A stretch of 64,000 nucleotides of DNA, taken from Paralvinella palmiformis (lineage: Eukaryota; Annelida; Polychaeta; Terebellida; Alvinellidae). Position 1 is the first letter of the stretch, and every line of letters begins with the position of its first letter. This document shows positions 1 to 64,000 of this stretch, piece after piece. The notes under the pieces were generated by a model. It saw only the letters and a program-made list of their open reading frames with translations, ran no database searches and had not been told where the DNA came from. The position numbers and the translations under genes are program-made. Where the stretch lies: contig JAODUP010000185.1 of assembly GCA_025642065.1 (NCBI GenBank), positions 444,501 through 508,500 of the forward strand, written 5' to 3'.

Positions 1-207
1 AGATTCCGTGTGCACTTTTTTCCAGCATAAAATAAATAATATGATTAACGTGTCGACGTAAATGTCACTCGAGAATGTAAACAAACAAAGATGGAATGAC
101 AGTGATGTTTATGAGATTAATATCACTTTGATATCTCCTACAACTGAACTGGAACTGTAAGTGTAAGGTATGTTATCAACTTTGCCATTGTTGCTTTGAG
201 TTGAATG

Positions 208-256
208 CTCTCTCTCTCTCTCTATCTATCTATATATCTCACTTTCTATCTATCTA

Positions 257-293
<37 letters not shown>

Positions 294-306
294 CACACAC
301 ACACAC
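208..306. repeat. Compound microsatellite (CT, TATC, TA, AC)
   Basis: A run of CT passes into TATC/TA tetranucleotides, then a long TA run, then AC. The order pyrimidine repeat, TA, AC recurs elsewhere in the window. Confidence 0.95.
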
Positions 307-2235
307 ATTCTTTTGTTAGTTAGCAGAAGGTGAAAAATTGCTTGGCTGCGTTGTTTTGCGCCAATTCATCTTAACCAGACATTTTATCGACGTCAATAAA
401 TTATTAATGGCATCTCCAGGTAAAGGCCATTGCATAATCGAGATAAGAGAGAACGAAATAAATCTTCATTTCTTACCTGTCAAGATATCACCAGATCCAT
501 TCGGGATATCCAGGAAGTAGGTTATCCAGATACCATGTGGAACTTCGGTATTCCAAAAAAACAGGTGATCTTAAAACTCAAAACGCCAAAAGAGCTGCCC
601 TGCCAGGTATGCTAAATACGAGTAGCCCTCATTACAGGTGTCACAGGTCAACCGATATTGGTGAATTACCTACTTGGCCTTTAATTAATCCTACCTCGAA
701 TGTTTACACCGAGGTATAAACACACACACCGATTATCTAACTAACACGTGGTCCGTATAATCCACGTCGGTCACAACCAACATGCTGATATGACAATCAC
801 ACAATCGACGTACTATCTGGTTACCGTGGCCTACAATTGGCCACGTACTCGATGCGCATCCAACAGCTCGCAGCAGGCAATCCAACTACTAACCGTTCGT
901 TTAGGAACGCGGCGGCCCGTCAGCGGCACTCCATACGCGTGTAGACCAAGCCAGCGGGTTGAGCTCGGCACGAGAGAGGAAGAGAGAGCGCGAAAGAAAA
1001 CCACTAAAAGTGCGGATCCTCTTTAACCAACACTCCTCGTCCGCGGCCTGCCGGTGTACGCGAAGCCTTAACCGAAATAATGAAAGGCGAACTAGCTCCG
1101 CCGACGGTTAGACATTTCTAGTCGATTAATTTTTCACCGGGCAACAGCTAAATCAACTCCGCTCAATTGTGGCCGGGTTCATAAAGCCATTGAAGAGCCG
1201 AGCAGGCAGGCACGCTTAAAAAGGCCAACGAAGAGCCAATTTCTACTCTCAGACAGAGAGACACAGACACACACACACACACACTCTCATATCTGTGCGG
1301 CATATGTTTGTTTGGCTGAAGGCCCGTGCGCTACCAGATACCGGCGGCAAAACGATGCCAGCCCGACGTAAGTACACGCCGAACACGCAAATATTATACG
1401 CCGCACACAGGTATAAGGGCACACACAGGAGGGAATGACGGGCGAGAGAAATACATGTTGAGCGAGGATCTATTGTTTCTAGCATCTTTATCCGCACCGC
1501 AGCCCGCAAACCATCCCCCCACCGCCTCCTCGAGATTATAATCACTCTCATCGACCTACCTGATATTAATGAAGTTCGCTGTCACGTGATCGACCTGGGT
1601 TTTTTTCACCTGGAAGCGTTCCCCTCCGCCAATGATTTGTTTGTGTACGTCACTCTGACAAAATAATGGTATTTATATATCTGTTCTCGTAGATATATGT
1701 AGATCAATTGTGTGTGTGTGTGTGTGGACGTCGAGAAGGATGTGGGTATCAGCTGTTTGGGGACGTTTACAAGCTGGACAGTCACATATGTACATACAGG
1801 TTGACAAACGGGCCTGAAAATAGACGTACCTGTGTGTGTGCGTGTGTGTGTGATTTTATGTGCAGCCACAAAGAAAACTATATCGTGTTCGATTCCTTGA
1901 AGCCGGAATGGAAAAGCTTTAAGACAAGACCCTCCCTCGTGCGATAGTTCTCTGGAGCCAATTCAACAATTAAGAACATGACGTCTTAATCACGTCACAT
2001 TTATCGCCCAATGTATCATTACGGAAGCCACACACGGCTGATGTGTAACGCGTGTAATTAACACAAAACTCCTAGGATAGCCCAGTGTGTAACCGTTAGT
2101 TCTTTATTCCAGCACAATATAGATAGCTCACTCTAAAGAGAACTATTTCAACAAGATGACGACGTTTTAAAAGCCGTATAATTGGCCCGTCATCGCGGAA
2201 AGATAATGCATTATGTCGCGAATCGGGAGGGGCGG

Positions 2236-2285
<50 letters not shown>
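2236..2285. repeat. Compound microsatellite (TC)n(GT)n
   Basis: About 11 TC units are followed directly by about 13 GT units. The open frames crossing it are repeat translations. Confidence 0.95.
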
Positions 2286-2520
2286 ACACGTGAGATCATG
2301 TCTCGCACCTTTTCAGACGTTGATTTGTGGGTTTGGGCCCTTTAATTACCACGTACTGCTGTCATTCGTGATGGAAAACGATGGACAAACAACACTGAGA
2401 AAAGACAGCACACAAAAGAATGTTTGTACACGGGACATGACGGCTTTCGAATAGTGGAGGTGGCCGAAACAGCTTAGGTACGACATAGGGTTCTTAATTA
2501 TCAAAACTGTACGCGAAGTA

Positions 2521-2715
2521 TGATGATAATGATGATGAATGTTTTCCGGCCACTTTTATGCGCATGGAAGGCTAAATGGGCCGAGCGACCTCCAAAAGTA
2601 ATGAAGGGAAGGAAGTCAAAGATGAAACACCCTTCAGATACGTCCACGCCCCGATTCGAACAAGGGTGGTAGTGATATGTGAGCCAATACGCTACCGTTA
2701 GAGCACGGCGGCGCG
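2521..2715 (-). mobile_element. SINE-B copy, tRNA-derived, minus strand
   Basis: Read on the minus strand it starts with a tRNA-like head (A-box like AACGGTAGCG, B-box like GTTCGAATC), then a body with CCCATTTAGCC-type sequence, and ends in ATC/ATT units. It matches at least eight other copies or fragments in the window. This copy has several substitutions and target-site repeats were not obvious. Confidence 0.8.
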
Positions 2716-3028
2716 AAATATGTGAACTTATGTATTACAAGATGCCGGTATTCCAAGAGCAGAAAATTAGACAGATAAATTATGATAAAAGCCAGACTCG
2801 GACAATGAGGCACGATTTGAGAGGAGAAAAAAGTGCGAACACGATGGAAAATAATGAAATTGTGCATTCCTCTCTAATTCGAATGAACATGCCAAACAGG
2901 AGCGTATACCTGTGTCGTGACTTCCCACAAAAACAAATTATGTTGCTTTTGGCTGCAATTTTACACTCATAGAAATATGATTTACCAAGCCCGAAGCTGT
3001 GAGTTTTTTTTATGGTGACCCCCCCCCC

Positions 3029-3033
<5 letters not shown>

Positions 3034-3062
<29 letters not shown>
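3034..3062. repeat. (CT)n microsatellite
   Basis: About 14 CT units, preceded by a C homopolymer near 3020-3028. Confidence 0.95.
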
Positions 3063-3064
<2 letters not shown>

Positions 3065-3754
3065 AACCGTTTGTTACGCAGTCGCTCACGTATGTTGCTC
3101 TTTCAAAAACCTCTTCAAACACGTCGGAACACCTGAACTCGTAAATAACATTTCATTTATTATCATCCGGCCGCAGCCGGCTAAGAAGTGTATTGTTTTT
3201 GAAACCGCCTCCAGCCAACTACCAAAAAAAAAAAGAATTTCACTCGCCATCGACGTTCAGCAATACCTGCAGCGCTCCAACACCGCAGCGGACAAAAAAT
3301 GAACTACAGGAAAATGCCAGCTATTCCTACCTTGAAAAAAGTTGAATTATTAAACCGATGTTTCTAACATAACGACGTTCATTAATTTAACCGGTCCACA
3401 TAGTCTTAAAGAACCGAGTAACAACGTATCATCATCATCATCATCTGTTAGAATATTCTCCTGTTATCAGATAAGAGATGCCAATTTTGCGATAAAGATT
3501 CAACGACTGTTCTTTGAGATGCAGCATAACGCTGATATGACTAACACTTTCACTGAGGAACTATTCCAGTTCAACGAATGACGGCGAATCAGGTCAGGTC
3601 AGGTAGGGTTTCTTTCAATGAACATCGAGAGATAAACAACGACAACGCAGTAACAAAAAACCTGCGGTTTGAATGCCATGTTCGATAAAGGTACCGTTTT
3701 GTCGCGGATGAAAGGCATCACTTTCTTGCCACGAAAGGAACAGCCGCGTTATAA

Positions 3755-3946
3755 CGATGATGGTGATGATTTGGTGTTTTACGGCCACTTTTGTGCACGT
3801 GGTAGGCTAAACGGGCCGAGCGACCTCCAACGGTAATGAATCGAAGTCGAAGATGAAACACCCTTCAGATATGCCCACGCCGAGGTTCGAACACCGGTGG
3901 TAGTGATATGTGATCCAACACGCTACCGTTAGAGCGCGGAGGCGCC
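3755..3946 (-). mobile_element. SINE-B copy, minus strand
   Basis: Same family as the copy near 2.5 kb. On the minus strand it runs from the tRNA-like head (ends near 3946) through GTTCGAAC and the GGCCCGTTTAGCCTACC body to a short CATCATC-type tail near 3755. A GATA microsatellite follows its head side. Confidence 0.8.
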
Positions 3947-3981
3947 CCAGGCGCGTTATAGATGCGCCACGCCAGACAGAT

Positions 3982-3982
<1 letters not shown>

Positions 3983-4021
<39 letters not shown>

Positions 4022-4029
4022 CAGATAGA
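3983..4029. repeat. (GATA)n microsatellite
   Basis: About ten near-perfect GATA units followed by GACA variants. Confidence 0.95.
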
Positions 4030-5750
4030 CATATCCGTCTGTACTTTACGTTAGGAAGCGGCCGAGTTTGATCCACGCCCGAGAACGACGACCAACAAAG
4101 CTTCGACCTCTACCACTCTAGACGCGCGACGAGACACCGCTGTCCAATGCACAGTTCGAGGTGAAGTGGACGGGTTTCAGATAGGATCTGTTATGGGTCT
4201 GCGGGCTCTCTTCGCGGGCTGGCGAACCTGCCGAAGGCCCCAGTCGGTATACGAGATCCTCTAACAGAAGAAGCTCGTTACCCGAGAAATGAAGTACTAG
4301 GCGGATCGTTATGAAACGCGGTTCGGCTTCGAGGAGCTTCTTAAGTCTGTGGATACAAAACCCGACCGTGCTGTTTGGCGGCGACGGCTTCTGGGTGTCG
4401 CCGCGAACTGTCTATGACCCGGAGAGTATATCTACCTCGTTATCTCCAAATCGGCCCCCATTTATGATGAAGAAATAACATTTCCGCCAACTTATCGTAA
4501 CACTTCGTTGTGTGGTCTCAGGGAGTAGGTGGAAAAAATGAATGCCGCTATGCGTGTAAGATATTTCTGTGTCTCAGCAGGCGTCTGCATATACGTATAT
4601 CTGTGTGTATTTGGCGTATCTGTCATTGTACGATGTTTTCGGGGGTAATGGCGTGTCAAGCTTTGTGCTTAAAACTATAAATTCCGCCGAGCCAGCGAGC
4701 GAAGTCAGCCGATGCTGTCACAATACGCCAGACACGGGTTAGTAGTAAACCATACAAATGAAACATCTCCCTCTCTCTCTCTCTCCCTCTCCCCCTCTCT
4801 CTTCAAACAAAGGCGTTTACTGTGATCCGAAGCGGTTGTAAAGCACACAAATAAAACGCCTCTCTTCAAACAGAAGAGGTATTTACCGGGATCCGAAGCA
4901 GTTGCGAAGCTGGAAAATAATAGCATCTGTTACTCTCACCGGAAAGCGGTGATTTATCAACTCGTTACGGTAAATACATACCACACTTAACGGTAGATCT
5001 CTTAAGATCGGCCCTCAGAGAAACACGACGAAGGGGGGCGTCGGTGAACACAGTTTCCTCACCGTGATGATATCCAAGCTCACCCGTGACACACCTGACC
5101 GCTGCGTCATCGTCACGTGCCACATCCGTGTCACCGGGAAGCTATTGTTACGGTTGGTACTTTCCGAGCGAAAGGTTAATACTGAGCTATTCCATAATCA
5201 GGACGACAGCTAGCCTTGAGGCCGACGGAGTTAACTACAAACAGCTAAACGTGTCGGGTCGGTGACCCTGTGCTGCCACCTGGAGGGAACACTTGTAATC
5301 AGATGGCTGTGCGAGACTTCCGTTTAACGGTTGAAGAGGCACAGAGTGAGGGTTGAGTCTTGCCCGAGGTTACGCGCGCGCACACACACACGCGTACACA
5401 AACGATGTTGGTCTTTTCACATAGATTAGTACCACCTAACAGATGGCAACGTTACATCGACGAACAATCACTGATCAATGGCCATGTATCATTAAATGTA
5501 TCAATATATCATTAAATGCTCCGCTGATCTGGCAAACTGTGATTGATTTTTACCTATCTTAATCGATCATATTTCCATTGATATACTTGATTTTTTATTG
5601 TTGGATCATCGTGTTATAATCCCGAATCAATCATGAAACAGAAGCGCATAGATACTTATTTCCAGATTGAACTCGATAATATATAATAATCTTATATATA
5701 ATGACTGGCTGAAACGACATAGTATGATAGATTAGAGGCAGGTACGTGTG

Positions 5751-5753
<3 letters not shown>

Positions 5754-5801
<48 letters not shown>
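5754..5801. repeat. (TA)n(TG)n microsatellite
   Basis: A TA run of about 14 units changes to a TG run of about 10 units. Confidence 0.95.
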
Positions 5802-5802
<1 letters not shown>

Positions 5803-6450
5803 TTGTGTTGTGACGTATGTGGTGTTGTTTGATGCGTGGTGAGGTATTGCCTGCCTGCTTCACCACGCACGAACAACGGGAGTCTTATGTTACATAACGT
5901 AAACATAATCCTTCTTGATAAATACTTGTCCAGGTTAGGGCTGCAGCTGTAGCTGGCAATCAAGAACACACTGTCCATAACAGCTGGCTTTCAGCTGACA
6001 ATCCTTTGTTATATCCCAAGAAGTGGTCTTGAAATGGAACTAGGTAAGGAAATTCAAATGAAATACACATGTTAATACGCATGCGTGCACGTGCCGCTCA
6101 TACGAACACACAGGTACGCGCGCGCACATGCATTGACCCCCCTCTCGCCCGGTACACAAACGTACTTCATTTAGTACTAATTTAACTAAACCGGAAAGAG
6201 AGAGAGAGAGAGAGAGAGGAAGCCCACACAGAATGAAAATAGATAATTGTTGACAACATCTGTGTCAATTTTAGAACGTCACACAGACAGACAGATATAT
6301 GATGAAACAGGCAGGTAGACAGACAAACAGATAGACAGGCAGGCAAATAAACGGACGGACAGATGCCGACATGTACTTTTGATCTTGATGGCTGTTAGTA
6401 CAATGGCCACAGCTGGAGCAGACCTAAACGACCTATGTTATAACGGCATA

Positions 6451-6453
<3 letters not shown>

Positions 6454-6481
<28 letters not shown>
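6454..6481. repeat. (AC)n microsatellite
   Basis: About 14 uninterrupted AC units. Confidence 0.95.
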
Positions 6482-8692
6482 CAACATAACCTCCCCCCCC
6501 AAAAAACAGTGACAACTGATCTCTGATATTGAACTTTGGACTATTCTCACCTGACCGGTCATTGTTCACCCATAAGGCCCGGCGATAATAAAACACGGTA
6601 GTCAGTATGACAACACAAATTATGGCCAAATTCGAGTGTGAAAAAGAAGGAGTCACATATAGAGTCACTGAACAAAGAACGAATGAACTTTCACCCGATT
6701 TGGTGTTTACAGATGAGCGCGTTATCTGTTACGTTAATGGGATAGTGTTCCATTGAACAAAGCCAAACTTTCATTCGACAGACTATGTGATGACGCTCAG
6801 TAGCTACGCCTTTTCACCGACTGGAGGAAGCTGATTCTAAATTAGCACATTTCAATGGGCGATTGTTAATATCATCATTCCATTTAGGTTGCCTTCGTTA
6901 AAAGTCTCCCATGACTGTGAACATAATTAATGTTGACAAAGCCAGAGAGAGAGAGAGAGCATTAAAAAGGACAACGAAACTATAACCATTCGGTTGTACT
7001 TAATACTGTCTAAGTTTGACTGGAGAGTGATTGCTGTCTTTTGTTATCGACTTTTAGCAGCATGTGCTCTGACCATCCAGTCAACATTAATCACTCTTCA
7101 TCGTGTCACATCAGGATTCCTTAATTAATTTCAGTCTCTGATTAAAACAGTCTCTCTCACACACACACACACATGCGCGTGTCCGTGTGTGTGTGTGTCA
7201 TCTATAAATACCACAACGATAGATTATGGCAAGTTTGCCGAAAGTTGATAGCATGCGTGTATGAGTGCGCGCCCGGGTGTATGATGTACTTGCTCACTTA
7301 TAGACCTATGTCTCTGTCAAAGTCTGCGTCTCAACTGTTAATTCCACGTATCTGTTTAACCGGGAATTCTTTCATTTCATAAACACCATTGATAAAGTCG
7401 TTAACTCTGAACAGAAAATGGCCGAAACGACAAATAATTCCTTAACACATCGAAAAATACAACCCACTCGATCCGTAAACATGTGTCTGAAATATAGAAA
7501 TCAATGTTTACAAAATCTAATCACGTTCTCAAATAAAAATCACTGACTTACCGAACTCCATACAAGTTTCCATATTTCTGTTTTTGTTATCAGTTCTTGC
7601 CGTTGTTTATAATATTATATTATCTTCCGAACTCTGATTCTCGCCGTACCATACACCCCATGCTATATCCAGATGATCGTATATGTACCAACGGCGCCCC
7701 GGACGAATGCGGCATTAATTAAATGGTATTATCAACAGATAACGACTCCCGCTATCTTCTTATTATCAACCGAGAGCGGATGGCCTTCTTTAACCAATGA
7801 TCAGCTTCCTTAATGCCAACGACGAGGCCAAGCTTATAAACAGACCCCTCACATCGCGTACCACTGACTCATAAAACAGTGTCCCTGCTCTCTTTCTCCC
7901 CTCTCTCTCTCTCTCTAAAGTTTTGCCATTGCATCGTGTTCAGTTGTTTTTTTTTTGGTCCTGAAAGCGAACGGCTTTCGCCGAAGACGATGGTGGCGGC
8001 CGGGATCTGGAAACGGAACCGAGTAAAACCACGCGCCAGCGCCACCAGACGTGAAGCCGGGTAACTAACTGGCCGATAGTTACGATGTTGTGTATATCGG
8101 TTGCCATGGGGACTCCTTCGGACAGATGGCGACCGATGAGAGATAAAGCTCTGACGTCACGCCGCTCTCGGCCGACGGACAAAGGAGGAGGGGGAGGTTC
8201 TGATGTGTCGTCATCCGGGTATTATTTATAATACTATCGAATCGGGGAATGACGAAAATATGCAAAGACATCCCCGGAGACCCATAGTCATGTCTGCATT
8301 GGATTGGGAGGGGGTAAACCCTCTGGACTGACCGGCGGGTGTTTGTGGGCGTGTCGGATGGGAGGGCGCCGCCTAGCGTCTGACTGTGGGAAGCCTTCCG
8401 TCCATCCGACTGATCTTCAACTTCGCCTCACGCCTCACTGGCGGCATTCACCAGAAGCGTTAATTAGATTCGCAGCAGAACTGTCCATTGTTCTGATTAA
8501 AGCCCGCCAGAGGTCAGTCATGAGGACAGTCGTCGTAGACTAACAGCGTGACATGTCTTTGTTCGTCGTGTTTACAGTCATCTTGGTCGATTTATTAACA
8601 GCTCGAAAACAAACTTTGGGTGATAGAAACGAGGAAGTAATTTATAAGTTAAAGTGCTTATATTATTCAATTATACAGCGTACTCTAATAAT

Positions 8693-8755
8693 ATCAAGCC
8701 CGAAATAGAAAAGTGCAACATTCCTAATATTGTGCTTTTCTATTTTAGGCTTGAT
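8693..8755. other. 63-nt hairpin with about 30-bp stem
   Basis: The sequence from ATCAAGCC to GGCTTGAT folds on itself: about 30 positions pair across a loop of about 3 nt. By hand I count two mismatches and three G-U pairs, with uninterrupted helices of 8 and 11 bp. The size and shape fit a microRNA precursor or a very small fold-back MITE. I recognise no known mature microRNA in either arm, so the type is left open. Confidence 0.55.
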
Positions 8756-9000
8756 TTTGATTGATGAAAGCTAGCTGTAGCCTGGTTTTGTGTGATTGAT
8801 AGTGACTTGGTTTTATTTAGATGATCCTTTTAGTACTTTGTTTTTCCTTTCAGTTTTTCTAATGATAAAAGTAATTAAATTTTAGCTGTAATTAAATATA
8901 TTTTAACCAGTTTGGAGTCATAATTGCTGTATGAATAAAAGGATAACACCCTCGCAAGCGCCTTAACTATCTTTATAAAACACACGCGCGCGCACACAGC

Positions 9001-9136
9001 GGGACTGGTGAGACATAATACATGTTTCAGCGTGAATAGTCCCACTCTGGATTCAGTCCGGTGAAGAATTGTTCAGAGTACGAATTCATGCTTCGAGGTT
9101 CTCTGTGCCAGTGCCTTATTCCACACAACTGAAACA
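9001..9136 (-). repeat. Interspersed repeat R3, minus strand
   Basis: The reverse complement (GTGTGGAATAAGGCACTGG ... GACTGAATCCAGAGTGG ... GTCTCACCAGTCCC) matches two plus-strand copies at 16.5 and 17.0 kb. The family is about 120-135 bp. No coding potential or tRNA head was seen, and its class is unknown. Confidence 0.75.
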
Positions 9137-9535
9137 CCATTTCCCCACAGGGCATCCTGTGGATATGTATCAGCTGATAGCGGTAATAGCTATAATGAGG
9201 ATATAAGTATTAGATCAAATAAGCTATATGATACACGACTATAACTAAGCACCATGTGAGTGAGCTGTATGGATCAGAATCCCACTCCATGTGTGTACGT
9301 CCACGAAACTAGACCGATAGAATGTGTGCCGTGTAATGATAAACAGCGATAGATTATTGCAACCCGATCCAATGTTATATAGTAAACCTTGAGCAGGTGT
9401 CTACACCTGGCGTTGGTTATCAGAAACAATCATATACCTCTCGGTGCCAGACTGGTCAATGTCATACGGCAAGGTAATATTATATACTGATCTAATCAAC
9501 AACTGATGCTAACCTCCAAGTAAATGGTAATAATG

Positions 9536-9572
9536 ATCTTAGAAGACTTCCTTACAGACAAACTTGAGCATA

Positions 9573-9606
<34 letters not shown>

Positions 9607-9624
9607 CAGACTTTGGCACTTCCG

Positions 9625-9671
<47 letters not shown>

Positions 9672-9903
9672 GTGCTCAAGTTTGTCTTTAAGGTGATTGA
9701 TGATTGATGTTTTACAGCCACTTTTGTGCACTATGTAGGCTAAATTGGGCCGAGCAACCTCGAAAGGTAATGAGGCAAAGTCAAAGACGAAACAACCTTC
9801 AGATATGCCCACGCCGAGATTCGAACGCGGTGGTAGTGATCTGTGGTCCAACATGCTACCGCTAGACCACGGAGGCTTTGTCTGTAAATAAATCTTCTAA
9901 GAT
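9536..9903. repeat. Palindromic element with TA/AC core, split by a SINE
   Basis: The left arm (9536-9570) is repeated in inverted form by 9673-9687 plus 9877-9903, once the SINE-B copy at 9688-9876 is removed. Between the arms lie a TA run, a 27-bp spacer, an AC run and a second TA run. This looks like a small fold-back or MITE whose right arm later received a SINE. Confidence 0.7.
9688..9876 (-). mobile_element. SINE-B copy with target-site duplication
   Basis: Minus-strand SINE-B with its tRNA-like head at the right end (GCCTCCGTGGTCTAGCGGTA on the minus strand). It is flanked by TTTGTCT at 9681-9687 and 9877-9883, the expected product of target-primed insertion. It interrupts the right arm of the surrounding palindrome, so it is younger than that element. 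Confidence 0.88.
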
Positions 9904-10242
9904 AATTTTTTTTGCATTCTTATATATATATATATATATAACCTTGGCATCCATGTAGATAGATTTAGTGTCCTCATAAACAAACATGGGCTTCCTTAGA
10001 AGTAGATTTTGGCATCCGTATGGACAACTTGGGCTTCCTTAAACAAACCATATATTACCGACATGTGAATATATGTTGTTAGCGGAATCTTATCTTGTTA
10101 TCAGCTAAGTAAATAGACTTTATCGAATCCAGCATCATTAAGGGTGTCCAATGTGGAAGAATGTGGACAAATTCAAAGTCGGATGCCGCACGCTTGGCTT
10201 CGCCAGAGTGATTTATTCTTCTGGATCAATGATAAAAAGTAC

Positions 10243-10316
10243 ACACACACACACACACACACAGAGAGAGAGAGGGAGAGAGAGAGCCCCTCTCTCTCTC
10301 TCTCTCTCTCTCTCTG
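10243..10316. repeat. (AC)n(AG)n(CT)n compound repeat with inverted AG/CT halves
   Basis: An AC run passes into an AG run, then a short CCC spacer, then a CT run. The AG and CT parts are complementary, so the single strand can form a hairpin of roughly 20 bp. Confidence 0.9.
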
Positions 10317-11111
10317 GACTACTGGTGTATGTAACATAGGTCGGTTTGTTGGTATGTAAATAAAGACAGCTCTTCAGATAACGGGCAGACTGTCGTAACT
10401 GATAAAGGCCTAGGTTCGGCCATAACCGCTCTAAAAATAAACACACGGCCATTACGAACAGATGCACCGAGGCTAATACCGATGGTGCAGCCACCTGGTG
10501 AATATTAGAGAAAACCAAATAAACGCCCCCTTCCGTAATATTGCTATAATTTTAGCGAACTGTACAACTCTCCCGTGCACGTATAATCGATTTCTTTGTA
10601 GAGTCTCGGCGCTGTTTATCCTAAAACAGATGGTTGAAGGGGAAAGGCTGCTGAGGCAGAAGACCTTTACTGATGAATGAAATATCCTACAGACACTGGC
10701 AATACTGAGATTTAGTTCTACGATTTGGCATATTTGCATTGTAGAGGACTATTACATAGTCTAGACTGATTTCTTATCATGAGAAACCTGTCTGGATCTT
10801 CTAACCCCACACTAATATCGCCCAGCATTTTTCATGCAATCAGGAATTAAAATCTTGAATAATATACAATCATAACTCTAACCACCTGCTGTTGTTTAAA
10901 AAGAATAATATAATTACTGTTATACCCCCGTTCCCATGGTAACAATTTAGAAAAATAAAAACACCAACCGGTTTCCATGTAGATGTTTTGTTTGCTGAAG
11001 GCCTCAGTAAATGTAAGAGGTTTTGACTTGCCAGTCTCCCCGCTGGTGCCATCCAGACTGCTCTCTGTCATCGTATGGATATGATGAGGAATCAGAATCT
11101 GGAAAAAATTA

Positions 11112-11117
11112 TATATA

Positions 11118-11152
<35 letters not shown>

Positions 11153-11183
11153 ATGACCATATCAGATTTTTCTAAAATTGTAG

Positions 11184-11223
<40 letters not shown>

Positions 11224-11250
11224 AACACAAACAAACAAACAAACAAACAA
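11112..11250. repeat. Microsatellite cluster (AT)n, (AC)n, (AAAC)n
   Basis: A TA/AT run to about 11149 is followed after 40 bp by an AC run (about 11190-11222) and AAAC units. More CATA units follow to about 11340. The cysteine- and valine-rich frames here are repeat translations. Confidence 0.95.
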
Positions 11251-11504
11251 ACACATGAACACAAACAAAACCACACACACATACATATAATACATTCAGG
11301 CCGTACATACATACATACTTACATACATACATACATACACACACATGCACACACCAGGTCCTAGTTATTGAAGATAAGTGCATACTCTAACCAGTTACGA
11401 TAGAGAGAAAGTGTGTTACATGAGCTAGTCGAGTCTAGACTGAGTATATCGTTGTCACTTAGAGAAATATTTCAACAATTTCTTCTGTGTCCTAGACATT
11501 CTCA

Positions 11505-11690
11505 CGTAAGACATCTGATAAAGCACTGCAGGTACAGAACCTCATGATCTGGGTTCGAAACACAGTGACACGTGGACACAGTTACCACTCCTCCATTTGT
11601 CCTCCCATGGATAACCGACATTGAGGTTAAAGATAAACTCACTCACTCGTTCACTCACTCACTCACCTCACCTCACTCTTTCGTCGACCA
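11505..11690 (+). mobile_element. SINE-like repeat R4 with ACTC tail
   Basis: It contains a B-box-like GGGTTCGAAAC and ends in a run of CACT/ACTC units. Sequences of the same layout (tRNA-like B box, about 150 bp, ACTC tail) occur near 43.26 and 54.91 kb. The family assignment is tentative because the copies are diverged. Confidence 0.45.
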
Positions 11691-12189
11691 CACGTGAAAG
11701 TATAAAAAAATTAAAACTGTTCCTGTAGCTGGTGAGAAGTATCACATTAGCATAGAAAAATCACGTGAAAACACTTAAGAAAAAGATACACCGAAAGAGC
11801 ACATACAAATTATTATAATATTAACATATCAGATTATTACACGTGACCTTGACATATTAACCCTACATCTCAGTGCACAAGAGAAATCTCTAATTAAAGG
11901 CCGTATATGACTCTTCACTTTATACGGTGCAATGCGTTAACCTGCACGATATATCGGCAATTCAGCTACTGGTATGTAGAGCGATGAGTATATTAGTCAC
12001 AATATATAGTATACACGTTTCATAAACATAATTTCTAAGTCATAATTATTGGCTGTTCTACTGAAAATATGGTCTTTAGTTTGAAATGTGTAATGATAAC
12101 ATAATGATCATAACGATATTAATGACAAATTAATGGCGAAACATATAAATGAACATTTATTGCAAATAACAGTAGTTATAATTTTTAAG

Positions 12190-12370
12190 AGAGGCGCTTC
12201 TGTGGTCTCGCGGTAGCGTGTTGGATCATAGATCGCTACCACCTGGGTTCGAATATCGGCGTGGGCATATATGTAGGGTGTTTCACCTTTGAATTCCCTT
12301 CATTACCTTTGGAGGTAATTCGGCCCATTTAGCCTATCATGTGCACAAAAATGGCCGTAAAACATCAATC
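12190..12370 (+). mobile_element. SINE-B copy, plus strand, 12-bp target-site duplication
   Basis: Full-length plus-strand copy: tRNA-like head (GTGGTCTCGCGGTAGCG, then GGTTCGAAT), body ending in the GTGCACAAAAATGGCCGTAAA region, tail ACATCAATC. The direct repeat ATAATTTTTAAG flanks it at 12178-12189 and 12371-12382, defining both ends. Confidence 0.92.
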
Positions 12371-12382
12371 ATAATTTTTAAG

Positions 12383-14203
12383 CAACGGACGTACGCACAA
12401 ACATACACGCGCCAACATACAACCACACACACACACACACACACAGCACGCACGCACACATATATATAAACACAAAAAATACACCCACCTACTGCCACAC
12501 ACACAGTATATGTGTGTATGTGTGTGTGTGTATGTGATGTTACCTAGCCACACAATTCCCAATAAGTCTACTGGCAAACGAACGATGATCTTCGATCTAA
12601 ACCATCATTTAACTACGAAACTCACAACGTTATCGGTATAGACCAGTAGAGTTATATTATAACTAAGTGTTTTACTTGATATATATATCTAACATGTACC
12701 CCCAACAACCTAATCATTTGTTCAGCTATCTGTCTATCGCTCACTATAGGCCTCTTGGTAAGCCGTGTACCTATACTTGTATTATTATGTGTGTATGTTT
12801 TTTTCTAACTAATGAGCTCAGGTACGAGGAGCCACCCATCAGCTGGAGATCAGAAGCCTTAATGTCAGCCGCAATACAAGCCAGACGTAAACACAGCAAT
12901 TATACGGGGAAACAATCCGCCATATTTGAAGTCCGCATATTTATCACAACAACAAAACAGAACAACACCAAAAAACGAAGGCCCACTACTCCATCCACTG
13001 CAATAAATCCGTATTTAAAAAATTAAATAATTCGAAACATAAATAAACAGTTATACTTCCATCAGTATATCTATGGGTGCCATAGATATACATCTGTATT
13101 TCGGCGTCTGGCGGTTAAAATCCACGAAGGCCTCCTCCCCCCTATATTAGCCAGTGTTTACATCTAACAGTAGCTAAGAGGTCGTTTCCAGTAGGAGGAG
13201 GCACGTTTAGGTTCCTGTTATCGAGTTAATGTGATTGACGCGAGTTCAGATTAACATTATTATATAACAGACGTCCTGCACATATTGTGCTTCCGGCAGC
13301 TAATTGGTTTTGATAATTAGGCAAAGGGGCTAATGATTTGTTGTCATATGGAGTTTTGTGGTGGACAAATGTGTGTGCGCGTTTGTTTGTGTGCGTGTGT
13401 GTGTATTTATTTGTGTGCGTGTCCGTGCGTGCGTGCGTGTCCATTCGCGTGTATCACGTACAAAACTGTGTACATTTACTTCTCGTCACAAGCCTTCTAG
13501 CCCCCAATAACATAATCACCTCCAGCCAGTACACCTGTCATCGTTATGTAACGATTACAGTTATCACGCTGTCATATATCACCTGGCTGTACCTGTAGGC
13601 AAGTAGTAATAATAACAACAACGCTGTGTCGATGTCTGTCTGTGTGTCCGTGTGTGCTTACCTCAAACAGGTGACTGTCTCCATCCAAGCTCTAATTTAC
13701 CACGGTATAGCCAGCCTATAAAATATTTGTCGATATAAAACACGGCAGTAATGCCACGACCATAACTGACCTATTGATCTATAGTTAGGTCGCACAAGCC
13801 ATCTAGAGGTGAATAAACGTAGCTCTAAACGAATAATATTACGGAGGAAATTTCCAGTAAATATTAGATCGTGGCCGGTTATGTCACCACATATACGAAC
13901 ACACTCGCGCGCGCGCGCCCACATGCACACAGTAGCCACAACGCCAGACGGTGACTCCGCCTAGTGATAGGAAAACAAAGCAATAATTGGACGGGTTAGC
14001 CTACTCGTCCTCCAGTCTCCCTCTCTCTCTCTGTGTGTGTGTGTGTGTGTGTGTGTTAAATGTTTAGCTTATAACTCTGTATGTGCATTTTAGCGATATG
14101 TATCATAAAGACTGAAAACCGAAAGGTATATACACAAAATATCTTAAGCAATTAATAGCCATAAATAAAAATGATATGACTTATTGAGTTACGGCATAAT
14201 GCA

Positions 14204-14258
<55 letters not shown>

Positions 14259-15833
14259 TCCACCTATCTACATACCTCTACGTATCTACCACTGATGTAC
14301 TCCACACATGCTTCCCGTCGGCAGCAGAAACTAGGGAATATCCGTCTTCGATGTTCTGCCTTCGGATATAAATAACAGATTCTCTACGTCTGTGTTCTTC
14401 ATAAGCCAAACAATTAGACGCCTTAGAGAGGCGGACACCATCAGGTATCCGCCTCGATCTATAGCGAGCAACAACCATCTGTTCTCGATAAAATAATATG
14501 TACATCTGAAGGATTAGTTCGACGTAGTAGGATTGTTAGAGAATTGCTCGTTTAATGGTGTTTGTATAAAGATGTTCAGGTAAATACCGAAGGTCGGGAC
14601 AGAGATAACGCTATAACAGTGTTCGGTTGCCGGAGATAGTTGTATTCCATTCGTTCAAATCAGCGACAGCTCTAGCTGGAAGTTGAGTCGAAGACGTAAA
14701 CGTTATGACGCAGGAATGTGCTGACGTCAGAACTCGGCCGTTTGCTTCTTTTTATTCCGTATTTTAAGCGTATATTTAGTTATTCTTCGTTGTTTGTTTA
14801 TTTATATTATGCACACCTTACAATGTTTGCCTGTAAAGTTGTGATAATAAAACGTACACACACACGCACACACACAGATACACATGGATCGATCATTCTA
14901 TGAGGCACACAAATACTATATATAACATTTATTTAATTAAAGAACTTCCTAGACTGTGTTCATCACTCAAAACACAAAAAAACAACATGGTGGAGGTTTT
15001 TATAAATAATCCATATTAAAAATGACCATTACATCTCGCTGAAATGGATTCTCCTATGGTCAGGTTTATAATATAGAATGGTAGACAGTTCTGGGATACA
15101 AATCTCCTGGCTACTACTAGTAAAAAAAGTACTACATCTTCCTGCGACTGTCCTACTTCCAACTTATTCATCTTTTCTCCAGCCCCGTATTTCGATATAC
15201 CGCCCCTTGGCCCTACTGCCGAGGCTTCAAGCTAGACGGAGGTTTTACGAACGAAAACAGTTTTAGATCATGGAACATCACCAGTTGCAATTACAATAAG
15301 TCACAAGCGGCGCATCCCGTCATGGTTAGAGAATTCTACGTACACAAATCACTAGTGATATGTGGGAAAATATATCCGTCGGAACATTGAGGTGTCAGAA
15401 CATTAAGATGTCGGAACAATCGGATATCGGAATACAGAAAACCTCACTGGCTATATGGTGTGTTTACAACGGAAGCCAATATTAAGCCACACTGTGTTGG
15501 GGGTACACGACGCCAATATTCTCTATCGTGGTCTTAATACGAATAATTATTGATACAGCAATAATTAAGAAATTTAATTGCGTCTGTTAGCAATATTGCC
15601 TTTATTATATTGAATAGAAAATAAATCTTATATATTTACGGAATACTATATTGTGGAATAATGACCCAGAGACATACTTTAATATAGTTCAAATTAAAAT
15701 TGCAATTAAGAAGCATATGCTTTCAAATAGCAGCGAAAGTTAAGAGAGAAATATTAGGACTATTTTAGAAAATGGAATCACTGACAAGTAAATGGCAACT
15801 GAAGATCGAAACAAACAAATTATGTGTGTGTGT
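12383..15833. other. Intergenic, no recognised gene
   Basis: Contains microsatellites (AC near 12426-12446, CT-GT at 14022-14055, CT-AT at 14204-14255) and a perfect TGACGTCA at 14722-14729. The 119-codon frame at 12667-13026 has no family features and is not called. Confidence 0.5.
14204..14255. repeat. (CT)n(AT)n microsatellite
   Basis: About 11 CT units lead into about 14 AT units. Confidence 0.95.
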
Positions 15834-15847
15834 TTTAACAAGCTAGA

Positions 15848-16036
15848 GGGGCGCCTCCGTAGTCTAGCGGTAGCGTGCTGAACCACAGATCACTACCACC
15901 CGTGTTCGAATCCCGGCGTGGGCATATCTGAAGGTTGTTTCGTCTTTCACTTCGTCTCATTACCTTTGGAGGTCGCTCGGCCCATTTAGCCTACCTTGTG
16001 CACAAAAGTGGCCATAAAACACCAATCATCATCATC
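15848..16036 (+). mobile_element. SINE-B copy, plus strand, 14-bp target-site duplication
   Basis: One of the best-preserved copies: GCCTCCGTAGTCTAGCGGTA head, GTTCGAATCCCGGCGTGG B-box arm, GCCCATTTAGCCTACC body and an ATCATC tail. The flanks are TTTAACAAGCTAGA (15834-15847) and TTTAACGAGCTAGA (16037-16050), one mismatch apart. The head resembles a tRNA 5' half but the remainder is not a folded tRNA. Confidence 0.93.
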
Positions 16037-16494
16037 TTTAACGAGCTAGACGTATTGAGTTTTGGTGTATAGAATATTCTAGGCCCGACAGGTCATTGGC
16101 TTCGGTTAACAAACAACATCGCCAGTACAACATTAATCCATTGAGCTAATTTGGTAATTAAAAACAATGGCTAAACAATAATAATAGCGCGGAATAAGGG
16201 ACAGCTGCGGTTCTTGTGTCAGCATTCATTCATAAATATGTCACTTAGCTGTCACCTAACATACATATACTAAGCAAATGGTTTGGCACTGGGTTAGAGA
16301 ACTATATGGACACACACACACACACATCCAACCTCTCCCCCCTCTTCTCGACCTGTCCCAAAAGTTCAAGTTGATTATCCATTATCAAAGCCGCTTTTTA
16401 CAGACGAGCCAGTATTCTACTCACTCACTTTCTGTATATACACCACTTTTAGTTCCAAAATTGGTATCACTCTTAGTATGTTTTTAGTTCTGGA

Positions 16495-16612
16495 TGACAC
16501 AGGCACAGAGAATCTCGAACCGTGAATTCAAACTCTGGACGTTTCTTCGGGGGACTGAATCTCCAGAGTGGCGACTTTTCTTGCTGAGACATTGTAATGT
16601 CTCACCAGTCCC
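16495..16612 (+). repeat. Interspersed repeat R3, plus strand
   Basis: Shares GACTGAATC(T)CCAGAGTGG and the ending TGTCTCACCAGTCCCC with the copy at 9.0 kb. It lies directly 5' of a LINE fragment, and another R3 copy follows that fragment. Confidence 0.75.
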
Positions 16613-16613
16613 C

Positions 16614-16984
16614 ATTTTCCATGCTTTCTTGAGCACCCAACTCCAAACAACTCCGTTCATCTGGTTTTAACTTGTTGTTTGTTTCAAGGGTTAAAACTCA
16701 TGCTAGGACTCGTGCTTTTTCAGTTGCTGTCCCTACTCTTTGGAATTCACTCTCTAACCATGTTAAGTCATCAAATAGCATCGTTTCTTTCCGTCACCAT
16801 TTGAAAAATCACCTTTTCAGACTCGCTTATCTTCCTCAGTTTACTTTCCATCTGATCGTTGTTGATGAACTTTGCATTGTACCTGGCTATGAGTTCGCCC
16901 AACCCCGACACTAGGGGCGCCACTGAGCTCGATTCTTTTCAAGGATATTGGCTCTATAGAAGTTTTGTAATTATTATTATTATA
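16614..16984 (+). mobile_element. 3' fragment of a CR1/L2-type LINE
   Basis: The plus-strand frame at 16672-16914 encodes the typical end of a Jockey/CR1/L2 reverse transcriptase ORF: VPTLWNSLSNHVKSS...SFRHHLKNHLFRLA. The homologous part of the minus-strand copy at 46.8-47.0 kb has VPTLWNSLPEHVKSS and the same surroundings. A short ATT-repeat tail ends the element near 16984. The 5' part is missing, so it is a dead-on-arrival copy. Confidence 0.85.
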
Positions 16985-17103
16985 GCCGTGTGGAATAAGG
17001 CCCTGGGATAGAGAATCTCAGTGTAAAATCAAACTCTGGATGAATCTTCAGGGGACTGAATCCAGAGTGGCGACTTTTCATGTTGAGACATGTGTAATGT
17101 TGT
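16985..17103 (+). repeat. Interspersed repeat R3, plus strand
   Basis: Third copy, starting GTGTGGAATAAGGCCCTGG and containing GGGGACTGAATCCAGAGTGG. It follows the ATT tail of the LINE fragment directly, so the LINE is bracketed by two direct R3 copies. Confidence 0.75.
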
Positions 17104-17463
17104 TGTTTTCTCCATACTAACTATTATAATTGTATATGTACCAATAGAAACTTTATACAATCCGTATATGTATATATGATAATACATGTACATTTATTTG
17201 TCCATTTATGACCACCTCGCTACAGTGACCGCTTTACAACAGTCCCATAAGTAATCACTGCAGCGAGATTCGACATATATGATTTCATAGCATAATATAT
17301 AATTTAGCCTAGATAACTAATACTGGCTGATCACCGTATAATTAATGTGTCCCTCTTGTAAAAGCCATTATGACGTATGACCTTGCACCTGTTGGGCATG
17401 GTATCTAAACGACAGGATGTTCGTATTTGACTGATAAGTCGTCATAACGTTTCAAACAAGCTA

Positions 17464-17557
17464 TGATGATTGATGTCTACGGCCACCTTTGTGCACATGG
17501 TAGGCTAAATGGGCCGAGCGACCTCCAAAGGTAATGAAGTGAAGTCAGAGATGATTG
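17464..17557 (-). mobile_element. SINE-B fragment (3' half), minus strand
   Basis: Holds the TGATGATTGATG tail and the GTAGGCTAAATGGGCCGAGCG body of SINE-B in minus orientation. The tRNA-like head is absent, as expected from 5' truncation. Confidence 0.85.
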
Positions 17558-18526
17558 GTGCTTCAAAATATGTAACTAGGTTGATGTGTTTACACCGAGC
17601 ATGGTGTTTTTGACATGTATTATATAAAATCTAATTGTGCTATATATTTACATGCATTGTTGGATTTAGAATTGGTGAGCGCTGTAGCTCTAGTTTGTTT
17701 AACTTAGGCTTAAAACCGGGCACAGTTTGCCTGTATTTTAATAACTACCCGTAATACGCCAGAGCTGTAAATATTAAAGTAAATTATGATGTGATGTTAT
17801 AGAAATCTTACTCATCAACGAAGATATTCTATTTTAAGATTTACACAGTGCATGCCGGACTTGTGTCTACTATCCTGTAATAATGTTAAATAATAATATT
17901 AAGATTGTTAACAAATTTAAGCAAAGCTGCCATCTTATTACGTAAAGTCCATCAACTAAAATAGAGAATTTAGACATTTGCTTTTCATTGTTTAGTCACA
18001 TTATACATCCAAAATATATAACACGTTGGATTTATCCCATAAATTTGATTTTCATCTCATACTTATTCAAATATTAATACACAGGAATCTTGCTGAACTG
18101 TCTATATTAGGAGTCCACCCATCAAGTGGGTCATGTTCTCTGAGAACACTGCCATGGGAAGAATTTAGGGAATGATGAGATACCTTCAAAGTTTATGTGC
18201 TATATTTTAAGCATCAAGGTAGCCGACCATCATGCCACTTTCCTGAGGAGGCTCAAAGCCAATATCACCAAGCTTTACTACATAAGATAAAAATGTATAT
18301 ATGTATTCAGATCTTTATTTGTAATAATCACCAGTTTTATGTCTACTCATTTCTTACTCCTCAAGTGTTTCATTGTTTGAATTTTAAGTGTAGTTTAAAC
18401 AAAATTATCCATTTTGAAATGTAATATTATTACCCTTAAATTTGCTAGTAGTTCCATCACCAAAATAATGCCATGTTCACGCGTGTTCACACCCATGCAA
18501 ACACTGAAATACTTGTAGGTACACAT
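17558..18526. other. AT-rich intergenic spacer downstream of PHB2
   Basis: No gene or clear repeat was recognised. The short frame at 18197-18424 has no family features. Confidence 0.5.
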
Positions 18527-18532
18527 TTTATT
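18527..18532 (-). terminator. Candidate poly(A) signal of PHB2
   Basis: AATAAA on the minus strand, about 310 bp past the PHB2 stop codon. It is the nearest canonical hexamer noticed; the real cleavage site is not visible from sequence alone. Confidence 0.5.
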
Positions 18533-18842
18533 CAAATTTCACCTCTTTTCAGGATGAAGTCTACAAAGGCAGTTTACAACTTCCACTGTCCCAGCCAATG
18601 AACATCAAGTACTGAATTATAAAACATGTAGGAGTACACTTTTCCCCGATAATACTTCACTGCAATTATCCTAATTCTGATCGAATTTAAACGCACAGTT
18701 AAAACTTATTAACAAAGTGAATCACTGAAACATTGTTGTTCTGAAAATGCTCGTCACTGAAGCAGATAATTAATGGAATCATGCTTGGATAAAGCATGCT
18801 GTACGTAATTTAGGTACACACACGTGACACGGGTTAAGCTAT

Positions 18843-21800
18843 TCACTTCTTCTTGCTCTTTATCAGCGAATCAAGGTTTTCATCGAAGCTTGATTCGTTA
18901 ACGTTTAGCATCAAGCTACCGGCATTCAAGTAGACTCTGTTTTTAGATGCAGCAATCTGGAAAAAAGATACAATAACATCAATGCAATATCCTCTTGAAA
19001 TATGATCAAAACTCAACCTATACAAGGCTGGAGTGATGTGCAGAGTCTTGTGACTCACAGAGTCAATTTTGCTGTTTTACATAACACACAGAGCTATATT
19101 TTCATGCATGTTACCAAAACGATCAATATAAATGTGGGTTCCTGTCAAAAATATTTCTGTTATGATAAATGCCTGGATATCACACCAATTTGTATAGTAT
19201 CAATTAAGTATAAGCCCTTTCATGGTCTCTTTCTATTAATGCTGTCTATAGTCTTGTTCCTATATCCTTCTTTCCCCAGCATCTTGTTATAAAACACTTC
19301 AACTCTATTCTAAGATGCATCAGAGCCATGTGGTTTTTATGCTCACGGATATCAATCAGATGATACCAAAGAATATTATAACCAAAACAAAACCTACATA
19401 CAATGTGAATATAAACATGAACTAAATGTCTCAAACTGGGAAAGGCTTTTCTGCCACAAAACCATACATTCATCAATAAGCAGCCTTTTCAGTAGGGAAT
19501 AGAGTAGACGACTGTTTACAAAAAGTAGGCAGCAGCTCACCTGTGGTGGCCTGTAAAAACACCATGATGCCATTGCCACATTGATGGAGGAATGAATGCA
19601 GGGAGGGAGGGAAGGTGTGAAGGGCTGACCATGGGGTAGTGGTAGTAATAACACTTAAACAGTAGTGGCACTTTTCCATTGGAAGGGAGGGTAAGGGGCT
19701 CCTCCCTGAAAAGTTGGGGAAAATGGAGTATTTGGTGCATTCTAGGCTGCTTTTTCGCCAAAACCAAAGTAGCTGACCGATTTTCTGCCGATAAAATAGG
19801 TGACAAGGGACTGTATAATAGATGGCATATAGCGTCATGTCAGCTGCTATTGAAAAGGCTGAATGTTTTATTTACACATTATATAGGATGAACATATGCC
19901 TCCTTAAAAAAGTGGCATTAACATCAGCAGTAGAATAACAATATCATCACCTTTGATACAATTCTAAATATGTAAATTATCAATTAGATAAAAGAAAAAA
20001 ATAAACCAGGCTCAGAGAAATAAAATGGTATACTACACTATACAGAACATACTATTTTAACAAAATCAATCACAGAATACTAACAGTTCTTGCAATGTTC
20101 TGGGCAGCTCTGATCTTTCTCAGCTTCAGGTATCCAGGGTTTGATGCGATGGATTCACCAATCTGTCAAAATAACAAACACACAGCATCAGCCTTACGTT
20201 CGTTGAAACATACCGTTCTTATCATTGTTATTGGCTAACAAAGACAAGTTGAGCTTATCATCAGATTACTAAAGGAATGATCACATCTCGGGAAGTTTGC
20301 TCAAGGCGGCGTACTGGGTCACCGCAGAAGTGACCCGAGTCTCCTGTATAGCTGGACAATGTAACTTGTGACTGAGGCTCGAATCACAAGTCCGCACAGT
20401 TCAGCTTTGGTCCTCTATGGTTGCCCTTACAGGATGTATGCTGACTGTGACATACACCCCAAGATTACAGCCAATACTAAATAACTCTGGTTACACAAGA
20501 TCTTAACGACAGTGCTTTTTAAACCAAGATCAGATGCGCCTTTGTTTCATCACGTGATAAACTCAACATACGATTTGGGTTATAAACTTAGAGACACATT
20601 TAGCCGACAATATTTAAACAAAGAACAACACTGCAAACGATATTACACATCCCATGTAAATTCTGGGGCAACTATTAAAACAACCCAAAACCCTTCGGAC
20701 AATACTTACCATTTTAGCTGCTGCAGCCTCTCCTTCAGCTTGTACAATCTTCTGTTGTCTTTCTTGTTTTGCCTTTTCTACAATAAACTGGGCTCTCTGT
20801 GTTTCTTGTTGTGCCACCTATAATACAATAAACAACGCTGTCATGGTACATCACACAATATCACCTAAATTAAAACAATACATTGGCTAATATTCGATGC
20901 AATAAAAGCATGCACAAGGCTGATGAACCAGCCAGTCTAACCAACAAAAAGATTCCCTGATACAACAACAGACCTGTTTGGATTCAACAGCGGCCGTGTA
21001 CTCTCTCCCGAAAGCTAACTCTGTTATGGCCACATCATCCAGAATTATGTTGAAGTCACGAGCACGCTCAATCAGCTCCCTGCGTACCAACAGGGACACC
21101 TGAGAACGCTGTGTGATCAGCTGGGAGGCATTAAACTTGGCTACAACGCTCTTTAGCACCTGTACGAACATACCAAAACAAAAAAGAATTTAGGCGAGTG
21201 AGCATAGTGTTTAGTTCATCATTGGTCACAAACCTGGGACTTACAGCCGAGAGGCTACTTATTAGATAAACGTGAACGTGCAAAAAGACTTAAAACAGAT
21301 AAAATGTCAAGCTAGTTTTTTTATAAAAAAACACACCCAACTCCTTGCACAGTGCAATGATGTGTTGGTCAGAACCACACAATAGATTATACTATTTAGA
21401 ACATCTGTATTTTATGTTTATTAAGGACACACACAGACGTGTATCCCTTACAAGAAATACCACACAAAAACAGTTCATATAGCATTCCACTCAAGGTCAA
21501 GCACCACAATAAAGGCACATGACCGAAATTTGAATGCATACCAATTTCCTTACGAGAACAATTTAAACAGAAAAACTACCAGAAAACACTTTGTAGTAAT
21601 AACTTAAAAAATTTATGTTTAACCTCAGCACTGACCACAACTGGGACATATCGCCACGAGGCAATTAAATGAGGAACTATCCAACAAACACAGGTATAGG
21701 ATGAATCCTAACCCACAACCTGGAGGCTTGCAAAACAATGTTTTAGATAATATAACATCATGCAAAATTAATTGTATTATTTTAACTACACAATTCACTA

Positions 21801-24800
21801 ATACGCAATTAACCTATTGTCAAAGGCAGTGCATCTATTTATTAAATGCTGATGTGTGACTAGACATGGGGTCAATTCAATGCTGGAATTGATGGGCTAT
21901 TCCAATTCGGGAACTGCTTATTTTTTATTTAAAAAAATAGAATTGAAATTGAAAAATTTGGCATTGAAGTTGGCTACAAAAAATTAAATCCACAAATTAA
22001 TTTACCATGTAATTTTTTATTTCAGAAAAATTTCTTCGTGACAATCTTAATTGGAATACAGTGTTGCTTCTGGGATCTAGCCTACGTGGGGGAGCTCCCC
22101 CGTAGGTTTTAAAAACATGGGGGATTTTAATGTAACACGGGCACTTACACGGATACAAACGCATAGCCCCAGGAATATTTGAGCTGAAAATGATGATATA
22201 TCCATCCTATTTGAAGTATTTATACACATAGTTTTACAGTGTAAGCATAATTAAATGTATGCATATGACTTGTATCTATAATATGAAAAAACAAGACTAC
22301 AGAAATGCTTCAAAATGTTCTTGATGAGATTCATTTTTATATATTCTACAGGCTTAGTAAAAGTCAGCTACAGAACATGTTGATGTTTAAATTTTCATCA
22401 ACACATTGAGGAATTATTTTCTTGTGTCCATTCAGGTGAAGACCACCACAGATACCAGCTACTTATCAGTAGGCCTCGAAGAAACATTTTGGGTAGTGTG
22501 CCATCAGATGCAATAAGCATCAAATCATGTAGATTTTCCTGGCCAAGGGAGTTCCTCAATAATATAAGCATATAATTCCTTCAGTAAAGTATGAATACAG
22601 TTAATGTGATATATTGAATCCATATTTATATCATAATATTAACATAAAATGCAAAAAAAACACAGTGATCAAACAAATATATAGGAGAGGGACAGAGAAA
22701 TCCAGCATATAAACAAAACCATGTGTTTTTATTTACTGCAAATAAAGATAACTGGCCATCAGGAGAGTGTATTTGAGTCACATGACCATCATAATGCAAA
22801 ATGGCCGTTTACCAGCCAAGAACAACAGCCCAACAAAATCTCTTCCATCCTTCAAGCATGGTTCTTATATTCAGTAAATATTGATAAATATGACATTTGA
22901 AATGGCTACAGCAGTAGATTTTTGCATTATTTCAGATCAGGAAACTATTGGATGATAAACATTTGGTGTTTATCATGACCCATTTTCTGCTGATAATGCC
23001 ATACCAGTGGTACAGTGTTATTAAAGCTAATGTGATGGAGAGATTGTTAATGTGCACAACACTTACAATATTGGGTCATGGGATTTATTTTATTTTATGC
23101 CATATGTTAAAATATCACTGGAATTCAACAAAAACACATCCTAGAAACAACAATGATCCCTCTACACAGGACTTAGCACTGCCTAGGAACCGTTCACACA
23201 ACACATAATTGTGCTGGCGAGACTGTTAAGGCACACAACATGTACAATATTGCGCCATGGGGTTTTATTCTGCACCATGTGGGGGGCAGGGATATTTTTA
23301 TTTTGTGCCATTGTTAAAATATGGCAGGGATTCCCACAAAAACATGTCCTAGAAGCAACAATGGGAAAATAAACTACTCAGAGTGGGTACTCTAGTACTT
23401 ATTCTATCTGGAATTGGATTTGTTATAGAGGTTTAAACAAAATCTACTTCAAGACATTTTAAAACAAACTAGTGAATACAGAACAAAATCCACCACAGCT
23501 CTGACAGGATGATCAAAATAAATGCTCACTTCATTACATATAGATGGCAGCACTCTCTCATCATAATCTGTACCTAACTGACGGTAAATTGCTGGTAGCA
23601 TGCTAGCATCAGGCCGTGACAATACACGGAGAGATATGTTCACCATCTGGAGATCTGTAACATATCACACATTTAAGGTAACTGAAGTTCAAGTAACATA
23701 CAGAATTAAATAACTAAATTATAAACCAGTTAGTATACCAAAGATATTATTCTACCAGATCATCTGATATATCATTATAGAACCATACCTTTGCTACCAG
23801 TTGGTGATGAGATTTTTCTTGGTCTGGCACGAATGTCATAAATTATTGGATACTGGAACCATGGTACCCTGATGGAAAAAGCAGGGATCAATAAATTTGT
23901 AACATTATACTAAAAACTTTTAAAAAATCACAGGCAGTATATTAACATACTATTAAACACTGATGTGTAGTTACAAATTTCAATTAAGCCCTTCACAGGT
24001 ATTATATATATATACATACTAGCTGAAACATGCACTTCACGCACAAAGTTTGGATACTTAACAGTAACTCTAACAGTATCATTTCACAGAAACACAAAAA
24101 TGCTCGTCGCAGACCAGTAAGACAAAAGTACGTTAATGATTATATGTGATCAATATGCCCAATCACAGCGGTATATGGCTTCCTGTCACAGAGACCCAGT
24201 GGCTAAAACTCCCTCCAGAGTCTCATATAAGTATACAAAGATGAGGGTCAGAAAACCAAATTAGAGATCCTTTGAGAAGAAAGACAGGGAAATGTCAGAG
24301 CCTTGTTTATTATACTATGGATATATGATAACGAACCAGACAAAAGTGCTGAAGAAATGACACCATGGGGCTCTTTATAATTATTAAATGACAGTCAGAC
24401 ATGGGATGGGGTCAATTCATTTCCGCAATTGATGACAATTCCAAAATTGCTTACTTAAAAAAAAAGGAATTGATAAATTTGGAATTGACATACGTTAAAA
24501 AAAATCCACAAATTAATTTTTTAATTCAGAAACATTTATACCGTGACAATCCCACTTGGACTATAAACTACTTGGAGTAGGTATTCCAAGAAGGTGCTCA
24601 GAGTACCTACTCCAACCAGTTAATATTTTCAAAAAGACTGGTTTACGAACCAGGATTAAGACAGACATCATTAGCTTGAAAAACTAAATCAGTTAGGCAA
24701 AACAACATCACAATATATTAATGAGGTGTTTTTAAAGTGGATTTCTATAGCACTATTAACAATGTATTATTACTTATGTATTAGCTGTAAATAAAATTAT

Positions 24801-27800
24801 ACCACCCATTTACAAATGTCAGATATAAGAACAATGAGTATACCAATTCATTTCTATGGTGATAATTAATTTGGTGAATATTTTACCTTTTGAACCAGTT
24901 TTAGCAAATCTACTGACAGAATACCCTAGAATAGACAGGAGACAGAATGATTTAGCTTTATCGACAATATAGATGCAAAAGATTATAGCTCTAGCTTCAA
25001 GAAGAGAAATACATCATCTCCGCACACTAAAAGATATATTCCAAAGTAAGCAAGTAGTTTGCTTAGCCTTAGCACAGGTCATACGTGGGATGATTTGAGA
25101 AGCCGAGATGGCCCAGTTAGTCAGATGGTAGGACTTGTAACAGAAGGGTCACAGGTTTGAGGCTCCAGAGCTGCAATGCTGTCATCTGGTTCATTCAACT
25201 AGAACCTGACAGGATGTGATGGCAATGTGTTCGGGTAATGCTATGTGCCTATAATGGCAACATGCATTGTATAATCCCTTGGGAGTTGAGATGTGTGTCG
25301 GATTGGGACAGGTCTGAGTCAAGGATAATAATACTATAGACATGGGGTCAGCTCCCTTTTTGTCAATTCCACTACTCCGAGTAGTTTATATTTCAAGTAG
25401 GATTGTCATGGAAGAAATATTTCTGAATTAAAAATGAAATGGTAAATTAATATGTGGATTTAATTATTTTGTAGCAAACTACAATCTGAAATTTATCAAT
25501 TCTAATTATAAACAAAAATTCCAAAATTGCCAGAAATTATAAAATTGAGTTGACCACATACCTGCTATGAAGTGCCCTAGAGCAGCTATCTAGCTGGATA
25601 GGGCACTATATAAATGTCACATATTATTAATATGATTGTGTAAGAAAACATCCCACAAACACAGGTAGGAGTCTGATTAGAACCAACGATCTGGAACTTT
25701 GCAGTACAGTACTTTAATCACTACACTATCACCACTACCTTAATGATCATTCCAGAAACAAGACTGCACCTATGCTGTTGCTGTATCCAGAATGAGCAGA
25801 CAAACATGTTACATACACACACTCACCTAAAATGCAAACCTTCTTTAAATATGTCTTGCTGGATACCTCCTATTCTGTTAAATATAATAGACCTGTGACC
25901 ACCTTCAACTGAAATACAAAAATAAATGAGGTTTATATATGATCTATTCAGTGGATGATTAACTGCTTTGTCTTACTTCGGTGCTGGTCAGATTTGAAGC
26001 AGTAGGATGCTACAGTCAGTGTTTCAACAAGACATACCACAAAAACTAGTAACACCCAGATTTAAATGGCATTACCAGATGCAGTGCAGCATGCCACTAA
26101 TTGTGCTAAAGAAACTCTGTTAAATTATATGAAACATTTACTGCTGACTGCTAAGCTGATATTCCTGAGCATTTAAAATATGCTATATGCATCTTACAGA
26201 AAAGGAAGGGGGAAATTAAGAGAGGTACAACATGCTTTACCAGATATTTATAAATACCAAGTACCTATAGGTCCAGATCCATAAGCGTAAATTTATAGCT
26301 ATGGTGTGGCACATTTCTGGTTTCTGTGGTGTATACAGAGCTTATAAACAGTTTTTGGTATATACATCTATAATGTGTCTGCTGGCAAGAAATGTCGCAA
26401 TATTCAGTATACACTTACCTGATAAACAAAGAGGGATAAATAATTATTCTTGTACTCATAACTGATTTTCTTTTTGAGTGGTAGTTATATCTTCTCCCCT
26501 GCTGCTCATAGGGAAACTTGCAAAAATATGGACCCGATATACCCTGAGGGTGGTCAATGCCAGGCTGTATTACATCCTCAGGGGGGTCTTTAACATCTCC
26601 CCCTTTTAACTAAATCTGTGGAGACGGCAGTGTCATTTAATGTGGTCAGCTACTGTGTGTTACTATGACAGAATTATACAAATACTTTGGTTTAGTCTCA
26701 GGCAGACAGTGCTGGAGCTTTAGGAAATTTGCAAGGTGTCCAATAGCCAGCAGTGTTATATTCATGAAGGTGTGAATGCGCAGTTGAAGTGCAAGAGCTA
26801 GAGCTATTTTGATGTATATCTGGGTACGGACCAATAGCAAAATCCTTATAATTATTACGAAGTGGTTACATATCTGAGTATTGGATGATAATGATGATTA
26901 ATGTTTTACAGCCAGTTTTGTGCACATGGGAGGCTAAATGGGCCGAGCAACCTCCATATCCAATTACTGGAAACCTCTACCTCTGTATTATACGTCTGAG
27001 CAATTGCTGCGCCAATTATACTTGGATTGAAAGTAGATGCTTTTGATAGTTTTGAAGAGTTACAAACAAAAAACAAAGAAATAGAACAGCTGAGCTGCTT
27101 TACAAATAATCAGGGTTCTCACGTGTCCTAGAAAATAACAAATTCAGTTCCTTTAACTGTTGTTGAATTTTACAAAATCAGGAAAAAATCCACCTAGAAC
27201 AAACAAAAACATGAATAAATAGTATACGTGTAGAAACTAATATTTCCTTGGCCGTGGGAGCCATGAAATACTGCATTTCTCATAAATATCAGATTTTCTT
27301 TTTAATCTGATTATAATGGCTAGTAATAAACTTAATCTAGCATCTTTATAAAACACTAGTACTACGAGCAGTAATTACAACTAAGCTCCTGTCACTGACA
27401 CGAGCTGATGACAAACGATCATGATATGTCACAGATTTATAACTTTGCGTCAGAGTATCGGAAACAGCAAAACTTGGTGCACGATGTAGACTATCATTAG
27501 CAAACACTATTCCAATGCTCGGATATGTAATAACAGCCTAAATATTAACTGAATGGCTGTATCCGAGCATCGGAATCGTGTTCGTTGATGACAAAGGTCC
27601 GAGCCTTCTATGCTTGTGTCGAAGAGCAAGCCGAGCATCGGAATCTTGTTCGTTGGTGATAAAGATCCGAGCATTCAGCATCTGAACCATGCATCATCAA
27701 TATTGTTATAAATCTGAGCAATTTCATGATAATTTTTTCATCTGCTCACATCATTGTCAGGAGCGTAGTTGTAATTACTGTTACTAGCATTTATTAAAGA

Positions 27801-28974
27801 TATTATAATCAGATTAAAAAGAAAATCTGACATTTATAAGAAATGCATTACTTTATGGTTCCCGCAGCCAAGGAAATATTTTCTACAGGCATACTATTTA
27901 TTAACTTTTTTATTCTAAGACAGTTACTCTAAGTGGGGTTTTTCCAAAGGCATGCATACTTTTCCCGTGAGATTTTCAGATTTTGTCAAATTCAAATACA
28001 TTTCCCGGTCCTGGAAATGTATTTGTTATATTCCAGGATTTCTAGGACGCCTGGGAACCCCAGTTATTTGTAGTCACACGGCTGTTCTACCAATCGTCTA
28101 TTTACTTAATTTTCATTTGTACCCCTTCAAAACTATCAAAAGCATATTCTACTTTCAACCCAAATATAACTACTACATGCTCGGCCGCTATATCGGAGTG
28201 GAAGTTATAGCAATTGAGGAATACATGGCGCATGCACATTGAATGCTAGGACCTATAATGCTGAGGTATGGGATTTTGATGCTCATATACGTAGCCACTT
28301 CATAACTGAATATGCTGCATTGTGAATGATATATTTCCTAGATACAGATCATGGTGATTGAACCAAACACCAAGCCTAAAGGACTGGTCTGGTGCATGTC
28401 AGTATGGTGATAATTATGATGCAATAAAAATTGAATTCAGAAAACCTGAACAGAATTGGTGTCTGTAGGTTTTATTTACTGAAAACATAACACTGCCCGA
28501 CATCTAATTAAGTCACTAAATAAGCTGACAATACCCCAGTAGTTGAATAGTTAGCTGTAGAGGGTCTAGACTATAGTAAGAGAATGTAACTTGTAAGTCA
28601 CCAACTGACTAAGTGTAGAGTCAAAAGGACTGAGTTTGAAACGAAAACAATTAATATTCGTTTGCGTTACAAGCAAACATTAACAGGGAAACTATAACCA
28701 TCATCACGAAGTAAATAACATTAATAACTCGGGATCAAAACTGATAAAAATTTCTACACGAGGCACTGTATTACTGCAATATCATTCTTACTGATCGTGA
28801 CTGTTCCATCCACACGACCACAGGCGCCGAGTTTCGCGACTTACCGGTGTAGAGAGACTGGTATAGCCCATAAACGATCCCGCCAGCGGCTGCAAGGAAG
28901 CCCAAACCGACGCCAGCACCTTTTCCACCCCTTTGCAATCTTCCAGCTAAATCATTCAACTTATTCTTGTCCAT
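18843..28974 (-). CDS. PHB2: Prohibitin-2, eight coding exons
   Basis: PHB2 forms, with PHB1, the ring-shaped prohibitin complex of the mitochondrial inner membrane, which supports m-AAA protease control, cristae structure and mitophagy. Exons in transcript order: 28845-28974, 25827-25908, 23789-23868, 23530-23654, 20974-21159, 20710-20817, 20085-20162, 18843-18956. All junctions are GT-AG and phases close, giving 300 residues; the human protein has 299. The order is an N-terminal amphipathic stretch, a membrane anchor at about residues 21-42 ([20 protein letters not shown]), the PHB/SPFH domain to about 200, and a charged coiled coil with [22 protein letters not shown] falls at residues 121-124, where the human LC3-interacting motif YQRL lies. 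The start ATG is the first in exon 1. Introns range from 134 to 2936 bp, and the long ones carry mobile elements. Confidence 0.97.
21640..21745 (-). repeat. Diverged tRNA-derived SINE remnant (R5)
   Basis: Contains CCAACAAACACAGGT...AACCCACAACCTGGAGGCTTGCA, a reversed B-box-like arm also seen at 25.65 kb. Plus-oriented relatives with GGGTTTGAATCCAAT or GGGATTGAATCCAAT occur near 33.99 and 37.84 kb. It lies in PHB2 intron 4. Confidence 0.45.
21861..22070 (+). mobile_element. MITE-M1 copy in PHB2 intron 4
   Basis: Starts AGACATGGGGTCAATTC and contains TAAATCCACAAATTAATTTA and TTTCAGAAA, shared with copies at 24.4 and 25.34 kb. The far terminal repeat is not clear in this copy. Confidence 0.65.
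22081..22106. other. GC-rich short palindrome
   Basis: CCTACGTGGGGGAG followed by CTCCCCCGTAGG forms a near-perfect hairpin with one bulged base, in very AT-rich surroundings just after a MITE-M1 copy. Function unknown. Confidence 0.6.
24397..24617 (+). mobile_element. MITE-M1 copy in PHB2 intron 2
   Basis: Shares GGGGTCAATTC, AATCCACAAATTAATTT, TGACAATCC and AAACTACTTGGAGTAG with the other two copies. The right end is approximate. Confidence 0.6.
25102..25632 (+). mobile_element. SINE-A copy interrupted by MITE-M1
   Basis: tRNA-like head (GCCGAGATGGCCCAGTTAGTC, B-box-like GTCACAGGTTTGAGGCTCC), then GAGCTGCAATGCTGTCAT and a tail GCACTATATAAATGTCACAT with ATT units. Relatives lie at 30.7 and 52.1 kb. 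Compared with the 52.1-kb copy, the sequence is broken after GGATAATAATA by the insert at 25338-25564 and then resumes. It lies in PHB2 intron 2. Confidence 0.85.
25338..25564 (-). mobile_element. MITE-M1, complete copy nested in SINE-A
   Basis: The ends are inverted: AGACATGGGGTCAGCTC on the left and the complement of AGGTATGTGGTCAACTC on the right. The inside matches the two other M1 copies in reverse orientation. CTAT on both sides (25334-25337 and 25565-25568) may be the target duplication. At about 227 bp it is non-coding, so it would need transposase supplied in trans. Confidence 0.75.
25636..25745 (-). repeat. tRNA-derived SINE remnant (R5)
   Basis: On the plus strand it reads ACATCCCACAAACACAGGTA, then GAACCAACGATCTGGAACTT and a CACTACACTA stretch, the complement of a tRNA-like head. 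It lies directly after the SINE-A tail. Confidence 0.5.
26884..26957 (-). mobile_element. SINE-B 3' fragment in PHB2 intron 1
   Basis: Contains GATGATTAATGTTTTACAGCC and GGCTAAATGGGCCGAGCAAC of the SINE-B body and tail. It is cut at the left edge of the fold-back repeat that follows. Confidence 0.8.
26998..28210. mobile_element. Long fold-back repeat in PHB2 intron 1
   Basis: Two arms of about 450-500 bp are inverted copies of each other: about 26998-27460 against about 27700-28210. Matching landmarks are GATAGTTTTGAAG against CTTCAAAACTATC, AGATTTTCTTTTTAATCTGA against its complement, and CAGGGTTCTCACG (27111) against the ...CTGGGAACCCCAG end (28063). The spacer holds a direct repeat, CCGAGCATCGGAATC...GTTCGTTG, at 27562-27604 and 27630-27672. 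No coding frame is present. The CAGGGTTC..-type ends resemble hAT-like non-autonomous elements, but the inverted homology continues past them. Confidence 0.8.
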
Positions 28975-30653
28975 TTTGTCGGCTTTAATTCGAGTAAAGC
29001 AAGGTCACCTTTTGCTTCCAACAGGCCACAGGACCCATGTGCCGACAAAATAACGCCAAAGTCTCGTTAAATCTCACGTTATCATAGGACGTGATTATTC
29101 GAAGTTTGGTCTGGTGGTAATCTTCTGTCTTTGGCCATAGGCTAATATTTTAGTTTGTCGATGAAACCTTATATTACTCGATTAATTACTAACTACTTAA
29201 AACTCACATAGAAACTTAATATCTAAAATGTGTGAGGTTAATTAGCTACAAAATGGAATAAAATCTTTACTATATGCGGAGCGTCTTTATCTAGGGGGTT
29301 ATTTCAAAAGTACTGTTTCAGATTTTCCTGAACTATATAGAGCACTAATTCGTGGCTTTGTTACCATTATTTTATTCCGAAAATCTCTAAATACTCAATC
29401 TGACGGAGGAAAAACAAAACGAATATAAATTGAATTAATTTAGTATTCTAGGTAATATAAAATTAAACGTCATAACGGGTGGACTTTCCAATCTGTGGAG
29501 CCATATCCTGTTTGTTATTTGCTACTTTTACCAGGTTATTTTACAGCGACTTTATTTCAACCTATAATCAACATGACATAAAATAGATTTTGCATTCACC
29601 CATAAAACGCTTCATTTCCCCAGTTTTATATTTCTGTCACCATATCCAGCACAAGACTTTAATAAATCTGTTTCCATCTTTTTTAATTTACACAATAATT
29701 TGGAGCCGTCCATTTAATAACAAAGAAAGAAAGTTGATGTTCTAGTATGTAAACTATGAATATCAAATTGAATATTCCGTGCATCACTTCCTTTATGTAT
29801 TAAAAGTTGAACATTTAATTAAAAACTTTTAGTTAAATTTTTAGTAATAATTAAATTAACAAACCCCTTAACTGGTAGTGTATGTCTATTAGTAGCACAG
29901 ATAATTGTGCGTTGAGATAACTGTTATTACTTAATAATTATCTTTGGCTCAGAGTTTTTGCGCTTCATGCGCACTTTTTAGTGGATCTATGCCTGCGTTT
30001 ATGTAATTGCTACACAACATGTTCAATTCAATTCAAATGATTTATTTCAACATTTATACTACACCATTTTAATGATACACGATCAAAGGCACATATAATG
30101 TTGAAAAGGAGGATGCTTGAAGCATTACTTGTATAATGCATCGACTCCCTTATAATAAAATAAAATTCATGACAATTAAATTTAAAAATAATAAAATGAT
30201 TTGGAATAGACTTAATTATATCTTTATGTAACAACAAGAGTGTTTTATTAATTTTTTTACTAGTTTTACATTCTCATTTGAGAATAATGACGTAGGCCAT
30301 GTTCTCATGAAGGCTTCTGGTGTTCTCCCATGTACGAATTGGTGTTTATTCTTCTTACCTACATTAGTTTTAAATTTAGTTTTTGTTATCAGAATATTCT
30401 AAATGTCTGTATATTAATAGCTGTTTTATGCCATTTTTCGGATGCAGTTAACGATTAATTACCATGAAAATTTGTTTTTGTTATTAAAAAGTTATGATTT
30501 ATCTTGGTATGGGGATCATCTCAGCTGAATATTAATCATTTATAGCATCGAATTTGAGGTCAGTGGATAATAATACAACGTCCCTTTCTTCCTGGTCTTC
30601 TTTTATCACAACATCTAACACTGTGTACTAAACATGTTGTTTGTTCTCCCACA

Positions 30654-30990
30654 ATAATAATAATAATAATAACAATAATAATAATAATAATATGTGATAG
30701 TCGAGCCGTGGTAGCGCAGTTAGTTAGAGCGTAGGACTCGTAGCCGAACGGTCGCGGATTCGATGCTCCGTGAGCTGCAATGCCGTCATGCGGCGACTGG
30801 TTCACTCATCCATAAAAATGAGTACCTGACAGGACGCGATGGTTATGTGTTTGATTAACGCGTTGCGCCTATTATGGCGGCATGCGTTGTACGCTCCATT
30901 GGGAGTTGAAATCTGTGCTGGGTGGAAACAGGTCCGAGTCAATAATATTGTAAAGCGCCTTAAAGCAGCTTCTAGCTGAATAAGTGGACT
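30654..30990 (+). mobile_element. SINE-A copy preceded by an inverted SINE tail
   Basis: The plus-strand SINE-A starts at about 30700 (GTCGAGCCGTGGTAGCGCAG; B-box GGTCGCGGATTCGATG) and runs to the GTAAAGCGCCTTAAAGCAGC tail motif near 30975. Just before it, an AAT run ending ATAATATGTGATA is the complement of a SINE-A 3' tail (compare TCACATATTATTA at 52.4 kb). A reversed tail stub therefore abuts the head. Confidence 0.85.
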
Positions 30991-31279
30991 TGCACTTGGT
31001 ATATTGCAGTTCGGTTCTATAAATGTTACTGTAGCTTTCTATGCAGTAGGTATGTCAACAATTAAGTATATAAGATCATGAATGGGATAAACAGACTCTA
31101 CCCAAGGCATTCTTCAACAGAGCACTGAAATCAGGAAAAACTCGTTCAGTCAGCGAGTGGTTCAGGACTGGAACTCGTTATCAGAACATGTTGTCACAGC
31201 CACTACCCTAAATTCCTTTAATTAAGTCTAGGCTTGACAAGTACTGGAAAGACGACATGTACACGATGCATATAGACTA

Positions 31280-31281
<2 letters not shown>

Positions 31282-31349
<68 letters not shown>
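31282..31349. repeat. (AT)n microsatellite, about 34 units
   Basis: Uninterrupted AT run, among the longest in the window. A second run of about 14 units is at 31871-31898. Confidence 0.97.
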
Positions 31350-31352
<3 letters not shown>

Positions 31353-31867
31353 TCATAAGTAAATAAGATAGAGAAAAAGAAGTCAAGACCAGAATACCCG
31401 ACAGGCAATATAGTCTTTTATTCCGTACTATGGTATATCCTGTATCATGGTTATTCTGTGTTCACTATAGCGAGAGTACGTTACATGTGACTGTTTCTGT
31501 CTAACTTTCTTGAACAGCTGAGTGACTGATGTATTATAAGTGCGTAGTGCAGAACCTTTTATCACATATTTAATAGCTAAACTATAGTACATCTTATTAA
31601 TACACCAATATCATTTATTTTATTCGTGATTTATATGATGTATATAATTATATGTACAGGTCATCAAAATATTTTCTCGAATGAGAAATCATTTGATAGT
31701 TTAATGTTAAACAACCTGTTGCCTTGATATAAATGATAAGAACGCATAGTCATCATGATCTTTCATATATTCAAATACCAATTTGAGGTATACTACGGTT
31801 CGCACGTCATGCTAGTAAAATGCGTCATAATGTTTCCAGGGAGATAAATGTCTTGGATTGAAACTTT

Positions 31868-31898
<31 letters not shown>

Positions 31899-32058
31899 CG
31901 CACAAATTTTACTTATGCACAGGCCATATTAAATAGCACTACGAACGCAATATTTATATAGTAACACATTAAAGGTCATTGAATGAAATAGGAGTGGAAG
32001 CTTCATGTGTAAAATTATGATTCCATTGAAACGACCCCTTAAGATTATATGCGATCGA

Positions 32059-32068
32059 CAGATGGCGC
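32059..32068 (+). promoter_or_regulatory. CAGATGGCGC motif upstream of MRPL47
   Basis: The decamer lies 34 bp before the MRPL47 start codon. It fits the core of animal CTCF sites (AGATGGCGC) and resembles the ATGGCG core of YY1 sites, which are common near starts of mitochondrial-protein genes. Assignment to either factor is inference. Confidence 0.35.
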
Positions 32069-32102
32069 TTTTTAAAGTAGTGTGTTTCTTGTAACCTAAA
32101 GG

Positions 32103-35100
32103 ATGGCTAGGGTCATTTTACAAAATCTTTTCAATTTGTCGCGACTTCGTACAAATATTTGCCGACCAAATGAATTTCTTAGAATTTTAAGGTAATGTCT
32201 TAATAACATATTAACAATGTAAGTTGAAATGTTTTGTTAGTAGACAGCTGAGCGATAATGGGTATCAGTGGGACTGCATAGGGATTCGGCCCACTACGAA
32301 GTCGACCCACTCAGAGGAAAGCACAGTGTATTTTATTGCATTGCCGTTGGATACGTCTCAGTTTTGCAGATCATAAAAAAGCATGTTGTAAATTGAAAAC
32401 ATTTTAAAAACTACCGAAACAATACATCTTAGCTTTTGTAGAGATGTTGATGACATATGATCTGTCAACAACACGTCAACAGCGCTCAGTTACTGTGATC
32501 AGTCACTCAGTGTATCAGTTCCCCTCTTGTGTAACCCCATGCAAATTAAATAATCCAAAAAGACACTGGGGATGCTTCCCTAGGTTGCCATATCTTGGCT
32601 ATACGCACCAGATATGGCCAGGGCTGAAAGCTAAACGAATGATTCACTGAGCCTCACTCTGAGCTTTGTATTATGGCTGTTATTAGGTCTATGTATCTGA
32701 ACATCGGAATTGTGTTCGTTGATGATAAAGATCCAAGTATTCTACACGTGTGCCAAGTTTGAGTGTTTCCGGAGCTCAGATGCAGAACAGCAAGCCGAGC
32801 ATCGGAATCATGTTTGTTGGAGATAAAGATCTGAGCATTCAGCATCTGAACCATGCATCATCAATATTATTATAAATCTGAGCAATTTCATGATTGTTTT
32901 TAATTTTTCGTCTGCTTGCATCAGTTTCAGTGATGGGAACGTAGTTGTAATTACTGCTACTAACGTATAATAAAGATATTAGTTTAAGTCTATTAATAGA
33001 CATTATAATCAGATTAAAAAGAAAATATGACATTTATAAGAAACACATTATTTATGGTTCCCGCAGCCAAGGAAATATTATTTTCTACAGGTGTAATATA
33101 TATTCACCTTTTTATTCGAAGTGGGGTTTTTCCAAAAGCAGTATTTTTTCTGTGAGATTTTCAGATTTGGTCAAATTCAAGGACATTTCAAGGACCGTGA
33201 AAATGAATTTGTTATATTCCAGGTTTTCTAGGACACCTGGGAACCCAGATTATTTGTAAAGCTGCACCGCTGTTCTATTGATCGTCTGTTTCTTTGATTT
33301 TCGTTTGTACCTCTATCAAAAACTATCAAAAGCATCTTCTACTTTCAACCCAGCTATAACTACTATATGCTCAGCTGCTATATTTGAACGGAAGTAATAG
33401 CAGCCACGGAATAATTGGCGCATGCACATTGAGTGCTCTGACCTGTAACACTGAGGTACAACAGGGTTCCAATGCTAGGATACGTAAACACTTTGTTGTA
33501 TTATTTGTGATGCTAATCAATGCTTATTTCATCTCCAGAAGATAATAGAGAAACCATTATGTAGTTATGTCTACTAGTTTGTTTAGCCAGTCCTACAACT
33601 AATACAACATCCCATCACTCAAATGGTCCCACTATTCTTGATTTAATTATCAACTGAATGTTTTTACATATTGGTAAAAAAAACATGTCTCCTTGTTACT
33701 CGGCATGGACATATCTGAAGGTTGTTTCATCTTTGCTTTCGCTTCATTACCCATTTAGCCTACCATATGCACAAAAGTGGCAGTAAAAGGTCAATCATCA
33801 ATCAATCATCACCTAGTCAAATTGGAAGTAAGCTGAATTCAGCTGTTAATATTACTTGTTTAAACTAATATAGGTTTGACATTATAATCCTCAGTAGCTT
33901 TACCAAATTAGTTATGTCAGTGCCCATAAACTAGGCAATTATGTTATCCAAAATAGCAGTTAATAATTAGAGTGCTTACAAGTTGTGGGTTTGAATCCAA
34001 TTTAAGCCTGTTTTTGTTCGATTTAATTCCATAGGTACTGTATATACATTTGTATAAGTCACACTTTTCATACTCTGGAATCGACGCCAAAATCAAGTGT
34101 GACTTATACGCTAAAAAGGAAAGCAATATTTCCCATAATTTATGGGGAAATACAATAATATTGTTTTTCAACATTAATAATGAATATATGAACAATAAAC
34201 AAATTTATTAGATGCATTTTCTCTGTTGTCTTTTAAAGCCAAACTTAATTGTGATAACTGCCATGATTATTTAATCCAAAGCTCTAATTATTGACATGAT
34301 CACAAAGACTTGACATTACTATCCAGATATGTGATCATGTGTAATTGAACAGAACTGTAAATGAGGCAATGCAAAGAATTACCATATAGAAGTCACATCA
34401 AAGGAAAACGATTACAGCAAACAATGTGTTAATTACTTCCAAAGCTGGCATGTGGGTAACACTAATAAACTACTTCAAACAGCATTATGAAAACCAACAA
34501 ACAGCAGCAGGGAACCTGAAGTGGCTGTCTTTACCTATCATCACACAGTTGGTGAATACGACCTGGGATTAAATTGACCCCACCATCATTACCAAATCAT
34601 TTAAAAGTGCTCTATTAGCAATGATTTATATGGCACGGAAGATGATGTATTGTCGGCTGAACAGTATGACAAATCTGACACTGACTCCGAGGAAGAAGGC
34701 GACGACATTTATGATAAAATGGTGACACATGAACAGATATAACATATCTTCAGTGAAGAAAATAATGATGATGAATTTTGGAGTTTTGAATCAATAGTGA
34801 TGATTTTAGTGCATCTTATTGGTCCTAAACCAGGTGCATCTTATACACGAGTGCTAGTTATATGATAGCGAGTATATATGGTAGCTACAAAAATAAGAAA
34901 TCACAGTTCAGTAAATCACAGTCTAGACAAATAATAATATTTCAGAATATTTTTAGATTATGTAATTATTAAATCTATATTAGGTTCTTATTATAAAATA
35001 ATACGTCATATTATTTTGTTTGCTACACATGCATCCAATACCACAATCTTATGAGACCACATTTGATATATTTTATTATTGATACTAATGTTTCCTCTTT

Positions 35101-38100
35101 CTAGTCTGGTCCCACAGAGCAGTTCCTTTCACACCAGTCCGGCACACTATGATTTATTGGCATTTTTTGAACCAAAAGATAATTGGGGAGAAACAAAAAT
35201 AAGTGCAGGTATGTCGAACTTCTGTTTTCTAATTGATTTTGTTTTACTGTTTAATATCTCACCTGGAAAATTTCCTATTTCACATCTCAGTACAGATGAC
35301 GCCATCATGTATAATTCATGAATGAGCAGAAATCTCCTGGATGGTTAATGATAATGTAGAGCATGACATAATCTGATATCAAATCTGTCTGCTTAAATAA
35401 TAGCTAAATATCTCTTTGTTGTTTGAACTAGGAGAAGTATATATCCTCATACGTCATCACATATATGATCAGATATATACCATCGTGTATCATTGCATAT
35501 AGCATCATATAAGTCAAGCCAGATTATAAATCCAATTGACGAGCATCTATCAGGGTTCCCATGCATCCTGGAAAACCTGAAAAATAACAAATTTATTTTC
35601 CAGGTCCTGGAACTGTTGTGGAATTTTACAAAATCAGAAGATGTCCTGTAAAAAATATTGCCTGTGAAACAAAATCCACTTAGAACAAAAAAGCCCACGA
35701 ATAAATATTATGCATGTAGAAGAAAACTCTGATTGTAGAAAAAAGTGTTTTGATATCCTAAGTTTGTTAAAATTTAAATAAAAGTAGGTGGATCAGACAG
35801 CTAGAAGGGGTGAGGAGGAGGAGGAGGCTATACCATAAAATATTAATAGTCAATCATACAATGATTAAATACATGCTTTTTCACACATATTTATTACCTT
35901 TAAATGTTGTATACATTGTCCTGGAAAATGGTAATTTTGTTCTGGAAAAGTCATGTAAATGTAAATAATATTTCCTTGGCTGTGGGAACTATGATCTGTG
36001 CTGCTGTACTTCTTCGGAGTGTTAATCAGTGATGTGATGTTAGATCATATTTGCATACTTTAAAGAGATCATTAATTGCACTTAATGAAGATCACAGAAA
36101 AAATATTTAGTTCATATGTACATTTCAACTATAAAATTGCTTTCAGGAACAAATCATATTGGCAGCAAAATATTCAGATGACTAAATACTTGAAAAAGTA
36201 TTTCAGTGTATTTCAGATTGTATTTAAAAATCAAATATTTTATGGAAATATTAAGTACAAATACTTCTAATATTAGAAGGCTCAAATACAGAAAAAGTAT
36301 TTAAATACTTTGAAATACAAATGTATTTAACCCTGTACATGATTCCCAGTTGATTTATAAAATGGTATGAGCAAATGCAAAGTTTGGGCTATGGAAGGAG
36401 GAAAAAATTGTGTGTTCATTTAAATTTTTATAGGTCGTCCATGGAAACTAGATGAGCTGCGAATTAAGAGCAACAGGGATCTTCACAAACTTTGGTAAGT
36501 AGTTTATCTGAATGATATACAATGAATATCTCCTTGTTCGAGTATCATGTAGTTTAGAGTAGTGTAGTTTAGATATTTGTGTCTACTGACATGTCTGAAC
36601 AAAGTAATGTAAGTAACTGTGGCCACTGTAGATGATTATGTGTAAGGTAGTGAGATACCAATGAGTAGTTGTATGTGTGAAGCGTTTTCCTGTAGTAATA
36701 TATTATACATTTATCATATGTCTGTTTGTTAAATAATTAAATTAATCTGTGATGATGATGGTTAGCTATTATCATAATAATTATCAAACGAGTTCTTTTG
36801 ACTACTGATGTTAAACATAATACGAATATTCAACTCATCATTCTAGGTATGTACTGTTAAAGGAACGGAATATGATTATGACAATGGCGGAGGAGTTCAG
36901 ACATCAGGGTGAACTGTTTCCAAATCCTGAGAGATTAGAAAAGGTAATGCCTTATAAACTATTTGTTAGGCATTATTTGAACATGCATTATAGTTCAAGA
37001 CAAATACAGTACAGAGTTTGCCTTCAAAGGAATGTCAAGATGTGGCATCATAATTCACTAATGAGAAACAGAATGATGTAATTTGGCTAATTAAGAATTT
37101 CATTGGTACACCATATTTTTCTATGCAGGATATGGTATTATTTCTAGAGTGTACCTTTGAGGGACTTCCACAATTTTCATAAGCCTGGTACCCAAACAGG
37201 AATTAGTGCCGGAGTTGAGGTGGAAACAGAAGACTTATCCTCCAGTTCTTTCAATATTATGCATATAAATGTTCCATTTTTACAGGTTAGATTTATGGGT
37301 TTGTAATTAGCTCTGGTTTTCCACCAATAAGCACACTCATTAAAGAAATATTTAGATCTAGACAAATGAATGTGGCCAGAGTTGCTAGTATAGAAATCAG
37401 AACTGTGGGAGAACTACAGTGGTTAAAAGTATAACCATATACACATAGGGTGCATTGTACAATGCTTGGAAATGCTCTTCAATCAATGCAAGCATGCATA
37501 AATATATTGCTTATTGAATTAGGCATCCATTGAATTATCAGAATTTGTTTGCCTTATATTTTAAAGGCCCTTAATTATTACAAACCCGAACCAGACCAAT
37601 TTAAATTAGACTCAAGGATGTATGTGTTGCTGATGTACTATGTCAATCACAAGACTCATTAAAAATATGGCCTGTTAGGCAACATGAAATGCCAATTATC
37701 ATTTATTAACCTGAATAGTATTTGTACGAAGAGAATTATTAGGTATTCAGAGCGTTTATCTGTCAATTTTCATTTAATAAAAAAGGCACTCAACGTAGTA
37801 CATGTAGTAAGATCACACTGCATTACAAACCTCCTGGTTGAGGGATTGAATCCAATTAATACCTGTGTTTCCTTAAAGCACTGAGGCTAAATAAATCAAC
37901 AAAATTTAATAATATGCTACAAACAAGCCAAAAATACACCTCAGGATCAAGATTCATTTACGTATTATGAGAGGACTTAATGGTGAAAATAGTCTGCATT
38001 TCGAATCACCCTCAGCTACTGGTGATATTTTGTTGAGAAATCTTAATATTATTTGTGATAGTGTTTATTGACTGCTCTTCTTTGACAGATCCCTGTCTAT

Positions 38101-39245
38101 GTGTCATCTATATAACCATGTACTGTGTTATCAGTCGGCTTAGAATCATATGATCTGAATATAAGTGATAATTAAATTGATAAAAATCTATCTTGCAAGA
38201 TGTCCACCCTAATGTAATTTTGACTCGAGGCATTTATAATAACCACATTAAATGTAATAATTATATCCATCAATCTTATTATTTTTTAACCAATTGTCAG
38301 CATCATCCCATACTTACGGAATAGTTTATTGGACCTCCCTCATAAAACTTGAATCCTAGAAGCAACTCTTGAGATGCACAGAAAATAGATCACTCATCAG
38401 TTGCAAACATGTGGCATGATAAATTCTGTAATCTGTAATGTGATGGAACTGTTTTACCAAATGTGGTGACTAATAATGATAATAATGTGTGATTTATATA
38501 GCACCACATTCAATTGGGTTGTTCTGGGGTGTTTTACATATATTATTATCCCGACTCAGATCTGCTTCAATCCAGAACCTGCTGTAACTCCCATAGAAGC
38601 ATACAACACATGCTGCCATTAAGGGTTCATTGATCACTTTTATTTTGACAACCTGTAATAAATATTAAATTTTTCACATATTTCTTATAATAATTTGAGG
38701 ATAACCTTTTTTCGAGAGCTCTTGATGGATAATACTTTTCTTCAGTTTGAACATCTATTGTTGACAATTAGATAAAACCATAATTTTATATGAGGTCATG
38801 AGCACTAATGTCTAAAGCCTGCTAACATCATTTCTTGCCGAATATAAATATGTGTCATTATGATTCTGTGGATTTACCATCTTTTTATTTATATCTGTCA
38901 TTTTGTTGATAGGTTGAAGAAAGCATGGAGAATATTTTAGACATAGTTGCAGAACGTAACAGGGCATACAACTTGTTAGAAAAGGGTGATCCAGGTCAGC
39001 CAAAGCGCAGATGGTTTATTAATGAACTAGGTCTGGGATACTGGCGATGGGAGACTGAGCATTATATTCCAAAGCACATGAACCGTGCATTAAGGAATTC
39101 CACAAGCCTGCAGGGACGTTGGCAGAATTATTACCTTCGTCTCTGGCGAGAGAAGATGATACGTAAGAATCGAAAAGAAGCCAAAGCAAACCTGTGTAAA
39201 GAACGGAAATTAAAAGAAGTATTTCCTGATGCTGAGACAGATTAG
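32103..39245 (+). CDS. MRPL47: Mitochondrial ribosomal protein L47 (uL29m), five coding exons
   Basis: MRPL47 is the mitochondrial uL29 protein, near the polypeptide exit tunnel of the large mitoribosomal subunit. Exons: 32103-32191, 35105-35208, 36434-36494, 36847-36943, 38913-39245. All junctions are GT-AG and phases close, giving 227 residues. Exon 1 is too short to stand out; it was chosen because its donor phase fits exon 2 exactly and it encodes an arginine-rich, mostly non-acidic presequence ([18 protein letters not shown]). Residues 50-94 hold the family signature: [38 protein letters not shown]. The C-terminal part has [16 protein letters not shown] and a lysine/arginine-rich helix, as in MRP-L47 proteins. 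Exon 1 is the least certain part. Intron 1 carries a fold-back repeat copy, a SINE fragment and a pogo-like relic. Confidence 0.93.
32690..33480 (+). mobile_element. Second copy of the fold-back repeat (right arm only)
   Basis: From about 32695 it follows the spacer and right arm of the PHB2 intron 1 element: GAACATCGGAATTGTGTTCG, CATCTGAACCATGCATCATC, ATTATAATCAGATTAAAAAG, CACCTGGGAACCCAG, then TATCAAAAGCATCTTCTACT and GGCGCATGCACATTGA. The left arm is absent. It lies in MRPL47 intron 1. Confidence 0.85.
33697..33810 (+). mobile_element. SINE-B fragment in MRPL47 intron 1
   Basis: Begins at CTCGGCATGGACATATCTGA and includes CCCATTTAGCCTACCATATG and an ATCATCAATCAATCATC tail. The tRNA-like head and a short internal piece are missing. 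Confidence 0.8.
34036..34882 (+). mobile_element. pogo/Tigger-like transposon relic in MRPL47 intron 1
   Basis: The ends contain degraded copies of the GTATAAGTC / AGTATATA inverted termini seen in the better-kept relative at 39.7 kb. Inside, near 34590-34760, broken plus-strand frames resemble the C-terminal end of pogo-type transposases: a [29 protein letters not shown] stretch with an acidic tail. Several stops and deletions mark it as dead. Confidence 0.65.
35550..36000 (+). mobile_element. CAGGGTTCCC-type repeat in MRPL47 intron 2
   Basis: Starts CAGGGTTCCCATGCATCCTGG, contains TTTTACAAAATCAGAA and ATTATGCATGTAGAAGAAAA, and ends near TTTCCTTGGCTGTGGGAAC. The same landmarks recur in the 42.2-42.96 kb repeat. 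The CAGGG terminus suggests a hAT-like non-autonomous element; an internal deletion is likely. Confidence 0.6.
36095..36336 (-). repeat. AAATACTT-rich terminal fragment of a hAT-like element
   Basis: Read on the minus strand it starts CAGGGTTAAATACATTTGTA and is filled with AAATACTT/AAGTATTT words, a pattern typical of hAT-type subterminal repeats. Only one end is visible. Confidence 0.45.
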
Positions 39246-39533
39246 GATACAGTATCATAGCATTGAATGTACCACTGATATGTAAAAAGTATAACAAGAT
39301 TAATTGGATCATTTGTCTTTGATTGGTTTATGTCCAGTTCCGATAAATCACACTATTTAAAACACTATTTCATTTCACGCATTTGTTCTGTGGAATAAGC
39401 TTTGACTTAAATCTGACTCAAAAGTTATGTTGCGCTGGATTGGATGCCTGGCCAGTCTGGGTTTTATTACCAAATATTATTGATATACGCTGTTGATATA
39501 CAGATTTCATCTTCATGTCATGATCATGGTTGA

Positions 39534-39539
39534 AATAAA
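39534..39539 (+). terminator. Candidate poly(A) signal of MRPL47
   Basis: Canonical AATAAA about 290 bp past the MRPL47 stop, just before the pogo-like relic. It is the best-placed hexamer seen. Confidence 0.6.
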
Positions 39540-39730
39540 TTAATTTGACTGCATTGGTCGTGTAGTGGTGATTCGTGACGTGTGTATTTCATATTTTTTT
39601 ATTTGTTTTAACCTGATGTTTATATTTTGAGGGTACTTCTCTGTTTTCAATTTGGAGAGATGTATCTCTAGTGTAGAACTACAGTGATAGCTACTGGTAA
39701 TGGTTTTATATAGAAGTTGTATTATTATGT

Positions 39731-40290
39731 ACTGTATATACTCGCGTATAAGTCGCCCTCGTGTATAAGACACACCTGTTTTTAACCAATAAACCCCTGG
39801 AGTCGAACCCGCGTATAAGACGCACTAAAATCAGCAATATTTATTCAAAACAAAAAAAATCATTACTCTCTTCACTGAACATCTGTTGTATTTGTTAATG
39901 TTGACGCCTTCTTCGTCAGATTTGTCTTACTGCTCCACCCACAATACATCATCTTCCATGCCATCTAAATCATTGCTGATAGAGCACTTCTTGAAAGATT
40001 TGGTAATGATGGCTGGTTCGGTTTAATCACAGGCCGTTTTTACCCACTGTGTTACGATGGGTAACGACAGCCGCTCCAGGTTGCCTGCTGCTGTGCGTTC
40101 GTTTCCGTAATGCTGTTTGAAGTAGTTTATTAGTAGTTTCCATGTGCCAGCTTTGAAAGTAATTAACACATTGTTTGCTGTAATCGTTTTCCTTTGATCT
40201 GACTTCTGTGGTCATTCTTTTCGTGGCCTCATTTAGCATTCCAATCAATTACCACGCTCATACACGACTTATACGCGAGTATATATTGTA
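39731..40290 (-). mobile_element. pogo/Tigger-like relic with 20-bp inverted ends
   Basis: Both ends carry ATATACTCGCGTATAAGTCG in inverted orientation (about 39735 and 40284). On the minus strand the inside encodes broken pogo-type C-terminal sequence (GMLNEATKRMTTEVRSKEND, then VTHRNTV), with a DLDGMEDDVL-like stretch in another frame. The deletion derivative is about 560 bp. It is related to the relic in MRPL47 intron 1. Confidence 0.75.
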
Positions 40291-41039
40291 AATAACTGAG
40301 AAAAGTAGAAATAATGTTATTGTTAGTCTGCTGCATTTGACATCCGGAAGTTCCGTGTAGGCAGATGTTGAAGTTAATTCATAAAATCTTTTATTAAATG
40401 GTGTTGGGTGTGGTTTTTATGTTGTCCTGATTAACAATAGTCGTTTTTAAATGTCCCGTAACAATGACAGTAACACAAACGTGGTATATTGCACGCGCGC
40501 GCACACAACCTCGTGGTAAGAAGATTACCGACACATACAGAATACACTACGTAAATGTTAAATCTAACACGAGTGAAGAGTCGGTCACAAAACAGTAATC
40601 TGTGTATTTACCAGACATTTTTAGAACAAGGTGACTTCCCAGTAGACGATCGGTGATGAAATATTTCGGTAAATTTATACGCTCCTTTCATCATAACGTT
40701 TCAACTTTCTGTATCCGTAATAATAGAGCTATATAAACAGACAGCAAAATTTGCCTAACCCCAAAAGCAACCAACCAAATATGAAAATTCACGTCTTCAT
40801 TATCGTCAGGGAAAAGGCGTTTCATGATCAACAGGAATAGCCTCGAATCGTACGGATAACTTAATAGTAATAATAGTATTTTATTAAACTTTAATTGCTC
40901 TCAGGCGCTTTGCATTTAAAATATAATTAAACAATGTTCTGACCTCATGTAGCTCAAATACATTTCATACATAATAAACTGGTTTAAAACTATAAATACG
41001 CCAATTTATATAAATGGGTATTAAGAACCTTATAAAATA

Positions 41040-41480
41040 TGTCTTTACTTGCTGCCAGTTTAATGTGGTTTGACAACTTGTTCCACAGCCTGGAAACTGA
41101 TACTCGGAAGGATCTCTCTCCGTACATTACTGTATGGCTCTTTGGTACCAACAAAAGTTAATAGGACTGAGATCGGAGCATTCTCACTGGTATATATATT
41201 TTCGAAGAGATCGCTAAGATACATTGATGCTGTTCCACTCAGCACTTTGATTATATGAAACAGGTTCTTGTACAGTGATCTGAAACGTATAGGAAGCCAG
41301 TGCAGCTGAAACAAAACTGATCTTATATGTTCCCTTTTTTGATTGCGTGTTTTTAGACGTGCAACACAGTTCTACACTCTCTGTAGGCTGCTTGTCAGAG
41401 AGCGGGGAATATTATATAATAATGAATTGCCATAGTCCAGTCGGGAAACAAGGGCTTGGATTAAAGTCTTGCATGTCTAA
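41040..41480 (-). mobile_element. CR1/L2-type LINE fragment
   Basis: Minus-strand frames encode ALVSRLDYGNSLLYNIPRSL, then FQLHWLPIRFRSLYKNLFHI and MYLSDLFENI, the standard post-polymerase segment of L2/CR1/Rex-like reverse transcriptases. At least one frameshift separates the two parts. Confidence 0.85.
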
Positions 41481-42229
41481 TCATTTATGTACTTATGAAT
41501 AAGTCCTATATTTATTATTTGATTATAACGGAACTAACATAGAATTCACCCGTTTCTCCATTCCTAGAGTATTATCTAATATAAGCCCTAGATTTCTTAC
41601 AGTATTTGCATGGTTTGGTCATCTTTGTTACTCTAACGACGCCGTGAATGAGTAGAAAAACAGTTATCGTAATGTTTTCACAATAAATCACTGTCATTTC
41701 AGCGTTTTCCTAATATCCACGAAGTCTAGCCTTGCAAAACCATTAATAAAATAAAATGTCCAGTTTAGTGTTCTTACGAATTACCCGCTTTATTTCAAAC
41801 AAATACTTATGTTATTATAAATTTAAAGCATCACGACAGTTTGCCTGTTAAACACGTCATCGCACCGCAATAGCCTTGTATTGGGTGAAAAATATGATAT
41901 CGACTGAAAAACTAGAATTATCCTTATGGATCCGTTGGCTATATTTAATACAGTTGACCATGATGTATATTTCTCTAGGTTGTACGACATGTTTGATCTA
42001 TCGGGTAAAGGAGTACTTGAATAGTTTCAGCCTTATTTAAGGTCAAACTGGCAAAGTGTCTGTTTAATGGTAATTTTTTTATGTTCTCAGTTTGTTGTCT
42101 AGTGTACCACGGGTTCAACTCTTGACCTTTTGGTTTTCACAATGTACACAAGCCCCTCTTGAGATCAATGCATATGATAGAATATATGTCACTTGTAACT
42201 AAATATTTCTCTTCGTTGGAGAATTTTTA

Positions 42230-42956
42230 ATATTGGATTGCTGATATTCAGCTATGGAAAATAGCAAATTCGTTTTCCAGAGCTGGGAAATATCATTGAA
42301 TTTTACAAAGTCAGTAAATGTCCAGGAAGTTATCCGGGGAAAAACATTGCCTGAGAAAAAAGCCACTTAAAGTAAAAACAAAAAACGCGAATGAATATTA
42401 TGCCTGTAGAAGAAAATTCCGATTGTAGAAGACGGCCCATTTAGCCTACCACGTGCACCACATCAATCAACGTAAAACATCAATCAACATCATCGATTGT
42501 AGAAGAAAAATAGAATCCGTATATAGAATTTAATTTTATTATTTATGCCTCAGCTGTTCTGTGATCGGCTTTTGTGACCGGATAATAAACGTTTGAAGCA
42601 ATAGCAAGAGTGGGAGGCGGGTTAATGTTTGTATACATTAAACTCACTAATTGTGTGTTTTCCCACTACCAAAAATATTTTATTAAAGTGTATACAGACA
42701 GTCCATGTAAAATGATTTGAAGTAGTTTTTATGGTTTAATGCACTAAAAACAACAACACGCATGTAACAAGCCAAGAAACTGTAAATGTGTCCATAATTG
42801 GTCATACACTAAATACATATATGCTATGCTTCACACGTATTTTACTTAATTACCTTTAAATCTCGTATATTTTGTCTTAGAAAATGGTAATTTTCTCCTG
42901 TAAAAGTTCTGAAAATATCCTGGAAAATAATTTCTTTTCCTGTGGGAACCCTGGAA
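42230..42956 (+). mobile_element. CAGGG-type hAT-like repeat, split by a SINE-B fragment
   Basis: Shares GAATTTTACAAAGTCAG, TATTATGCCTGTAGAAGAAAA and ATTACCTTTAAAT with the repeat at 35.6-36.0 kb, and ends TGTGGGAACCCTGG, the complement of a CAGGGTTCC terminus. A SINE-B fragment is inserted at 42432-42494. Confidence 0.65.
42432..42494 (+). mobile_element. 5'-truncated SINE-B with perfect 11-bp target duplication
   Basis: Only the last 63 bp of SINE-B are present (GGCCCATTTAGCCTACCACG to ATCAACATCATC). GATTGTAGAAG flanks it at 42421-42431 and 42495-42505, showing a 5'-truncated, LINE-driven insertion. Confidence 0.9.
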
Positions 42957-43254
42957 TGACTTAAAAGTGTTATAAATCGAACGATAAAAAATTATTATAG
43001 GTTCACGACTCGTTACACACTGGTGAATCTTTCTTTATCCCAGTGGATCAGAAAAAAACATCTAGGGATTGTTTTGTATAAATGTGATAATATGAAAGAA
43101 AATGTCGCATCACTTACTAATTTATTAACTGTTTGCATTTATTTTAACCACTGCCCAATACCGGTCTGAATGGATTCATATCGATTTTACTAACCATTAC
43201 TGCTCATTTTGGTAACTCCTATGATCCATATTTTATTGTTAAATTACAGAAGTT

Positions 43255-43450
43255 TAGTATAGCCCGTAGTGCGATCGATGGACAATTGTGCTGTAGGGGT
43301 CTAGATCGTGAGATCGAATCCTTGCGTTGGCTGCACCAATGGGATGTTCCATACGTCAGTTAGACTTCCGTCCGATCATTCTATTTTCCTTTGTGTGGGA
43401 TGAGATCAGCACCGACCCTAAGCAGAAGTCATTCACCCACTCGCTCACGA
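43255..43450 (+). repeat. SINE-like repeat R4 remnant
   Basis: tRNA-like start (TAGCCCGTAGTGCGATCGAT, B-box-like GTGAGATCGAATCCTTG) and a short CACTCGCTCAC tail. Same layout as the repeats near 11.5 and 54.9 kb. Confidence 0.45.
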
Positions 43451-43939
43451 TCAGTAAATATAATTTACCTTAGAAATTAGGTACTTTGGGATTTTTTTAT
43501 ATTTTGCTCACCACATTTTTGCTCAGCCCATTGTAAACTTAACAAACGCCTCTAGGTATGTTCTAGCTTCGGTGCAGATTCTCTTCCGAGATAATTTAAT
43601 CCTATTGTTTATACTTGTTTTCTCGTACTAAACTAGTGCTTTCAGGAACATGCACACAGACACGTGAAATCACCCACACAGACACTCGCGTGCATATATG
43701 ACAAATATGGACTAAAAGTTTCAATACTTTTTTTGCATTTTTGAAATTGATGCTGCACAGACCGAATTTTTAGCCATAAATATGTTTAGCTGTATCAGTA
43801 ATGCGCACTGATGCGATCGTACTCGTGCACATGCGCACATCTGTTACATTTATAATATTACCAAGTTGGCAGGAAAACCAACCAATCAAACAAACGGATA
43901 AACCGACTCAAACCATGGTCTTCATATCGTGATGCAGCT
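43451..43939. other. Spacer downstream of the neuropeptide gene
   Basis: AT-rich sequence without a recognised gene or repeat. Confidence 0.5.
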
Positions 43940-43945
43940 TTTATT
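43940..43945 (-). terminator. Candidate poly(A) signal of the neuropeptide gene
   Basis: AATAAA on the minus strand about 140 bp past the stop codon, a usual distance for a compact neuropeptide gene. Confidence 0.55.
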
Positions 43946-44083
43946 ATCTACCAGAGCCTGCTTCGCAAACTGGCATCATTTCTGTGACAATAATTTATGT
44001 ATTATGATGCGGCTTGTTCGCCGAGCTTCAGAACGCATTCCTGTGTTTCGTTTCGCTCCCGATCGCAGAGTCAGCCGACACTG

Positions 44084-45031
44084 CTAGTACGAGTGCCTCT
44101 CGTTAAAACGATGAGGGCGTTCTGCCGATTTGGGGTGAGATCTTTTTGGAAAACTGCCAAAAGCGCTCATGTGTCCGATGCTGTCGAATGATCTTTTCCC
44201 GAAGCCGCCGAAGAAACTCCTATGTTCAATCGAGTCGAAGCTTCGCTTGCCCAAGCCCCCAAAATCGCTTGCGCCAGCAATGGAATCGAACGACCGTTTC
44301 TTATAATGCTGAAATCCATTTAGTCTTGGAGTAGAATTGATTCTGCGCTTCTTGAATCCTCCAAAGCCACTGGCGCCTGATATAGAGTCGAATGCTCGTT
44401 TCTTAAATCCTCCAATTTCACTAGGGCCAGATATTGAATCTAATGCTCGCCTTCTTGATCGTCTGTATTCTCTGGTACCCAATTCGCGGTCTAGTGTGCG
44501 GCCCGTATTTTCCCCAAAGCCTGATATGGAACCAAATTCTCGTCTATTAAATTCATCAAATCCATTCGGCTCTGAAGCTAAATCAACAAGTCGCTTCTTA
44601 AATCCTCCAAAACCGCTGGCACCTGCTATTGAATCAAACGCTCGCTTCTTGGTTTCTGTTAAGTCGGTGGCACCCGATAAATAATCACGCCCTTTCTTGT
44701 TAAATCCTGGAAATCTAGTGAAACCATCTAACTTCATGTCTTCTATGAATTTCAGCAGATCCGAGTGCGATCGAACCTTACTATTCAGACGAGGCGATAT
44801 CCGCTTGGTAAGACTCCAAACTCCACTTCGACCATTTTCGTTATTCACCGCCAAAAGGCGGAGTGAATCAGACACCTCTTTTTCTGGCTCGTTTTCGATT
44901 TGCAGCAACTCAGCTCGGTCAGCTATCATCGAAGGCGACACGGCGTCTTGGTTCTTAGAATGATATGTCCTGAATAGCATAATGTCGTTAATAAGATCGT
45001 TGTCTACAGAGATTGGTGATGGCTCATAGTC
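44084..45031 (-). CDS. Orcokinin/pedal-peptide-like neuropeptide precursor, last coding exon
   Basis: Encodes the C-terminal 315 residues of a secreted prohormone. The exon starts at 45031 after a good acceptor (TTATCATTCCAG) in phase 0; the open frame continues to an ATG at 45082, but that part reads as intron. The first 130 residues are an acidic spacer with some KR sites. From exon residue 131 a 14-residue peptide plus a basic cleavage site repeats with a 17-residue period: AFDSIAGASGFGGF-KKR, AFDSISGASGFGGF-KKR, ALDSISGPSEIGGF-KKR, SFDSIAGASDFGGL-GKR, SFDSIEHRSFFGGF-GKR, SFDSIGHMSAFGSF-PKR. The FDSI..SGFGGF pattern matches the orcokinin/pedal peptide superfamily. Two copies have Gly before KR and should be amidated; most others lack it. 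Prohormone convertases would cleave at KR/KKR in neurosecretory granules. The signal peptide must lie in an upstream exon that I could not identify. Confidence 0.9.
   Translation of the reverse strand, partial: DYEPSPISVDNDLINDIMLFRTYHSKNQDAVSPSMIADRAELLQIENEPEKEVSDSLRLLAVNNENGRSGVWSLTKRISPRLNSKVRSHSDLLKFIEDMKLDGFTRFPGFNKKGRDYLSGATDLTETKKRAFDSIAGASGFGGFKKRLVDLASEPNGFDEFNRREFGSISGFGENTGRTLDRELGTREYRRSRRRALDSISGPSEIGGFKKRAFDSISGASGFGGFKKRRINSTPRLNGFQHYKKRSFDSIAGASDFGGLGKRSFDSIEHRSFFGGFGKRSFDSIGHMSAFGSFPKRSHPKSAERPHRFNERHSY
44141..44641 (-). repeat. 51-bp coding tandem repeat array (peptide cassettes)
   Basis: Exon residues 131-297 consist of ten units, nearly all exactly 17 codons. Six are good FDSI or LDSI cassettes. 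Four are degraded but keep the period: LVDLASEPNGFDEF-NRR, EFGSISGFGENTGR (14 codons), TLDRELGTREYRRS-RRR, RINSTPRLNGFQHY-KKR. The retained spacing and open frame suggest selection on processing, or recent decay without frameshift. Confidence 0.88.
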
Positions 45032-45280
45032 CTGGAATGATAAAGGGATATCAAATATGTGGATGAAACATATATTGTACACGTATTGTAAAAGTGTACA
45101 CGTATTTTAATAAAGCTTATTTAAACTTTCGTTGATATGGCATTACTCCGCGGTCATCTCTAGTGGTTTCCTGACATTAAATATTCGTGGAGAGAGGCGT
45201 TATAATAGTTTTTCGTCTGGTTATGGGTCGTAGACTTTCTGGGAATACGTGCTGATAGGATGAAACATCTGACAAATATA

Positions 45281-45358
45281 GATAACGGTGGGATTTGATC
45301 CCACGACCTGGGGATCTGCAGCGCATTGTGCTACCAGCTGTTGTACCGGATAACTCCC
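45281..45358 (-). repeat. tRNA-like SINE head or tRNA pseudogene
   Basis: Read on the minus strand it has a D-arm-like AGCTGGTAGCACAATG and a perfect T-arm, GTGGGATCAAATCCCAC. The acceptor ends do not pair, so it is not called a working tRNA gene. Confidence 0.45.
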
Positions 45359-45470
45359 AACTCGTCATCTCACGCTGGATTAGAAAATTACGGCTTCCTA
45401 CCGATGTGGTTGATTGATCGATTGAGAGAGAGAGAGTAGATCAGTGATTGAGTAGATGGTTTGTATAAAA

Positions 45471-45487
45471 AATAAATAAATAAATAA

Positions 45488-45526
<39 letters not shown>
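45471..45526. repeat. (AAAT)n(AT)n microsatellite
   Basis: About five AAAT units lead into about 17 AT units, on the 3' side of the minus-strand LINE fragment at 45.6 kb; it could be that element's degraded tail. Confidence 0.9.
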
Positions 45527-45530
<4 letters not shown>

Positions 45531-45599
45531 ACCCTTACTGACATAAGCCATTCAAATGCAATGATTACAATACCCTAAATAATATTTCTGTAAAACTAA

Positions 45600-46100
45600 A
45601 TTATGTATTTGAATGATAACCATTACTTATCTGTGAAAGCAATCCTGAACAGGTGTCTTTTCAGAATAAATCTAAACTTTTCAAGAGATGACGTATTTCT
45701 AATATTCACCGACAACCTATTCTACAAAGTGAGCTGCAACACTAAACATACACACGTATTTATGTGCCATGTCATGGGTAGATTTATAAGTTGTTAGTAA
45801 AATCTTGACATAGATATGCTGTCTAATAGGTAGCCAATGTAGTTTATGAAAAATTGATGTTATATGATCATATTTTCGAGCATTATTCTGAATTCGCTGC
45901 TGCTATTGTCAGATATGCCATATAATTGGGAGTTACAATAGCCTATACTAGATTTAACATCCATCCACCAGAGTAACAAGTGCTTGTATCAAGAATGGTA
46001 CTAAATAGTGGATGTTCTTAAAGGCCTCGGACCAGTGAGTTTTATATTGTAGAAGTAGCTTGCTTGTGTCAAAAGTATACACACTGTTACTCGACTCTTC
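45600..46100 (-). mobile_element. CR1/L2-type LINE fragment, heavily decayed
   Basis: In shifted minus-strand frames one can read FLIQALV...YCNSQLYGISDN, then LHWLPIRQHIYVKILLTTYK and MAHKYVC, followed by a KRHLFRI-like end. These are the same landmarks as in the LINE fragments at 41.1 and 46.7 kb. Multiple stops and frameshifts are present. Confidence 0.7.
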
Positions 46101-46265
46101 CAAAAATAGTCCCATTGAAACACAACCTGTTTTTGATAATGCCTCAGCACCTACAAGGAAGTATGCGCTTCTGTCATCTTGAGTTTTGTTTGTCAAATCA
46201 ATCTATGGCTCCAATATTTGGACCAACACGTGACTGAGTAAACCCCGTGTGCCTCTATTTTCTAA

Positions 46266-46553
46266 ATAACTGGTCTCAATGGAGCAGATACAGTGTCACT
46301 TGTTTTAGGAGGTGCGCGTGTTATGTTGACGTTTGCCGGGTATATGGTAGGGACGGCGTCTTTCTTCCATATCGCTTTCTTTGTCATATTGCCTTTTGTT
46401 GTGATAGTTGTTACCAAAACAATGATAACCGCATATGTATGATATGCAATGGCGGCGCTTACTGCCTGGTTATGTTTGGCCGTTGTGACGTCACAAGCTT
46501 TATCTATAGACATGTCACCGTTAAGAAGAATAATCGCAGGTATTATTGTTTAA
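46266..46553 (+). pseudogene. Hydrophobic reading frame with one internal TGA
   Basis: In one plus-strand frame, 96 codons are interrupted by a single TGA at 46440-46442. The product is strongly hydrophobic (ARVMLTFAGYMVGTASFFHI and FFVILPFVVIVVTKTM before the stop, AALTAWLCLAVVTSQALSI after it), like two or three membrane spans of a transporter or receptor. CAG then GTATTA near 46538 could be a splice donor. I do not recognise the family. The minus strand is also open over 46262-46513, so this could be chance or a decayed element. Confidence 0.25.
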
Positions 46554-46713
46554 CAATATACAATACTAAAGTTAGAAGGGAATGAAAACAATATTGAAAA
46601 TTCAAATGTCCGAGTCCTTTAAGATGGTAATAGGCATATTGGTATGGCATGTTCATACATATTAATACATTTGTCAAAAACAACAAACCCTTTTTGCTGA
46701 CTTAACACAATGA

Positions 46714-46719
<6 letters not shown>

Positions 46720-46750
<31 letters not shown>

Positions 46751-47880
46751 GTTGATAAACGTCTATGGCGCCAATATCCTCGAACGGGATCGAGCTAGGT
46801 GGCGCACTTAATACACGAGTGCTAAGCAAGTCTGAAAATATGAGTTTTCAGATAGTGACGGAAATAAACCATTCTATTTGATGACTTAACATGTTCAGGA
46901 AGTGAATTCCAAAGAGTTGGGACAGCACCTGAAAAAGCACAAGTATCAGCATGTGTTTTAACACTGGGAACAGATAACAAGTGAAAACCAGATGAACGGA
47001 GCCCTCTGAGCTTGGGTCCTAGAGAAACCATGGAAAATAGATACAGATGTTCACCAGAAGAAAGAGTTTTATAGGCAATAGTACAGAGTTTGAAAATGAT
47101 GCGAGATTTAATAGGCAGTCAACGAAGTGATTTCAGGAGTGACACAGGATGAGAACACTGATATCGTGTGAAGACCCTAGCAAAGCAGTTGTCAACACAC
47201 CGAACCTTCCAACATCCTTAGATGCGATGGTATAAAGAAGAGAGTTACAGTAATCAAGCTTACCAGTAATGAGTGCTGTAGTAATGGTTTTGCCGACTGA
47301 AAGAGAAATATAGCGACGTAAACAGAGAAAATCAAGAATATTGTAGAAGCAGCAGCGACATGTCAGAGAAATATGTTTTCTGAAATTAAAATCACTATCA
47401 AATATAACACCAATATTATACGTACAGTGTCTGGTGGTGTGATGCTATGATTAAAGATGGGCGTAGGGAAGAAACGAATAGGTTTACTGCGTTGTCTGGA
47501 TGCACCTATGATAATGAAATCCGTTTTGCATTGAATGGATGAATGGATGAATGTTGTTTAACGACACATCGGCACAATTTAGGCCATTCAGTCTCTTGTT
47601 TTGCATTGAACCTAAGTCTATTGTTTGTCATCCAGCCAGAGATATCACGGAGATAGTCACATAGCTGTGTAAGAGAAAGATCTGTGGCTGCTATAGATAA
47701 AGATACTTGGATGTCATCTGTATATAAATGTTTGTCTAATTTGTGGCTGTGAATAATATAGCTTAGTAGTGTAGTATACAGAGATATTAACAGTGGTCCA
47801 AAAACAGAGTCTTGGAAACAGAGTCTTGGAGAACTGCCTCTGAAAAAGAGATCCAAGTGAGTGTTGTGCCCGATGTGCCA
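46720..47880 (-). mobile_element. CR1/L2-type LINE, 5'-truncated, with ATT-repeat tail
   Basis: Minus-strand pieces run in order: FGPLLISLYTTLLSYIIHSH with LDKHLYTDDIQVSLSI (polymerase motif; the usual YADD is HLYTDD here), DISGWMTNNRLRFN, LDYCNSLLYTIASKD, the HLYLFSMVSLGPKL segment, VPTLWNSLPEHVKSS and YFRHYLKTHIFRLA. The 3' tail is a TTA/ATT run (plus strand TAA units, 46720-46747). Frameshifts and a stretched 5' end show it is inactive. It shares its 3' part with the plus-strand copy at 16.6 kb. Confidence 0.88.
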
Positions 47881-49698
47881 AACTTATACTGATGTCAACT
47901 AATCAAGGTAAGCCAGTATTATTTGTTCTTCTTAATCAAATATGTAATATTTGCTTTATTATCATTTACATTTGAGTCACCCATAGCCGGATATCTGCAA
48001 TACAATGTTCAAAATTCTTCATGGAAGAGGACAGATTTAACTCCTAGTCAGGATCCAGCGTTATGTAATGCTATGTATTACAACCATACAAGTGGTATTT
48101 AACGCCATATCGCTGAGCAGTGATGCATAGAGGACGTGTATACATTGTGAAAACTAGAGGACTAAGAACTGAACATCAGATAAAATACCATGTGCAGACT
48201 GTCGTGATTCATTAAGTTTATTATTATTGAATACATATTTGTTTAGGGGGAAAGCAACTACCCTTGCTACGGGTTTTAGATATTAAAAATGTTGCATTTG
48301 AAGCAGGTCTGTATATCTTTAGAATATTACCGACCAAACTGGCGTTTCTTGTTAATGGTTTTACAACGGGAGCCTTCATGGATATTGGGAAAACACCCAG
48401 ATTTACTGATTTATTAAGTTATCAGAGCACTCAGACACTCTTTCAGAAGCCACGTAGGCACAGGTCCAACTGCCCAGAAAACATTATATGACCTTTTCAG
48501 CAACTATATAGCTGACATAACTCTCTGTAATAAGCTCGAATGTATTCATTATGGACACACTTTTATGAACGGGTGTGATAAGGTGCTGGAAGGGAACCCA
48601 TTAGGTATATTTAATATCTTTTGACAGAAGATGTTTATTAAAACAATGGCATTTTAATATAATTCATTTCAGCTCTTATTTTGTACCTTTATTTAAATTG
48701 AAAAAAGTATTTATATTTAATGTATTGTCTGGTTGTGTGATTAGTAAGTATCCTACGGACCAAAATAAGACATTTTCCCTCACCATCCAAATGAACCAGA
48801 ACGCACGAAGAAATCCGAATAGAAAAGTTAGTGGATATGTAAACTTGCTTCAGTGCTAGTCGTGTCAGGTTGTAAAGGAATGACTTGATAAGATGTCTCG
48901 TTCATTTCTACTCGATGAAGAAATTCCGCTTCAACTCATATAATGACGCTTGTTACAATAGAGGGGATGTTTCATTACATAGCTCCTGGTCTTAATCACG
49001 TTCGGATATTCACGTTCTACCACGTCCGGCGTCCCATTACGCCCCACCTGGTCTTATCTGCGTGGACGTCCCATGCTGCAAAACAGGCTATGGCCCACTC
49101 TATCCCATATCATATCCCATAGCCTTATCATGTGATGACAACCCATGTTACAATACAGAAAGTGTCCCATTATATGTCACGTGATATTATATAATAACAT
49201 AATACGGGCGAAGTCTTCCGGTCTTTCACCGACATATCCGTCTTCCGGACTATCGTCCATGGACAATAGACAAAGCCATGGAACAAAAAAAACAAGAACA
49301 ACAAACAAACAACTGACGTGTTAAGAGTTTAACCTGCGACTTGGTTTATTGCGGCAAATCGAAGGCAGGACGTGGTAGTCTCTCACACGAACTCATTGTC
49401 TGCGATCACATCTTCATGCTGTGATCCCATTCTATGAGAGCAGGATGTCGTGTATGAAGACGACGATCATATGTCTCTCTCGACGACTGTATATCATATC
49501 ACACTGAGCCGGTTATTCGGGTGGGAGGCGATCAAGAGTGAGTTGATGTCTTAAATAAATTCCGTATGGCGTTCCCCCATGTTACGCCGGTCGGCTCACC
49601 TAAGTCCGGGTGAAGAAACTAAGATGGTGGTGAGTTGCTGAACCACCCTCTCGTTGTCGTAATCTGGGGGTAGGGGGGGTAGGGTGACCGCAGGCTGT
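47881..49698. other. Intergenic, no recognised gene
   Basis: A 75-codon frame at 48264-48491 shows no family features. No clear repeat was seen; from about 48900 the sequence becomes less AT-rich. Confidence 0.5.
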
Positions 49699-49730
49699 TA
49701 TAAAGACAGACTGCTGAGAACGATCAGTTT
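49699..49730 (+). promoter_or_regulatory. TATA box plus initiator candidate
   Basis: TATAAAG at 49699-49705 and TCAGTT at 49724-49729 place the initiator A (49726) 27 bp after the TATA start, the classic metazoan spacing. The first ATG downstream is at 49772 and opens only 28 codons (stop 49856-49858). No gene is recognised downstream, so this may drive a short first exon, a non-coding RNA or nothing. Confidence 0.35.
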
Positions 49731-49894
49731 CAGCTGAGGACAAATTCACGATTTTATTGAGCAAAACGAAGATGGATTGCGAGCGATTATCGCATTTTAG
49801 GGGCAGTGGAAAGCGAATTACGGGAGAAGAATTTCCGCGCCCAACTCCATGTGATTAATATATTCATACTGTGTACGTGCGTACGTGCGCGCAT

Positions 49895-50050
49895 ATGTGT
49901 GTGTGTGTGTGTGTGTGCGTGTGTGTGTGTGTGGAAGGAAGAGCTATGTTTAAAAATCGACTATCTGAACTAATATCAAAGAAGTCCCTATCAGACATAT
50001 TTTACACACGCACACACACACACACGCACACACACACACACACGTGCGCA
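49895..50050. repeat. (GT)n and (AC)n arms facing each other
   Basis: A GT/GC run (to about 49933) is mirrored after about 70 bp by an AC/GC run (about 50003-50050). Outer parts also match: GTGCGCGCATATGTG against CACGTGCGCACATGC. Together they form an imperfect inverted repeat with arms of roughly 45 bp. Confidence 0.85.
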
Positions 50051-52128
50051 CATGCCATGCTGCCAATACCAACTTTGTATACCCTTTTTTGTAATTTTAT
50101 GGCCTAGCCATCATAATGAACTTTATCATTAATAAATGTAAAGTAGATTGAATTGGCGAAATATTTAAAGTGTTCATAGTTCAGACAAAAATAAGCCATA
50201 CGCTATAGCAAGCCATAAAATGTTTGATATCAGAGCTTCCAACTTCGAGAAATAATGCACAACGAATTGTGACAAGATCTTATGGCATTAAAAAAATGGC
50301 ATGGGCTTGAGAAGAATCTATGCAGTAAAGCTTTTACTTTGGTGGACAATGGCCAAGACGGTTATTGTGACGGATGCCTAGAAATAGTTGACCATCACGT
50401 TTATGGCATAATAGATTTACCACATCTTCTCATTTCCGACGTCCCATCAGTAAATTACTCGATGGACGTTTCTGTGGAGAATATAGCCATAAACATAATT
50501 ATATTGGTAACACTGACTGATGCAGTCGCAGTTGTCTTCCTTAATCTTTGTATTTCGCCGAACATGTACCTGATCGGATTTACGACTGCGTGATTCGAAA
50601 TGTAATCAAATCTACCGAAACAAAAATAGCTACTTCCGCGCGTAGCTCTGGCCTTCCAGCGACGTTTGAGTGAAGTAATTCGTGATGAATTAAGTGATTC
50701 TAGTGCAATAGACGTAACCGCTTCTCGTGTCGATATCCACTTTCCTTGTTCTTGTCTATTTATCAGTTAGGCTGGCAACGGTGCTCAGTAATCAGTAACA
50801 TTTGTTGTTGTGCATTATAATTTCTTCGTTGAAAGGGGGCAAGAACAATTCGTGTATTCGAGCATTAAGAACACTGGCGTTACTTTACAATATAAATAAC
50901 GTCCCTTGATCCGGGCTAGTTATGCCATAAAAACGCCGTCATTTCGCCCAGCAAATCTCTCTGCAACAAACCGAAATGGCTTTATTTCATGCTGGTTTTA
51001 GAAGCAATTAAGTCGTGTTTGCCGAAGTCGTTTAAACAGTGCAGGCTGTTAACGTGCCAAAGCCGTAAATATGCCATTTTCGACGGGTGGGGGGAGACTG
51101 TTGAGAGTCCCAAATCGACGGATGCTTACGTTATGTGCCTCCGGAGTCGTTTGACCGGGAGCTGCTTATCGGAGGCATTCCCTCGTGTCGCCCAAAAGGT
51201 CAACGCAGACGTCTCCATCGGCGTTGATTCTGAACGATTACGAATCTCGGCTGGAGTCAGATGTTCGCCGCACGTCTGGGCCATAAAGGACGTGAATATA
51301 TATAATGTAATACGCCGGGAAGGATTCTGCGCAGTCTGGATTTCGCCCGTGTTTCGTTTGCATTGGTCGGTTTCACATTCAGGATCTCTTCCTATCTCTA
51401 CTCTCGTGTCTGTCAATTAACCGGCAAACCACGAATCTGAAGGTGGCGGTCGAAGCTAGCGCCACAATCGTCTCAGAAAGTGCTCCTCAAAGACGCTGTT
51501 ATAGGGAAAAATTGTCATAGCCAAATAATCTGTGACCGGCGCATCGCTGGGAGTAAACGCCGGGAAAAGTCGAGGCGTGACAAAACGAATATAAGCCAAA
51601 TAAGCAATTCTCGCTCGATAGGATGCGGCTCCTGCTACAATTAGTTGCACGTTTTCTGGACTATCCGCGTCCTGCGTGTCTTAAGACAAAGGTCAATATC
51701 TAATAACAAAAAAACCTTCGCAAACAAGGAAGTAGCCGCCATCTTTGATTCAGCATTTAGCCACAATGTTTCCCGTCGTAACATATCTGTGAATAAGTAG
51801 ATATTCATAAAAAAATCGTCATTTCTTTTCCTATTTGTGCCTATTTCGGTACAGAAGTCTGTCAATGAAGAGCGAACGAAACGAAACTAAAGGGAATTAT
51901 TTGTGACACTGCGACAGCCATTGGTTGACGTAACGATAAATAAGTAAGGGGGCGGGGTACTGTTGTTGACTGGATACGGAAAAGGGAAGAAAGGGCGAGG
52001 GGTCAATCTTATTACACAGCCCGACGAGGATATTAATTCGAAAAAGGAAAAAAGAGGGGGGAAACATATGAACTTTTTATTTCTGTCATTAGCAACTCAT
52101 TTTATTAACAAACAATATTAACCCATCT
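50051..52128. other. Less AT-rich intergenic stretch, no recognised gene
   Basis: Frames of 103 codons (50282-50593) and 143 codons (50989-51420) exist but show no family motif, and the second is open on both strands, as expected in stop-poor sequence. Few repeats are visible, so conserved non-coding sequence is possible. Confidence 0.45.
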
Positions 52129-52446
52129 GTCGAGCCGTGATAGCGCAGTTAGTTGAGTGTAGGACTCGTAGCCGAACGGTCGCGGGTTCGAGGCTCCGTG
52201 AGCTGCAATGCTGTGATGTGGCGACTGGTTCATTCATCCATAAAATGAGTACCTGACTGAACGCAATGGCTATGTGTTTGAGTGACGTTTTGCGCCTAAA
52301 CTGGCAGCATGCGTTGTATGCTCCCTTGGGAGTTGAGATAGGTGCTGGGTGGAAACAGGTCTGAGTCGGGGATAATAATATTGTAAAGCGCCTTAGAGCA
52401 GTTTCTATCTGAATAGGGCGCTATGTAAATGTCACATATTATTATG
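52129..52446 (+). mobile_element. SINE-A, full-length reference copy
   Basis: tRNA-like head with A-box TAGCGCAGTTAGTTGAGTG and B-box GGTCGCGGGTTCGAGGC; body with GAGCTGCAATGCTGTGATG, GTACCTGACTGAACGCAATG and GGGAGTTGAGATAGGTGCTG; tail TAGGGCGCTATGTAAATGTC with ATT units. The GGCGCTAT.TAAATG tail resembles the 3' end of L2-type LINEs, which would supply the replication machinery. About 318 bp. Confidence 0.9.
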
Positions 52447-54909
52447 TATTATATCTGATCCAGAGAAGGCCCATCAATATCTAGTCAATAGAACAACACA
52501 ATTCCTGTAAAATCGGCTGTGCCTAGTTAATATAGTTTATAATCCTAATTTTTTCCTATCTCCCTTTCATACAGAAATGGTAAAGCGGTAAAAAATGAAC
52601 CTACAATTACTGTACATTTAGCGGGATGTTATTCATGCTAAATTGCTAAAAACAACCACATCGAAGTAGAGTTCGATCAAAGAATTTCTTTTACAACGGA
52701 GAACACCTTGGGCTTCAGGTCGGCTGAAGCTTTCCTACGGCAACATGCCATCCCGTAACTCTGCGTGGAACGCGACACACTAACAGATGCGCCTTCTTAA
52801 TACGATATTCATGAACGCCTCTCTTTCAGCTGACGGCCGTAATGAAGCAATACGTCTTCCGCGTCTGCGAGCCTCGGCTAGGGAACAATTCCGGCGCTAA
52901 ACTGTCCCCTATACCACCTGTCTTGGCTACCTGGTCGCCGTTACAATGTGACTGAATGGTGCGGATTTAAAAAGCGAAGTCACCGCAACTGAAACCTTTA
53001 ATATACAACATCTCGGCCCGTTCTATTTATGCCTGGGAGCTTCAAAGCCGAAAGACCTAGAAGTTGTTCGGGTTCCGTTTTCCATTCGCTCTCAGAAGAG
53101 ACGCGCACCGGGATCGATGGTTTTTGTTTCGCTCTGGATCATTTAGGCTACTGTTGAAATTAGTCGCAACTGTATCTACGTATCCGAATACGGAATACGT
53201 ATTTGTGAAGAACATTCAAATCAAAGTTCAAAACGATTCCGTTTCGCTTAAATCACTTTGTACCACGATGCCATCTATCCAAGTGAAATTCCACAATCGC
53301 TTCTAATATAAAAAAAGGTGTAAATAAGTTACCGAGTCAGTCGCAGTGTTTCAATGGGTGAGGGGTGTATGTGATGTGTTTGACTGGGCACATATGGGAC
53401 GAATAGCCCAGGAATGATTCCCCTAAAGGGAAACTCCCACAAAGACAGGTACGTTTCGTATTTGAATCATGACCTGGCGTGTCACAACTTAGACTCATGT
53501 ACATCAGATGTATTACTAATTACCAGATAGGTAGACTTCTATCCACTGATCACTTTTGTTAACAAGGGTGTGTATGATGTCAGTTATCGGCCTAATTCCG
53601 GTATCCAATGACTTATAATCAAGCAGTATCGTATTCGCTTCGATCCTCCGCAGAAATCAAACATGACCCCATTTCATGGCCCAACCGCCAGCATTCGTGA
53701 AACCGGAAACTACGTGAACAGATGCCGAAGGAATTAAGTTACGATATAATGCTTAATTACACGCATATTCATTACAAGTAGCCATGCTAATAATTAGGAT
53801 GCGGCGTATTATATAAGCGTTTCCACGATAATATAAATATATTATTCACACCGCCTATGTTTACCTTACCTGTCATACAAGCACTCACCCGGTTGGTAAA
53901 GGTGAGTCGAAAACGACAACTAACGCAAATATTTAGTTTCGATCAATATGAGAGTATGTAGAGTTATCTGATTAAAATTACACGAAACTTTATTTGGCGT
54001 AGTTACGACTGAGGGATAACCTTTAGGACCACTATAATCTCCTAATCATGTTAAGTAGTGGAAGGTTTTAATTAGTTTCTCATCATGCTTACCTATTTTC
54101 ATGATGCACGATAATTAAATTATAATAGTAGATGTAAACATGACAATATTCTGTTTAGCCGGCCACAGCTCTAAAATACTACGCCCTCTGGAGTCTGTGT
54201 AGAGTAATACAATTCGTAATTAAAACGCTTGTGATTGTGGAAAAAAAACGAATGCATATCCGATATGCTTGATCGCATCCAATAAACAGTTCCAAGGAAG
54301 TTTTTGGATTTCTGTTTATTTACGTTATTTCGTTTTTGTTTTGGTGCGGAATTTCATACGTTTTCCTGCTGATAAGGGCACCGTATATTTAATATGCATT
54401 AATTTATTATTGGTACTTCACCATAAGTTTAGATGAATACTTGTATTTGTCTGAATGTTTTAACTCAATACGTGGACAAATACTTGATAAACCTGAAAGT
54501 AACTGATCCGTGTGTTTGATCCATTTCAATCGCAGATGGAATTGCCATGAAATGGGAATACAGTTTTAGAAAGACCATTTAAATTAAACTCCTCGAAAAA
54601 AAGCGGGGATGTTGGGCACCGGACGAGATAAAATTGCTTTTATCGAAAATGAACGTCACAATGGCCACCACAAAACAACATAAAAATTGTATATAATAGA
54701 ATCGATAACAGGACAAACCGGAACAGTACAATATGAGACGGTAGTTTTACCGCTTATAGATGTTTTGCGGGCGTAGGCTGTTGAGGAGATTGTCTGGCTA
54801 AAACCTGAAGGCTGGAATCGCCATTTACCCTCATGTGATTTTTTTTGTCATCCAGCTGTACGTGTTTGTATATAAAAAGTAAAGTTCTTGAAACATCATT
54901 GCCGGAATA
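52447..54909. other. Intergenic, repeat-poor, no recognised gene
   Basis: Only an 80-codon frame (53064-53306) without family features, and a SINE-like scrap near 53340-53480 with a B-box-like TATTTGAATCATGACC. About 52.7-53.1 kb is less AT-rich and looks single-copy. Confidence 0.45.
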
Positions 54910-55135
54910 CATTTATCGCTAAGGGAAGTGGGGCTCTTTTGCAGACCCTCAGATGGTTGGATCAGTCTGTGGGACGTTTCATCTGATAGAGCGCAGTTCT
55001 CATAGAGTCGCCTTTCTGTCTTATGTTCCAGAAGTAATCAGCTCCGCAACACTCACTCGCTCACTCATTTACTCACTCGCTCAACCAACAATTCCCTCAC
55101 TCACCCATCCATTCACTCACCCACATACCTCTACC
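54910..55135 (+). repeat. SINE-like repeat R4 with ACTC-type tail
   Basis: A tRNA-like but diverged start near 54910-55030 is followed by CACTCACTCGCTCACTCAT and related CACTC/CATTCACTC units. Layout as at 11.5 kb. Confidence 0.4.
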
Positions 55136-56680
55136 GGAAATAGCTATCTTTCTACCGCATTAATACCACACACTTTCGGTCACCACGAAAATCCTTACAA
55201 GAATCAAGCGAGCAAAACTATTGTAACGCGTTTGTCGACAAATATTTCACACAAAAAGACCGTTAGGTCGAAAGGACCATCGATTAGTAATACGATATCG
55301 AAAAGGAGCAAACTATATTTACACCAGAATGTCAATACACGCTACCTCTAAATATATGCCTTTCGATCTTAAATGGGATTACCATTTTAACATCATACGT
55401 GAACGCCGAAGAAACGGTTCTCGTATCATATAGTCCGTTCAATGAGTTTGGCAAGACACCAACTATGTATCGAATAGACACATCTTCTACACCATCATGA
55501 AATATGACCGAAATGAGGCGGAAGTAATGTCTAATACGACGTAAAGAGCACTTCGCAACAATGACGACTTAGATAACGGCTTTGATTAAATCCGAAAAAG
55601 ACATCTTACCTGTCGTGGTAAGTTGTTGCTATTGGCCAGAGAACAGCTCAGGGGCCACAGGAAGAGATATACGAATACAGCCAGCATGGTGTAATAAGAG
55701 TGTAGTCGCCGGATCTCTGATAAACGTTTCCGTTCCTGGACTATTCCCCTCTTCTAGTAAACCCGAGCAGTCCGCTTCTAGGTGCTTCCTTGGCAGATTT
55801 ACGCTAATCCCACGTATCTCTAAACTGTTTAATTTTTCCTGTTCTCCTCGGATAATAGCTCCCCTTTTGACTGGTTTAATATCTGGAATAACAATATGTC
55901 GACTTAACACAACTGATCTGGCTGAGGCAACTCGTTCCAAACTAAATGTGTTTTATTAATATTTTGTCAGAATAAAAACAACTTTTGGCGCCATCAAATC
56001 ATTGCAGCCTTCAGCCAAACGGCATAATTATTAAACAATTTCAGTAAACAAAAAATTTCTATCATCCCACACGAATGAAAACAATATACCTTGCCATTTC
56101 CAACTTGATGGACATCTGCGCGGTTTCTATCCTACAGCCAGTTATCGTCTGCTACTAGCAATGATGGCGCGCGCGTTAGGCGTCCTTTTCTACCGGCGTC
56201 GTCGTCTGCTGGTGGGCGCGGCCTGTGGGGGACGTTATCGTCTGCTCGGATCTATTCGTCATCGTACGTATTTCTTAGCCCTTGCTCGGGTCGGATGCAG
56301 GTCCTGTCCGCTGCCCGATCGAGCAATTAACGAACAGTTATGACCACTTTGTTAACACGGTCCGGATAACGTCAACAGTCCCGTCAATAGATAATAATTC
56401 AGCTTGAGTGTCTGGCAATTGTTCGCCATTGACACTCGGCGTTGGCGAGAGGACGGACGGGCAAAGGGCCGTGGGAGGGAAAACGTGAGGAAGGTCAAGC
56501 GTAATGTAGGGTCGGTTGTTTTAGTGGAAATACGCCAAGACAACGGTGCTTGTTATGGCATCACTCTAATCTCTGTACTTAGCAAACATTGATCAGATAG
56601 CTGCACAAGTGTTTGACCCGGATATTGAGAACTGATATTATGATTAATACTGATAAAATAAGTGTGATGAAATGTAACCG
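55136..56680. other. Intergenic, no recognised gene
   Basis: A 103-codon minus frame (55629-55940) and a 125-codon plus frame (55582-55959) overlap each other; neither has recognisable motifs. Around 56160-56500 the sequence is GC-richer and promoter-like in composition only. Confidence 0.4.
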
Positions 56681-56833
56681 TTTATTATTATTATTATTAC
56701 TATTATTATTACGGCTGTCTCTATAGCCTAACTGGTAGCGCGGTTGGCCACATGCCTCTAACAGCTGAGTTCAAATTCCGAACTAACTACATCCGAAGGG
56801 TGTTTCATCATTTACATTCCTAAGAACCTTTCA

Positions 56834-56873
<40 letters not shown>
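56681..56873 (+). mobile_element. Diverged tRNA-derived SINE between two (ATT)n runs
   Basis: The core (56712-56832) has TAACTGGTAGCGCGG (A-box-like), GAGTTCAAATTCC (B-box-like) and the SINE-B-like CATCCGAAGGGTGTTTCATC. TTA/ATT runs lie on both sides (56681-56711 and 56833-56873), as if it inserted into the ATT tail of an older element. Confidence 0.6.
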
Positions 56874-56877
<4 letters not shown>

Positions 56878-57885
56878 ATATTTATTAATTAATAAATTGT
56901 TTAGTAGCCGCGTATGTGTAGCAGTCGGCTTTCTTAATGCATTCATAGTTTGGTGAAATATAACCGCCCCAAGGTAGACCACTCACCGCCAACGTATATA
57001 AATAATTCTGTTATATCATCTAGATTTATATTCCGATATCACGTTTGGATTTGCCATCTGAGCGGTGGGAGCTATAATTTCAATGCTGTGTCATATAGTG
57101 TTACAACAATATATGCATCGCTGACATAAAGGTGATTTTTTTTATTACCTACTACTTAAACCGGACATGATAATATTCCTCTTCGTGTCTTCATCCAGTA
57201 ATCGCCTCAAGAAACGGTCTGGTGGTAATATTATGATTCAGCCGTCGGAATGTCAACTTAGTCGAAGGGAATGCGAATAATCTAATATAGAAGCTACTAT
57301 ATCTCCTAAGGCATATCATGATATATAATGCTTAAATTAGATGGTGTCAGTGTTGGGATAGGTTCTGCATTAAATCTATCTTTCCTTTCTAATTCTTCAT
57401 GTGTAGCCTGGTAATTGGATTATTGTTCTTCTGCTGCGCCCAAGCGATGTTAATTATATTTCCAGTCGTGCTTTCGCACTGTTCATAAATTGAGCCGTCC
57501 TTCCTGATTATCAATTTTGTTATTTATTCCTCAGAAATCGATACTCTTTCTAGATCAAAAAGAAATTTCGACATTATTCCGTCACCTACATAACAGGCCC
57601 GTTAGCTAATGCACTTCCTTTTCCATCTGAGATATCTCGTGATCGCAAAGAAGACACACGAGCCTATGTATTGTTGACACAGATGGTATTAAGATCTATT
57701 GTTTGTTATGTGTCAATCTCTAGACACATACAGGTGTGCAACATAACAATGTTCACATGTAAAGGATTTGAAGTTAGCTGTGCATATACATATGTGGTGT
57801 ACTGCAAATACACAGTGCAAACAAACGGCTTTCCAGGCACACCTTACACTTGTATACTGAGAATACGTGTGTATGTAGGTGGGTG

Positions 57886-57888
<3 letters not shown>

Positions 57889-57922
<34 letters not shown>
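57889..57922. repeat. (AT)n microsatellite
   Basis: About 16 AT units. Confidence 0.95.
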
Positions 57923-57926
<4 letters not shown>

Positions 57927-59139
57927 CTTTGCAAACAGACGTATAGTACGTTCCAAGTACAGGTGTGATCAAGTTATACACTTCATGGTATCATTTGCTA
58001 CACAGCTTATAAACTGTACTTAATATTTATAATTTGTTCACAATAGTAGCACTCATCTTGCATTAACTGAACCTATTAAATTACCTCCTGGTTGCATATT
58101 CTGTTTAACTACCTAGGTAATGTCGTTAAATAGATATCCAGGTTAACCACACCTTTCCTGATTGTTTCTCGCTACATTCTCTTCCATAATTATAATTATA
58201 ATGTTAGTGAATGATATATGGCATCTCGCAGATAGATAATACGATAACACCTCTAAGTAAACACTATTATACGGCACCACTAATGTAATCAATTATCGCT
58301 TATCTATAGATACTTCTGTTATCATGCATAATTACCACGATATAGATGCGACTTCGTGCGTTTGTGTGTGTGCGCGCACGCGTCCGTGCACGCTAACAAA
58401 AGTCAGTGAAACTTATCGGTTGTCATCAAAGGAGCACCAAATTAAAACTAAATAGATTGTTGACATCACACTAACTGGCGTCTTTTGGCTTAAATGCTGA
58501 CATAGACCTTATTTCATCGTGCCGACAACTTATTATTACCTGTCATTTAATTAGCGGGTCAGATGACGTAAAATCATCTTTCTTGACTAAGACAGGCACA
58601 TGTCCAACTTCGGGTACATTGTTTTTATATTAAATGACAAACAGCCCAAGACCATAGCGACGATAATTACAGTAAGCCAGTAATGTTGCTAGGCGACGCC
58701 GACACAGAGGACAGAGGTTTTTCGTGTTATGACAGTTCGTGTCACCTGTCTGAACACCGACAACAAGAAATTAGTTCGTGTACAGGTGAACAGAATGTGA
58801 CGTTGTGAGGCCATGGCTGAGAAAGTTGGCCGGGAGAAACGCTATAAACACATGGTACACGGTAAAAGACTCCCGAGCTTTAAGACGGTTAATTTTAAAT
58901 ATCTAGGACCCTAGAGATTTGGTAGTTTTACTTTTAATTAACACATGTCTGTCCCTCGACCCCTGATACTTTCCTTAACACAGGGAACCCATCAATCCGT
59001 GGCCATTTATTTACTGATGTGGTTTATTCAACATCCTGGAGTAAAACGATTTCATCAACTTAAACTAGTATAATGTTGAAAAGGAGAATGTTAAAATGTT
59101 GAAGACATTCTCTTGAATTAATATATACTACATAGAAAG

Positions 59140-59146
<7 letters not shown>

Positions 59147-59178
<32 letters not shown>

Positions 59179-59190
59179 AGAGGGAGAGAG
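59147..59190. repeat. (AG)n / AGGG microsatellite
   Basis: AG run with GGGAG interruptions. Confidence 0.95.
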
Positions 59191-61294
59191 TCAAATATCT
59201 CTTATAGAGACACCACTCATGATACTAGCTCAGATGATCGATCTTTAAACACAGGTATTCCTATGACCGAAGAATGGCAGTAAATTGATTTTTAAAAGTC
59301 TACGAAGACAAATGGTAGCCAGAAGAGGTTTTATTTCGCAATGTATTTCCTATTTCAACAGATCACTGACTAGCTTCTCCATTTCCCTTCTTTCCTATTT
59401 CCTACACTCACTTTACATTTCAGCCCTATTTCCTCCGATTTCCGCCAACAATCACCCACCTCCACACACACGCACGCACACACACACACACACATACTCC
59501 ACCATTTCAGTCCTATCTCTCGACAATCGGCCGTCCCAAACGGAGAGGGAATTGGTCATCGGTCAAATACACTTGGATAGCCAGATGTTTATATTCTCAT
59601 AGCCACTTGGCAGCGAATTAAGGCGGAGACGGTGACGATCGATGAGAGAAACTAGTTTGTACACTGTGACGCACCGGGAGAGAGATAGCGACATATAGAG
59701 GATGACGGACGGATGGTCATCATTCCTGTGTGGTCCCCAGTTTACACATTAGTCGACGACGTTTGGTAGCCGAGGTACGGGAGCAGTTGATCAAACAGCG
59801 AGCCGGAGAGAGAGAGGAAGCAGGGTGTTGGGGGATTAAAATTTGGGATAAAAGACAACGACCGAAAAGCCCAATTCCTACGGTCCCTTAACAAAGGACA
59901 GTAATCAATTCAATGAAGTGTCAATCTCTGGCTCTTGACTGGCATCTAATCATCGAAACGGTGTTTAGGAGGCAGCGTAAATATATTAATTGAAAGCCAG
60001 ACACGAATCTCCCTCAACGGGCGTAAGGAAGGAACGCCGTTTGCGGTGAGTAAAGATGTCTGCCAAAATGGTTGGGCACGTCGATGGTCAGTGGGCACTC
60101 CGGTAGGAAGTAAGATTGTTCGGCTATTTTTTCACGTGTAGGGCGTCAGCTGGCTGCTTGGGGAAAGGGAAACGTCCGTCGTCACCATTAACTTCGTATG
60201 ACGAAATAATAGCTCCTCACCGCCCGATAGCATCACCGAAGAGAAACATCCCCTCGTCCACTTTCCGCCCGGGGAGCCGGTCATTCATCATTTCGGGGCT
60301 GCCATCGTACGACGAACGAGCTATTTTCCACACGGCGCTCGATTAATACGCGACCGTGGCGCCGCGTAGCGTATGCATTTATTAATATCGCCCGATTAGG
60401 ACGACATACGCTCAGGTGAGCGAATAATTAAACGGCCAATAAGGCAACTCTTCCTGTCCAATGTTCCCCGCTCGGGATGGCTTAATAATAAAATTTGAAA
60501 AAAATACTCGCCGGGACCTTTTAATGACAATAGATGGCTGTAAAATTTCAGCGCCGCCTTCGTTTTATTTCGGCGCTCATTTTTATCGCTGTGCGTCTTT
60601 TTCTGTCGTGGGTCGTCGACAGGTTTTTAACACGACATCAATATTGTTCTTCCACCACCACCCCCACCCGCCGGCCAATGCTATTATCGTCCCGTATGTC
60701 GGTTTTCGTCGACAATTTCTTTCATTTTTTTGGTGTGTTCTTCTTCGTCTTAGACAATGGGGACTCTTCACGCCGATGTGACGTCAGCCTTGTCGTTGCG
60801 TCATAGAGCCGGCCCGATCAATCGAGATGATTAAATTGTCGTCCGGGTGATATTTGCGATCATCATGGCGATAGTGGTGGTGGGGGTAGTGGTGGTGATG
60901 ATGATGATGATGATGGTGGTAGTGGTGGTGGTAGTAGCGGTGTTGTTGTTTATAATGATAACCACAACAATGGCAGCGGCCGTGGTTGACACGACATTGG
61001 TTGTTGATTCCGGGATGTTGTTCAGTAAAAGTGACAAGCTTCGGCAATCCTTGTTAGCTGGACAATCTTCGTCTTAACCTTATCTTTCTGCCTCTAATGG
61101 CCGCCATACGTTGTGTGTATTCTTATTTGACGTTTTTTTCCACGTCAATGATCGGATGCGGATGTTAACAAGCTTTGTTGTTATCACAGTGATAAGAGAT
61201 CGGGGTTAATGAACACCTTTTAACCAACTAACCGATTATAGGTTATAATTGTACATCATGCTATAGACTGCTCTAAGGGTGAGAGAAACAGTGA

Positions 61295-61296
<2 letters not shown>

Positions 61297-61370
<74 letters not shown>

Positions 61371-61394
61371 GTGAGTGAGTGAGTGAGTGAGTGA
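61297..61394. repeat. (GATT)n(GAGT)n microsatellite
   Basis: About 18 perfect GATT units change abruptly to about six GAGT units. The minus-strand reading gives the SINQ/SLTH-type frames. Confidence 0.97.
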
Positions 61395-61927
61395 GAAACA
61401 CCATTAAGTGAGTGAAAAACGCCATAAACACATAAACATCTCCGTTCGAGCTCCCTAAATATATAACAAAAATCAATGGCGAACGTCACAAGACGAGAGA
61501 ATATCGTTTCAGACGAGATCTCGTTTCTATATGTCGACCGGATCCGGTTTTGGAATACTATTTTCTTGTCGACGCTTTGAAATATGGATTGCGCCAGACA
61601 ACGACAACGCGCTATGCCCATAAAGAACGACATCTCGCCGGCTGGCTGCCGAGACGTGGAAAACACGTGGACAAAGCTTCGGTTGGAGTTCGGGAGACGT
61701 CATCAACAATCCTACGTCACACTGTTCCTACCTGAGCGATGATAAACCGGCGATAGCCGAACCGATTTTTGTAGCTTTAATCAATTTTAGTTAAGACGTT
61801 ACCGTCGGTCGACCAGGTGGTGGTGGTGGATGTTTTTGCCGTTTAGCCGATTTTTTCCTTCTTCCGTTTTCTCCGATCGGAATATTTAATGGCAGCCGTC
61901 AGAGGGCGCTGATTGGTTTTTCTAATT

Positions 61928-61928
<1 letters not shown>

Positions 61929-61973
<45 letters not shown>
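61929..61973. repeat. (GT)n microsatellite
   Basis: About 22 uninterrupted GT units. Confidence 0.97.
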
Positions 61974-61974
<1 letters not shown>

Positions 61975-62777
61975 CCATCGCGCGCCACGAGATACGGTAT
62001 GTTAGCATTCTATCGTAAAAGAAGCGCTCTTCTAATTATACCAGTAGGATGTGAAGGCCTTTAAATATTTCATTAGATTATTCAAAGATAACGATCTGAT
62101 TTGGAAACTCACCGACTGTTATTGCGAAAGATTAAAGACTAACGACGGTATTCGTCAATTTTTGGGGTGGGTAGAGGGTGTCATGTGGTGGGGGTAGGAT
62201 ACTATTTCCGTCTGTTTACCTTCATGTCCATTTCGTCGAGGGCCAGGGCGCTGGTGACGTCATTGTTCAATTACCGCGTCATAATTGATGTCCTCCTCGC
62301 TTTGGGTCACGGTTGACGTACAGGGGTCAGGTCTGACATTCAGCGGTACTCGAATAAATGATTGCAGATACCGATGATGTGTTGCAGCTGTTTTGTACCA
62401 AAGCGGGATAATTAGACAATCGTGTCTTCCAGCTGTAATGTACTTATACCATGGTAAACACTGGGCTATTATCTGAATACAATACGTGTAGGCGAACATG
62501 AAGCCATTATCAGTAGGCCGTCTACATATATATTAGACATTATAGGTACTTAGAAGGGCTTCAAATATAGGTTCTTCACATGATGGACACATTGCCGGTT
62601 CGGTGTAATTAACCTTACTGTGTCAAACTTGCAGGTGCTACACCTAAGTAGTTCGTAGACATAAACATTGGCTACTTTGGTCATCCAGTTCTGACTAATC
62701 TAAAGACCTCAGTGAGAAACAGTATTACCAATGTATTACTGCATATTATAATTGTGTCATCTTCTGATATATAAAAT

Positions 62778-62781
<4 letters not shown>

Positions 62782-62850
<69 letters not shown>
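62782..62850. repeat. (AT)n microsatellite, left part
   Basis: About 34 AT units directly left of the hAT-like element; the right part continues at 63898-63938. Confidence 0.97.
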
Positions 62851-62853
<3 letters not shown>

Positions 62854-63894
62854 GATTGGAGCCAAGTACATGGGAAAATATTCAAGTGCAAGTACGGGTA
62901 CAAGTATGAGCACTTATTTTATTAATGTACTCTAGTACAAGTACGAGTACATTTCAAATTACTCGAGTACAAGTACAACTACATTTTAAATCAAATTTAT
63001 TCAATTTTATAACTACTATTTAATGTGAATAGGGGGACCACTAACTTATTTGAAGTTTGCTATTTCATAATGATACATATTGACTGTTCATGTTGACACG
63101 TAGGAAGTGGTGGATCTAGATCTACATAGACACATACAGTAGCTGGTTTAATACACGTAAACAAAGATATCAATAACATTAGATCAACCCCCAAGTAAAA
63201 TTATTCAATAATTAATAACGATGGAAACATATATTTCAATCTTTATTTTATTCTTTTATTTAACCATGTTCAATATGTTATGCAGGCTGCATAACATATT
63301 GAACATGGCTAAAAAAAATGCCAGCTATTTAGAAATAATTAAATGAAATGTCATGCTTTTGTCCAAGGCACCAAACGTACATATAACTATAATAATAATG
63401 TCCCAAAATGCATTCAATATAAACAGTTAATTCAGGTACTTTTGCATCTGATGAACATCAATCTTACAGAAGGCAGTCACTAGCATTCAGGTAGAAAGAA
63501 ATTGCGTAACAAATATGTCACAAACATGTGAATAATGACAGTAGTGGTTTTAGTTAAGTTCACATTAATGTATAAATATAACATTTAAACTTTATGTTTC
63601 AAATCAAAATGACATAATCCACAGGGATTCTGGTTTAACATAATAATTGACCAATTTCTATTGGCATAATTCTAAATTCATTTTGGGAGGAAAATGGCTA
63701 TAAAGACAAATGGAAATAAATTGAAAACAATATTCTGTTTATGGTGAAAGTACTCTGAATGTTGAAAGTACGAGTACTTTATGAATGTACTCGAGTACAA
63801 GTACTGAGTACTTCCTATTATGAGTACATCCAAGTTTTTCAAATTGTGTACTCGAGTAAAATGAGTACGAGTACAGGAATAATCGGCCCCAATC

Positions 63895-63897
<3 letters not shown>
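62851..63897. mobile_element. hAT-like non-autonomous transposon, 1047 bp
   Basis: The termini are inverted: CAGGATTGGAGCC on the left and the complement of CAGGATTGGGGCC on the right. ATATATAT on both sides fits the 8-bp target duplication typical of hAT elements, though the site is itself an AT repeat. Both subterminal regions are packed with GTACTCGAGTAC/AGTACAAGTAC words, possible transposase-binding repeats. No transposase frame is present. A perfect 45-bp palindrome lies inside. Confidence 0.85.
63264..63308. other. Perfect 45-bp palindrome inside the hAT-like element
   Basis: Two 22-bp arms (CCATGTTCAATATGTTATGC... and its complement) flank a single G at 63286, with no mismatch. This is far beyond chance for AT-rich DNA and implies very recent formation or active maintenance. 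Confidence 0.9.

Positions 63898-63938
<41 letters not shown>
63898..63938. repeat. (AT)n microsatellite, right part
   Basis: About 20 AT units continuing the microsatellite split by the hAT-like element. Confidence 0.95.
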
Positions 63939-63940
<2 letters not shown>

Positions 63941-64000
63941 TGTGCTCGCGTGTGTGTTATAGCAAGGTATTATATAATTAAAAAAACTGAGAGCCTGATT

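What the first reader, a model, noticed from the sequence alone, without database searches (positions are those of the whole stretch)
44084..45031. Neuropeptide precursor mixing intact, amidated and decaying orcokinin/pedal-peptide cassettes
Ten units sit in one exon on an almost strict 17-codon period. Six encode recognisable FDSI- or LDSI-type peptides; four keep the spacing and basic sites but have lost the core. Only SFDSIAGASDFGGL and SFDSIEHRSFFGGF are followed by Gly-Lys-Arg and should be C-terminally amidated, while the related copies end KKR without Gly. Classical pedal peptides and orcokinins are generally not amidated, so one gene may make two chemically different peptide sets.
Basis: partly seen in the sequence, partly recalled or inferred. 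Interest (0 to 1): 0.75.

Follow-up and report, generated by a model that had tools for sequence, protein, structure and literature searches.

The report
Orcokinin/pedal-type neuropeptide precursor gene
This is an invertebrate nerve-peptide gene of the pedal peptide/orcokinin kind whose repeated peptides carry two different chemical ends and include worn-out copies; it is a genuine new member, but the mixture of ends already has published and database precedents.

Summary
The minus-strand exon 44084-45031 encodes ten 17-codon cassettes. Six carry an intact FDSI/LDSI core, four are eroded, and exactly two of the six end in Gly-Lys-Arg. I add a likely signal-peptide exon at 55610-55687 (phase-0 intron of about 10.6 kb), giving a 341-residue pre-propeptide. 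The eroded units match the intact ones in register at DNA level, so they are probably diverged copies. Pairwise pN/pS is 0.30 among intact units and 0.89 among eroded ones; synonymous sites are saturated and the grouping is partly circular. The same genome has a paralog with the same exon layout: seven QLD-LG...VPLY-GR units (LYamide type) and 23 free-acid FDSI units. Homologs include a land-snail protein with 10 of 12 cassettes amidatable and another predicted precursor mixing both ends. Published precedents exist: a cuttlefish orcokinin-B-like precursor mixes amidated and free peptides, and a sea-slug pedal-peptide-4 homolog yields amidated FDSI peptides. So the two-chemistry idea is plausible but not new in kind. 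Verdict: a new member of the pedal peptide/orcokinin family. Species, transcription and peptide products are unproven here.

The parts
55610..55687 (-). Predicted exon 1: MLAVFVYLFLWPLSCSLANSNNLPRQ, signal peptide (cleavage probably after SLA, by eye) followed by donor CAG|GTAAGA, phase 0
   Evidence: Script scan of 18,969 upstream bases: better of 2 candidates. In 126,084 control bases 4 candidates passed and none scored as high; 2 of 100 Markov randomisations did. Predicted, no transcript.
45032..55609 (-). Predicted phase-0 intron of about 10.6 kb
   Evidence: Donor CAG|GTAAGA and acceptor TTCCAG|GAC. The paralog has the same layout with an intron of about 11 kb.
44084..45031 (-). Exon 2: acidic N-terminal spacer and peptide cassettes, 315 codons plus stop
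   Evidence: homologs.
44642..44692 (-). Eroded unit GRDYLSGATDLTETKKR
   Evidence: In-register DNA match to intact units, p=0.0088
44591..44641 (-). Intact unit AFDSIAGASGFGGF-KKR (free acid predicted)
44540..44590 (-). Eroded unit LVDLASEPNGFDEFNRR
   Evidence: p=0.0006
44489..44539 (-). Eroded unit EFGSISGFGENTGRTLD
   Evidence: p=0.0044
44447..44488 (-). Out-of-period 14-codon stretch RELGTREYRRSRRR; the ENA sequence P0001 differs here by one residue (R to G, exon residue 191)
44396..44446 (-). Intact unit ALDSISGPSEIGGF-KKR (free acid predicted)
44345..44395 (-). Intact unit AFDSISGASGFGGF-KKR (free acid predicted)
44294..44344 (-). Eroded unit RINSTPRLNGFQHYKKR
   Evidence: p=0.0010
44243..44293 (-). 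Intact unit SFDSIAGASDFGGL-GKR (C-terminal amide predicted)
   Evidence: codon GGC at position 15
44192..44242 (-). Intact unit SFDSIEHRSFFGGF-GKR (C-terminal amide predicted)
   Evidence: codon GGG at position 15
44141..44191 (-). Intact unit SFDSIGHMSAFGSFP-KR (free acid predicted, ends in Pro)
44084..44140 (-). C-terminal tail and stop codon; AATAAA 138 bases beyond the stop, at window 43945

Best explanation
This is the gene for a secreted pedal peptide/orcokinin (FDSI-type) neuropeptide precursor of what is most likely a lophotrochozoan animal. A signal peptide encoded by a separate first exon sends the protein into the secretory pathway. Prohormone convertases cut at the dibasic sites and carboxypeptidase trims the basic residues. 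Where the trimmed peptide ends in Gly (two of six), peptidylglycine alpha-amidating monooxygenase converts it to an amide; the other four stay free acids. The peptides most likely act through receptors as neuromodulators of muscle or cilia. Shown here: the frame, the cassettes, the GKR/KKR/PKR sites, the homologs, the paralog, and a Cu2-monooxygenase domain in the genome. Inferred: exon 1, splicing, cleavage, amidation and function. The four eroded units are diverged former cassettes that are now spacer or orphan peptides.
For: Cassettes, period and dibasic sites. Six homologs at E 7.9e-34 to 7.7e-5 besides the near-identical P0001. Paralog in the same genome with the same 17-residue cassette, 58% identity over the best stretch. 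Matching phase-0 exon layout and signal-peptide exons predicted in both genes. A query made of published pedal peptides finds this locus first in the genome, E 3.6e-13. Intact units are alike at protein level while silent sites are saturated. Eroded units are in register at DNA level. Cu2_monoox_C matches over the cut-off on two contigs.
Against: There is no transcript: P0001 begins in what I read as intron, so it looks like a genomic ORF call. No Pfam model matches the exon. Exon 1 is a script prediction, not SignalP, and 2 of 100 randomised sequences scored as high. Synonymous sites are saturated, so pN/pS is rough; the intact/eroded split was made on protein sequence, which biases the comparison. 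The database gave no informatively named relative of this gene. Cu2_monoox_C also occurs in other monooxygenases (recalled).
Confidence: 0.87

Rival explanations
1. An allatostatin-A/buccalin precursor: the FGGL-amide end would be the active part and the gene would be the buccalin orthologue.
For: P0003, a homolog of this gene, also finds P0011 (named buccalin-like, Mytilus edulis) and the similar, unnamed P0010, which share LD...GGL/GSL-GKR cassettes.
Against: Only one of six intact units would be an L-amide. The cassette is 17 residues, against 14 in P0010. The genome has a separate L/I-amide precursor on C844 with 16 [YF]xG[LI]-GKR units.
Confidence: 0.05
2. A dying or dead paralog: the whole gene is decaying, the four eroded units being the first sign, while the 23-copy paralog carries the function.
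For: Four of ten units eroded; fewer copies and higher pN/pS than the paralog (0.30 against 0.11).
Against: The frame is open over 340 codons. Cores and cleavage sites are kept in six units although silent sites are saturated. Splice sites and a likely signal-peptide exon are intact. P0001 shows one residue change in 315.
Confidence: 0.07
3. The GKR versus KKR difference is neutral drift at cassette position 15 with no functional meaning: a single receptor reads the FDSI part and ignores the end. (This concerns the meaning of the mixture and can hold together with the best explanation.)
For: Position 15 varies in the family: G, K, R, D, E, N, Q, M, P.
Against: Several precursors are nearly uniform at this site (P0012 17 of 18 amide; paralog 0 of 23), which may reflect selection or recent copy spreading. 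Not tested functionally.
Confidence: 0.4

Closest known systems
LYamide/FDSIG precursor (named in Platynereis, as cited in PMC4990251) and its apparent relative on C2441 of this genome
   Same: FDSI core; with the C2441 paralog also 17-residue cassettes, dibasic sites and the same phase-0 two-exon layout
   Different: The window gene has no LYamide units in exon 2; its amides are on FDSI peptides themselves, whereas all 23 FDSI cassettes counted in the paralog lack the Gly. The Platynereis sequence itself was not seen.
Molluscan pedal peptides (abalone PP-A, e.g. SFDSINAGSGLSGFA, PMC6523705)
   Same: FDSI core and similar peptide length
   Different: The listed abalone PP-A peptides carry no amide and end in GFA, GFM, GFV or DFA; here ends are GGF, GGL-amide, GGF-amide and GSFP
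Sepia FLGamide/So-orcokinin B (PMC9410093)
   Same: One precursor with amidated (FLGa 3-5) and non-amidated relatives; FLGa 1, 2 and 3 detected by MS in that study
   Different: Core is DS(L/I)GGG with an FLG-amide end; not the FDSI...FGGF/L type
QNFLamide / pedal peptide 4 homolog of Pleurobranchaea (PMC8735849)
   Same: FDSI-type peptide with an amide, FDSISSGRLNGFNANFL-amide, in the paper's single-neuron MS table among previously characterized peptides
   Different: Longer peptide with an NFL-amide end
Bradybaena similaris hypothetical protein (P0014)
   Same: FDSISG.SSFGGL/F-GKR cassettes, 10 amide and 2 acid by my pattern count
   Different: Nearly all amidatable; cassettes separated by extra basic spacers

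Membership tests
Pedal peptide/orcokinin-type precursor | Several related peptides between dibasic sites | tested here: met
   Ten units, six intact
Pedal peptide/orcokinin-type precursor | [F/L]DSI-type core shared with known members | tested here: met
   Published abalone/Aplysia pedal peptides joined as a query find this locus best, E 3.6e-13; family hits
Pedal peptide/orcokinin-type precursor | Signal peptide | tested here: inconclusive
   Strong candidate exon 55610-55687 with controls, but no transcript and no SignalP
Pedal peptide/orcokinin-type precursor | Free-acid C-terminus as in the prototypes (recalled as typical, not as strictly required) | tested here: inconclusive
   Four of six intact units acid, two Gly-extended; amidated members are published
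Pedal peptide/orcokinin-type precursor | Neuronal expression, receptor | not testable with these tools
   No expression or receptor data
LYamide/FDSIG precursor | LYamide units together with FDSI units | tested here: not met
   None in exon 2 of the window gene; present in the paralog
Allatostatin-A/buccalin precursor | Cassettes ending in L-amide (or I-amide; PMC8514136, passages) | tested here: not met
   One of six intact units; a separate L/I-amide precursor exists in the genome

The most novel reading that the evidence does not exclude
Cassette position 15 acts as an evolutionary switch in this family. By gaining Gly there, two copies of an FDSI peptide acquired an FGGL/F-amide end like that of buccalin/allatostatin-A peptides, so one precursor releases ligands for two receptor systems: acids for the pedal peptide/orcokinin receptor and amides for a second, possibly AST-A-type, receptor.
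Probability: 0.1. Interest if true: 0.6.

Novelty: new member of a known kind. Interest (0 to 1): 0.3.

Why it matters
Pedal peptides and orcokinins are widespread regulators of movement. A gene whose tandem copies differ at one residue deciding amide or acid, together with an all-acid paralog and nearly all-amide relatives, is a natural system for asking whether the C-terminal amide changes receptor choice or only stability. It also shows intact and eroding copies side by side in one exon.

Tried and rejected
Pfam and PDB sequence searches of the exon gave nothing. Of the weak genome hits, the 17 loci L012-L028 were scanned for open frames with three or more FDSI-like cores or six or more dibasic sites; only L027, which is the window gene itself, passed. 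C1852 hits are a 51-bp satellite array. C2340 and C2141 hits to the buccalin-like query are other repeats. A literature search for six peptide strings, three of them cores of this gene's peptides, found no paper in the held library; six-letter core strings occurred in a neuropeptide context only in the abalone paper. This says nothing about subscription journals. The species could not be named: the COX1 search did not complete and I did not repeat it. No structure prediction was made, since such precursors are mostly disordered (recalled).

Full report
What is there. The minus strand of the window holds an open frame from 45106 down to 44084. After an acidic N-terminal region come ten 17-codon units; a 14-codon stretch at residues 182-195 is the one break in the period. 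Six units are intact: AFDSIAGASGFGGF-KKR, ALDSISGPSEIGGF-KKR, AFDSISGASGFGGF-KKR, SFDSIAGASDFGGL-GKR, SFDSIEHRSFFGGF-GKR and SFDSIGHMSAFGSFP-KR. Four are eroded. The period is far beyond chance: identity at lag 17 is 0.39, the shuffled mean is 0.09, and 0 of 20,000 shuffles reach it.

The rest of the gene. A scan of the 18,969 bases upstream for a start codon, a hydrophobic signal sequence and a phase-0 donor gave two candidates. The better is 55610-55687, MLAVFVYLFLWPLSCSLANSNNLPRQ followed by GTAAGA; the other starts with a low-complexity Cys/Val run. In 126,084 bases of control sequence four candidates passed the filter and none scored as high; 2 of 100 Markov randomisations of the same stretch did. 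Joined, the exons encode 341 residues. This exon is a prediction.

The paralog. The window's assembly is 594 Mb in 2597 contigs. Besides the locus itself, the only FDSI-rich gene found is on C2441:355672-357543, minus strand; these searches score only the best candidates, so more distant members may exist. It carries seven QLD[S/T/D]LG...VPLY-GR units, then FDSI cassettes, 23 counted, none with the amidation Gly. Its exon also begins after a phase-0 CAG, and about 11 kb upstream lies a signal-peptide candidate, MTVQLLALILTVVCVVVVRADDQ with GTAAGT, the only one passing there; 0 of 100 randomisations scored as high. The mix of LY-amide and FDSI units matches the name of the Platynereis LYamide/FDSIG precursor cited in the Bugula paper (PMC4990251, section 15 read); I did not see the Platynereis sequence itself.

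Relatives elsewhere. A search of 5.8 billion proteins gave seven hits. P0001 is the same gene with one residue changed in 315; its first 17 residues match the translation of the intron just upstream (the first, a GTG codon, read as Met), so it is genomic and no evidence of expression. Two further searches, with P0003 and with the paralog, added P0008-P0011 and P0012-P0015. Counting cassettes by one pattern, amide against acid: window 2/4, paralog 0/23, P0002 0/4, P0003 5/1, P0004 4/0, P0005 0/3, P0006 1/7, P0007 1/5, P0008 4/5, P0009 1/2, P0012 17/1, P0013 0/10, P0014 (Bradybaena similaris) 10/2, P0015 0/5. P0010 and P0011, buccalin-like, were left out of this count, and P0001 repeats the window. 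P0006-P0008 are a different SDLDE-type branch and their Gly calls may be chance; P0015 is an LDTLG/FDSLG type.

Erosion. With the basic site held fixed and the first 14 codons permuted 5000 times, each of the four eroded units still matches the intact units in register better than most permutations, p 0.0006 to 0.0088. They are therefore probably diverged copies and not unrelated filler. Pooled pN/pS is 0.30 between intact units, 0.68 between intact and eroded, 0.89 between eroded ones, and 0.11 among 21 units of the paralog. Silent differences are saturated (pS 0.69 to 0.95) and the two groups were chosen by protein likeness, so this supports relaxed constraint but does not prove it.

How it works. 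Cleavage, trimming and amidation follow from established prohormone biology (recalled). The genome has Cu2_monoox_C matches over the cut-off on C1054 and C2141, the domain of amidating enzymes, also present in related monooxygenases (recalled). The expected products are four acids and two amides. Function is inferred from the family: pedal peptides modulate foot muscle and raise ciliary beat frequency in molluscs (PMC5656890, passages), and LYa is among Platynereis peptides reported to alter larval ciliary beating (PMC7737342, passages).

Is the mixture new? No. The Sepia FLGamide precursor carries peptides with and without the amide; that study detected FLGa 1 and 2 (no amide) and FLGa 3 (amide) by MS (PMC9410093, passages). 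A Pleurobranchaea pedal-peptide-4 homolog gives FDSISSGRLNGFNANFL-amide, listed as previously characterized in a single-neuron MS table (PMC8735849, passages). What remains particular is that neighbouring, closely similar FDSI copies differ in the switch residue.

Rival reading. The FGGL-amide end resembles buccalin/AST-A peptides, and the P0003 search pulled in a Mytilus buccalin-like protein. The genome has its own L/I-amide precursor with a different cassette (C844), so this gene is probably not the buccalin orthologue; cross-talk at the receptor is the boldest reading left.

Noticed in passing
window 20256-20558 (-), beside 20887-21189 (-): Rfam snoU85-type scaRNA (42.6 bits, gathering 41) on the same strand as, and just downstream of, a prohibitin-like exon (Pfam Band_7), suggesting an intronic scaRNA; in vertebrates SCARNA12/U89 sits in PHB2 (recalled), so the host gene may be conserved.
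   Followed up: partly
L009 (G000:C2441:355672-357543, -): Paralogous precursor with seven VPLY-GR units and 23 FDSI cassettes, more regular than the window gene and arguably the more striking of the two.
   Followed up: partly
window 46822-47883 (-): Open frames that look by eye like broken pieces of a non-LTR retrotransposon reverse transcriptase inside the predicted 10.6-kb intron; of the two pieces scanned, neither had a Pfam match above cut-off.
   Followed up: no
L043 (G000:C844:17591-18304, -): Allatostatin-A-like precursor with 16 [YF]xG[LI]-GKR units, 13 of them YAGL.
   Followed up: partly
window 38913-39245 (+): 110-codon open frame with a basic, conserved-looking sequence ([22 protein letters not shown]...), perhaps a mitochondrial ribosomal protein exon (guess); no Pfam match above cut-off.
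   Followed up: no
L037 (G000:C1852:140167-142045): 51-bp satellite array, about 37 copies at 96% match, open in several frames.
   Followed up: yes
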